Positions 1 to 42,466 of a stretch of DNA of 42,466 nucleotides are shown in pieces (the first letter of the stretch is position 1; each line of letters begins with the position of its first letter). The stretch spans positions 1 to 42,466 of the forward strand of contig JANWYD010000027.1 in the NCBI GenBank assembly GCA_025057155.1, read 5' to 3'. The notes beneath the pieces were generated by a model. That model was not told the DNA's origin, ran no database searches, and saw nothing but the letters and a program-made list of their open reading frames with translations. Source of the stretch: Chloroflexaceae bacterium. GTDB lineage: Bacteria; Chloroflexota; Chloroflexia; Chloroflexales; Chloroflexaceae. A program made the position numbers and the translations under genes.

Positions 1-2496
1 CGCCAGACGCCCCGTGGCCGCCGCCGGCGGGCCGACAGACCGGCGGCGCCCCCGCGGGCGCCGCGGCGGCGCGCTGCGCTCCACCGCGTCGGCAATGACC
101 GCCACCCGGTCCAGCCGGAAGCAGCGCTCGGCCCGCGCCGTCAGGCAGTAGGCGTGCAGGTAGGTCACCGGCCCGTGCTCCTCCAGCCGCAGCGGGCGCA
201 CCATCCGCTCCCGTGGCGTCGCATCGTGCGCCCCCTGGTACCACAGCCGCACCACCCCCCGCCGCCGCAACGCCCGGCGCAGCGTCTCGCGCAGCGCCCC
301 CGCGGGGGGTGTGGAGGTGTGGAGGTGTGGAGGTGTGGAGGTGTGGGTGTGGAGCTGTGGAGGTGTGGAGCTGTCGAGCCGTAGAGATATGCATAGGTCG
401 CCCCCCGGCTCTGCAACCGGAGCATCAGCCTGCATTGCAAGCTGATTGCCATCCGAACATGATTTCAGATCGTTATCCACCTCCACACTTCCACACCTCC
501 ACACCTCCACAATACTATCCGCCGCCAGCGCCGGGGGCAGCCCGGCCCGCAGCTTTGCCAGGGTTGCGGCCAGCGGCGGCAGGGGCGCGCCCGGGGGCGC
601 TGCGGCGGCGTAGAACCGCGCCGCCGCCAGCAACCCGGCCCGTTCTGCCGGGGTCAAGCCCTCCGGCGCCGCCCCGCTCGCCGGTCGCTCCTCCGGCGGC
701 GCGGGCACGGCCCGCCCGATCCGCGCCAGGGCCCGCGCCAGCGCCCGCTCCCGCCCTGGGGCCACCAGCGCCACCCCCGGGGCCAGTTGCGCCTCCAGCG
801 CCCGCCGCGCCGCCCGGCTCCGGCGCAGCGCCCGCGCCAGGTCCTCCGGGTCATCGCTGAGCAGCACCGTCCGCCGCGCGAGCCGCAGCCCCCCCGCTGC
901 CCGCAGCGTCTCGGCGAGGGACGCCGGCGCGCCGCCGCGCCGGGCCAGGGTGAGCGCCAGGCGCGCCGGGTCGTGTCCGCGGCTGATCGCCGCCGCCGCC
1001 TCCGCCGGTCCCAGGCGGTAGACCAGCGTTGTGGCCGTGCTCGCCTCCCAGTGCCCGAAGGCCGCCACCGCCAGCGCCTCCAGCAGGTCCGCCCGGCGCG
1101 GCAGGTGCAGGCGCCCGTCAGGGGTCCAGGTCCAGACCGAGGGGGCGGAGGTGTGGAGGTGTGGAGGTGTGGAGGTGTGGAGCTGTGGAGGTGGGGAGGT
1201 GGGGAGGTGGGGAGGTAGAGAGCTGTTGAGGTGGGAAGGTGGGGAGCTGTGGAGGTGGAGAACCGTGGAGGTGGGGAGCTGTGGAGGTGTGGTGGAGATG
1301 GGGAGTCGTCGAGACATGCACAGGTTGTCCCCCGGCTCGGCAAGCGGAACATCAGCGTGCATCGCAGGCTGCGTGCCATGCGAACATCGTGTCCGATCGG
1401 CATCCACCTCCACACCTCCACACCTCCACACCTCTACAGTTCCACTCGTCGCCCCCGGCAGCGCGCCGAGCCAGCGCAGCGGCCCTGCGCAGGCCGCCCC
1501 CCACACCGCGGCGGCCCGGCGGGCCGTCCAGGGCCCGCGGCGGGAGGGCCCGCTCAGGCAATGGGTCACGCCATCGGCGAGGGGCCCCAGAGCCGCCGCC
1601 ATACGCGCGTAGGCCCGGTCCGGCTGTTCGGCGGCCTCCGGCGGCACATGGGCAGCCCAGGCCAGCAGCCGCCGTCGCAGCGCCGGGGCGTCCAGCCCGC
1701 GCAGGCGCACCCGCAAGGCGACCAGCCAGGCATCGGGGCGCGGCAGCGCCTCCCAGGCGGCGCGCAGGCGCGCCAGGCGCTCGGCGGGCGGCAGGGCCAG
1801 CAGGCGCGGCGCAGCGGGGCCGAGGGTCAGGGCGGCCCGATCGCGGGCCAGGGCCCCCAGGGCCAGCAGCAGCGGCAGGGTCCAGTCGCAGAGCGCCGCG
1901 GCCTCGTCGGGGGCCAGGGGCTCCAGGCGCGCGGCCAGGGCGCGGCGGGCCGCGGCGGTCAGACGCCCGTCCTGGCGCGCGGGTAGGGGACGTTCAGCGG
2001 CAGCCAGGAGCAGCGCAGTAACAGCGGCCAGAACGGGCGGCTCGGCCACGGCGGGGTCGGGCGGTGGAGACGCGGGCGGAAGCGGGGCGGGCAACCAGGC
2101 GCGCACCTCGGGGGGCACAAGGTAGCGCGGGGGATGGAACGGCGCGGCAGGGCGGGGCAGGAGCAAGCCAAGGAGCAGCAGGCGCTCGCTGAGCGAGCGG
2201 GGCGCGGGGTCGGCGCGCAACTGGTTCAGAGGGCGGATGGGGCCAAAGCGGGCAGCCAGGGTTTCGGGACGGAGGCCGCCCGCGCAGGCGCGCAGGGCTT
2301 GCAGGGCGTCGCGTTCGGCGGGGTCGAGGGCCCAGTAGAGGGCGCGGAGGGCGGCGGGGCGACAGAGGGCGGCGCGGAGGCGAGCCAGGCGCTCCTCGGG
2401 CGGGCAGCGGCGGGGCAGGGAGACGCGATGGGTAGCGGCGATGAGGCGCAGCAGGGTGGGGGGCGACTGCGCGAGGGCGGCGGCCCAGCGGTTCAT
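1..2496 (-). CDS. Helicase-C-like / WYL-domain regulator, 3' end cut by window edge
   Basis: One uninterrupted frame of 832 codons runs from ATG at 2496 to the left edge with no stop, so the C-terminus is missing. GGAGGA lies six bases before the ATG. Residues about 1-340 are helical and Leu/Ala/Arg-rich. Residues about 455-580 resemble the Helicase_C_3/XPB-associated domain (VWTWTPDGRLHLPRRADLL, later VLLSDDPEDLARAL). Residues from about 735 form a WYL domain (VVRLWYQGAHDATPRERMVR, then PLRLEEHGPVTYLHAYC and CFRLDRV). WYL domains are ligand-sensing modules in transcriptional regulators, some of which control CRISPR systems. The gene is divergent from the CRISPR array and shares its upstream region. 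Oddity: two Cys- and Pro-rich segments (residues about 354-450 and 663-730) come from in-frame repeat insertions at domain junctions. A role in controlling the array is inference. Confidence 0.8.
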   Translation of the reverse strand, partial: MNRWAAALAQSPPTLLRLIAATHRVSLPRRCPPEERLARLRAALCRPAALRALYWALDPAERDALQALRACAGGLRPETLAARFGPIRPLNQLRADPAPRSLSERLLLLGLLLPRPAAPFHPPRYLVPPEVRAWLPAPLPPASPPPDPAVAEPPVLAAVTALLLAAAERPLPARQDGRLTAAARRALAARLEPLAPDEAAALCDWTLPLLLALGALARDRAALTLGPAAPRLLALPPAERLARLRAAWEALPRPDAWLVALRVRLRGLDAPALRRRLLAWAAHVPPEAAEQPDRAYARMAAALGPLADGVTHCLSGPSRRGPWTARRAAAVWGAACAGPLRWLGALPGATSGTVEVWRCGGVEVDADRTRCSHGTQPAMHADVPLAEPGDNLCMSRRLPISTTPPQLPTSTVLHLHSSPPSHLNSSLPPHLPTSPPPQLHTSTPPHLHTSAPSVWTWTPDGRLHLPRRADLLEALAVAAFGHWEASTATTLVYRLGPAEAAAAISRGHDPARLALTLARRGGAPASLAETLRAAGGLRLARRTVLLSDDPEDLARALRRSRAARRALEAQLAPGVALVAPGRERALARALARIGRAVPAPPEERPASGAAPEGLTPAERAGLLAAARFYAAAAPPGAPLPPLAATLAKLRAGLPPALAADSIVEVWRCGSVEVDNDLKSCSDGNQLAMQADAPVAEPGGDLCISLRLDSSTPPQLHTHTSTPPHLHTSTPPAGALRETLRRALRRRGVVRLWYQGAHDATPRERMVRPLRLEEHGPVTYLHAYCLTARAERCFRLDRVAVIADAVERSAPPRRPRGRRRSVGPPAAATGRLA
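308..510. repeat. In-frame inserted element, copy 2 (inverted minisatellite arms, homologous core)
   Basis: Left arm (308-380) is a GTGGAGGTGTGG-type tandem repeat. Right arm (476-510) is its inverted counterpart, CCACACCTCCAC. Between them lies a core (381-475) of the same length as, and roughly four fifths identical by eye to, the core at 1308-1402. The element adds a multiple of three bases and leaves the WYL gene open, encoding VEVWRCGSVEV at one side and LHTSTPP-type repeats at the other. It sits just before the WYL domain. Confidence 0.8.
1147..1437. repeat. In-frame inserted element, copy 1 (inverted minisatellite arms, homologous core)
   Basis: Same architecture as the element at 308-510 but with a longer, more degenerate left arm (1147-1307). 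The core is 1308-1402 and the right arm of CCTCCACACC units is 1403-1437. It is translated in frame as part of the WYL-type protein (VEVWRCGGVEVD, then Cys/Pro-containing core peptide, then PPHLHTS repeats), between the N-terminal helical region and the helicase-C-like domain. The two cores encode recognisably related peptides (both contain AEPG and LCxSxRL). Confidence 0.8.
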
Positions 2497-2498
2497 AC

Positions 2499-2527
2499 TT
2501 GTCCTCCGGCGGATGACCTGCTATACT
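2499..2527 (+). promoter_or_regulatory. Possible promoter in CRISPR leader
   Basis: TTGTCC (2499-2504) and TATACT (2522-2527) are separated by 17 bases and point toward the array, whose first repeat starts at 2655. The stretch 2497-2654 would be the leader: it abuts the intact repeats, while the degenerate repeats are at the far end. The same stretch must also carry the promoter of the divergent WYL gene. Prediction by eye only. Confidence 0.45.
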
Positions 2528-2654
2528 GTAGATATTGGGTGCATCATAGGCGCCGGGGGCCAGAAACGCAAATCGCAACAGTGACAATGGACGCTGGCCG
2601 AACCGGGCAAGCGCGCAGGAACGCCTCGCGGCGGCCCGGCCCGGGTGCGAGGGG

Positions 2655-4392
2655 CAATGCCTCACCGCCCCGCTCTGAAGGGGTTTGAAACTCCGCACCG
2701 TGAACCGTAGTCCACGGTGTACCCTGCTCCAATGCCTCACCGCCCCGCTCTGAAGGGGTTTGAAACGAAAATAGCGCCGCCTAACCCAGCCGCGTCTCCG
2801 CGGCAATGCCTCACCGCCCCGCTCTGAAGGGGTTTGAAACAAACAGATACACGAGCCACTTTTTCATATTCCCCTCCCAATGCCTCACCGCCCCGCTCTG
2901 AAGGGGTTTGAAACGCAGCGATTACCGTAGTCGACAGTTCTACACGCTAGCAATGCCTCACCGCCCCGCTCTGAAGGGGTTTGAAACATTGAGACCAATA
3001 AGGTCTCCCCGCGCCTGAACTTCGCAATGCCTCACCGCCCCGCTCTGAAGGGGTTTGAAACACCGTAGTCGACGGTCCCACATGCAAGCACGAATAGCAC
3101 AATGCCTCACCGCCCCGCTCTGAAGGGGTTTGAAACACGAGCCACTTTTTCATATTCCCCTCCTCGGGAAACAATGCCTCACCGCCCCGCTCTGAAGGGG
3201 TTTGAAACCCCCCGTGGCGACGCCATCGGGGGTTTACCTCGGCGCCAATGCCTCACCGCCCCGCTCTGAAGGGGTTTGAAACGGGTTTACCTCGGCGCAG
3301 CGATTGCCGTAGTTGATCCCCAATGCCTCACCGCCCCGCTCTGAAGGGGTTTGAAACATTCTTACCACATCCATATCCCCCTCCTTTCGGGGAATCAATG
3401 CCTCACCGCCCCGCTCTGAAGGGGTTTGAAACTCGGAGCCCCACATGCCAATGCCAGGCATGTGAGCACAATGCCTCACCGCCCCGCTCTGAAGGGGTTT
3501 GAAACGCGTCTCCGCGGCTGGTCTCGGCACACCGTGAACCATCAATGCCTCACCGCCCCGCTCTGAAGGGGTTTGAAACCATGATTAGCGCCTGCCGGTA
3601 CGGCGTGGCGTCCGCACCAATGCCTCACCGCCCCGCTCTGAAGGGGTTTGAAACCGCCCGTGGGGGGCGGCACCGGCGTGCCCGTGGGAGGCCAATGCCT
3701 CACCGCCCCGCTCTGAAGGGGTTTGAAACGCCAAAGCGGCCAAAACTGCGAATTTGAAAGTTTTCAATGCCTCACCGCCCCGCTCTGAAGGGGTTTGAAA
3801 CTGCCCTATTCGGCGACGGGAAATGCCCGACGCCGGAGCCAATGCCTCACCGCCCGCTCTGAGGGGGTTTGAAACTTATTTCAACCGGCGTCTCCGTCAC
3901 TGTTGCCGTCACCGTATGCCTCACCGCCCCGCTCTGAAGGGGTTTGAAACCGGAGAAGGACCAGCAAGAGGCGCGTACGCATAGAGCTTCAATGCCTCAC
4001 CGCCCCGCTCTGAAGGGGCTTGAAACGCGTCCCTGCATTCGACGGACAATCCTGGCGGCACTATAATGCCTCACCGCCCCGCTCTGAAGGGGTTTGAAAC
4101 GATGTAACACCCCGCCGTCATAATCAGGAGAAGGACCAGCAATGCCTCACCGCCCCGCTCTGAAGGGGTTTGAAACGTGAGGGACAAACCGGGCGGGATG
4201 ACGGTGTGAATTCAATGCCTCACCGCCCCGCTCTGAAGGGGTTTGAAACTCCCTACTGTCATATGCCCCACCCAAGAACCATAGTTCAATGCCTCACCGC
4301 CCCGCTCTGAAGGGGTTTGAAACAACCTTAGGGGTTCGCCCTCAGTCGTGAGCGCCCCAACGCCTCACCGCCCGGCTCTGACGAGGGGCAAC
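2655..4392 (+). CRISPR. CRISPR array, 24 repeats and 23 spacers, no adjacent cas genes
   Basis: A 37-bp direct repeat starts CAATGCCTCACCGCC and ends GGGGTTTGAAAC, with a CCCC/GGGG stem. Repeat starts: 2655, 2730, 2804, 2878, 2951, 3025, 3100, 3172, 3246, 3321, 3396, 3469, 3543, 3618, 3693, 3765, 3840, 3914, 3990, 4064, 4140, 4213, 4287, 4358. Spacers are 34-39 bp. Repeats at 2655-3801 are identical. Those at 3840 (one base deleted), 3914, 3990, 4064 and especially 4358 are degenerate, placing the trailer at the right and the leader at the left. The GAAAC 3' end is typical of type I/III repeats read in the direction of transcription and would leave a TTTGAAAC crRNA 5' tag. The subtype cannot be assigned because no cas gene is present. 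Many spacers overlap each other in sequence (see findings). Confidence 0.97.
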
Positions 4393-5059
4393 CCGGTGTT
4401 CTCAGCGGTCTCAGCGGCCTCAGCGTGCTCGGCGTCCCACCGCCTTCACCTCCTCACGCTGGAGGGGGGTAAACCGTAGCCGTCTCAGCGGTCTCAGCGG
4501 CCTCAGCGACCTCAGTGCCCCACTGCCTATCGCTACCTGATCGAAGCATGCTATGCGGCATGCCCATAATGCGTTGACGCTTTTTCCCTTTACTAACTGC
4601 TAACCATGCTTTTACCTTTTATTCAAATCAGGTTAAAAGAGGCGCCTTATCCTGCTAATGCAGCCTGACTCTGGTGTGCATCATCGTGCTATCTCCCTCC
4701 ATCCGGCGGCTGGAAACATGTAGTCTAACGACCAGGCTGTAACCCCTCGGGCGGAGGGGCTGGATCCGTGCTTTTTCCCGCCGGACTCGTTGCAATCAGG
4801 ATGTCAGGCTACATCGTTGGGGCTATAGCCTCCCTCCCTCCGGGCGCGCTTCAGGTAACCCCGACAGCCTGAGCGGTACGGTCGAGTTTGTCGTAACCCA
4901 TTGATGCCGCAATCCTGCGGCTGCCTGGGCTGCGTCAGACTTGGACGGTGGAGAACGGGCTTTGCGCTAACAGTGCCCCCCGGCGCCTCGTGAAGCCGCG
5001 CTCTTGCGCATGGCATGGGGAATTTGCTACCTGAAAGCAAGGAAAGGATCGGTCCGGTT
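4393..5059. other. Gene-free stretch after the array: eroded repeat relic and duplicated CTCAGCGG block
   Basis: At about 4432-4474 a sequence with CACC...GGAGGGG...AAAC sits one repeat period after the last repeat and looks like a decayed 25th unit. CTCAGCGGTCTCAGCGGCCT occurs at both 4401 and 4484. From about 4540 to 4680 the DNA is clearly more AT-rich than its surroundings. From 4750 to 5050 I see no gene. AAGGAAAGGA at 5039-5048 is the likely ribosome-binding site for the following gene. No RNA gene or riboswitch could be recognised. Confidence 0.5.
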
Positions 5060-6634
5060 ATGCACATCTCCAGGCGTATGCTCGGTCTGGCCGCTGTTGG
5101 TCTCCTGATTGTCGCGACCGTCTCGGCGACGGTCGCCAGCACCGGTATGCCCGAACTGCGCGAGCCAGGGCGCACCGGTAACGTCATTTTCATTCATCCC
5201 GATGGCTCCGGTATTAACCATTGGGGCGCGGCGCGCACCTACTGGTACGGTCCTGATGCCTTCAGCCCGTGGGATATGTTGCCCGAAATGGCCGCGTATC
5301 GCGGCCATATGGCCGATATTCTGACCGGCACCTCGAATGGCGGCGCGACGACCCACGCCTTTGGCTATAAGGTTGAAGGTCTGGGTTCCTTTGGCAAGGA
5401 CGGCGATGGCGATGCTGCGCGTAGCATCCTGGCCCTCTCCGGCTATCCGGGGAGCATTGCGCGCGAAGCGATCAACAACGGCTATCCGGTGGCGCTGGTG
5501 AACGATGGCGACGCCGCTGAACCCGGAACCGCCGCCTTTGTCTCCGAGGTGGGCAACCGTAATCTGGATAATGAGATCGTGCGACAGTTCATTGATGGCC
5601 GCCCTGGCTTTGAGGGCGAGGCGCCACCGCATGTGATGCTTAGCGGTGGCGAGGCCTTCTTCCTGCCGCGCGGCACGCCGCCGTGCACACCTGGCAACGT
5701 CACCCTTGATTGCGCCGTCCATACCGACCCGATCACCGGCGCCGGTCCCAGCCGGGAGGATGGCCGCAATCTGCTGAAGGAGTTTGAAGCCAGGGGCTAT
5801 GTTATCGTGCGCACGCGCGCCGAGTTCGAGGCACTGCGCGAACGCGTGCAAAGCGACCGCGCCTATGCGCCCCTTGTGCTTGGCCTCTTCGCCGCTGATG
5901 ACATCTTCAACGATGTGCCGGAGGAGCGTCTGATCAGCGCCGGCCTGGTCGATCCGTCCATCCCCGCCGACGCCAAGGGCACGAATCTGATCCTCTTCGG
6001 CAGCGCTCCCGGCACGCTCGGCTACAATCCTCCTACTGCCAGCGAGATGTTCGCGCTGGCGCTGACAATTATCGAACGTTGCGCGCGGCAGGCGGGCAAG
6101 CCGTTTATGATGGTTGCCGAAACGGAGAGCGTTGACAACTTCGGCAACAGCAACAACGCAATTGGCACGCTCACCGGTCTCAAGCATGCCAACGAAATTA
6201 TCGCCCTGGCACGGGAGTTCCAGGCGCAGAGACACAACACCCTGATCCTTACCGCCGCCGACAGTGACGCGGGTGGTATGCAGATTGGCGCTGTCAGGGC
6301 GGATCAGAACGTCGGGACGTATAATGGAAATCCGACCGGCGTCGCAGCCCAGAACGTCGCCTTCCCCCTGGATGGTCGCTACGGGCGGGGTACCGCGCCG
6401 TTTATCTCTGAACCCAACGCCTACGGTCAGCCTATGGCCTTTGCGGTGAGTTGGGTTGGCACGCCCGACGTGATGGGCGGCATCGTCGCCCGCGCGCAGG
6501 GCCTGAACGCCCGCGAGCTGCGGCGGACCTTCAGTGGCCGTTTCGATAACACCGACGTCTATCGCCTGATGTACCTGAGCCTGTTCGGGCGCGCTCTGCC
6601 CTCCTCGGTTGGCCAGACCGCACCGAGCCGTTGA
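5060..6634 (+). CDS. Divergent alkaline-phosphatase-fold exported protein
   Basis: The ATG at 5060 is preferred over 5015: it follows AAGGAAAGGA by 11 bases and begins a clean signal peptide (MHISRRMLGLAAVGLLIVAT, with likely cleavage near residue 27). The 524-residue product has alkaline phosphatase landmarks: NVIFIHPDGSG (Asp48), LTGTSNGGATTHA where the nucleophile lies, MVAETESVDNFGN (350-363) and LTAADSDAGG (398-406). Against E. coli PhoA by eye, Glu322, Asp327 and Asp369 are kept (Glu354, Asp359, Asp401), but His331 and His370 become Asn363 and Ser402, and no histidine follows residue 392, so His412 is missing too. It is probably periplasmic or extracellular. It may use a different metal set or have lost phosphatase activity. 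It stands alone between the CRISPR array and a repeat-rich gap. Confidence 0.8.
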   Translation: MHISRRMLGLAAVGLLIVATVSATVASTGMPELREPGRTGNVIFIHPDGSGINHWGAARTYWYGPDAFSPWDMLPEMAAYRGHMADILTGTSNGGATTHAFGYKVEGLGSFGKDGDGDAARSILALSGYPGSIAREAINNGYPVALVNDGDAAEPGTAAFVSEVGNRNLDNEIVRQFIDGRPGFEGEAPPHVMLSGGEAFFLPRGTPPCTPGNVTLDCAVHTDPITGAGPSREDGRNLLKEFEARGYVIVRTRAEFEALRERVQSDRAYAPLVLGLFAADDIFNDVPEERLISAGLVDPSIPADAKGTNLILFGSAPGTLGYNPPTASEMFALALTIIERCARQAGKPFMMVAETESVDNFGNSNNAIGTLTGLKHANEIIALAREFQAQRHNTLILTAADSDAGGMQIGAVRADQNVGTYNGNPTGVAAQNVAFPLDGRYGRGTAPFISEPNAYGQPMAFAVSWVGTPDVMGGIVARAQGLNARELRRTFSGRFDNTDVYRLMYLSLFGRALPSSVGQTAPSR

Positions 6635-6676
6635 GACGATGAAAGGTCCCGGAGGACGTAGCCCTCTCAGACCCTC

Positions 6677-6820
6677 CTCAGGTGTGCGTCGCATTCGCCA
6701 TCCGGGGCATTGGGACGCCCGGCTCCCCCCTCTCCCGCTCAGGGAGAGGGGAGGTGAGGATCGCAAGCGCATCGGAATGCCGAAAACCCCTTCTCCCGCG
6801 AAAAACCCTACCCCTGAGAG
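6677..6820. repeat. Palindromic repeat family A, copy 1 (shortened)
   Basis: It shares with the copies at 27077, 33019 and 35458 a start CTCAGGTGT, an internal GCGTCGCAT...GGGACGCCC segment, a CTCTCCC hairpin, a GGATCGCAAGCGCATCGGAA-like segment and an end AAAACCCTACxCCTGAG. This copy lacks the AGGGTTTTCC part of the left terminus. Confidence 0.75.
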
Positions 6821-6856
6821 GGGTTGCGGAGGAGGTGGGAGTTTAGCGTTTTTACA

Positions 6857-7140
6857 GACCACTCAGTAGTCTGGACAGGAAGTTTCCCGGCCTTTCCGCC
6901 CCCTCCCGGCCTCCCCCCGTCGGGGGGAGGAGCCGGACGCCCTCCCCCAGCGGGGGAGGGGCGGGGGAGGGGGCGGAGTTGCTGCAAACCTTCGTTCACA
7001 GCGAACTCCGTAGTCTGTAAAGAGTTCGGCCTTTCCGCCCCCCTCCCGGCCTCCCCCCGTTGGGGGGAGGAGCCGGACGCCCTCCCCCAGCGGGGGAGGG
7101 GTGGGGAGGGGGCGGAGTTGCTGCAAACCATCGTTCACAA
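6857..7140. repeat. Palindromic repeat family B, two tandem copies
   Basis: Two units of about 143 bp (6857-7000 and 7001-7140) each run from CTCAGTAGTCTG-like sequence through GGCCTTTCCGCCCCCTCCC, a CCCCCCGTxGGGGGG hairpin, a CTCCCCCAGCGGGGGAG hairpin and GGGGGCGGAGTTGCTGCAAA, to CGTTCACA. Related copies lie at about 14400, 24324, 35625, 36937 and 41449. Confidence 0.8.
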
Positions 7141-7255
7141 GACCACTCAGTGTTCTCTGCCTCCTCAGTGCTCTCTGCGCCCCTGCCCCGCTCCGAAGAG
7201 TTCCACGCTCGTCCGGCCTGGTCGGTGCAAAGGTGTCAACTTTGGCCCGCGCCGG

Positions 7256-7285
7256 TTGACATAGCCCCGCCGCGCGGCTTACAAT
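7256..7285 (+). promoter_or_regulatory. Probable sigma-70 promoter of the EVE gene
   Basis: A perfect TTGACA at 7256-7261 and TACAAT at 7280-7285 are separated by 18 bases. The GTG start at 7320 follows after a short leader with AAGGAG. This is one of the best promoter matches in the window. Confidence 0.7.
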
Positions 7286-7319
7286 GCATCCATCTCATTG
7301 GCCCGCAAGGAGCAGCCCG

Positions 7320-7733
7320 GTGGGGTACTGGATCCTCAAGACCGAGCCGCAAGCCTATAGTTACGCCGATCTCTCGCGCGAGGGCGGTACGGTGTGGGAC
7401 GGGGTGACCAACAACGTCGCGCTGAAACATCTGCGGACGATGCAGCCCGGCGATCAGGCCCTGATTTATCACACCGGCGATGAGCGCCGGGCGGTGGGCC
7501 TGGCCGAGGTGACCAGCGCGCCGTATCCCGATCCGCAACACAATGACCCCCGGCTGGTAGTGGTGGATGTGCGCCCGCTCCGTCTTCTGCCGCGCCCGGT
7601 TGATCTGGCAACGATTAAGGCCGACCCTTTCTTCACTGAGTTCGCCCTGGTGCGTCAGGGCCGCCTCTCGGTGGTTCCGGTCACGCCTGAGCAATGGTCC
7701 CGCTTGCTGGCGCTGGCCGGTCTGGAAGTATGA
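7320..7733 (+). CDS. EVE-domain (PUA-like) protein
   Basis: The 137-residue product begins VGYWILKTEPQAYSYADL, matching the usual EVE start (YWLLKTEP). GTG at 7320 is chosen because AAGGAG lies eight bases upstream and the family start aligns there. An in-frame ATG at 7284 overlaps the promoter. Family landmarks are the KTEP loop, WDGVTNNVALKHLRTMQPGD, ALIYHTGDERRAVGLAEV and a C-terminal SVVPVTPEQWSRLL segment. EVE domains belong to the PUA superfamily and bind modified nucleobases in DNA or RNA. Many act in modified-base recognition or phage restriction, but stand-alone versions like this have no settled role. It is followed after 89 bp by a two-component pair, probably separately transcribed. 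Confidence 0.88.
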   Translation: MGYWILKTEPQAYSYADLSREGGTVWDGVTNNVALKHLRTMQPGDQALIYHTGDERRAVGLAEVTSAPYPDPQHNDPRLVVVDVRPLRLLPRPVDLATIKADPFFTEFALVRQGRLSVVPVTPEQWSRLLALAGLEV

Positions 7734-7822
7734 TGCCCCTGGTCCTGGTTCCGCTGGTGCGTATCTAGAAAGATGGTGGCCTTACAATAGGATCACTACG
7801 CATAGCCGCGCGAGGTGCTGCG

Positions 7823-8524
7823 ATGGAGGCAGCGACGATCCTGGTAGTTGACGATGAGCAGCCGATTGTGGACCTGGTGGCCAGTTACCTGACCGCGGAG
7901 GGCTTCGCGGTGCACCGGGCCTTCGATGGCCCCGGCGCGCTCAATCTGGCGCGCAGCCTGCGCCCGGATCTGGTCATCCTCGATGTGATGCTTCCCGGCC
8001 TCGATGGGATCGAAGTCTGCCGGCGCCTGCACCAGGAGACGGCGGTCTATGTGCTGATGCTCACCGCTCGCGCCGATGAGGTGGATAAGCTGATCGGCCT
8101 CTCCGTCGGCGCCGATGACTACCTCACCAAGCCCTTCAGTCCCCGCGAGCTGGTCGCGCGGGTCAAGGCCATTCTGCGCCGCGCTCGCACGCCGGTTGAG
8201 AAGTTCGCCGAACGGCCGGTGTTGCAGTTTGGCGACATCAGCATTGACCCTGAACGGCGCGAGGTGCTGCGCAGCGGCTGCCAGATCGATCTGACCCCCC
8301 GCGAGTTTGACCTGCTCTACGCCATGGCCAGCCATCCGGGGCGCGTCTTTACCCGTGAAGAGTTGCTGCGCCGCGTCTGGGGGCCGGACTTCGCCGGCAT
8401 TGATCGGGTCGTTGATGTACACGTCGGCACCCTGCGCCGCAAACTCGAAGATGACCCCGATGGCGCGCCGTTGCTCCAGACGGTGCGCGGCGTCGGCTAC
8501 AAGTTTGTCGGTGGTCAGCGATGA
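7823..8524 (+). CDS. OmpR-family response regulator
   Basis: The 233-residue protein has a receiver domain (residues 4-117) with acidic residues Asp10/Asp11, phospho-acceptor Asp54 in LVILDVMLPG, Thr81 and Lys103 in LTKPFSPREL. A winged-helix domain follows (about 135-230: IDLTPREFDLLYAMASHPGR, VVDVHVGTLRRKLEDD, TVRGVGYKF). It should be a DNA-binding transcription factor phosphorylated by the kinase whose ATG overlaps its stop by four bases (ATGA). TACAAT at 7783-7788 is a possible -10 element. The targets are unknown. The symporter just downstream of the kinase is a plausible one by position only. Confidence 0.95.
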   Translation: MEAATILVVDDEQPIVDLVASYLTAEGFAVHRAFDGPGALNLARSLRPDLVILDVMLPGLDGIEVCRRLHQETAVYVLMLTARADEVDKLIGLSVGADDYLTKPFSPRELVARVKAILRRARTPVEKFAERPVLQFGDISIDPERREVLRSGCQIDLTPREFDLLYAMASHPGRVFTREELLRRVWGPDFAGIDRVVDVHVGTLRRKLEDDPDGAPLLQTVRGVGYKFVGGQR

Positions 8525-9708
8525 GATGGTACCATCAACTTCGCTGGAAGCTCTTCTTCTCCCACCTGGTGATTATTATCATCGCCGATGTGGTGCTGCT
8601 CGCCACGGCCGGCTTTATCGCCCGCATCGGTCTGGTCTATGTGGCGCCGCTGAACGTCGGCGCCGCCGCCGCCGAAACGGGTCGCCTGCCCGCCGCTGGC
8701 GCCGCCATGGCGTCGGCGACGTCCGCCGAGCAGTTCCAGACGGTGCTCCAGCAGGCCCTGCTCGTCAGCGGCTTCGCCGCGCTGGCCGCGGCCGTAGTAG
8801 TGAGCCTCTTCGTCTCGCGGCGGATTGTCGAACCGTTGTTGACCCTCTCGGTCGTCAGTCGTCGCCTGGCGCAGGGCTTCTACCGCGAGCGCATCCGCAT
8901 CAGCAGCGATGACGAGATCGCCCAGCTTTCCCAGAGCGTCAATCAACTGGCCGATGCCCTTGACCAGACCGAGCGCCGCCGCCTGGCTCTGCTCGCCGAT
9001 GTCACCCACGAGTTGCGCACCCCCCTGGCGACGATCGGCGGCTACATGGAGGGGCTGCTTGACGGGGTGATTGAGCCCAGCCCCCAGACCTTCAGCCTCA
9101 TCCTGCACGAGTCGAATCGCCTGCAGCGCCTGATTGAGGACCTCGAGTTGCTCTCGCGGGTGGAGGCGGGCCAGTTGCCGGTTGTGGCCCGTCGCACCGA
9201 TCTACAGCGGGTGCTCGAAGAGGTGGTCGCCCAGTTCGAGCCGCTCTTCCGCGCCAATCAGGTTACCCTGAGCTTGCACCTCGACATTGACCTGCCCCCC
9301 GTCTGGGCCGATCCCGACCGGGTGAACCAGGTGCTGATCAACATCCTCTCCAATGCCTACCGCTACACTCCCTCCGGCGGGAAGGTGACCCTGGTCGCCG
9401 ATGTGGCAGATAAGATGGTCATCGTTGCCGTGCGCGATACCGGCATCGGCATCAGCCCCGAGCATCTCCCGCACATCTTCGAGCGTTTCTACCGGGTTGA
9501 CAAATCTCGCGCCCGGCAAAGCGGCGGCAGCGGCATCGGTCTGGCCATCGCGCGGCACCTGGTCTATGCTCAGGGAGGAGAGATCTGGGCTGAGAGCGAT
9601 GGGCCGGGCAAGGGCACGACCTTTTGCTTCACCCTGCCCGTGGTGCCGGCCGAGAGCGCGGCGCTGCCGGTTGCCGAGGCGCAGCCTGAAGCCTTGCCTG
9701 CCGGTTGA
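8521..9708 (+). CDS. Membrane sensor histidine kinase
   Basis: 395 residues. Transmembrane helices lie at about 11-33 and 79-99 with only a short (about 45-residue) outside loop. A HAMP linker follows (about 100-152), then HisKA with His163 in ADVTHELRTPLATIGGYMEG, then the HATPase domain with N box (INILSNAYRYTP), DTGIGI, FERFYRVDKSRAR and GGSGIGLAIARHL motifs. All catalytic motifs look intact. The small sensor loop suggests it detects a membrane or envelope signal rather than a large ligand. It is translationally coupled to the regulator before it. It resembles the second kinase of the window (28145-29251) in layout. Confidence 0.95.
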   Translation: MRWYHQLRWKLFFSHLVIIIIADVVLLATAGFIARIGLVYVAPLNVGAAAAETGRLPAAGAAMASATSAEQFQTVLQQALLVSGFAALAAAVVVSLFVSRRIVEPLLTLSVVSRRLAQGFYRERIRISSDDEIAQLSQSVNQLADALDQTERRRLALLADVTHELRTPLATIGGYMEGLLDGVIEPSPQTFSLILHESNRLQRLIEDLELLSRVEAGQLPVVARRTDLQRVLEEVVAQFEPLFRANQVTLSLHLDIDLPPVWADPDRVNQVLINILSNAYRYTPSGGKVTLVADVADKMVIVAVRDTGIGISPEHLPHIFERFYRVDKSRARQSGGSGIGLAIARHLVYAQGGEIWAESDGPGKGTTFCFTLPVVPAESAALPVAEAQPEALPAG

Positions 9709-9813
9709 TCCGTTATCCGCTTACCTCAAGAGGTATGGTGCGACCTGGGTTCTCCGGCGAGCGCAATGCAGAGCATTGCGTTACGGCGTCACGCGGCACA
9801 GCCGTACAGACCC

Positions 9814-12021
9814 ATGACTTCACAGATCCTGCTGGGCATCTTTCAACTCTTCCTGATCATCGGCGGTTCGCTCGCCGTGGCGCTCTATGTGATTGACCGG
9901 CTCTTCCCGCCGATGGAGCGCATCCGCGAACCCGGCAACGAGAGCGTTGTTTCGTCCCTGCCGGCCGGGCCGGGAATGCTGCGCCTGCCCCAGGCGTCGC
10001 CCACCGATGAAATGGCGCTGCCTGCCGCCCCGCCCTGGCTGGGCGCCTACTGGCGCGCCAACCTTCGCCTGATCGGGCCGATACTGCTCATCTGGCTGTT
10101 CAGCTTTACCCTGCCCGCGCTCCTGGCCCCGGCGCTGAACTCGATCACCGTGCTGACCGGTTTTCCCCTGGGCTACTACCTCAGCGGCCAGGGGGCGCTC
10201 CTCTTCTTTGTGGCGCTCACTGTCATCTATAGCTGGCGCATGGCCCGTCTGGACCGGCGCTTTGGCGTCTATACCGCCAATACGCCCGAGCAGCGCCGCT
10301 ACCGCACCCGCCTGCTCGTCAACTATGCCGTCTTTATCGCCGGCTTTATCGCGTTCGTTGCGGTCGTAGGGGCGATTGACGCCTACTACGGCCTGCCGGC
10401 GCCGTTGATCGGCTGGGTCTTCCTGTTTCTCACCATTGCCATCTATGCCGTGATCGGCCTGCGCGCCCGCACCAATCGCCTGGATGAATACTACGTCGCC
10501 GGGCGGCGCGTGCCCGGCGTGCTCAATGGCCTGGCGACCGGCTCAGACTGGATGAGCGCCGCATCGTTCATCTCCATGGCCGGGGCGCTCTTCCTGCTGG
10601 GCTATGAGGGTCTGGCCTACATTACCGGCTGGACGGGCGGGTATGTGCTTCTGGTCCTGCTCCTGGCGCCCTACCTGCGCAAGTTTGGCCAGTTCACCGT
10701 TCCCGATTTCATTGGCGCGCGCTATCCCGGAGCGCTGACGCGGGTGATCGCCGCCGTCGCCAGTGTGATCATCAGTTTCACCTATCTGACCGCCCAGGTC
10801 ACCGGCGTGGGCATTATTATGAGCCGCTTTCTGGGCCTCAACTACATGCTCGGCGTGATTGTCGGCCTTGCGGCGGTGCTCCTGTGTTCGTTCCTGGGGG
10901 GCATGAAAGCGATCACCTGGACCCAGGGGGTGCAGGGGATCATCCTGGTCTTTGCCTACCTGGTGCCGGTGACCTGGCTCTCGTTCAAACTGACGGGGGT
11001 GCCTCTGCCGCAGTTGATGTATGGCGAGGCGCTGCGCAATATCGAGGCCCTGGAAGTGAGCCAGGGCATTACGCGGAGCTACACTGCGCCCTTTAACGAC
11101 TGGTCGCCGCTCAATTACCTGGCCCTGACCCTGTGCCTGATGCTGGGCACCGCCGGGTTGCCGCACATCCTGGTGCGCTTCTACACCGTCCCCACAGTGC
11201 GCGAAAGCCGCAGCAGCGTGGGATGGGCGCTGGCCTGGATCTGTGTGCTCTACCTCACCGCGCCAGCGTATGCGGCCTTCTCACGCTGGGAGATCCTGGA
11301 GAACGTGGTCGGGCGACCGGCGGGCGCGTTGCCGGCCTGGGCGGAGAACTGGGCGCGCACCGGCCTGCTGGCCTTTGCCGATGCCCCTGATGCCGGAGGG
11401 AATGGCGACGGGGTGTTGCAGTACCGCGAGTTGAGCATTGACCAGGATCTGATCGTGCTGGCCACTCCCGAAATCGCCGGGTTGCCGGCCACGGTGGCGG
11501 CGCTGGTGGCCGCCGGGGGCATGGCCGCGGCCCTCTCTACCGCCGACGGCCTGCTCATGGTGATCGCCTCCGCCGTGGCCCACGATGTGTTCCACCGCAC
11601 CCTTAACCCCGGCGCCAGCCGCCGCGAACGCCTCTGGCTCGGGCGCATCTTGATCCTCGTCGTGGCTATTCTTGCCGCCCTCACTGCCCTGCAACGCCTG
11701 GCGATCATCGTGCAGATGGTGGCCTGGGCCTTCTCCCTGGCCGCAGCGACTTTTTTCCCCGTGCTGGTGCTGGGAGTGTTCTGGAAGGGCGCCACCAGCC
11801 GCGGCGCCGCCGCCGGCATGCTGAGCGGCCTGCTGGTAACCCTGGTGTACATGGGCCTGAACTACACCATGCCCGAGTTTAATCTGTTTGGCATCAGCCA
11901 CGTGGCGGCGGGGATCTTCGGGGTTGTGGTCAATCTCGTCGTGACCTTGATCGTGAGCCGGGCCGGTCCGCGCCCCACGCCGGCCACCGAGGCCCTGGTG
12001 GATTATCTGCGCTATCCGTGA
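9814..12021 (+). CDS. Sodium/solute symporter, DUF4212 small subunit fused to large subunit
   Basis: ATG at 9814 (MTSQILLGIFQLFLIIGG) is preferred to the in-frame ATG at 9766, whose extension is Arg-rich and not membrane-like. The 735-residue product first has a short hydrophobic segment and a linker, then the DUF4212 module (about residues 75-160: YWRANLRLIGPILLIWLFSF, FPLGYYLSGQGALLFF, RRFGVY). After two more helices comes a solute:sodium symporter domain (RTNRLDEYYVAGRRVPG, GLATGSDWMSAASFISMAG). The segment GDGVLQYRELSIDQDLIVLA and the following AAGGMAAALSTADGLLMVIA are typical of the VC_2705 branch, whose two subunits are normally separate genes. It probably imports an organic acid (acetate-like) with sodium. 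The substrate is inferred from the family. Confidence 0.9.
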   Translation: MTSQILLGIFQLFLIIGGSLAVALYVIDRLFPPMERIREPGNESVVSSLPAGPGMLRLPQASPTDEMALPAAPPWLGAYWRANLRLIGPILLIWLFSFTLPALLAPALNSITVLTGFPLGYYLSGQGALLFFVALTVIYSWRMARLDRRFGVYTANTPEQRRYRTRLLVNYAVFIAGFIAFVAVVGAIDAYYGLPAPLIGWVFLFLTIAIYAVIGLRARTNRLDEYYVAGRRVPGVLNGLATGSDWMSAASFISMAGALFLLGYEGLAYITGWTGGYVLLVLLLAPYLRKFGQFTVPDFIGARYPGALTRVIAAVASVIISFTYLTAQVTGVGIIMSRFLGLNYMLGVIVGLAAVLLCSFLGGMKAITWTQGVQGIILVFAYLVPVTWLSFKLTGVPLPQLMYGEALRNIEALEVSQGITRSYTAPFNDWSPLNYLALTLCLMLGTAGLPHILVRFYTVPTVRESRSSVGWALAWICVLYLTAPAYAAFSRWEILENVVGRPAGALPAWAENWARTGLLAFADAPDAGGNGDGVLQYRELSIDQDLIVLATPEIAGLPATVAALVAAGGMAAALSTADGLLMVIASAVAHDVFHRTLNPGASRRERLWLGRILILVVAILAALTALQRLAIIVQMVAWAFSLAAATFFPVLVLGVFWKGATSRGAAAGMLSGLLVTLVYMGLNYTMPEFNLFGISHVAAGIFGVVVNLVVTLIVSRAGPRPTPATEALVDYLRYP

Positions 12022-12088
12022 GGCGCTCCTCGCCTGTCATCGGATTCGGGTGTTTGTCGCAGTATGGGCCGGGAGAACCCGGTTTCCC

Positions 12089-12115
12089 GTGCTGCAACCC
12101 TCAAGGTTGCGGCAC
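12089..12115. terminator. Hairpin between convergent genes
   Basis: GTGCTGCAACC and GGTTGCGGCAC pair around a CTCAA loop with one G-T pair. It lies between the symporter end (12021) and the convergent phosphatase end (12187). No run of T follows, so termination is not certain. A similar stem-loop occurs at 29305-29333, so this may instead be a dispersed repeat. An imperfect GGGAGAACCCGGTTTCCC palindrome lies just before it. Confidence 0.4.
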
Positions 12116-12186
12116 AGGCAAAAATCCTTACCCGCATGTCGAAGGTACAGCCGCCGGTCGCTTCCTCGCCGGCTCAGGGGGGTGCG

Positions 12187-12960
12187 TCACAGACTAACGC
12201 CCTTACGCACCGGGATCGGCGGCGCCGGCTCAATCGGCCCGTCGCTCAGGATCAGGGACGGGATGACGCGGGTCATCGCGTCGGCCTCAGCGTCGCCGAT
12301 CAGTTCGGCGGCGCGGGCCCGGGCGGCCCCCAGGTTGGGCATGCGCCCGAAGTGCGGGCCGTGGGCGTCGCTGCCGATGATCTGCACCAGCCGGTGGGTG
12401 ACCAGGGTTTCGGCCAGATGGCGCATCGCCGGCCCCTGAACGCCAAGCAGCGCGTCGGCGGTGAGTTGCATAAGGACGCCGCGCTCGATCAGCGGCGCGA
12501 GGCGGTTGGGGTCTTGCTGCACGTAGCGCATGCGCTCCGGGTGGGCATACACTACCCGGTAGCCGGCCACCTGCAGGGCGAAGATGATCTGCTCAACCAC
12601 GTCGGCAGGGCTGGTGAGGGGAAACTCCACCAGCACCGCCCGGCTCTTGCCGTAGGGCAGCAGGTCGCCGGTCTTCAGGCGCTCGACCACGCCCGCCTCG
12701 CCATAGATTTCGGTGCCCGGCACCAGTTCGAGGGTGATCTCCTGTTCGGCCAGGGCGGCGCGCAACTCGGCGAGCCGTTCGGCCAGGAGGTTCACGGTGT
12801 AACGAGAGTGGTCAGCGTTGGCCGAACTGCGCCCGTGGGGCGTGGCGGCCATAATCGTGACGCCCATGGCCGCCGCCTCGCGGGCCATCTCAAGCGCGGC
12901 TTCGAGGGTCCGGGCGCCGTCGTCGAAGTCGTGGAGAATGTGGGTATGCAGATCAATCAT
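12187..12960 (-). CDS. CpsB/CapC-type protein-tyrosine phosphatase (PHP fold)
   Basis: The 257-residue protein starts MIDLHTHILHDFDDGARTLE, the classic metal-binding start of the PHP superfamily in CpsB phosphatases, followed by GVTIMAATPHG (metal-site His), VLVEFPL, YRVVYAHPERMRYVQQD and IIGSDAHGPHFG. CpsB enzymes are Mn-dependent and remove phosphate from the tyrosine tail of the CpsD kinase, which tunes exopolysaccharide length and export. The kinase gene lies 49 bp upstream, as expected. It is the last gene of the minus-strand exopolysaccharide module running from 16508. Confidence 0.93.
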   Translation of the reverse strand: MIDLHTHILHDFDDGARTLEAALEMAREAAAMGVTIMAATPHGRSSANADHSRYTVNLLAERLAELRAALAEQEITLELVPGTEIYGEAGVVERLKTGDLLPYGKSRAVLVEFPLTSPADVVEQIIFALQVAGYRVVYAHPERMRYVQQDPNRLAPLIERGVLMQLTADALLGVQGPAMRHLAETLVTHRLVQIIGSDAHGPHFGRMPNLGAARARAAELIGDAEADAMTRVIPSLILSDGPIEPAPPIPVRKGVSL

Positions 12961-13009
12961 ATGCCTTAAAAGAGTGCGGCGGCCAGTTACCTGGCCGCCC
13001 CCTTGCTCC

Positions 13010-13678
13010 TCAGTAGCTGTAGCCGCGCTCCAGGCGCGAGCCGTTGAGCACCACCCCGATAATGTTGGCTTTCACCTTTTCGAGCATCTGCCGGGCTTCG
13101 CGCGCCCGGTCGCGCCGGGTGTGGCCGGCCTGCAACACGAGCAACACCCCGTCCACCCTGGGAGCCAGCACGGCGGCGTCGGTGACGGCGACGACGGGCG
13201 GCGTGTCGAAGAGCACCATATCGGCCTCGGTGCGCAGGCGCTCGATAAGCGCTCCCATGCGGCGGGAACCGAGCAGATCCGCCGGGCGCGGCGGCAACGG
13301 GCCGCTGGCCAGCAGGCGCAACCCGGCCACGCCCGTCTCCTGGATGGGCAGCGGCCCCTCACTCTGCTCCAGCAGGGCGCTGGTCACCCCCCGGTCGTTG
13401 GACACCCCGAAGATGCTGTGGAGACTCGGGCGCCGCAGATCGCAATCCACCATTAATACCCGCTGCTCGGCCTGGGCCATGGTCACCGCCAGGTTCGCCA
13501 GGGTGGTGCTCTTGCCCTCGTCCGGCCCGGTGCTGGTGATCACCAGCGTGTGCAGCGGGCGGTCAAGGCTGGAGAAGAGAATGTTCGTCCGCAGGGTGCG
13601 ATAGGCCTCGGCGGCGGCGGAACTCGGGTCGCGCAGGGTGATCAGCGCGCGTTCGGCGACGGTCCCGTTCACGGACAC
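13010..13678 (-). CDS. CpsD/CapB-type tyrosine kinase
   Basis: 222 residues, the usual size of stand-alone BY-kinases. It has Walker A at 51-58 (GPDEGKST, Lys56), Walker A' with VLMVDCDLRRPS (Asp78/Asp80), Walker B-like MVLFDTPPVVAVTDA, and the preceding EAYRTLRTNILFSS helix that mediates oligomerisation. The C-terminus is RGYSY, so only two tyrosines form the autophosphorylation tail, a short version of the usual cluster. It needs a membrane activator, which would be the Wzz-type protein encoded 16 bp upstream. Together with CpsB this forms the phosphorylation cycle that controls exopolysaccharide assembly. Confidence 0.93.
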   Translation of the reverse strand: MSVNGTVAERALITLRDPSSAAAEAYRTLRTNILFSSLDRPLHTLVITSTGPDEGKSTTLANLAVTMAQAEQRVLMVDCDLRRPSLHSIFGVSNDRGVTSALLEQSEGPLPIQETGVAGLRLLASGPLPPRPADLLGSRRMGALIERLRTEADMVLFDTPPVVAVTDAAVLAPRVDGVLLVLQAGHTRRDRAREARQMLEKVKANIIGVVLNGSRLERGYSY

Positions 13679-13694
13679 GACTCCCTCCCGGCTG

Positions 13695-14354
13695 TTACTT
13701 CTCGACCGTCGGGATGGCTCCGATGGTCGTCAACCCGACGAAGCGCTCGACATCGGCGCTGCTCTTCAGGGTGTCATCAAGATATTCAAGCACAAACACG
13801 AGCAAGACGCCAACGATCAGGCCGAGGATGGCCCCTGCGAGCACATTGACGCGGGTGTTGGGGCTGATAGACACCAGACGCGCCCGCTGGATCTGCTGGA
13901 CGTTGATGCGCGCGGTCCCTTCCAGCGTGGCATTGATGCGGTTGACTTCGGCGACGATGCGCGCGCCGACGGCGTCGGCCATGGCCATCGCCTGGTCCAG
14001 GGTGGGCGCGTCAACCTCGATGACGATTTTCTGCTCGTCGGGGCGGGGCTGGATGTTCACGTCTTCCATCCACCGTTCGCCGCTGATGTCGAAGCCGAGC
14101 TGCTGGCTGATCTCGTCGAGCACATCGGGTTGCAGCACTAGTTCGCGATAGCTGTTCATCGAGTTGCGCAGCACGATGTTGAGGCCATTATCAGCCTGGT
14201 TGGCAAAGGCCAGATAGACAGCCTGGGCGCGGAAGGTCTGGGGCAGCAGTTTGCTTACCCCGTAGGCGGCCACCGCCGCGGCCAGCAGCGTGAGAGCCGC
14301 CACCCACCAGCGTTTGATCAGTACATTAACATAATCTGTGAGTTGCATAGGCAT
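13695..14354 (-). CDS. Wzz/CpsC-type chain-length determinant and kinase activator
   Basis: The start is ATG at 14354 (MPMQLTDYVNVLIKRWWVAA), with a second ATG two codons later. An open extension to 14522 is repeat family B sequence and not part of the protein. The 219-residue product has a first membrane helix (about 17-36), an extracytoplasmic Wzz region (about 37-170, including LVLQPDVLDEISQQLGFDI) and a second helix (about 172-196: VNVLAGAILGLIVGVLLVFV) followed by the cytoplasmic YLDDTLKSSADVERFVGLTT. The last segment matches the tail that contacts the cognate kinase. It probably sets polymer length and activates the CpsD-type kinase next to it. Confidence 0.9.
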   Translation of the reverse strand: MPMQLTDYVNVLIKRWWVAALTLLAAAVAAYGVSKLLPQTFRAQAVYLAFANQADNGLNIVLRNSMNSYRELVLQPDVLDEISQQLGFDISGERWMEDVNIQPRPDEQKIVIEVDAPTLDQAMAMADAVGARIVAEVNRINATLEGTARINVQQIQRARLVSISPNTRVNVLAGAILGLIVGVLLVFVLEYLDDTLKSSADVERFVGLTTIGAIPTVEK

Positions 14355-14399
14355 ACCTGAGGTGAAAACGTCTACGGCAGGGACCTGGGTAGTCGGTGA

Positions 14400-14527
14400 A
14401 CTAAGTCTTGCGGTAACTCCGCCCCCTCCCCAACCCTCCCCCGTTGGGAGAGGGCTTCCGGCTCCTCCCCCCAGCGGGGGGAGGCTGGGAGGGGGGCGGC
14501 ACTGCAAGGAAACGTTGTTCACAGACT
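14400..14527. repeat. Palindromic repeat family B, single copy inside the exopolysaccharide operon
   Basis: Two hairpins, CCTCCCCCGTTGGGAGAGGG and CTCCCCCCAGCGGGGGGAG, are flanked by AACTCCGCCCCCTCCCC on the left and GGAGGGGGGCGGCACTGCAA plus GTTCACAGACT on the right. It lies between the two Wzz-type genes and would be transcribed as part of their mRNA. It also creates a spurious in-frame N-terminal extension of the following gene. Confidence 0.78.
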
Positions 14528-14576
14528 GTCGAGTAACCTCGGTTGATCACTGCTCGCCGGGCCGGGGAAGGCCGGA

Positions 14577-15269
14577 TCACTCTTTCGGAATCACGCCAAG
14601 CACGCGCACCCCGAGCCACTGTTCGGCCTGGCGCGGGCTGCGCAGCCGGTCGTCAAAAGCGTTGAGCAGGAAGGCCAGGCCGGTGCCGGCGGCGAGGGCG
14701 AGCGCTGCGCGCAGGGCGACATCCTGCGCCACATCGCGGCGGCCAGCGACCGGACGCGCCGGCCCGGGCGGATCGAGCACGGCCACGTGCAGCCCGCCAG
14801 CGGAGGCGCGGCCCCAGTACTTCAGCCCGCCGCTCTCCAGGGTCGCCAGCGTCGCGCGAAGCAGGGCGCTTGCCGTTTCCGGGGCGCCGGCGACGGCGCG
14901 GAACGTTACGGCGCGGTGGGTCACCTCGGCCTGCAGACTGCCGCGGATCGTCGCGGCATCTATCGGGTAGCCCTCGGCCGCCAGGGCCGCCTGCACATCG
15001 GCGGCGAAGGCGGCGCTGCCCACGACAAAGGGCAGATCGTCGAGAATGTACTCCGTGGTCATCCAGGTGGATCGCTCGTCAACATCGGGCAGCGGCGAGG
15101 GCGCCGACGCCGAGAGCGGCACGCGCGAAACCAGGGCCAGCGCGCTGGCCTGGTAAGCCGGGGCGCGGCTCAGGGCCAGGGCCAGACTGACCGCGCCAGC
15201 GATGAGCGGAGGCAGCAGGACCACCAGCCAGTAGCGCCGCAGGATGGAAAGATACTCGTACAGATGCAT
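14577..15269 (-). CDS. Second Wzz-like polysaccharide biosynthesis membrane protein
   Basis: ATG at 15269 (MHLYEYLSILRRYWLVVLLP) is preferred over an upstream TTG. The 230-residue protein has the Wzz layout: a cytoplasmic N-terminal amphipathic start, a helix at about 15-34, an extracytoplasmic region (SALALVSRVPLSASAP through LKYWGRAS), a proline-rich pre-helix segment (HVAVLDPPGPARPV), a second helix (about 187-205) and a tail FDDRLRSPRQAEQWLGVRVL ending GVIPKE. The tail resembles that of the neighbouring Wzz protein (GLTTIGAIPTVEK), suggesting that both contact the same kinase. Two chain-length proteins beside one kinase is a little unusual. This copy is more divergent and could have a different polymer or a regulatory role. 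Confidence 0.82.
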   Translation of the reverse strand: MHLYEYLSILRRYWLVVLLPPLIAGAVSLALALSRAPAYQASALALVSRVPLSASAPSPLPDVDERSTWMTTEYILDDLPFVVGSAAFAADVQAALAAEGYPIDAATIRGSLQAEVTHRAVTFRAVAGAPETASALLRATLATLESGGLKYWGRASAGGLHVAVLDPPGPARPVAGRRDVAQDVALRAALALAAGTGLAFLLNAFDDRLRSPRQAEQWLGVRVLGVIPKE

Positions 15270-15395
15270 GCTCAGGAAGCCGGTAAGCAATCTGCTGGCG
15301 CGCCGCTGGCGCTGGTTCGTCTGACGCGCCGCCAGCCGTGGGCATTGCCGGCCCGACCCAGGCCGATCATCGCCAGCGAGGCGGCATCCGGTCGG

Positions 15396-16508
15396 TCAGG
15401 GGGCGCGCGCAATGCGCTCCTCCTGCCGCAACGCAAGCGCTTCATCAATCAGCGCGCGCATCTGGCGTAGAAAACGCTCGCGGCCAAACCATTCAGCGTG
15501 GCGGCGAATCGTCAGCGAATCATACTGATCGCGCTGCGCGGCCAGAACGGCGGCAGCCAGGGCCGTGGCCGTCGGTTCGTAGAAGAACCGACCGGTTACT
15601 CCCTCGATCACCGTCTCAAGCGCCCCGCCCGCCCCGTAGGCGATTACCGGGCGCCCGGCGGCCATGGCTTCGACGGGGGTAATGCCAAAATCCTCCTCCC
15701 CCGGAAAGATAAAGGCCCGACAGCGGCTAAACAGGTCGCGCCGGGTCGGCTCATCCACCCAGCCGAGAAACTCGATGGTCGGGCCGGCCAGCCGTTCCAG
15801 GCGTTGCCGGTCGCGACCATCGCCGAAGATCTTCAGCGGCAGGCGCAGACGGTTAAAGGCCTCGATAACCAGCTCAATGCGCTTATAGGGGATAAGGCGC
15901 CCGCCAGCGAGATAGTACTCGGCGGCAGGCTGTGGAGCATACGGCGGCAGATCGACCGGTGGCGGCACAATCTCAGCCTCGCGCCGGTAGTACCGGCTGA
16001 TGCGCCTGGCGACCTCGCGCGAATTGGCGACAAAAACATCCACTCGATTAGAGGATGTCACGTCCCAGAGTCTAACATAGGTGAGCATGAAGGGCAAGAT
16101 CAGGCCGGGCAACCCGCCGATCCCCTCGCGGAGCAGATAGTCCTGGCTCCGCCAGGCGAAGCGCATTGGCGTGTGACAGTAACAGATATGTAGCGCGTCG
16201 GGGCGCGGGATGATCCCCTTGGCAAAGGCGCTGCTGCTGGAGAGGATCAGGTCGTAGTCGTGCAGGTCAAAGCTCTCGAAGGCGCTCGGGTAGAGCAGAA
16301 AGTAGCGCCGGAAATGCCGGCGCCACCCTGGAATCCGTTGCACGAATGAGGTGCGAATGTCCCAGTTGCGGTAGGCTGCCGGCATCGCCTCCGGGTCGTA
16401 AATCGAAGTGAACACGGGCGCGTCGGGATACAGCTCGTGGAGCGCCTCGAGCACGCGCTCGGCCCCGCCGTACTGGTTAAGATAATCGTGAACGATAGCG
16501 ACCCGCAT
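15396..16508 (-). CDS. GT4-family glycosyltransferase
   Basis: ATG at 16508 starts MRVAIVHDYLNQYGGAERVL, the usual beginning of a GT-B glycosyltransferase with the glycine loop. An open upstream extension to 16637 has no family resemblance. The 370-residue product then has YDLILSSSSAFAKGI, HICYCHTPMRFAW, VFVANSREVARRI, and in the C-terminal half GGRLIPYKRIELVIEAFNRL, KIFGDGRDRQRLERL and EEDFGITPVEAMAAGRPVIA, which is the E-x7-E-type donor site of GT4. It most likely transfers a sugar from a nucleotide donor to a lipid-linked exopolysaccharide intermediate on the cytoplasmic side. It is the first gene of the minus-strand exopolysaccharide module. The sugar cannot be read from sequence. Confidence 0.92.
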   Translation of the reverse strand: MRVAIVHDYLNQYGGAERVLEALHELYPDAPVFTSIYDPEAMPAAYRNWDIRTSFVQRIPGWRRHFRRYFLLYPSAFESFDLHDYDLILSSSSAFAKGIIPRPDALHICYCHTPMRFAWRSQDYLLREGIGGLPGLILPFMLTYVRLWDVTSSNRVDVFVANSREVARRISRYYRREAEIVPPPVDLPPYAPQPAAEYYLAGGRLIPYKRIELVIEAFNRLRLPLKIFGDGRDRQRLERLAGPTIEFLGWVDEPTRRDLFSRCRAFIFPGEEDFGITPVEAMAAGRPVIAYGAGGALETVIEGVTGRFFYEPTATALAAAVLAAQRDQYDSLTIRRHAEWFGRERFLRQMRALIDEALALRQEERIARAP

Positions 16509-16696
16509 ACGCAGACGAGGTGACCTGCACGCCCAGGGGCAAGCGAGCACGTCCTCGATGCCTGCCTGAAGCGAGGTTTCGCTATAGGATAGCATAACCT
16601 GGCGTTGTTGCCGCACGCTGGCGGAGAGAGTGTGCAAGCGTCTGGCAGAAGTGTTGCAAGTAGCGAGAATATCCCGTCAGGTAGTGGTAATACTGC

Positions 16697-16724
16697 TTGA
16701 TCTGCGGCCGCCGCCGCCTATACT
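16697..16724 (+). promoter_or_regulatory. Probable promoter of the 80-residue gene
   Basis: TTGATC (16697-16702) and TATACT (16719-16724) are separated by 16 bases, about 90 bases before the ATG at 16813. The rest of the 16509-16812 gap must also hold the divergent promoter of the glycosyltransferase module. An AT-containing block at 16583-16600 is the only candidate and is not convincing. Confidence 0.5.
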
Positions 16725-16812
16725 ATAGGGGTGTGTGCCTGGCCGTCCTGCGCCTGGTACGTCCAGCCCGCCCTGCGACGGGCAACTTGCATTTTATGGA
16801 GGGAGGAGCTGT

Positions 16813-17055
16813 ATGACAGAGCAGGAGTTTGAGGATCAATCCCCACGCATGGCGCAGAGCCATCTTGAACGCGCATACATGGAGGAGTATCTGCGCGGGC
16901 TCGGCCTGGGCTTCGATGATCTCCGGCTGCTTCCGACCGCCCAGGCGCGTGAGCTGCTGCGCGCCGCTTCGACCTATGCCTCGATGCGCCTGAGCGAGGT
17001 CGAGTCCCGTTCGCATCTGGTCGAAGAGCTCCACGGGGGTCCGCCGCCGATGTAA
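16813..17055 (+). CDS. Small acidic protein of unknown function (80 aa)
   Basis: ATG at 16813 follows a strong ribosome-binding site (GGAGGGAGGAG) and starts MTEQEFEDQSPRMAQSHLER. An open extension back to 16735 lacks any site and overlaps the promoter. The product is predicted to be largely helical: AYMEEYLRGLGLGFDDLRLL, then AQARELLRAASTYASMRLSE and a short PPPM end. There is no signal peptide, membrane helix or cysteine. I do not recognise the family. The single-gene unit with its own good promoter and a strong ribosome-binding site suggests a well expressed small protein, perhaps a phylum-specific one. It converges on pyrE. Confidence 0.75.
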   Translation: MTEQEFEDQSPRMAQSHLERAYMEEYLRGLGLGFDDLRLLPTAQARELLRAASTYASMRLSEVESRSHLVEELHGGPPPM

Positions 17056-17077
17056 AGTGCGGAGACCTGGCGCGACC

Positions 17078-17722
17078 TCAGGATCGGCCAGGTCTCTCTC
17101 GCACATAGGCGGCGCCTTTGCCCACCTGGGTGTTAATCGGAACCCCGGCGGCGCAGAGCGGGCAGTCCTCGGCGCCATAACTTTCCAGCGGCACGTCAAC
17201 CAGAGCAAACAGCTCCGGCACGGCCACGGTGTCTGCCGTGACGCCGCCCCGATTGCAAAGGGCTCCCACGCCGATCACCTCGCCGCCCGCCGCCTGTACT
17301 GCCTCGACCACCTGCCGCGCCGAGCCGCCAGTGGTCAGGACATCTTCAACCACCAGCACCCGCCGCCCTCGCGTCAGGGCGTCGTAGCCGCGCCGCAGCA
17401 CCCGCCGTTTGCCCTCGGCGGCGGTTTCCTCCTCGGCATACACTGCCAGCACCTCGCGCCCCTCCAGCGCGCTCAGATGGTATGCCGTCCACTGGGCCAG
17501 GATCACTCCACCGATGGCGGGACCGGCGACCACCTCGACTCCCGCGCCGGTAAATCGCCTCGCGATCCGTTCGCAGACTGCGGCGGTCGCGGCGGTGTGC
17601 GGGTAGAGCGCGTCTTTATTGACATAACTGCTGCCATGGCGGCCAGAGGTGTACACCAGGTGGTCATTCGTGATCAGCGCGCCGACGCTGGCGAGCAGCG
17701 CCAGGATGTCGTCCCCGTTCAT
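17078..17722 (-). CDS. pyrE: Orotate phosphoribosyltransferase
   Basis: It converts orotate and PRPP to orotidine 5'-phosphate, the fifth step of UMP synthesis. The 214-residue protein shows the PRPP-binding motif RVLVVEDVLTTGGS (121-134), the GRHGSSYVNKDALYPH substrate loop and GPAIGGVILAQ. Near the C-terminus is EDCPLCAAGVPINTQVGKG; this Cys-x2-Cys ending is typical of the branch of pyrE found in Chloroflexota and several other deep phyla, unlike E. coli PyrE. The start ATG overlaps the pyrF stop by four bases, so the two are translationally coupled. It is the last gene of the minus-strand pyrD-pyrF-pyrE run. Confidence 0.96.
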   Translation of the reverse strand: MNGDDILALLASVGALITNDHLVYTSGRHGSSYVNKDALYPHTAATAAVCERIARRFTGAGVEVVAGPAIGGVILAQWTAYHLSALEGREVLAVYAEEETAAEGKRRVLRRGYDALTRGRRVLVVEDVLTTGGSARQVVEAVQAAGGEVIGVGALCNRGGVTADTVAVPELFALVDVPLESYGAEDCPLCAAGVPINTQVGKGAAYVRERPGRS

Positions 17723-18477
17723 AGCGCCTCCGTTTCGATTTCGCGCAGGATTCGGGCCGCAGCGGCGGCCGGCCCCCCGACGTCTGACGGCGGGGCCGTA
17801 ATCGGGCGCCCGATGACCAGGTAATCGGCCCCGGCCCGCAGGGCCGCGGCAGGGGTCATGACGCGCCGCTGGTCGCCGCTGGCGGCCCAGGCCGGGCGCA
17901 CCCCTGGCGTGATAATCAGTAATCCGTCGCCGCAGGCGGCGCGGATCGCTGCGACCTCGTGGGGCGAGGCCACCACCCCGTCCAGCCCGCAGTCCTGCGC
18001 CAGGCGCGCCAGGCGCGCCACGTGTTCGGCCAGGGGCGCCTCGACGCCCAGTTCATCGCGCAGGGCCGCCTGGTCTACACTGGTCAGCACGGTGACGCCG
18101 AGGAGCAGCGGGCGCTGCGGGGCGGCGCGGGCGGCTTCGACCGCGGCGCGCAGCATCGCCGCGCCGCCCTGGCAGTGCAGCGTCAGCATCTGCACCGCCG
18201 GACCGAACGCACATACGGCGCGCACGGCCCCGGCCACGGTGTTGGGGATGTCGTGCAGCTTCAGGTCGAGGAACAGGCGCCCTCCGGCGGCGGCGATGGC
18301 CTCCGCCACCCGGGGCGCGCCCGCGGCCGTACACAACTCCAGGCCGACCTTGAAGCCCCCCGCCAGCGGCTGCACCTCGCGCACCAGCTCGAGGGCAATG
18401 TCGAGGCGGCTCACGTCGAGGGCTACCAGGATGCGCTCCCGTGGCGCCAGGTGCTGAGGGGCAGGGGATAGTGCCAT
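17719..18477 (-). CDS. pyrF: Orotidine 5'-phosphate decarboxylase
   Basis: It catalyses the last step of UMP synthesis. The 252-residue TIM barrel has the catalytic DLKLHDIPNT tetrad (Asp71, Lys73, Asp76), ILVALDVS at the first strand, MLTLHCQGG, GLDGVVASPHE, LLIITPGVRP and DYLVIGRPIT. This matches the longer (about 250-270 residue) group of bacterial PyrF proteins. The ATG at 18477 is preceded by TGAGG at close range. pyrD lies 108 bp upstream across an inverted repeat, and pyrE overlaps downstream. Confidence 0.96.
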   Translation of the reverse strand: MALSPAPQHLAPRERILVALDVSRLDIALELVREVQPLAGGFKVGLELCTAAGAPRVAEAIAAAGGRLFLDLKLHDIPNTVAGAVRAVCAFGPAVQMLTLHCQGGAAMLRAAVEAARAAPQRPLLLGVTVLTSVDQAALRDELGVEAPLAEHVARLARLAQDCGLDGVVASPHEVAAIRAACGDGLLIITPGVRPAWAASGDQRRVMTPAAALRAGADYLVIGRPITAPPSDVGGPAAAAARILREIETEAL

Positions 18478-18488
18478 AACCTCATACC

Positions 18489-18581
18489 ATTTTGGATTTT
18501 AGATTTTGGATTGGCGCGGATCTAGCCAGCTGCATTCACCTTCGCCCCCTCAACCTACAATCCCAATCCAAAATCCAAAAT
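18489..18581. repeat. AT-rich inverted repeat between pyrD and pyrF
   Basis: The left arm (18489-18514) is made of ATTTTGGATT-type units. The right arm CCAATCCAAAATCCAAAAT (18563-18581) is its inverse, with about 48 bases between them. This is far more AT-rich than its surroundings and would form a long stem in the pyrD-pyrF transcript. Similar TTTTGGATTTTGGATT sequences occur as dispersed repeats in some bacterial genomes (general recollection). Its function here is unknown. Confidence 0.7.
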
Positions 18582-18585
18582 CGTA

Positions 18586-19647
18586 CTACCTTGCCCGCAG
18601 CAACCCGCGGCAGATGCGTCCGGGCAGTCCCGGTCCTTCGTAGACCAGGCCGGTGTACACCTGCAACAGGGCGGCCCCGGCGTCGAGCATACGCCGGGCA
18701 TCGTCGAGACCAAAGATGCCGCCGACGCCGATGATCGGCAGCCTGCCGCCACTCTCGCGGGCTACGAAGCGCACTACGCGCAACGCGAGGGGATGCAGGG
18801 GCCGCCCGCTGAGGCCGCCGCTCTCGGCGGCTCGGGCGCGGTCGGCGGGGGCCAGCCCGTCTCGGCAGATGGTTGTGTTGGTGGCGATGATGCCGGCCAC
18901 TCCCGTCTCGGCGCATACTTCCAGGGCCTCGGCCAGCGCCGGCTCGGCGAGGTCGGGGGCCAGTTTCACCAGGACGGGCCGCGGGCGGACGTCGCGCTCG
19001 CGGGCCAGGCGCCGGTTCTCGCTCTGCAGAGCGGTCAGCAGCCCATGCAGGTGCGCGCGATCCTGGAGGGCGCGCAGCCCCGGCGTGTTGGGCGAGCTGA
19101 CGTTGACCGCGAAGTAGGCCCCGTAATCGAAGAGCAAACGAAAGGAGCGCAGGTAGTCCTCCACTGCCTGCTCGAGGGGCGCGCGCTGCGACTTGCCGAT
19201 GCTGATGCCCAGCGGCGCCGGCAGCGGCGGCCGGGCGGCGAGACGGGCGGCCAGGGCGTCGGCGCCGGCGTTGTTGAAGCCCATGCGGTTGATCAGCGCC
19301 TGGCTGGCCGGCAGGCGGAACAGCCGCGGGCGCGGATTGCCCGGCTGGGCCGCGGCGGTGACCGTGCCGACTTCCACGTGGCCGAAGCCGAGGGCCATCC
19401 AGGCCGGCAGGGCAACGCCGTCTTTATCCATGCCGGCGGCAAGACCGATGGGGTTGGGGAAGCGCACCCCGAAGACCGTGCGTTCCAGGGCGGGATGGCG
19501 GCAGGCCAGCAGGCGCTCGCAGGCCCGCAGCGCCGGTCGCCAGCGTGAGAGGAACGCCAGGGCCGCCAGCGCGCGCTCGTGGGCTGTTTCGGCGTCGCCC
19601 CCGTGCATTCGGAAAAGGACGGGACGGAGCAGGTGTTTGTAGAACAT
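18586..19647 (-). CDS. pyrD: Dihydroorotate dehydrogenase (quinone), class 2
   Basis: It oxidises dihydroorotate to orotate with FMN and passes electrons to membrane quinone. The 353-residue protein has the class 2 N-terminal membrane-associated helices ([20 protein letters not shown]), then [59 protein letters not shown] with the class 2 catalytic Ser, [15 protein letters not shown] and [20 protein letters not shown]. It probably shares a transcript with pyrF and pyrE, and its upstream partner (19690-20016) is a small unknown gene. Confidence 0.96.
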
Positions 19648-19689
19648 AGCGGGCGCCTGCGCTGCCGGCGCCGGTTGTGAACTTCAGAC

Positions 19690-20016
19690 TCAAAACGGTT
19701 CCAGACCCGCCTCGGAGAGCGCATCGGCGAAACGCTCGACATCGCCCACGCGCCTGAGCGTCTCCACCTGTTCGAGGAGCTTGCGCCGGTCGGCCGTGTC
19801 GGCGATAACCGCCCGTTCAATATACTGGCGCAGGTAGATCTTGAGGATCTCCATCTGTTCCGCGGTCAGTTCATCGTTCCGCAGATAGGTCTCAACCGCG
19901 TCGGCCAGCCGTCCCGTGGTCTCGTTCATCCAGAAGCGAGGGGGTCGGGGCACGTTGAACGGGTAAGGGTAATCGGGATTCTCAACAAAGATGAGCGGAC
20001 CGATCTGTTCTGACAT
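19690..20016 (-). CDS. Small conserved-looking protein of unknown function (108 aa)
   Basis: The 108-residue product starts MSEQIGPLIFVENPDYPYPF and has a proline- and aromatic-rich N-terminal third (NVPRPPRFWMNETTGRLADA). A helical, charged region follows (ELTAEQMEILKIYLRQYIER, then DTADRRKLLEQVETLRRVGD) and ends LSEAGLEPF. No signal peptide or membrane helix. I do not recognise the family. Codon use and length of frame look like a real gene, and it lies 42 bp upstream of pyrD on the same strand, so it is probably co-transcribed with the pyrimidine genes. Confidence 0.75.
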   Translation of the reverse strand: MSEQIGPLIFVENPDYPYPFNVPRPPRFWMNETTGRLADAVETYLRNDELTAEQMEILKIYLRQYIERAVIADTADRRKLLEQVETLRRVGDVERFADALSEAGLEPF

Positions 20017-20150
20017 ACATTATTGACCTGTTCATCCACTGATAAGGAGATGGGCCGCCTGCACCGCTGCGGAGGCAGGACAGCCTCGCCGACAGAATTG
20101 ATCTTCACCTCCACGCCTCCAACAGGGCGGGTCGTTCACGCCGGGGGCGT

Positions 20151-21218
20151 TCATCGGCGCATCCCCAGGGTATCGTAGAGCCGGGGGTAATCGAAGTTGG
20201 CTTCAAGCAACTCGGTGAAGCGGCGCAGTTTGGCGTCCTCGTGGAAGCGCACCCGGCCAAAGAGACGTTCTGCCCGTTCCACCGTGGCCAGGGTATCGTC
20301 GGGGACGACGATCAGCGGCACCTGCAGGTCCCCGGCGCGATCCACAACCTCGGACGCCGGCTTGAAGTTGCCGGTAAGCACCAGAGCGCTGGTATGAGTC
20401 TTGAGGGCGGCGAGTTGCAGATCGGCGCGGTCGCCGCCGGTGACCACCACCTTATTGCCGCGGCGGCGGAAGAAGGGTAGGCTGGCCTCGGCGCTCATCG
20501 CGCCGATCATCAACGTCTCGGCGACGCGGGAACACCACTCGCGCTGGCCGATCAACTGCCCGCCGAGATGCATCAGCAGTTCCTCGATGCTGACGCCCGC
20601 CAGGGTCGGGTCGCGGGGCAGCACGGCGAAGACGGGAATGCCCCGGCGCTCCAGGAATGGCACGACCCGGTTGCGGACAAACTCGAACTGCGCGTCCTCC
20701 ACCTGGTTGATCAGCACCCCCAGCAGCCGTTCGCCCACGTAGCGTTGCACCGAAAGCACCGTATCTACGCTCAGCGTCGAGTCGTAGCGCGTTACCAGCA
20801 GGCCAGGCGCCTGGAGCAGATCGGTTACCTGATCCGCTGAAAGATCCACCAGAGCGCCTTCCGACCACGTGTTTGTGCCCTCGAGGACGATGATGTCCTT
20901 ATCGCGCGAGACATTCAGGTAGGCGTCGCGCAGGATGCGCGTATAGCTGGGGTGCTGTCCACGGAGGATCGCCTCGACCACGCCAGGGGTGATCAGCACG
21001 GGGACGATCTGGTCAAGCGGCTCGCTCAGAGCCAGCATCTCGCGAATGAAGGCGGCGTCCTCGTCCATCACGGCGCCGGAGGCGCCAGCCACCGAAACGC
21101 TCACCGGCTTCATGTACCCGACGCTGAAGCCGTCGCGCTGCATGCGACGCAGCAAGCCGAAGCAGACGGCGCTTTTGCCGACGAACGTCTCGGTTGACGC
21201 AACATACAGCGTAGCCAT
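20151..21218 (-). CDS. BioD-like P-loop / DRTGG-domain protein (Pta N-terminal-like)
   Basis: ATG at 21218 follows GGAGG by seven bases and starts MATLYVASTETFVGKSAVCF, a BioD/CobB-type P-loop with GKSA. An Arg-rich open extension to 21407 is rejected. Of 355 residues, about 1-200 are the AAA_26 domain (GYMKPVSVSV, VMDEDAAFIREM, IIVLEGTNTW, GVLINQVED). About 205-320 form a DRTGG domain (VVVTGGDRADLQLAALKTHT, PLIVVPDDTLATVERAERLF). This is the architecture of the N-terminal half of long phosphotransacetylases without the catalytic domain. Such stand-alone proteins are thought to be regulatory nucleotide-binding proteins; the function is unproven. It lies upstream of the pyr genes on the same strand with a 134-bp gap. 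Confidence 0.85.
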   Translation of the reverse strand: MATLYVASTETFVGKSAVCFGLLRRMQRDGFSVGYMKPVSVSVAGASGAVMDEDAAFIREMLALSEPLDQIVPVLITPGVVEAILRGQHPSYTRILRDAYLNVSRDKDIIVLEGTNTWSEGALVDLSADQVTDLLQAPGLLVTRYDSTLSVDTVLSVQRYVGERLLGVLINQVEDAQFEFVRNRVVPFLERRGIPVFAVLPRDPTLAGVSIEELLMHLGGQLIGQREWCSRVAETLMIGAMSAEASLPFFRRRGNKVVVTGGDRADLQLAALKTHTSALVLTGNFKPASEVVDRAGDLQVPLIVVPDDTLATVERAERLFGRVRFHEDAKLRRFTELLEANFDYPRLYDTLGMRR

Positions 21219-21509
21219 GCTCTGCCTCCGTGGGACGGGGTGTGCCTGTCGCGCGGGGTGCTGTTGATTCAGGGTGGCACGCCTCCCGGCGGCGCTCGCA
21301 ACCCGGATGTGTGACGACAGAAGCGAATATCTCGCAGCCGCCACACGCGCTGGCGACCGGCGCGGCTCTGGCGCGCATCCGGGCGTTCGCGGGTAAGCGC
21401 CGGACACGCTGCGGTCTGGACGTTGTGTGGTGACATCATACCCTACACCAGCGGGATCTGCAAAGGGGTGTTGGGAAGAGAGGCGTCCACGTTCACCGTA
21501 TATGTATTC

Positions 21510-21573
21510 ACCGCCGAGGGCGCAGAGAGTTGCACCAAGCCCATTCTCCGCGTTCCTCTGCGCACTCGGCGGT
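21510..21573. repeat. Inverted repeat in the 21219-21728 intergenic stretch
   Basis: ACCGCCGAGGGCGCAGAG (21510-21527) and CTCTGCGCACTCGGCGGT (21556-21573) are 18-base arms with one mismatch and a 28-base loop. It lies between the divergent DRTGG and U32 genes. The rest of the 510-bp stretch shows no gene. The U32 ribosome-binding site (TGAGGGA) is at its right end. The sequence resembles dispersed repeats rather than a terminator. Confidence 0.6.
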
Positions 21574-21728
21574 AAGTCTGAAGTGGTGAGCGGCCAGGCG
21601 CCTCAGGCTATGCCGCCGGAGGCGGGCTTTGCGGGGCATGCCGCGCTCCTGCCGGGGGAAGTCTGCTAGAATTGAAGCGGAAAGGGTTCGAGAGGGCGCG
21701 GCTCTCTCAAGAAAATGAGGGAATACCA

Positions 21729-24257
21729 ATGCCAGCCCTGCCACGCAAGCCCGAAGTGATGAGCCCCGCCGGCTACTGGCCGCAACTGCGCGCCGCCATT
21801 GAGGCAGGCGCCGATGCGGTCTACTTCGGCCTCAAACACTTCTCGGCCCGCGCCAAGGTGGGTTTCACCCTCGCCGAGCTGCCCGAGGCGCTGCGCCTCT
21901 TGCACAGCCGCGGTGTGAAGGGCTACGTCACCTTCAACACCCTGGCCTTCGACCACGAGCTGGCCGAGGCGGCCCGCGTGGCTGCGGCGATTGCCGAAGC
22001 CGGGGCCGATGCCGTCATCGTGCAGGATCTCGGCCTGGCCCGGCTGGTGCGCGCCATCGCCCCCGAAATGGAGGTGCATGGCTCGACCCAGATGTCCATT
22101 ACCAGCGCCGAAGGGGTGGAACTGGCCCGCGAGCTGGGGGTGAGCCGGGTCGTCCTGGCCCGCGAACTGTCGCTGGACGAGATCCGCAGCATCGTCGTCG
22201 CGACTGATGTGGAAGTGGAGATCTTCGTCCACGGAGCGTTGTGCGTCTCGTACTCGGGGCAGTGTTTTTCCTCGGAGGCATGGGGCGGGCGCAGCGCCAA
22301 TCGCGGGCAGTGCGCCCAGGCATGCCGCCTGCCCTACGAGTTGATCGTTGATGGCGCGCCCCGCCCCCTTGGTGACGCGCGCTACCTGCTCTCGCCAGGC
22401 GATCTCTCCGCGCTGCGCTTGATGCCAGAGATCGTCCGTCTGGGCGTTGCGGCGCTGAAGATCGAGGGTCGTTACAAGGACGAGAACTACGTCGCCCTGG
22501 CCACCAGCGCCTACCGCAAGGCGGTGGACGAGGCCTGGGCCGGCCTGCCGCTCAGTCTGTCTCCCGCCGAGGAACTGCGACTGGAGCAGGTGTACTCGCG
22601 CGGGTCCGGGCCGTTCTTCCTCGGCGGAACCAATCACCAGGCGGTCGTGCGGGGGCGCGCGCCGCGCCATCGGGGGGTGCTGGTGGGCCGGGTGGTGCGG
22701 GTGCTGGCCGATCGGGTGCTGATCGCCCCTGAGTCGGCCATGGCGATCGCTCCGCTGAAGCCCGGCGACGGGGTGGTGTTCGATGCTGCCGACCGGCGCA
22801 GCCCTGAAGAGCCGGAGGAGGGCGGGCGGGTCTACCACGTGCGCCCCGCCCGCGACGGGTTGCTGGAGGTCGAGTTTGGCAACCAGGCGGTGAACTATCG
22901 CCGGGTGCGGGCCGGCGATCTGCTCTGGCGCACCGACGATCCCGAGGTGGAGCGGGCCGCGCGGCCCTTCACCCGGCCCGCCGCCCCCGCGCGACGGCAG
23001 CCCGTGGCGGTGCGGGTCACCGCCCGCGCCGGGGCGCCGCTGGAGCTGGTCTGGCGCCTGGTGGAGCGTCCCGATCTGTATGTCACGGTGCGTTCCCCCG
23101 AACCGCTGGCGACGGCCCTGCGCCATCCCCTGACGCTGGAGGACCTGCGCGCGCAGCTTGGACGGCTGGGAACCACTCCTTACACCCTGGCAACACTCGA
23201 GACCGATATCGCCGGTGCGCCATTCGCGCCTGATTCGCTGCTCAACACCCTGCGCCGCGAGGCGGTGGAGCAACTGGCGGCCTTGCAGGCCCGGCCCCGC
23301 TCCGGGCCGGTGGCCGAACCGCAGGCGGCGCTGGCGGCGCTGCTGGCAGCCAGCCGCGCGGCCCCCGCGCCCGCCGATGCGTCGCCGCGCCTCCATCTGC
23401 TGGTGCGCACCCCCGAGCAACTCGAGGCGGCTCTGGCCCTGCGCCCGGCCCCCGCAAGCATCACCCTCGACTACCTGGATCTATACGGGCTGCGTCCGGC
23501 GGTCGAGCGGGTGCAGGCAGCGGGCATCCCCGCGCGAGTGGCCAGCCCGCGGGTGCTCAAGCCCGGCGAGGAGCGCATCACACGCTTCTTGCTGAAGCTG
23601 GGCTGCGGCATTCTGGTGCGTTCGACGGGCCTGTTGCACGCCCTGCGCCACGTCGAGGCGCCGCCGCTCACCGGCGATTTCAGCCTGAACGCCGCCAACC
23701 TCCTCAGCGCCGCCACGCTGCTCGACCTGGGGCTGGAGCGCCTCACGCCCACCCACGACCTGAACGCGGCGCAGGTCGCCGACCTGGCGCGGGCGCTCGG
23801 GCCGGGGCGCACCGAAGTGGTGGCCTACCAGCACCTGCCGGTGTTCCACACCGAGCACTGCGTCTTTTGCCGCTTCCTCTCCGCCGGCACGAGCTACAAG
23901 GACTGCGGGCGTCCCTGCGAGCGCCACCAGGTGACCCTGCGCGACCAGCGCGGGCGCGAGCACCCGGTGCTGGCCGATGTGGGCTGCCGCAATACCGTCT
24001 TCGGGGCCGAGGCCCAGACGGCCAGCCGCCATCTGGCGGCCTGGCGCGCGGCGGGCATTGTCCACTACCGTCTGGAGTTCGTCCACGAGAGCGGCGCGCA
24101 GGTCGCAGCCGTGGCGACGGCCTTCCGCGAAGCGCTGGAGGGGGTGATCGGCGAACGGGAGTTGGAGCGCCGTCTGGCGCCGATCGCGCCCCAGGGCCTC
24201 ACCGAGGGCAGCCTGTTCGTGCCCGCCGGTCACACGGTGATCCCGTTGCTGGATTAA
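21729..24257 (+). CDS. U32-family peptidase-like protein (RlhA/TrhP-type), long form
   Basis: ATG at 21729 follows TGAGGGA. The 842-residue product has the U32 N-terminal TIM-barrel half (EVMSPAGYWPQLRAAIEAGA, DAVYFGLKHFSARAK, YVTFNTLAFDHEL, EVHGSTQMSI) and the signature Cys region (FVHGALCVSYSGQCFSS, later NRGQCAQACRLPYEL), which in characterised relatives binds a [4Fe-4S] cluster. U32 proteins once thought to be proteases are now known as RNA or ubiquinone hydroxylation factors (RlhA, TrhP, UbiU/V). The C-terminal half carries a second barrel-like region and an extra Cys cluster (TEHCVFCRFLSAG, then KDCGRPCERHQ). At 842 residues it is longer than E. coli RlhA. The most likely role is an RNA hydroxylase; the exact target is unknown. 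It is monocistronic. Confidence 0.88.
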   Translation: MPALPRKPEVMSPAGYWPQLRAAIEAGADAVYFGLKHFSARAKVGFTLAELPEALRLLHSRGVKGYVTFNTLAFDHELAEAARVAAAIAEAGADAVIVQDLGLARLVRAIAPEMEVHGSTQMSITSAEGVELARELGVSRVVLARELSLDEIRSIVVATDVEVEIFVHGALCVSYSGQCFSSEAWGGRSANRGQCAQACRLPYELIVDGAPRPLGDARYLLSPGDLSALRLMPEIVRLGVAALKIEGRYKDENYVALATSAYRKAVDEAWAGLPLSLSPAEELRLEQVYSRGSGPFFLGGTNHQAVVRGRAPRHRGVLVGRVVRVLADRVLIAPESAMAIAPLKPGDGVVFDAADRRSPEEPEEGGRVYHVRPARDGLLEVEFGNQAVNYRRVRAGDLLWRTDDPEVERAARPFTRPAAPARRQPVAVRVTARAGAPLELVWRLVERPDLYVTVRSPEPLATALRHPLTLEDLRAQLGRLGTTPYTLATLETDIAGAPFAPDSLLNTLRREAVEQLAALQARPRSGPVAEPQAALAALLAASRAAPAPADASPRLHLLVRTPEQLEAALALRPAPASITLDYLDLYGLRPAVERVQAAGIPARVASPRVLKPGEERITRFLLKLGCGILVRSTGLLHALRHVEAPPLTGDFSLNAANLLSAATLLDLGLERLTPTHDLNAAQVADLARALGPGRTEVVAYQHLPVFHTEHCVFCRFLSAGTSYKDCGRPCERHQVTLRDQRGREHPVLADVGCRNTVFGAEAQTASRHLAAWRAAGIVHYRLEFVHESGAQVAAVATAFREALEGVIGERELERRLAPIAPQGLTEGSLFVPAGHTVIPLLD

Positions 24258-24323
24258 TGTCGCTGGAGGGAGGGTTTCAGGGAGGGCGCAGGCTCTCCCG
24301 AAATGTCTTCTAAGCGCTTATTA

Positions 24324-24760
24324 GTAGTCTGTAAAGGAAGTTTCCCGGCCTTTCCGCCCCCTTCCCGGCCTCCCCCCGTTGGGGGGAGGAGCCGGACTCC
24401 CTCCCCGGCGGGGGAGGGCTGGGGAGAGGGCGGAGTTGCCGAAAAACTTCGTTCACAGAGTGCTCAGTAGTCTGTAAAGGAAGTTTCCCGGCCTTTCCGC
24501 CCCCTTCCCGGCCTCCCCCCGTTGGGGGGAGGAGGCGGACTCCCTCCCCCAGCGGGGGAGGGGTGGAGAGGGGGCGGAGTTACTGAAAACCTTCGTTCAC
24601 AGAGTGCTCAGTAGTCTGTAAAGGAAGTTTCCCGGCCTTTCCGCCCCCCTCCCGGCCTCCTCCCGTTGGGGGGAGGAGCCGGACTCCCTCCCCCAGCGGG
24701 GGAGGGTTGGGGAGGGGGCGGGTTCAGCAAAAAACTTCGTTCACAGACGACGTATAGCGT
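24324..24760. repeat. Palindromic repeat family B, three tandem copies
   Basis: Three units of about 143 bp start at about 24324, 24466 and 24608. Each has AGTAGTCTGTAAAGGAAGTT, GGCCTTTCCGCCCCCTTCCC, the GTTGGGGGGAGGAG hairpin, the GGGGGAGG hairpin and CTTCGTTCACAGA. They fill most of the 24258-24836 gap between the convergent U32 and crtI genes. High similarity between units suggests recent tandem amplification. Confidence 0.85.
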
Positions 24761-24836
24761 TTCTCGAAACGATTGACCCGCTCAGTGTTCTCAGAGGCTC
24801 CTCGTCCTCAGGGGATCAAGCATTCCCGCCAGTGCT

Positions 24837-26315
24837 CTAAGCCGCGCCGATCAACTGCTCGGCGATAATCGCCGATGAGAGCACCCCGGGGATGCCCGCG
24901 CCGGGATGGGTGCCTGCGCCCACAAAGTAGAGGTTCTCAAACTCCTCCGAGCGGTTGTGGGGGCGGAACCAGGCCGACTGGGTCAGGATTGGCTCAAACG
25001 AGAAGGCCGAGCCGAGGAAGGCGTTCTGCTGCCGGGCGAAATGGCGCGGATCAACCATCGTCTCGACCACGATGTTCTTGCTCAGATCGGGCATGTAGCG
25101 CTCCTCGAGGAAGCGCACGATAGCGTCGCGGTAGGGCCGCGCCGCGACCGACCAGTCGATGCCCGCGCCCAGGTGCGGCACCGGCGAGAGCACATAGAAC
25201 GACTCGCCGCCCTCGGGGGCGAAGGAGGGGTCGTTGAGCGACGGAATGTGCACGTAGAGCGAGAAGTCGTCGGCCAGCCGCTTGTGGTGGAAAATATCCT
25301 CCAGCAGGCCCTGGTAGCGCTCGCCGAAGATGATATTGTGGCGCAGCAACGATCCGTCGTCGTAGCGGCGGCGCGTGCCGATGTAGATCACCACCAGCGA
25401 CATGCTGTACTTCTTGCGTCGCAGCCGCCGGTCGGTGAAGTAGCGCCGGTGACGGGGCGCCACCAGGGTGCTGTAGGTGTAGGCGACGTCGGCGTTGGAG
25501 ACTACCGCGTCGGCGCGGCGCACGATGCCATCGGCCAGGCGCACGCCGATCACCCGCCGACCCTCGATGACGATCTCGCGCACCGGGCTGTTCAGGTGCA
25601 GCGTGCCGCCTAACTCGTCAAAGAGCCGGGCCATCGCCCGCACAATCGCCCCTGTGCCGCCCACGGCGTAGTGGATGCCCCACTCCCGCTCCAGGTAGTG
25701 CACCATGGCGTAGATGGACGAAGCATCGAAGGGGTTGCCGCCGATGAACAGCGGGTGGAACGAGAAGCAGCGGCGCAGAAAATCATCGCTGATGAAGCGC
25801 GATACGTAGCGATAGGTGCTCAGGTACGATTGGAGGCGCATCAGGTCGGGGGCGACGCGGAGCATATCGCCGATGTTCAGGAAGGGCTTGTCGGCCAGTT
25901 CCAGAAAGCCCTTCTCGAAGATCGGCCGGGTGCTGGCCATAAAACGGCGGTAGCCCTCGACATCGGCGGGGTTGAAACGGGCGATCTCTCGTTCGATGGC
26001 CTCCTCGTCGCCTGAGTAGTCAAAGTGCTTGCCGTCCTTGTTGAAGAGACGGTAGTAGGGCTGGCAGGGACGGAGTTCGAAGTAATCCTCGCGGCGGCGC
26101 CCGGCGACCCGCCACAGGTCGTCGAACATAAACGGCGCGGTGATAACTGTGGGTCCGGCGTCGAAGCGGTAGCCGTTGCGCTCGATGACGTAGGCTTTTC
26201 CTCCTGGTTGATCGGCTTTCTCGAAGATCTCGACGCGATGGCCTCGGGCAGCGAGCCGAATGCCCGCGCTGAGTCCGCCAAAGCCCGCGCCGATGATGAT
26301 GATGTGTTGCTGCAT
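24837..26315 (-). CDS. crtI: Phytoene desaturase / carotenoid isomerase-type oxidoreductase
   Basis: 492 residues, the normal size for bacterial CrtI. It has the N-terminal dinucleotide fold [20 protein letters not shown] followed by [13 protein letters not shown], the substrate-side [18 protein letters not shown], central [40 protein letters not shown] and [14 protein letters not shown], and the CrtI signature at the C-terminus ([20 protein letters not shown]). It introduces double bases into phytoene or related C40 carotenoids using FAD at the membrane. No other carotenoid gene is in the window. A CrtN/CrtO-like activity on another carotenoid is possible, but the C-terminal signature and length fit CrtI best. 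Confidence 0.92.
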
Positions 26316-26701
26316 GGTTGCTCCCTACAGACGAAACTCCTGAGGCAGGATCACGGTTTTACAGGTGTGGCGCCGTTCGCAGGATTCTGCTTCCCGCCTT
26401 CCCCACCGCCAGGGTGAGGCGCCTGGTTCTCTCCTCCAGCAGCGGAGGGCCAGGGAGAGGGCAGGTCGGCGTGAGACCGTGATGTAAACCATTGGCCTTT
26501 CTGAAACCTCGTTTACTGGCTGGTTGGACGGGTGCGGGAACCCGGGTTTCTCCCTGTCCCTGCACAGAGCCCCCTTCAATGCCTCTCCAGGCCCTTACCA
26601 GATCCTTACCAGACGCTTGCATGCGCCTTACACTGGCGTGCTAGCATGCCTCGCGGAACTTTGAAATGTTCGTCACAAACAATTGTGAGGAGCCTTCAAT
26701 A
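26316..26701. other. Gene-free gap with degenerate palindromes
   Basis: Between divergent crtI and the rhodanese gene. It holds a CTCCAGCAGCGGAG-centred block (26430-26460) resembling family B, and a lone family C-type palindrome (GGGAACCCGGGTTTCTCC, about 26536). GAGGAG at 26688-26693 is the rhodanese ribosome-binding site. No gene or clear promoter is seen. Confidence 0.45.
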
Positions 26702-27061
26702 ATGCTGCGACGTCTCTTCGGCGGTCCTGCCGCCGCCACTACGATAGCCACAATCACCGCGCCGGAACTGAAACGCCGTCTCGATGCCGGCGAGCGTCTC
26801 TTCTTGCTCGACGTGCGCTCCGCCAACGAATACGCCTACGATGGGCACATTGTCGGCGCGCACCTGCTGCCGTTGCCGATGCTCTCGATGCGTCTCAATG
26901 AACTGCCCAGGGACGCCCCCATCATCTGCATCTGCCGCTCGGGCAACCGCAGCGGCGTCGCCGCCGAGCAACTGGCCCGCCAGGGCTTCAGCGACGTGAC
27001 CAATCTCACCGGGGGCATGGTGGCCTGGGCCCGCGCCGGCCTGCCGATGAAGCGTGGATAG
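26702..27061 (+). CDS. Single-domain rhodanese-like sulfurtransferase
   Basis: ATG at 26702 follows GAGGAG by eight bases; the in-frame ATG at 26666 lacks a site. The 119-residue protein has an N-terminal hydrophobic/basic start (MLRRLFGGPAAATTIATITA) and then one rhodanese domain: LFLLDVRSANEYAYDGHIVG, HLLPLPMLSMRLNELP, the active loop CICRSGNRS with Cys78, and VTNLTGGMVAWARAGLP. It moves sulfane sulfur or serves as a thiol-based sensor; partners are unknown. Nothing nearby specifies its substrate. The following gap separates it from a two-component pair. Confidence 0.92.
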   Translation: MLRRLFGGPAAATTIATITAPELKRRLDAGERLFLLDVRSANEYAYDGHIVGAHLLPLPMLSMRLNELPRDAPIICICRSGNRSGVAAEQLARQGFSDVTNLTGGMVAWARAGLPMKRG

Positions 27062-27076
27062 CCCGTCTGCTCTCTT

Positions 27077-27246
27077 CTCAGGTGTAGGGTTTTCCGGCCC
27101 ATCCTCGCGTCGCATGCGCCATCCGGGGCATCGGGACGCCCAAATCCTCCCTCTCCCGCTCGCGGGAGAGGGAGGCGGGGGGGTAAGGATCGTAAGCGCA
27201 TCGGAATGCCAAAAACCCCTTCTCGCTTAAAAAGCCCTACACCTGA
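27077..27246. repeat. Palindromic repeat family A, copy 2 (complete)
   Basis: Starts CTCAGGTGTAGGGTTTTCC and ends AGCCCTACACCTGAG, giving near-perfect terminal inverted repeats of about 15 bp. Inside are CGTCGCATGCGCCATC, GGGACGCCC, a CTCTCCCGCTCGCGGGAGAG hairpin and a GTAAGCGCATCGGAATGCC segment. About 170 bp and noncoding. It sits between the rhodanese and response-regulator genes. Confidence 0.85.
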
Positions 27247-27443
27247 GAGCGTCTGCCTTCTGCCCTGGCACGGGCGCGGGAAACCGCGTTTCCCGCCTGT
27301 CTGTCGAAATAATCACATGCCGCCTGTGCTCGTCTCGCTGCGAGCAGCAGCGAGCGTTGCGGCTGTCCGGTCGCGCCACGGTGCGGGCCAGGCGCCGCGG
27401 GCGGGCTGCTGTCGCTCGCCCTGCCCTCCTCGCCGGATGAGTA

Positions 27444-27449
27444 TATAAT
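27444..27449 (+). promoter_or_regulatory. TATAAT -10 element implying a near-leaderless mRNA
   Basis: A perfect TATAAT at 27444-27449 ends only six bases before the ATG at 27456. The usual 6-7 base distance would put the transcription start on or next to the start codon. No Shine-Dalgarno sequence lies before this ATG, and no good -35 is seen. Leaderless translation is an inference. Confidence 0.5.
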
Positions 27450-27455
27450 ACGTCC

Positions 27456-28148
27456 ATGAGTAACACAGGCGTGATTCTGGTCGTTGATGACGAGGCCAGT
27501 ATCCGAACGATCGCCAGGGCCTACCTGGAGCAGGCAGGTTTCCGCGTCCTCTGCGTGGATAATGGCCCCGATGCGTTACGACTGGCCGAGGATGATTCGC
27601 CGGATCTGATCCTGCTCGATCTGAACCTGCCGGGGATGGACGGCATGGAGGTTGCCGCGCGCCTCCGCGAGCGCTCGGATGTCTTCATTCTGATGCTTAC
27701 GGCGCGGAGCGAAGAGGCCGACCGCGTGGCCGGCCTGCGGATTGGCGCGGATGATTACCTGACCAAGCCCTTCAGTCCCCGCGAGCTGGTGGCCCGCGTC
27801 GAGGCCATCCTGCGGCGGCGGCGCGGCATGCCGCTGCGCGACAATCGTCTACGCTTCCGCCATGTGCTGATTGACCCTGACGCCCGTGAGGTCCAGGCCG
27901 GGGGCCAGACGCTTGAATTGAGCCCGACCGAGTTCGACGTGCTGCTGGCCCTGGCCCGCCACCCCAACCGCGCCCTCAGCCGCGAGCAGTTGATCGATCT
28001 GGTCTGGGGGGCTGATTTCTACGGCACCGACCGGGTAGTTGACGTGTATGTCGGCCAGGTGCGGCGCAAGCTGGAGGCGGCCACCGGCGCGACGCTGATT
28101 GTCACCGTTCGCGGCGTCGGCTACCGCTTTGTGGACGAGCGGTTATGA
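27456..28148 (+). CDS. OmpR-family response regulator
   Basis: 230 residues: a receiver domain (5-118) with Asp11/Asp12, phospho-acceptor Asp55 in LILLDLNLPG, Thr82 and Lys104 in LTKPFSPREL. A winged helix follows (TLELSPTEFDVLLALARHPN, VVDVYVGQVRRKLEAATGAT, VTVRGVGYRF). The receiver and linker are strongly similar to the regulator at 7823-8524, including the same LTKPFSPRELVARV stretch, so the two pairs are paralogues. The stop overlaps the kinase start by four bases. No ribosome-binding site precedes this ATG, consistent with the near-leaderless promoter at 27444. Confidence 0.95.
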   Translation: MSNTGVILVVDDEASIRTIARAYLEQAGFRVLCVDNGPDALRLAEDDSPDLILLDLNLPGMDGMEVAARLRERSDVFILMLTARSEEADRVAGLRIGADDYLTKPFSPRELVARVEAILRRRRGMPLRDNRLRFRHVLIDPDAREVQAGGQTLELSPTEFDVLLALARHPNRALSREQLIDLVWGADFYGTDRVVDVYVGQVRRKLEAATGATLIVTVRGVGYRFVDERL

Positions 28149-29251
28149 GGGCGTTTGCACAACTGCGCTGGCAACTCATCGCCGCCCAGATGCTGGTGGT
28201 GGTGGTAGGCGTGGTGGTGCTGGCCGTCGCTGCTGACCGGCTGGGCAGCCAGATCTTCGCCGCTGAACTGCGCGCGCAACTCGAGGGCGTCCCGATAGCG
28301 GAGCGCGCTGCAGTCGAAACGGCCCTGCTCGGCAGCTTCCGCAAGGCTACCGGGCAGGCCCTGCTGGCCGCCGCGGCCGCCGCCGCCGTGGTGGGGCTGA
28401 CGACCAGCGTCCTGCTCCTGCGGCAGATCCTCCGCCCGCTGAACGAGATCGCCCGCAGCAGCCAGCGCATCGCCGAGGGCCGCTACGACGAGCGTGTGGC
28501 CGTGCCTGCCAGCGACGAGCTGGCGATCGTCGCCGCCAGCTTCAACCAGATGGCCGAAAGCCTGGAACGGGTGGAGCAGCAGCGGGTGGCGCTGATCGGG
28601 AATGTGGCCCACGAACTGCGCACGCCCCTCGCCGGCATCGAAGGCTTCCTGGAGGGTTTGATTGACGGTGTCTTCGGCCCCGAGCCGTCCGTCTTCGGCG
28701 ACATGCAGCACGAAGTGCGGCGCATGCGCCGCCTGATTGACGACCTCCAGACCCTTTCCCACGTCGAGGCCGGCCAGGTGAGCCTGCATCTGGCCGAGGT
28801 GGACCTGGTGGAACTGGCCCGGCGCGTGGTCAACCAGTTGCGCCCGCAAACGATCACGAACTGTCTCGAACTGCGAGTGCTCCCTGAAACGCCCACGCTG
28901 ATCGTGCGCGCCGATCCGGATCGTCTGGCGCAGATCCTGCTGAACCTGGTGGGCAACGCCATTCGCTACACCCCCGAAGGCGGCTGTATTACCGTGCGCC
29001 TTGGCGTTGAAGGCCCCATGGCCCGCGCCGAGGTGATTGACACCGGCATTGGCATCCCCCCCGAAGACCTCCCCTACATCTTCGAACGCTTCTACCGCGT
29101 TGATCGCTCCCGTTCGCGCGCCAGCGGCGGCAGCGGCATCGGGCTGACCATCGCCCGGCACCTGGCCTGGGCCATGGGCGGCGAGCTGACGGCTCAGAGC
29201 GCCGGCCCGGGCAAGGGCAGCACGTTCACCCTGACCATGCCTCTGAGGTGA
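28145..29251 (+). CDS. Membrane sensor histidine kinase
   Basis: 368 residues: transmembrane helices at about 11-30 and 72-93 around a short outside loop, a HAMP domain (about 94-147), HisKA with His156 in IGNVAHELRTPLAGIEGFLE, and HATPase with LNLVGNAIRYTPEGG, DTGIGIPPEDLPYIFERFYR and GGSGIGLTIARHLAWAMGG. All kinase motifs are intact. It is coupled to the regulator before it by an ATGA overlap. The layout matches the kinase at 8521-9708. The band-7 gene pair begins 207 bp downstream across a stem-loop. Confidence 0.95.
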   Translation: MRAFAQLRWQLIAAQMLVVVVGVVVLAVAADRLGSQIFAAELRAQLEGVPIAERAAVETALLGSFRKATGQALLAAAAAAAVVGLTTSVLLLRQILRPLNEIARSSQRIAEGRYDERVAVPASDELAIVAASFNQMAESLERVEQQRVALIGNVAHELRTPLAGIEGFLEGLIDGVFGPEPSVFGDMQHEVRRMRRLIDDLQTLSHVEAGQVSLHLAEVDLVELARRVVNQLRPQTITNCLELRVLPETPTLIVRADPDRLAQILLNLVGNAIRYTPEGGCITVRLGVEGPMARAEVIDTGIGIPPEDLPYIFERFYRVDRSRSRASGGSGIGLTIARHLAWAMGGELTAQSAGPGKGSTFTLTMPLR

Positions 29252-29304
29252 AACAGGCAGAGTTGGGAATGCGCCCGCTCAGAGCAACGTTGTTCCCTGG
29301 ATGC

Positions 29305-29333
29305 TGTAGCGCAACCTGGAGGGTTGCGCTACA
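29305..29333 (+). terminator. Perfect stem-loop after the kinase gene
   Basis: TGTAGCGCAACC (29305-29316) and GGTTGCGCTACA (29322-29333) form a perfect 12-bp stem with a TGGAG loop, 54 bases after the kinase stop. No T-run follows, so it may be a dispersed palindrome that can act as a transcript boundary. It resembles the stem at 12089-12115. Confidence 0.5.
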
Positions 29334-29458
29334 GGGTTAATCCAGGTCATGATTTGAAAACCCTGTGTCACTGCAACAATCTGGTAAGCTCATCGTTCTA
29401 TCATTGCGACAACAACCTGTCGGCCGGTTTCACCCCTCGGAAAGGAGCCACAGCGCCA

Positions 29459-30451
29459 ATGTCCGCAATCGCCCTGGGGATTATCTTCGGCTTTCTCGGC
29501 TGGTTCTTCGTCCGCTACGTCCTCTTTGGCTTCTATACGGTGGATCAGAATGAGCGCGCGGTGAAGACGATCTTCGGTCGCGCCGAGCGTCTGCCCCTCT
29601 CAGCCGCTACGGAGGATCCCTTTACCGAGTACCTCCGCCCCGAGGAGCGCGATCGCTACCGCTACCCGCAGGTGCGCGTCATTCAGCCCGGAGTGCACTT
29701 CAAGTGGCCCTGGGAGCGCATCCACAAGGTCTCCATCGCCACCCAGACGGTGAACATGGCCCTGGATCTGGAAGATCCGCGCGCCAACCGCGGGGGCACG
29801 GTGCTGGAGGCGGTCACCAAGGATCAACTCAACGTTGGCCTGAAGGGGCAGATCCGCTACCGCGTCTCGGAGCGCCACCTCTACGCCTACCTGTTCGGGG
29901 TAAAGAATCCGGTGGTGCACGTGATGGGCTACTTTGTCTCCATCCTGCGGGAACGCATCGCCGGTTTCGAGGCGCCCCCCGCCCCTGGCGGTAATGGGGC
30001 CTCTCAGCCGACTGACGCCAGCGCCGTGAGCGGCGTCTCGATCAACGACCTGCGCAAAAATCTCCGCGACCTGAACGAGTTGATGGACCGCGAGTGCCTC
30101 TCCTCGCCCGCCCGCTATGGCGTGATTCTCGAAGCCTCGCTGATCACCGAGATTGACGCCCCGCCCGAGGTCGAGTCGGCGATGGCGGCGATTAACACCG
30201 CCCACAACCAGGTCTCGTCGGACATCAGCCTGGCCCAGGCCGCCGCCGACCAGAAGATCGTCCAGTCGAAGCGCGCAGTGGAGATCGAAACGCTGAAGGC
30301 CCAGGCCGAGGTCGAGCCGCTGCTGGCCCTGGCCGAACAGTTGCATGCCCTGCGCGCCAGGGGGCCGAACGCCATCGCCGCCTATTTGCGGAACGTGCGC
30401 CTGGGCCTCTTCCGCCAGGCCGAGCGCGTCATTATGGAGGTGGAGCGATGA
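29459..30451 (+). CDS. SPFH/band-7 membrane protein, first of a pair
   Basis: ATG at 29459 follows AAAGGAG by 11 bases; an upstream open extension to 29324 has no site. The 330-residue protein starts with a membrane helix (IALGIIFGFLGWFFVRYVLF) followed directly by the band-7 fold (GFYTVDQNERAVKTIFGRAE, VIQPGVHFKWPWERIHKVSI, AVTKDQLNVGLKGQIRYRVS). A long helical coiled-coil region follows (INTAHNQVSSDISLAQAAAD, QKIVQSKRAVEIETLKAQAE). Band-7 proteins oligomerise into membrane microdomain scaffolds and often regulate proteases or cell-envelope processes. It overlaps the next band-7 gene by four bases, so the two likely form a hetero-oligomer, as HflK and HflC do, although neither is clearly HflK or HflC. 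Confidence 0.85.
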   Translation: MSAIALGIIFGFLGWFFVRYVLFGFYTVDQNERAVKTIFGRAERLPLSAATEDPFTEYLRPEERDRYRYPQVRVIQPGVHFKWPWERIHKVSIATQTVNMALDLEDPRANRGGTVLEAVTKDQLNVGLKGQIRYRVSERHLYAYLFGVKNPVVHVMGYFVSILRERIAGFEAPPAPGGNGASQPTDASAVSGVSINDLRKNLRDLNELMDRECLSSPARYGVILEASLITEIDAPPEVESAMAAINTAHNQVSSDISLAQAAADQKIVQSKRAVEIETLKAQAEVEPLLALAEQLHALRARGPNAIAAYLRNVRLGLFRQAERVIMEVER

Positions 30452-31386
30452 TCAGCCTGATGTTGTTCGTTACCACCGCTTTCATCAGCTTTATCTTCGC
30501 GCCGGTCGTAATTGCGCTGACGCTCGGCCTGGCCCGGCTGTTTGGCCTGTATACGACCGTGCAGGAGGGCACCTGTCACGTCTACGTGCTGTTTGGCAAC
30601 GTCATCGGCGTGATCAGCGAGCCGGGGTTTCACTTCCTGCCCGCGCGCCTCGGCGCGGCCGCATTCATCGTGCGGCTCCTCGGCGAACGCAAGGTGCTGG
30701 ATATGCGCCTCAACCAGCGCTATCTGCGCAGCCAGCCGGTGAATTCCGAGGAAGGCGCGCCAATGGGCATTGGCGTGTGGTACGAGATGGCAATCAGCGA
30801 CCCGGTGGCCTACCTCTTCCGCAACACCGATCCGGAAGGGTCGCTGGCCGCCAATGTGAGCAATGCCGTGGTGCGCACCCTTAGCAACATGCCCCTGGCC
30901 GAAATGCTTGAGAATCGCCACGCTATGAGCCAGGCCGTGCGGGCCGAGGTGTCGCCGAAGTCAATGGAGTGGGGCTACCGGCTCGGGTCGGTGTATGTGC
31001 GTAAGGTCCACTTCCGCGATGCGGGCATGATCCGCCAGATCGAGGCCAAGGTGGTGAACCGCCTGCGCCAGGTGACCTCGGCCATTCTGCAGGACGGCGC
31101 GAACCAGGTGAGCATTATCACCAGCACCGCCGAGCGGCAGGCGGCCATCGCCTTCGCCCAGGCCCAGGCCATCCGCCCGCAGATCCTCGGCAAGGCGCTC
31201 AATGCCATCAATACCGACCGGGAGGTGGCCGAGGCCCTCTTTACCATTCTGGAGACGCAGAACCTGATCGAGAGCGGAGCGAAGGTGACCCTCATCCCCC
31301 GGCTGAACGAATCCTCCCTCCTGCCCGATCTTCTTGCCGCTACGCCGCCTGCCAACCACAGCGCCAGGTCGCAGCCAGCCGGGTGA
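30448..31386 (+). CDS. SPFH/band-7 membrane protein, second of a pair
   Basis: 312 residues, starting in the stop of the previous gene (ATGA). An N-terminal hydrophobic region (LMLFVTTAFISFIFAPVVIA) leads into a band-7 domain (GLYTTVQEGTCHVYVLFGNV, ISEPGFHFLPARLG, GIGVWYEMAISDPVAYLFRN). Helical segments follow (RQIEAKVVNRLRQVTSAILQ, STAERQAAIAFAQAQAIRPQ) and a low-complexity Ser/Pro tail (PPANHSARSQPAG). It is distinct from its neighbour in sequence but similar in plan, which supports a two-component scaffold at the cytoplasmic membrane. No linked NfeD-type or protease gene is present; the next gene encodes a bactofilin-like membrane protein. Confidence 0.85.
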   Translation: MISLMLFVTTAFISFIFAPVVIALTLGLARLFGLYTTVQEGTCHVYVLFGNVIGVISEPGFHFLPARLGAAAFIVRLLGERKVLDMRLNQRYLRSQPVNSEEGAPMGIGVWYEMAISDPVAYLFRNTDPEGSLAANVSNAVVRTLSNMPLAEMLENRHAMSQAVRAEVSPKSMEWGYRLGSVYVRKVHFRDAGMIRQIEAKVVNRLRQVTSAILQDGANQVSIITSTAERQAAIAFAQAQAIRPQILGKALNAINTDREVAEALFTILETQNLIESGAKVTLIPRLNESSLLPDLLAATPPANHSARSQPAG

Positions 31387-31413
31387 GGTGCAGGCGACAG
31401 GCAGGGTGTGCTG

Positions 31414-31451
31414 GAGCGGGGTCAGGGGCGCCGCTTGTCCTGACCCTGCTC
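31414..31451 (+). terminator. Stem-loop after the band-7 pair
   Basis: GAGCGGGGTCAGG (31414-31426) pairs with CCTGACCCTGCTC (31439-31451) around a 12-base loop, 28 bases after the stop at 31386. One mismatch, no clear T-run. It is likely a transcript boundary before the next gene, which starts at 31666. Confidence 0.5.
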
Positions 31452-31665
31452 TCGTTGCCGTCCTGTCACGGATAGTGCGCGACTCTCTACGTCGGGTGGA
31501 TCCGTTTAGATGTACAATAGCAAAGTTGGGGTGAACGCAACGCACGCTACGGAGAGACGTCGTTTCCCCTCGCCGCTGCTGGTTGTGCGACGCGAAACTG
31601 TCTGGATTACGCGCAGGTTTTGATGATACGCGGCTTTGCCGTGTAATGAGGAGAGGAGGTCGCGT

Positions 31666-32922
31666 ATGGGTCCGGGAATGAAGCGCGTATGGTCGTTCGC
31701 CGCGGTGGTCGCGGCGATCATCGCTGTGCTGGTCGCGGGCCCGGTGTTCGCGGCGGAGTTTGGCTCAGGCGATATCTACCGCCTGCCGGCTGGCCAGGTG
31801 ATCGAAGATGACCTGACCGTGATGGCTCAGGAGATCTACATTGACGGCAAGGTGGACGGCGATCTGGTGGCGATGGGCGCCTATGTCGAGATCAACGGCG
31901 TGGTCACCGGCGATGTGCTGGCCGCGGGCGCGGAGGTGCGGATCAACGGCGTGGTTGAGGACGATGTGCGCGCGGCGGGTGCAGGGGTGATCGTCACTGG
32001 CAGAATTGGCGACCACCTCTTTGCCGCGGCCGGTGGTGGAGAGGGGGCCTTCAGCCCCGCGCAGGTCAGCGGCCGCAGCGTGGTGCAGGGTGTACGCATT
32101 GAGCGCGGCGCGACGGTGGGCGGCTCGGCCTACATGTTTGCCGGTGAGGCGCTGATTGACGGCGCCGTTGCCGGAGACTTGCAGGCCGGCGCCGGCACGG
32201 TGATCCTCAACGGCCAGGTAGGCGGCGACGCCGCCCTTGATGTGGGCAAGATCACCATTGGCGATAGCGCGCGGATCGGGGGTGTGCTGAGCTACACTGC
32301 GCCCGAAGCGGCGAGTGTGCCGCCAGGCGTGGCCGGCGACGTGCGCTTTGAGCAGCGCGAGCAACCGCAGACCACGCCAGCGCCAGCGTTCCGGCCCGGG
32401 CAGATCCTGCGACCGCTGCTGATGCTGGCCGGGTTCGCGCTGCTGGGCTGGCTCCTGCTGCGCTTTGCGCCTGATGCGCTGCGGCGCCCGGCACAGGCCC
32501 TGGCGCTGCGACCGGGGCAGGCGGCGCTCTACGGTATCGCTGCGCTGGCGCTGCTCTTTGCCATACCCTTGCTCTCGATCCTGATCTTCCTGGCCATCCT
32601 GCTGTTCTGGGGCTGGTTCCCGGCGCTCATGTTTGCCGTGCTGCTCACGGCTGCTCTGGTGCTGGCCTGGACGCTAAGCCCGCTCATCACCGGCCTGTGG
32701 GCCGGGCGGGCGCTGCTGCGGGCCGCCGGGCGCGAGGCGGGCGATTTCCTCGCCCTGTGCCTTGGCGTGCTGCTCATCGTGTTGCTGAGCCTGATCCCCT
32801 GGGTGGGCTGGCTGGTGGGGCTGGTCAGCCTGGTTCTGGCCCTCGGCGCGCTGATCGCGGCGCGGCGCGGGGCCTTTGACGTGCCGGTGACGACGGCGAC
32901 CCCGGCGCCGACGCCGGTGTAG
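31666..32922 (+). CDS. Bactofilin-like polymer-forming membrane protein
   Basis: ATG at 31666 follows GAGGAGAGGAGG by six bases. The 418-residue protein has a signal peptide or helix (VWSFAAVVAAIIAVLVAGPV, FAA cleavage). A beta-helix-like region of short repeats follows (IYIDGKVDGDLVAMGAYVEI, NGVVTGDVLAAGAEVRINGV, later VILNGQVGGDAALDVGKITI), as in the polymer-forming cytoskeletal/bactofilin domain. A Pro-rich linker leads to five or so membrane helices (LLMLAGFALLGWLLLRF to VGLVSLVLALGALIAAR). The repeat region would therefore lie outside the cytoplasm. Such proteins are often annotated only as polymer-forming; a structural or envelope-stress role is inference. Confidence 0.8.
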   Translation: MGPGMKRVWSFAAVVAAIIAVLVAGPVFAAEFGSGDIYRLPAGQVIEDDLTVMAQEIYIDGKVDGDLVAMGAYVEINGVVTGDVLAAGAEVRINGVVEDDVRAAGAGVIVTGRIGDHLFAAAGGGEGAFSPAQVSGRSVVQGVRIERGATVGGSAYMFAGEALIDGAVAGDLQAGAGTVILNGQVGGDAALDVGKITIGDSARIGGVLSYTAPEAASVPPGVAGDVRFEQREQPQTTPAPAFRPGQILRPLLMLAGFALLGWLLLRFAPDALRRPAQALALRPGQAALYGIAALALLFAIPLLSILIFLAILLFWGWFPALMFAVLLTAALVLAWTLSPLITGLWAGRALLRAAGREAGDFLALCLGVLLIVLLSLIPWVGWLVGLVSLVLALGALIAARRGAFDVPVTTATPAPTPV

Positions 32923-33018
32923 ACGGTGGTTTGGGAGCGCTCCTCACCCACCCCCGCCGCGCTGCGCTCGGCGCCCCCTCCCTCGCCACCGGCGGTGGCG
33001 AGGGAGGGGTCCGGGGTT

Positions 33019-33186
33019 CTCAGGTGTAGGGTTTTCCGGCGCTGCTCGCGTCGCATGCGCCATCGGGGGCCTTGGGACGCCCAACTCCCCCTCTCCCGCT
33101 CGCGGGAGAGGGGGGCGGGGGGTGAGGATCGTAAGCGCATTGGAATGCCAAAAACCGCTTCTCGCTCGAAAAACCCGACACCTGAG
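33019..33186. repeat. Palindromic repeat family A, copy 3 (complete)
   Basis: Same orientation and layout as the copy at 27077: starts CTCAGGTGTAGGGTTTTCC, contains CGTCGCATGCGCCATC, GGGACGCCC, CTCTCCCGCTCGCGGGAGAG and GTAAGCGCATTGGAATGCC, and ends AAACCCGACACCTGAG. It lies between the bactofilin-like gene and the convergent phosphohexomutase gene. Confidence 0.85.
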
Positions 33187-33216
33187 AGGTCGGGGGGAGG
33201 GTGAGGACGACGCTAC

Positions 33217-34587
33217 TCACCCGTCCCCGCGAATGATCGCCAGCACTTCATCGCGGCGGGCGGCCATCTCTTCGGGCGAGGCGATCGACTCCAGGTTGAG
33301 GCGGATCAGCGGCTCGGTGTTCGAGCCGCGCACGTTGAAGTGCCAGGTGTCGTAGCTCACCGAGACGCCGTCAAGGCGCTCGACCCTGCCATCGGCGTAG
33401 CAGGCGGCGATCTCGTCGAGTTTGGCGGGCACGTCGCGCACCTTCGAGTTGATCTCCCCCGAAATGAAATACTTCGCCTCCAGCTCGGCGAGCAGCACGC
33501 TCATCCTGACGCCGCGCTTCGCCAGCAGTTCCATCAACAGCAGCGACGGAATAATGCCCGAGTCGGCGTAGAAGAAGTCGCGGAAGTAGTAATGGCCGGT
33601 GACCTCGCCGGCGAACACCGCGTCTTCGTTGGCCATGCGCCGTTTGATGAAGGCATGGCCGACCCGTTCCATCAGCGGGATGCCCCCGCTGGCGCGGATC
33701 AGGTCGGGCACGGCCCAGGAGGCGCGCACATCGTAGATCACTCTGGCGCCGGGGGCCTTCTCCAGCAGATACTGCCCAAGGATCGCCGTCAGAAAATCGC
33801 CGGAGATGAAGCGCCCTCGATCATCAACGGCGAAGAAGCGGTCGCCGTCGCCGTCGAAGAGGAAGCCGATGTCGAAGCCTTCGGCGGGCACGCGCGCCTG
33901 CAACTCGGCGCGGTTCTCGGGTTGCAGGGGATCGAGGCCGTGGTTGGGCAGCGTGCCGTCTGGTTCCAGGTACATGCCGGTAAAGATGATCGGCAGGCGG
34001 CGGTAGATCTCCTGGAGGATGGGGCCAACCATGCCGTTGCCGGTGTCGGCGATGACCCGCAGGGGGCGGCCCAGGGCCCCGCCGTTTTCCAGCGCCGCTA
34101 CGTCAATCAGCGAGAGCGCCTTGGCGATGAACTCCTCCTGGAAGTCGTAACGCCTGATGGCGCCCTTGCGCGTGGGTTGGGGAAAGGCTTCGCTCTCAAC
34201 GAGCCGGCGCAGGTCCTGAATGCCCTCGTCGCCGCTGAGCAGGTAGGGCATCTGGCGCACCATTTTGAAGCCGTTGTACTCCTTGGGGTTGTGCGAGGCC
34301 GTGACCATCATGCCGGGCAGCCCGAGGGTGGCGCAGGCGAAGTAGTACTGGTCGGTGCTGACCATGCCGATGTCGGCCACGTCGGCGCCCTGGTCGGCAA
34401 TGCCGCGGGTGACTGCCTCGAACATTGCCGGGCTGGAGGTGCGCATATCACGCCCGACAATAACTGTCTCGGCGCCGAGAAAGGTCACAAAGGCCCGCCC
34501 GATAAGATAGCCGATCGTTTCGTTCAAATCAGAGGGATAGATCCCGCGAATGTCGTAGGCTTTGAAGATTCCCGGGTTGACCTGCAC
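33217..34587 (-). CDS. Phosphomannomutase/phosphoglucomutase
   Basis: It interconverts hexose 6- and 1-phosphates, feeding nucleotide-sugar and exopolysaccharide synthesis. The 456-residue protein has all alpha-D-phosphohexomutase landmarks: FKAYDIRGIYPSDL at the N-terminus, the phosphoserine loop TASHNPKEYNG with Ser98, the metal loop DGDGDR (245-250), the sugar loop GEVTGHYYFRDF (usually GEMSGH; the Glu and Ser/Thr are kept) and the phosphate-binding RGSNTEPLIR. Substrate preference (mannose or glucose) is not certain, but length and loops fit bifunctional bacterial ManB/AlgC-like enzymes. It could supply the exopolysaccharide module elsewhere in the window, but it is not in that operon. 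Confidence 0.92.
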   Translation of the reverse strand: MQVNPGIFKAYDIRGIYPSDLNETIGYLIGRAFVTFLGAETVIVGRDMRTSSPAMFEAVTRGIADQGADVADIGMVSTDQYYFACATLGLPGMMVTASHNPKEYNGFKMVRQMPYLLSGDEGIQDLRRLVESEAFPQPTRKGAIRRYDFQEEFIAKALSLIDVAALENGGALGRPLRVIADTGNGMVGPILQEIYRRLPIIFTGMYLEPDGTLPNHGLDPLQPENRAELQARVPAEGFDIGFLFDGDGDRFFAVDDRGRFISGDFLTAILGQYLLEKAPGARVIYDVRASWAVPDLIRASGGIPLMERVGHAFIKRRMANEDAVFAGEVTGHYYFRDFFYADSGIIPSLLLMELLAKRGVRMSVLLAELEAKYFISGEINSKVRDVPAKLDEIAACYADGRVERLDGVSVSYDTWHFNVRGSNTEPLIRLNLESIASPEEMAARRDEVLAIIRGDG

Positions 34588-34806
34588 AATTGCGCTCCTT
34601 CCGCAGAGAGTGATCGTGCCGGGGGCATGCTACCACATGCGGGTGAACGGCGGCGTTTCCGGTAACGGGACGAGGGTTGACAGTTTGTTCAGGGTGGGAG
34701 GATGAGAGGAAGCACGGGTTGCTTGGGCCCCGGTCTGTCGGGCAACAGACCTGAGCGTAACCCTCCAGGCTGCCCGCAGGCGGACCTGGTTCCCCCGCGC
34801 CCCGCC

Positions 34807-35424
34807 TCACCCGCCCTGTTCGAGGGCCAGCACCTCGCGTCCGAGCAGGCCGAGCAACACGTCGTAGGGGTAGCTGTTCTCGGGATGGTGCTCCATGCGC
34901 CCGCGCTCGAAGTACTGCACCCAGTAGCGGCGACCCTCGATCAGTTCCTCGAAGACGGGGGAGATCGGGTAGCCGAACCGCTCCAGACCCCCGTTACGCT
35001 GCCAGTGTCCGAGGAACCAGCCGCATACGTTGAAGCCGGTTTGCGGAAAATAGACGCACTCAAGCGAGTCAATCGGCTGCTCGCGGGGGAACTGTTGCCA
35101 GGGCCGGCCGGTCAACTCCAGGTACCGCGCGCCGAGGCGTCCAGAAGTTACCAGACCGTCGCGCTGGATCTCCAACCGGCTGCGTTCGAACCACTGCGCC
35201 TGCAACGAACGGCCCTCGACGATCTCCTGGCGCCGGGGCGTAATAGGATAACCGAAGATGGGAAGGCCGCCGTTGCGCTCCCAGCAGGCGCGGATCAGCC
35301 CGCTGATGCAGTGGCCGGTTTCGGGAAAGCAACGCTGACCTCTCTGAGCAGCAGTGGGTTTGGCTGCCAGGGCCGTTAGCATCATGGCGAGGATCGTCAA
35401 CACGGTCAAGAAGTGGCGATGCAT
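34807..35424 (-). CDS. Exported protein with two ETGH/FGYP modules
   Basis: 205 residues with a signal peptide (FLTVLTILAMMLTALAA, then KPTAAQ). The mature part has two copies of a module of about 70 residues: CFPETGHCISGLIRACWERN with GGLPIFGYPITPRRQEIVEG and QWFERSRLEI, then YFPQTGFNVCGWFLGHWQRN with GGLERFGYPISPVFEELIEG and QYFERGRMEHHPEN. These modules are very common at the C-terminus of exported Chloroflexota proteins and resemble LGFP-type repeats that may bind cell-surface polysaccharide. Here they form the whole protein. The function is not known. It has paired cysteines in each module. Confidence 0.82.
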   Translation of the reverse strand: MHRHFLTVLTILAMMLTALAAKPTAAQRGQRCFPETGHCISGLIRACWERNGGLPIFGYPITPRRQEIVEGRSLQAQWFERSRLEIQRDGLVTSGRLGARYLELTGRPWQQFPREQPIDSLECVYFPQTGFNVCGWFLGHWQRNGGLERFGYPISPVFEELIEGRRYWVQYFERGRMEHHPENSYPYDVLLGLLGREVLALEQGG

Positions 35425-35457
35425 AGATCTGGCTCCTCCACCCCCTCCCCCAGCGCT

Positions 35458-35690
35458 CTCAGGTGTGGGGTTTTTGAGCGAGAAGGAGTTTTCGGCATTC
35501 CAGCGCGCTTACGACCCTCATCCCTGCCTCCCTCTCCCTGAGAGGGAGAGGGGGGAGTTGGGCGTCCCAAGGCCCCGGATGGCGCATGCGACGCGAGCAT
35601 GCGCCGGAAAACCCTACACCTGAGAACTCCCCCAGCGGGGGAGGGCCGAGGAGGGGGCGGAAATGCAAGGAAACGTAGTTCACAGACTAT
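35458..35690. repeat. Composite: family A copy 4 (inverted) joined to half of family B
   Basis: 35458-35624 is family A in the opposite orientation (CTCAGGTGTGGGGTTTTTGA, GGCATTCCAGCGCGCTTACG, CTCTCCCTGAGAGGGAGAG, GGGCGTCCC, ending GAAAACCCTACACCTGAG). It is followed directly at about 35625-35690 by the right half of family B (CTCCCCCAGCGGGGGAG, GGGGGCGGAAATGCAAGGAA, GTTCACAGACT). It fills the gap between the divergent genes at 35424 and 35788. The remaining 100 bases include an AT-rich block and a GGAGG ribosome-binding site. Confidence 0.82.
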
Positions 35691-35787
35691 TAAACCTTGA
35701 GTCGAGCGGCGAATACAATATACGAAACGTGACAAAAACTCGTACAGCGGCTGAGAAGACGGCATAGAGCTGGCTGCGGAGGACAAA

Positions 35788-36750
35788 ATGGCCCGGCGAC
35801 AGATTGTTACGGCGCTCCTGATCGCCCAGGTGGCGGGCGCCATTACGATCACCATCGGCCAGATGCTCAAAGACATGCGTGAGCCGACCTTTGCGATCGG
35901 CGTTGTGGCCACCCTGCTGGCCCTCGGTATCCTGGCCGCCTACCGGCGCGGCTTGGAGGCGGCACTGGTGGTGAACATCGTGGCGGTCACCATAGCCGTA
36001 GGTCTGGGAACGCCTGAGAGATTCGTGCGCGAGTATTCGGCGCTGGTGGTGCTGGCGCCGCCAGCGGTGGCGCAGGTACTGGCCGGGCCGCGCTGGATTC
36101 TGGGCAGCGCCCTGGGGTTGCTGGTCATCCTGTCGCTGCGCGCCGGGCCGGAGGCGCGTTTTCTGAGCGCCTATACGAACGACCTGCGCACCCTCGGGAG
36201 CTTCGCCCTGGTGGTGACCTGTATGCTCCTCAGCCGCCTGGTTGCCGATACCGCCCTGCGGGAGGCCACGGCGAACGGCGCGCGGGCCGAGGAGGCGCTG
36301 CGCCGCGCCGATGATCAGGCGATCGAGTTGCGGGCGCAGGCCGAGGCGTTACGCGAACAGAACCAGCGCCAGCAGCGCCTGCTCGACCTGGTGGCAAGGC
36401 TGGAAATCCCGGCGGTGTCCCTGGCCGAAGGGGTCTTGCTGGCGCCCATTGTCGGCCCGATTGACGAAGGGCGCGCCGACGCGCTGGTGGAGCGCCTGGT
36501 GCGGCACGCCAGCGAACAACGGGCGCGCCTGGTGGTGCTTGACGTTGCCGGGGCCTCGGATGTCAACGCCGACGCGGCGCGGGCGCTGGGCGGCGCGGTG
36601 GAGGCCCTGCGCCTCATCGGCTGCCGGGTGGCGATCAGCGGGATCTCCGCCGCGACCGCCAGCGCACTCGCCGAGAGCCAGGTATCGTTCAACGGCGCAG
36701 CGACCGTGCGGACGCCGCGCGAGGCCCTGGAGCGCGAACGGGCGCTCTGA
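35788..36750 (+). CDS. Membrane protein with coiled coil and C-terminal STAS domain
   Basis: 320 residues; the start follows GGAGG by seven bases. Five or six membrane helices fill residues about 7-150 (LLIAQVAGAITITIGQML, FAIGVVATLLALGILAA, ALVVNIVAVTIAVGLG, SFALVVTCMLLSRLVAD). A coiled coil follows (about 155-200, Glu/Ala/Arg/Gln-rich) and then a STAS domain (about 205-310: PAVSLAEGVLLAPIVGPIDE, RLVVLDVAGASDVNADAARA, GCRVAISGISAATASALAES). This resembles RsbR-type stressosome proteins but with a membrane sensor in place of the usual globin-like one. In RsbR the STAS domain is phosphorylated by a switch kinase; no kinase or phosphatase partner is next to this gene. A role in envelope signalling is inference. 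Confidence 0.8.
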   Translation: MARRQIVTALLIAQVAGAITITIGQMLKDMREPTFAIGVVATLLALGILAAYRRGLEAALVVNIVAVTIAVGLGTPERFVREYSALVVLAPPAVAQVLAGPRWILGSALGLLVILSLRAGPEARFLSAYTNDLRTLGSFALVVTCMLLSRLVADTALREATANGARAEEALRRADDQAIELRAQAEALREQNQRQQRLLDLVARLEIPAVSLAEGVLLAPIVGPIDEGRADALVERLVRHASEQRARLVVLDVAGASDVNADAARALGGAVEALRLIGCRVAISGISAATASALAESQVSFNGAATVRTPREALERERAL

Positions 36751-36936
36751 TATGACAATAGCCGATAACCGATAGCCGATAGCCCGCCGGCAGTCGTCCG
36801 TAGGCGCGGCCTGGAGCCGCGCATCAGCGCGTGGCGTGCGGCTGTATGAAGATTTGGAATGAGATCCGGTATAGCCTGGAAAGGCGGGCTTCGCATCGGT
36901 AGAACGCTGCCGCAAGGATCGGCACAGGCTTTCGCT

Positions 36937-37058
36937 ACACCCCCGCCCCCTCCCCAACCCTCCCCCGCTGGGGGAGGGAGGCCGGCGCCTCCCCCCAACG
37001 GGGGGAGGCTGGGAGGGGGGCGGAAATGCCACGCAACTTGCTGTACAGACTACTTATG
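36937..37058. repeat. Palindromic repeat family B, single copy
   Basis: CGCCCCCTCCCCAACCCTCC, a CTCCCCCGCTGGGGGAG hairpin, a CTCCCCCCAACGGGGGGAG hairpin, GGAGGGGGGCGGAAATG and CTGTACAGACTAC at the right end. It lies in the 36751-37135 gap between the convergent STAS and ABC genes. The rest of that gap shows nothing recognisable beyond short GGCGCGGCCTGGAGCCGCG-type palindromes. Confidence 0.75.
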
Positions 37059-37135
37059 TAGTCATAGTGTAGTTCGCGTTGCAACTTTGCGCCTTTGCCT
37101 CATCCTTATCTCCGCTGGCGCAGCCGTGGACGAAC

Positions 37136-39016
37136 CTACGCGGCGAGTTCCTCCTCCCGACGGAACTGGCTGGTGTACAGGGCGTAGTAGGCCCCTCGCA
37201 GGGCCAGCAACTCTTCGTGCGTGCCGCGCTCGACGATCTGCCCGCCCTGCACCATCAGCACCAGGTCGGCGTTGCGGATGGTGCTGAGGCGGTGGGCGAT
37301 GACGAAACTGGTGCGCCCCTCCAGCAGCGTGTCGAAGGCCCGCTGGATCAACCGCTCGGTGCGCGTATCCACGCTGCTGGTGGCCTCGTCGAGGATCAGG
37401 ATGCGCGGGTTGGCCAGCACCGCGCGGGCAATAGCGATCAACTGGCGCTGCCCCTGGCTCAGGCCGGCGCCCCGCTCCCCCAGCCGCGTCTGATAGCCCT
37501 CGGGGAGCCGGGTGATGAAGTCGTGGGCCATGGCCAGTTTCGCCGCGGCAATCACCTCGTCGTCCGCGGCATCGAGACGACCGTAGCGGATATTGTTCAT
37601 TACCGTATCGGAGAAGAGGAAGGTGTCCTGCAAGACGATGCCGATCTGGCTGCGCAGGCTTGCCGCGGTCACCTCGCGTACATCGTGGCCGTCAATCGTC
37701 ACCCGGCCCCGGCTGACGTCGTAGAAGCGCGGGATGAGGTTGATGATCGTCGTCTTGCCCGCCCCGGTCGGCCCGACGATGGCCACCATCCACCCCGGTT
37801 CAGCAACGAAACTGATCCCCTTCAGCACCGGCTCGCCTGGCTTGTACTCGGCCCAGACCTCCTCGAAGGCCACCCGGCCGGTGATCGGCGGCAGCGGCCG
37901 GGCGTCGGGACGATCGACAATGTCGGGCGTCTCGTCGAGCAAGCCGAAGATGCGCTCGCCGCCGGCAATCGCGCTTTGAATGTTCGTCCAGAGCACCGCG
38001 ATCTGCTGGATGGGCTGGTTGAAGCGTTGCACGTACTGAATGAAGGCGAAGACCGTGCCCAGCGAAATGACCGTCGTGCCCAGCAGCGGCTGGTTGCGCA
38101 GGGCGCTCAGGCCGCCGACGACGACGACGATAGCGATGGCCAGGTAGCCCAGGGCTTCCAGCACCGGATTGAGGGCGCTGGTGAAGCTGGCCGCGCGCAC
38201 GTTGGCGTCGCGATTGGCCGCATTGGCGCGCCGGAACTGCTCGATGACCTCCTCTTCGCGGCTGAAAGCCTGCACCTCGCGCGCCCCGGCGATGCTCTCC
38301 TGCAACCCGGCGTTGACGCTGCCCATCTCCTGGCGGCTGCGCCGAAACGCCCGCCGCGCCTGCCGCGAGAAGTAAAATGTCGCCCAGGCCATCAGCGGCA
38401 GCACGCTCAGGCTCAGCAGGGCATAGGGAACGTTGGTTTGCAGCATCAGCGCCCCGGTGATCGTCAATTGCAGCATGCCGCTCACTACGCTCAGCAGGGC
38501 GAAGCCGAGGGTCTGCTGGATGGTGTCGGTATCGTTGGTGATGCGGCTCATGATGTTGCCGGCCTCGTTGCGGGTGTAGAAGCCCAGCGAGAGGCGGTGG
38601 ATCTGGGCGAAGGCGTCCTGGCGGATCCGGCGCAGGGCGCGCTGCCCGGCCCAGTTCAGGGTGAAGAAGGCCAGACCCTGGAGCAGCGAGCCGGCAGTAA
38701 ACAGCAGCGCCAGGATCGCCACCAGGCGCCCCAGGCCGGCCAGCCGGGCCTGCACGTCGAGGCTAACGGCTGGCGGATCGATCCAGCAGGCCGCCGGATT
38801 GGGCGCCAGGTAGCAGTCAACCGCCTGGCCGATCACTGGCGCCGTGGCTACCTGCAGGGTAGTGGCAACGATGATCAGCGCTACGGTCAGCACAATTGCG
38901 TACCACCAGGGGCGGAAGTAGCTCCAGAAGCGCGCCAGCGTTGCGCCGACCCGCTTCGGCTTCTGGGTTTCCTGGTTGAGCAGGCGGGCGGGGCCGCCTG
39001 GACCTCCTACCATCAT
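37136..39016 (-). CDS. ABC exporter half-transporter with catalytic-type NBD
   Basis: 626 residues. The membrane domain (about 45-340) begins FWSYFRPWWYAIVLTVALII and includes the coupling segment SLGFYTRNEAGNIMSRITND. The nucleotide-binding domain has Walker A GPTGAGKTT, signature LSQGQRQLIAIARA (Gln instead of the usual Gly), Walker B ILILDEATSSVD with the catalytic Glu, and the switch His in FVIAHRLSTI. With the gene upstream (39551-41362), whose Walker B Glu is replaced, it fits a TM287/288 or LmrCD-type heterodimeric multidrug or lipid exporter. AAGGAA precedes the start. It is transcribed after that partner, separated by family C repeats, with a MarR gene at the head. Confidence 0.93.
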   Translation of the reverse strand: MMVGGPGGPARLLNQETQKPKRVGATLARFWSYFRPWWYAIVLTVALIIVATTLQVATAPVIGQAVDCYLAPNPAACWIDPPAVSLDVQARLAGLGRLVAILALLFTAGSLLQGLAFFTLNWAGQRALRRIRQDAFAQIHRLSLGFYTRNEAGNIMSRITNDTDTIQQTLGFALLSVVSGMLQLTITGALMLQTNVPYALLSLSVLPLMAWATFYFSRQARRAFRRSRQEMGSVNAGLQESIAGAREVQAFSREEEVIEQFRRANAANRDANVRAASFTSALNPVLEALGYLAIAIVVVVGGLSALRNQPLLGTTVISLGTVFAFIQYVQRFNQPIQQIAVLWTNIQSAIAGGERIFGLLDETPDIVDRPDARPLPPITGRVAFEEVWAEYKPGEPVLKGISFVAEPGWMVAIVGPTGAGKTTIINLIPRFYDVSRGRVTIDGHDVREVTAASLRSQIGIVLQDTFLFSDTVMNNIRYGRLDAADDEVIAAAKLAMAHDFITRLPEGYQTRLGERGAGLSQGQRQLIAIARAVLANPRILILDEATSSVDTRTERLIQRAFDTLLEGRTSFVIAHRLSTIRNADLVLMVQGGQIVERGTHEELLALRGAYYALYTSQFRREEELAA

Positions 39017-39054
39017 CTGAGTGTTCCTTGTTGTCTATGGTGTCAGGCGCTCCG

Positions 39055-39545
39055 GCGCTGGTTGGGAAGATGGGGAAACCAGGTTTCCCCGCGCCCCGGC
39101 CTCGCGGTGGAGGCGGGGAACCCGAGGTTCCCCACGCCCCTGCCTCGTGGTAAAGGCGGGGAACCCGGGGTTCCCCACGCCCCTGCCTCGTGGTAAAGGC
39201 GGGGAACCCGGCGTTCCCCGCGCCGCTGCCGGGTGGGGCGCCCGGCGTCCCAACACTGGTTGGTAAGGTGGGGACCCCGGGTTTCCCCACGCCCCTGCCA
39301 TCTGGGGGAGGCGGGGCAGCCGGGGTTCCCCACGCCCCTGCCTCGTGGTGGAGGCGGGGCAGCCGGGGTTCCCCACGCCCCTGCCTCGTGGTGAAGGCGG
39401 GGAACCCGGGGTTCCCCACGCCGCTGCCGGGTGGGGCGCCGGGCGCCCCCACGCCGGTTGGCAGGCGGGCGAGCCGGGTTTCCCCGCGCCCCTGCCTCGT
39501 GGTGGAGGCTGGGCAGCCGAGGTTCCCCACACCCCGGCCCGGCTG
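39055..39545. repeat. Repeat family C: tandem array of GGGGAACCCGGGGTTCCCC palindromes
   Basis: About ten palindromic cores of the type GGGGAACCCGGGGTTCCCC (for example 39072, 39115, 39158 and 39201, then 39356 and 39399) are spaced mostly 43 bp apart by CACGCCCCTGCCTCGTGGT linkers. Two longer gaps contain CTGCCGGGTGGGGCGCC. It fills the 39017-39550 space between the two ABC subunits and would be transcribed with them. Single cores occur at 42292-42310 and about 26536. Confidence 0.9.
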
Positions 39546-39550
39546 GGTTT

Positions 39551-41362
39551 TCAAGGTGACCCCGTGGCCTCGCTCGTATCCGCCACCAGTTGCGAGTGGT
39601 AGATCTCGGCGTAGATGGGGCTGTTCTCCATCAATTCGGCGTGCGTGCCGCGGGCCGCGACGCGCCCGTTGTCGAGCACGATAATCTGATCAGCGTGTAA
39701 CACGGTGCTGATGCGCTGGGCGATGACGAAGCTCGTGCGCCCCTTCATCAAACGCTCCAGCGCGCGTTGAATGGTCTGCTCGGTCTGCAGGTCAACGCTA
39801 CTGGTCGAATCGTCGAGGATCAGCAAGCGCGGGTTGAGCAGCAGCGCGCGGGCGATGGCGATGCGCTGCCGCTGCCCGCCGGAAAGGGTCACCCCGCGCT
39901 CGCCCACGCGGGTGGCGTAACCTTCAGGGAAGCTCATGATGAAGTCGTGCGCTGCCGCCGCCCGCGCCGCAGCGATCACCTCCTCATCACTGGCCTCGGG
40001 CCGCCCGAAGGCGATATTGTCGCGGATGCTGCCGCTGAAAAGATTGGTCTCCTGCAGCACGATTCCGATCTGCGAGCGCAGGCTGTCAATGGTTACGTCA
40101 CGCACATCGTGGCCGTCAATCAATACCGCCCCTTCACTCACGTCGTAGAAGCGGGGGATGAGATTGATGATGCTGGTCTTGCCACTGCCGGTGGCGCCGA
40201 GCAGGGCGATGGTCTGCCCCGGTTCGGCCACGAAGCTGACGTCGCGCAGCACCGGTTCGCTGTTGCCGAAGTAACGGAAGGCGACATTGCGGAACTCGAC
40301 GCGCCCCTGGATGGGCGGCAGCGGATAGGCGTCGGGGCGTTCGCTGATCTCATTTTCGGTGTCGAGCACCTCGAAGATCCGATCCGCCGAGGCCGCCGCC
40401 TGGGCCATCAGAGCGATGATAAAGCCCAGCTGGCCCAGCGGGAAAAAGACGTAGACCAGGTAGAGGCTGAACTTTTGATACTCGCCCAGGTTGAGTGTGC
40501 CGCCCAGGATCTGCCGCCCGCCGAAGTAGAGGATGGCCGCCTGGCCGATCTGCGCCACCAGAAAGACCACCGGGAACAGGAACGAGAAGACCCGGCTGAC
40601 GCGCAACTGCTGGGCCATCAGATCCGTGGCCGCCGCGTCGAAGCGGCGTTGCTCATACGGCTCGCGAGCGAAGGCTTTCACTACCTTGATGCCGGCCAGG
40701 TTCTCCTGCAAGATCGTGTTGAGGGTCGCCAGCTTCTGTTGCACCACGGCGAAGAGCGGCTGGATTACACGCCCGAAAGTCACAAAAATCACCAGGGCGA
40801 TCGGCAGCAGGGGCAACACCACCAGGGTCAGTTGCAGGTTGGTGAAGGACAGCACTACAAGCGCCCCGCCCAGCAGCAGAAAGGCCTGGACGCTCATAAT
40901 CAGGCCCTGGGCGATGAAGGTGCGTAAGCGCTCGACATCATCGGTGGCGCGAATCATCAGTTGCCCGGTCTGGTTCCGGTCGTAGTAGCTGAAGGAGAGG
41001 CGCTGGATCTTCTCGAAAAGCGCGTTACGCAGATCGAAGGCCAGTCCCTGCGAGGTGCTCTCCGACATGAAGGCCTGGAGGAAGGAAAAGACGCCTCGCA
41101 GCACGGCGAAGAGCAGGATCAGCGCGGCGCCGTTGAGGATGACCCGCTCGGCGACGGCCAGGCTGGCGTTGGCCCGGGTCACGGCCTCGATCATGTTCTG
41201 CACTACCTGGGGCACGGCAAGCTGAGCCAGGGTGGCAATCACCAGGGCGACATAGGCGATCAGGGCGCTGCGGCGCTGATTGCCGAGGTAGCTGATGGCG
41301 CGTAGCAGGCTGCGGCCCCGCCCGGCGCCGCCGGTGGCCCCTATGGACGCGGGCGGATTCAT
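39551..41362 (-). CDS. ABC exporter half-transporter with degenerate Walker B
   Basis: ATG at 41362 (MNPPASIGATGGAGRGRSLL) is chosen because the open region upstream to 41530 is family B repeat. The 603-residue protein has a six-helix membrane domain (SALIAYVALVIATLAQLAVP, SFSYYDRNQTGQLMIRATDD) and an NBD with Walker A GATGSGKTS, signature LSGGQRQRIAIARA, Walker B LLILDDSTSSVD and FVIAQRIST. The catalytic Glu after Walker B is Asp and the switch His is Gln. Both changes are typical of the degenerate site of heterodimeric exporters, so its partner at 37136-39016 should supply the active residues. It follows the MarR gene by 314 bp of repeat-containing DNA and probably belongs to the same unit. 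Confidence 0.93.
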   Translation of the reverse strand: MNPPASIGATGGAGRGRSLLRAISYLGNQRRSALIAYVALVIATLAQLAVPQVVQNMIEAVTRANASLAVAERVILNGAALILLFAVLRGVFSFLQAFMSESTSQGLAFDLRNALFEKIQRLSFSYYDRNQTGQLMIRATDDVERLRTFIAQGLIMSVQAFLLLGGALVVLSFTNLQLTLVVLPLLPIALVIFVTFGRVIQPLFAVVQQKLATLNTILQENLAGIKVVKAFAREPYEQRRFDAAATDLMAQQLRVSRVFSFLFPVVFLVAQIGQAAILYFGGRQILGGTLNLGEYQKFSLYLVYVFFPLGQLGFIIALMAQAAASADRIFEVLDTENEISERPDAYPLPPIQGRVEFRNVAFRYFGNSEPVLRDVSFVAEPGQTIALLGATGSGKTSIINLIPRFYDVSEGAVLIDGHDVRDVTIDSLRSQIGIVLQETNLFSGSIRDNIAFGRPEASDEEVIAAARAAAAHDFIMSFPEGYATRVGERGVTLSGGQRQRIAIARALLLNPRLLILDDSTSSVDLQTEQTIQRALERLMKGRTSFVIAQRISTVLHADQIIVLDNGRVAARGTHAELMENSPIYAEIYHSQLVADTSEATGSP

Positions 41363-41448
41363 CTGAGCTTGCAAGGTGATTTCCTTGTTGGTTAAGAACC
41401 TATCTACAAAACCGGGTTGTCCGATTTTTTGCCGGGAGGGCGTACTAC

Positions 41449-41645
41449 TCTGTGAACTACGTTTTTCGGTAACTTCGCCCCCTCCCCAACCCTCCCCCGC
41501 TGGGGGAGGGAGTCCGGCGCTTCTCCCCAATGGGGGGAGGATGGGAGGCGCTGGCCGCCGCCTCGACGCTCGGCTACGAGGCCTCTCCCCAATGGGGGGA
41601 GGTTGGGAGGGAGGCGGAAATGCAAGGAAACTTCGTTCACAGACG
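41449..41645. repeat. Palindromic repeat family B, enlarged copy
   Basis: CTCTGTGAACTACGTTTTTC at the left and its inverse CTTCGTTCACAGAC at the right form terminal inverted repeats. Inside are CTCCCCCGCTGGGGGAG and two CTCCCCAATGGGGGGAG hairpins separated by an extra 40-50 bp (CGCCTCGACGCTCGGCTACG). It lies in the MarR-ABC gap and generates spurious open frames. Confidence 0.8.
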
Positions 41646-41676
41646 AGTAGCCCGCCCGAACCCTCCCCTCAGTCAG

Positions 41677-42183
41677 TTATCCGCTTTCTTTCCTGGGAGG
41701 GTGTGGCCCTCCCAGTCCCTCCAGACGCTCCTCGCCGGCGCGAATGGCCCGTTCCAGCAGATCGAGCAACAGGTTCTGCTCGTTCGGGCAAAGCCCGGAC
41801 AGGAACTCGCCCATACGCGCCATCTGCTCTGCGATAACCTGCGCCTGCAACGCCTCGCCAGCGGGGGTCAATTCAAGCAGCACCACGCGGCTATCATCGG
41901 CGTGGGGGCGCCGCGTCACCAGTCCCGTCGCCGCCAGCCGCCGGGTCAGCGCCGTTACCGAGGGCGGGCTGATCCCCAGACGCCCGGCCAGTTCCTTCAT
42001 CGCCAGCGGCCCCTCTGACTGCAGCAGACGCATAAGGCGAATGTGCGATGGTGAAAGGTGCAATTCGGTGAGCCGCTGAAAGGTCGGGCCGATCAACTGC
42101 GGGCGCAGGCGCTCGACCAGGCATAGCAGACGGTGCGCGTTATCGCGAGTCAGGTCCTCGCGATTTCGGGAGTGCAGCGGCAT
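41677..42183 (-). CDS. MarR-family transcriptional regulator
   Basis: 168 residues. It has N-terminal dimerisation helices (DNAHRLLCLVERLRPQLIGP, LHLSPSHIRLMRLLQSEG), a winged helix-turn-helix (LAMKELAGRLGISPPSVTAL, TRRLAATGLVTRRPHADDSR, wing VVLLELTPAG) and C-terminal helices (MARMGEFLSGLCPNEQNLLL, LLERAIRAGEERLEGL). MarR proteins usually repress their own gene and a linked exporter and are released by small molecules. Here the linked genes are the two ABC half-transporters downstream on the same strand. A perfect 8-bp inverted repeat just upstream (42209-42229), immediately after the predicted promoter, is the likely operator, so autorepression is plausible. Confidence 0.93.
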   Translation of the reverse strand: MPLHSRNREDLTRDNAHRLLCLVERLRPQLIGPTFQRLTELHLSPSHIRLMRLLQSEGPLAMKELAGRLGISPPSVTALTRRLAATGLVTRRPHADDSRVVLLELTPAGEALQAQVIAEQMARMGEFLSGLCPNEQNLLLDLLERAIRAGEERLEGLGGPHPPRKESG

Positions 42184-42208
42184 CGGGTGGCCCTTCGACG
42201 GTTCAGGC

Positions 42209-42229
42209 GATTAGTTAGATGAACTAATC
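42209..42229. promoter_or_regulatory. Likely MarR operator
   Basis: GATTAGTT (42209-42216) and AACTAATC (42222-42229) form a perfect inverted repeat around AGATG. It lies between the predicted -10 element (42237-42242) and the marR start (42183), the expected position for an autorepressor site. Size and AT-rich half-sites suit MarR dimers. Confidence 0.75.
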
Positions 42230-42236
42230 ATAAGGT

Positions 42237-42264
42237 ATCGTACCACCACTGCGGTCGCTGTCAA
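42237..42264 (-). promoter_or_regulatory. Promoter of the MarR-ABC unit
   Basis: On the minus strand a perfect TTGACA (42264-42259) is followed after 16 bases by TACGAT (42242-42237). Transcription would start within or next to the inverted repeat at 42209-42229. Confidence 0.7.
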
Positions 42265-42369
42265 GGAACGGCACGCCAGTTGGAGGGGTATGGGGAAACC
42301 GGGTTTCCCCATACCCCTGCCAGGGCTAATGCAACGTCTATGGGGCAAGCCCCAAACTCGATATGGTTC

Positions 42370-42466
42370 GTTGGGTTTTGGGGGGGGGGCCCCCCAAACC
42401 ACCCCCAAAGAACCCGGAGGGGAGGGGGTGGCGGGCCCCACCCCCCCCCCGCGGGGGGGGGGGGGG
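42370..42466. other. G/C homopolymer contig end, probable assembly artefact
   Basis: The last 100 bases consist of runs of G and C (for example a block of Gs running into Cs at 42380-42395 and a final run of Gs) with no coding signal. Such ends are typical of low-quality assembly edges. A single family C palindrome (GGGGAAACCGGGTTTCCCC, 42292-42310) precedes it. Confidence 0.55.

Follow-up and report, generated by a model that had tools for sequence, protein, structure and literature searches.

The principal source of the spacers in CRISPR arrays linked to a reverse transcriptase (RT) is unknown and was called enigmatic by Silas et al., who found few matches among 2,054 RT-linked spacers, mostly to DNA phages or predicted prophages (PMC5513706). 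In Thermus, a type III system without an RT takes spacers from both DNA strands, and an antisense bias arises by selection (PMC7515739). In Marinomonas lacking interference, antisense spacers did not predominate overwhelmingly, and no bias remained when the RT was deleted from the protein (PMC5576922). Because of these two results, a strand bias alone is no proof of capture from RNA. Riboviruses that probably infect hot-spring bacteria are known (PMC10847044), Roseiflexus RT-CRISPR spacers are reported to target RNA viruses and circular RNAs (Neri 2022, Lee 2023), and CRISPR spacers against viroid-like circular RNAs have reportedly been described (Lee et al. 2023).

Here, we analyzed a window of 42,466 nucleotides from a Chloroflexaceae bacterium (the whole stretch of DNA under study, on contig JANWYD010000027.1 of assembly GCA_025057155.1), which is contig C27 of a host genome of 5.13 Mb in 189 contigs. 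The window carries a CRISPR array at 2655..4386 on the + strand, with 24 repeats of 37 nt (CAATGCCTCACCGCCCCGCTCTGAAGGGGTTTGAAAC), the last of which is degenerate, and 23 spacers; the array repeat is present on this contig only. The 3' end of a repeat is commonly used as a rule for array orientation. That rule, the degenerate last repeat at the high-coordinate end, and a Cas1 placed on the low side by synteny led us to infer that the low-coordinate end is the leader side, and spacers 1 to 13 would therefore be the newest. An earlier note on this stretch, made without database searches, had claimed that at least nine spacers are antisense to one protein family. This claim held and proved larger: 14 of the 23 spacers (1-10, 12, 14, 15, and 16) match one element at the DNA or translated level, including 11 of the 12 putatively newest.

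The target gene was located by scanning with the degenerate codons of T[VL][DN]YG.RCAE against 84,980 species, with one genome for each. The scan led to three places: an array of a Chloroflexus genome (G010), a frame with an internal stop in a Bacteroidales MAG, and contig JANWVB010000007.1, titled 'Patescibacteria group bacterium isolate SKYG105', where the gene is complete, with a ribosome-binding site (RBS), an ATG, 57 amino acids (MKKKIAYFMGILLLGLTLACGTVNYGSRCAEPNPRGDAIGLSDALFGDGRCPTPTGR), and a stop. The assignment to Patescibacteria rests on the record title only. The stretch of this contig carrying the gene, referred to as L115, was the reference for spacer mapping. The encoded protein has a hydrophobic N terminus and a LAC-G motif. 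By eye, a lipobox-like motif follows the hydrophobic stretch as TLAC-G in L115, VLAC-G in spacer 6, and TLAC-G in the G010 array, so the likeness of LACG to a lipobox pointed out in the earlier note held in all three. Under the familiar lipobox motif rule, the product would be a lipoprotein, an inference made from the motif alone with no processing data. The protein has no Pfam or PHROGs match at E values up to 10.

Against L115, 7 of the 23 window spacers lie above the 99% shuffled null at the DNA level, and 9 of the 23 pass a 1% null when translated. Two further arrays of the host genome, with 51 and 38 spacers, served as controls (the 51-spacer array, called I-E, is taken to be of that type from its repeat) and gave 1/51 and 0/38 at the DNA level and 0/51 and 0/38 at the translated level. 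Among the 14 matching spacers, 11 are antisense, 2 are sense (15 and 16), and 1 is mixed (8). The spacers that match or resemble the element are as follows:

Spacer 1, 2692..2729, + strand: antisense; target strand AGYTVDYGSRCG; translated match to L115 protein residues 22-29.
Spacer 2, 2767..2803, + strand: antisense, RGDAAGLGGAIF; translated match to residues 35-46.
Spacer 3, 2841..2877, + strand: antisense; RBS and start codon, GGAGGGGAATATG..., MKKWLVYLF; DNA match to L115:629-659.
Spacer 4, 2915..2950, + strand: antisense, LACRTVDYGNRC; translated match to residues 18-29.
Spacer 5, 2988..3024, + strand: antisense, EVQARGDLIGLN; translated match to residues 31-42.
Spacer 6, 3062..3099, + strand: antisense, LFVLACGTVDYG; translated match to residues 18-26.
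Spacer 7, 3137..3171, + strand: antisense; RBS and start codon; 27 bases identical to spacer 3; L115:642-660.
Spacer 8, 3209..3245, + strand: mixed; antisense AEVNP plus a 22-nt hairpin core reading PRGDAIG on the other strand.
Spacer 9, 3283..3320, + strand: antisense, GINYGNRCAEVN; translated match to residues 23-33.
Spacer 10, 3358..3395, + strand: antisense; RBS and start codon, different allele; DNA match to L115:647-670.
Spacer 11, 3433..3468, + strand: perhaps antisense, LTCLALACGAP; a resemblance only, below the DNA and translated nulls.
Spacer 12, 3506..3542, + strand: antisense, GSRCAETSRGD; supported by the DNA-level and translated tests.
Spacer 14, 3655..3692, + strand: possibly antisense, near the 3' end of the gene; GC-rich; the weakest of the 14.
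Spacer 15, 3730..3764, + strand: sense; maps downstream of the gene to a hairpin region, L115:270-304; DNA score 29.
Spacer 16, 3802..3839, + strand: sense, ALFGDGKCPTPE; in-gene hairpin; residues 44-54; DNA and translated matches.

On the target strand, spacers 3, 7, and 10 contain the RBS and start codon; GGAGGGGAATATGAAAAAGTGGCTCGTGTATCTGTTT (MKKWLVYLF) is found in spacer 3, an identical allele in spacer 7, and a variant in spacer 10. Spacer 14 has a DNA score of 16 against a null maximum of 13.5, without translated support. Folded alone, spacer 16 forms a strong hairpin (-18.4 kcal/mol) and spacer 15 a weak one (-5.0). The spacers and peptides quoted in the earlier note are all present in the sequence where it placed them. 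Its list of spacers needs correction, with the addition of the antisense spacers 3, 7, and 10 and of the sense spacers 15 and 16, and with spacer 8 being mixed. Its placing of spacer 11 in the family fits by eye only (LALACG), and spacer 13, which it suggested may extend spacer 1, passed no test.

At a threshold of gapless score 12, 11 of the 23 window spacers fall into homologous pairs, with 7 pairs in the same strand and none in opposite strands; the corresponding spacer counts were 0 in two letter-shuffled sets and 2/51 and 0/38 in the control arrays. Spacers 4 and 6 show five differences over their shared 27 bases, of which four are at third codon positions, as had been claimed. Across spacer alignments to the gene, chosen on DNA only, mismatches at codon positions 1, 2, and 3 number 9, 7, and 32, when an even spread would give 16 each; spacers 3 and 7 represent one allele and were counted twice. 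A previous count of 65/23/167, from which spacer 9 and one G010 spacer were absent, is not relied on because its pairs were picked by peptide likeness, a choice that favors third-position changes. From the 9/7/32 spread, we conclude that the target family is coding and has been under purifying selection while diverging.

A second array against the same target is found on contig C20 of G010, which is JANWYE010000118.1, 'Chloroflexus sp. isolate SKYG63' (8,000 bases of stretch L113 are identical). Spacers of this array read on the target strand as AYLLGIVTLAFT, TLAFTLACGTLN, TLNYGSRCAELN, GDAAGLADALF, and ALFGDGQCPTPE. The element is matched by 15 of the 31 spacers (1-6, 8-12, 15, 23, 27, and 29), all antisense; 10/31 lie above the 99% shuffled null at the DNA level, 10/31 pass the 1% translated null, and two match L115 at 38 of 38 bases. 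This array is not on the RT contig of G010, and the array that is (C609, whose consensus repeat differs by one base) has no match to the element among its 15 spacers. The names SKYG63 and SKYG105 suggest one sample series. The Sungai Klah hot spring in Malaysia is abbreviated SKY, and Chloroflexus and Patescibacteria MAGs have been reported from it (PMC11071339); that the SKYG isolates come from this spring is our inference, as their names are not printed in that paper. Together, the 57-amino-acid gene and the array in a second genus support the earlier note's claim that alleles of one small lipoprotein-like gene were sampled repeatedly.

Searches for the gene elsewhere gave little. Among 379 Patescibacteria genomes, it was found in its own genome and in none of the other 378 at an E value of 0.001, and a conserved Patescibacteria gene is therefore not supported. 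The best E value was 0.2 among 50,697 phage records and 0.02 among plasmids, the latter for a 40-base stretch. Eight degenerate-pattern scans of viral contigs yielded no convincing match; none of the hits inspected (L007, L008, L096-L099, and L120) was convincing, including TVNYGTRCAE inside a 647-amino-acid frame of L007, which we attribute to chance, as its surroundings do not fit. A search of 400 genomes from the window's phylum gave, besides the window's own genome, three matches at E values of 0.001 to 0.01, in frames of at least 350 amino acids and with weak alignments. In related genomes, 10 of 82 matched at an E value of 0.2; one (G010) proved to be the array described above, and the others, roughly inspected, did not support the gene. 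Phages, plasmids, and related genomes are thus unsupported as sources by these searches. The search of viral and plasmid contigs that the earlier note had suggested accordingly found no convincing protospacer there, and the gene was found in the Patescibacteria MAG. The self-targeting check it had also suggested, in which a 33-residue composite of spacer peptides was compared with the host genome, gave six matches, all inside the array, so that self-targeting is not supported by this comparison.

The gene sits within an island of about 0.8 kb with a GC content of 0.43 to 0.56, compared with 0.27 to 0.42 in other 200-base windows of the last 5.6 kb of the contig. A stretch of 859 nt folds at -376 kcal/mol versus -256 for 20 shuffles (z of -15), as a branched structure and not a clean rod. 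Windows inside the island have z values of -3.3 to -7.5 on the coding strand; the next window has -3.0, and those further out range from -2.3 to +1.9. The gene alone shows no extra structure compared with codon-randomized versions (z of -0.94, with 53 of 300 folding at least as low). Most of the island is enclosed by a perfect 12-bp inverted repeat, ACGAGAGGCAAA, at L115:240-251 and 1000-1011. No ribozyme family was among the eight Rfam matches at E values up to 10 in L115, and no polymerase gene was seen in the element. Mobility of the element is inferred from the GC contrast, the structure, and the inverted repeat, with a single DNA copy known; to this extent, the GC island in an AT-rich contig supports the earlier suggestion of a mobile-element gene.

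As a side observation, five alleles of one in-gene hairpin were compared by eye. In spacer 16, both partners of one base pair differ, and in one G010 spacer, a pair takes the place of a mismatch, which hints weakly that the pairing is conserved.

Spacer 8 had been read as AEVNPRWRRHG, which was half right. Its first target part, AEVNP, holds and has 16 nt in common with spacer 9; the remainder reads RWRRHG, while in the other alleles that cover this site, RGD, NGD, or GD precedes two residues and a G. The 22-nt core of the spacer is near-palindromic, and turning this core round gives AEVNPRGDAIG, restoring the conserved RGDAIG. The turned-round spacer aligns with L115 over 20 bases with four mismatches, all at third positions. 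We conclude that spacer 8 contains a hairpin-loop inversion of the kind that polymerase template switching can make; a polymerase, for instance an RT, that switched templates within one molecule would account for it. We infer, from sequence alone, that the inversion arose during spacer capture and not in the gene, because the conserved motif of a living gene would be broken by it. Should it recur elsewhere, such an inversion would serve as a trace, readable in sequence, of reverse transcription in natural adaptation.

The host genome encodes the machinery on other contigs. Contig C35 carries Csx1-like and CARF-TM proteins, followed by an RT (11209-12552) and Cas1 (12719-13717) as separate adjacent open reading frames (ORFs) near the contig end. 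The RT scores 99 bits against Pfam RVT_1, 299 bits against the PADLOC RT model, and 170 bits against the RT part of the Cas1_IIIb profile; Cas1 scores 278 bits. In the sister genome G027, one contig holds, in order, an RT (95% identical), Cas1, homologues of parts of window positions 106-2600, and an array, and for this reason, we consider the window array a likely part of the RT-Cas1 module. The link is indirect, by synteny across a contig break in the host genome, and only four of the G027 array repeats come within 3 mismatches of the window repeat (2 to 3 bases), with the others differing more. A type III-D effector is encoded on contig C15 (2960-12661), with Cas10, several Csm3/Cas7 proteins, Csm2, and Csx10 (Cas5 of III-D), plus Cas6; this is a different contig from the window array, and proximity to the array is not shown. 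Relatives of the RT are present in 24 of 41 family genomes, including its own, at an E value of 1e-20.

Re-sampling also extends to other arrays. Across 14 arrays of 12 genomes, 82 of 383 unique spacers fall into homologous pairs, with 48 pairs in the same strand and 7 in opposite strands, compared with 2 of 89 spacers in the two control arrays together and up to 4 spacers in shuffles of the largest arrays. Twelve of the 14 share a contig with an RT match, the window array is linked by synteny, and the G010 C20 array, for which 22 of the 31 spacers entered this count, is linked only by its repeat. Homologous pairs are absent from 7 of the 14, and G007 has 3 same-strand and 3 opposite pairs. 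In G008, other small frames are re-sampled in the same strand (VAAIIMMAATM and AAIIMAAMVGF; APNIRAPKGAPK and NNPAPKGAPKG). Codon periodicity was not seen across all arrays, with 75 of 138 mismatches in the modal class versus 76.5 in simulation. Hairpin stems of at least 7 occur in 20 of 55 spacers of G008 (1.3 expected) and in 6 of 51 of a control array (1.0 expected); because the control is enriched too, hairpins are no marker of RT arrays. The mean z of G016 in this hairpin survey was disregarded as an apparent zero-variance artifact. Scattered matches to the element outside the two main arrays, at the 99% DNA-level null (G008, 2/55; G007, 1/77; G015, 1/78; I-E control, 1/51) and at the translated level (G008, 2/55; G030, 3/48; G002, 1/19), are taken as chance. 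No array was found in the stretches examined of G032, G034, G011, and G012.

We favor, with moderate confidence, the view that the window array records, through an RT-Cas1/type III system, the transcripts of a mobile element that is hypervariable and rich in hairpins. The array would store the memory for a type III system in which the adaptation module includes an RT next to Cas1, and its newest part would have grown as fragments of transcripts from different alleles of a single small, fast-evolving, lipoprotein-like gene were captured repeatedly and independently of one another. This gene would reside on a mobile element of about 0.8 kb, rich in hairpins, which also enters other bacteria. RT-Cas1, with a Cas2 that was not identified here, would have taken up pieces of its transcript. 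Since the crRNAs are mostly antisense to the mRNA, the type III-D complex could bind the transcript, which would set off responses by Cas10 and CARF proteins. The shared family and frame, the antisense bias, and the presence in the genome of an RT and Cas1 with synteny to the array are shown, as are the type III-D genes, the DNA copy in the Patescibacteria MAG, and the exact protospacers for the Chloroflexus MAG. Capture from RNA is inferred from indirect signs, namely, the antisense bias, the re-sampling, and the inversion of a hairpin core; immunity, the lipoprotein nature of the product, and the mobility of the element are likewise inferred. Selection likely adds to the antisense bias. Against this reading, the RT and Cas1 are on another contig and linked by synteny only, and a single DNA copy of the element is known. 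The earlier note did not include the likely RT link, the abundance of hairpins in the element, or the spacer pieces that are inverted or in sense orientation.

The strongest rival holds that the spacers came from DNA of the element, that mainly those antisense to its expressed gene survived selection, and that the RT is irrelevant to the pattern. In its favor, the Thermus type III system obtains a strand bias by selection without an RT (PMC7515739), a DNA copy of the element exists, and the matching array of G010 is off the RT contig. However, sense and inverted pieces persist (15, 16, and part of 8), although a sense crRNA cannot target the mRNA, and several RT-linked arrays show strong re-sampling that two further host arrays lack, with the caveat that these two belong to other systems. 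The G010 array off the RT contig and the Marinomonas result made us lower the transcript-memory reading slightly and raise this rival slightly, which remains possible but clearly less likely.

A second alternative, which remains possible, is that the target is an RNA replicon of Chloroflexaceae, viroid-like or small-RNA-phage-like with one lipoprotein, of which the Patescibacteria copy is a stray DNA copy. The extreme structure of the element (z of -15), the presence of both polarities among the spacers, and its hypervariability fit this idea, as does the lack of a convincing match in viral contigs, in the 50,697 phage records, and in the 400 genomes of the window's phylum; spacers against Obelisks have been reported, 63 of them unique and 9 assigned to type III (PMC13096302). 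On the other hand, a DNA copy with bacterial flanks exists, neither an Rfam ribozyme nor a polymerase gene was seen, and the gene alone is no more structured than its codon-randomized versions (z of -0.94). A bolder reading along these lines, which cannot be put higher than possible, is a new RNA-structured replicon of Chloroflexota mats, shorter than 1 kb, folded along most of its length, with a single hypervariable lipoprotein gene and at times a DNA copy in Patescibacteria, that would be recorded allele by allele by the reverse-transcribing CRISPR system of its host, with cDNA synthesis leaving hairpin inversions in spacers.

An ordinary chromosomal gene carried by Patescibacteria that live on Chloroflexaceae filaments is an unlikely target, as is the corresponding role of the array in immunity against epibiont RNA. 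The only DNA copy outside arrays is indeed on a Patescibacteria MAG contig, and the name SKYG105 comes from the series that also includes the Chloroflexus MAG carrying exactly matching spacers, but none of 378 other Patescibacteria genomes has the gene at an E value of 0.001, and the gene lies on a GC-rich, structured island unlike its flanks. In a study of patescibacterial epibionts (PMC13059738), we found nothing on host spacers against the epibiont. Finally, the possibility that the shared words are a noncoding palindromic repeat with an accidental protein reading, which the earlier note had offered as its own refutation and which hairpins in several spacers might favor (stems of at least 6 in 5 of 23, 1.8 expected), was not borne out and is all but excluded by the complete ORF with RBS and stop, the 9/7/32 codon-position bias, and the conserved peptides in two genera.

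Systems of this kind are already known. What is new within the literature searched is the target, with its structure and its DNA copy in another phylum, and how deeply it was re-sampled. We found no publication there that describes this gene family or an array of Chloroflexaceae targeting it (that literature is not sequence-searchable, and most subscription journals lie outside it). Bacteriocin-release proteins and entericidins are short, with a Lys-rich start, a hydrophobic stretch, and a Cys-containing, lipobox-like motif. The 57-amino-acid protein resembles them in its length, Lys-rich start, hydrophobic stretch, and lipobox-like motif but differs in having no Pfam or PHROGs match and in its mature part (YG.RCAE, RGD..GL, and FGDG.CPTP). 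The strong antisense bias is like that of the Thermus type III system against phage transcripts, where most new spacers come from one early region (PMC7515739); unlike here, the Thermus system has no RT, and its target is a known DNA phage.

Obelisks and viroid-like circular RNAs (PMC13096302) are similarly compact and highly base-paired, at 0.8 to 1 kb, with a small gene and type III-type spacers. In contrast to Obelisks, the element has a DNA copy, its 57 residues are far shorter than Oblins (HsOblin-like ORFs have a mean of 599 nt [PMC13096302]), and it has no ribozyme match, nor is a circular RNA shown. The spacers could be used as probes for alleles of the element, and metatranscriptomes and double-stranded RNA libraries of mats could tell an RNA replicon from a DNA element.

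The closest relatives remain the RT-Cas1 type III systems of Marinomonas mediterranea and Arthrospira platensis (PMC5513706, PMC5576922), with which this system shares an RT by cas1, a type III effector, and a variable repertoire, and which have hardly any known spacer source. Unlike in those systems, the RT and Cas1 are separate adjacent ORFs here, the effector is III-D and lies on another contig, and many spacers have been traced to one gene family on one element. With much of an apparently RT-linked repertoire traced to one gene, mostly on one strand, and to one element, and with two exact protospacers of the Chloroflexus array in a genome of another phylum, the question of the spacer source becomes testable, and the DNA copy of the gene provides a rare identified target for such a memory.

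Other small frames were sampled repeatedly, on the same strand, in the array of another genome of the set (G008; L093:12600-17300):

Re-sampled frames in the G008 array
VAAIIMMAATM / AAIIMAAMVGF, same strand
APNIRAPKGAPK / NNPAPKGAPKG, same strand

Perfect hairpins are also abundant in this array, with stems of at least 7 in 20 of the 55 spacers against 1.3 expected.

In spacer 8 (window 3209-3245), the hairpin core lies in reversed orientation relative to the gene family. With the core flipped, the spacer reads AEVNPRGDAIG, and its mismatches to L115, the Patescibacteria stretch carrying the 57-aa lipoprotein-like gene, all fall at third positions. Such an inversion could be a trace left by template switching while RNA was being reverse-transcribed. 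A perfect 12-bp inverted repeat, ACGAGAGGCAAA (L115:240-251 and 1000-1011), encloses the greater part of the hairpin-rich island around that gene, a transposon-like arrangement; by eye, no clear target-site duplication was found at this repeat.

Spacers 18 (window 3951-3989) and 20 (4101-4139) have GGAGAAGGACCAG in common on the same strand, and therefore an older target may also have been captured twice. Minisatellite-like runs of GGAGGTGTGGAGGTGTGG and its reverse complement (window 300-380, 480-520, and 1140-1440) fall between Cas1, as placed by synteny, and the window array.

The window's host genome contains further arrays (L025:13700-17500 and L027:12700-16500): a long one, with an I-E-like repeat, near a broken Cas1 match, and two more near another Cas1. 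On the RT-Cas1 contig of this genome, L024:879-3105 encodes two proteins, first a Csx1-like one of the CARF-HEPN type and then a CARF-transmembrane protein; both are likely ring-nucleotide-activated effectors of the type III system.
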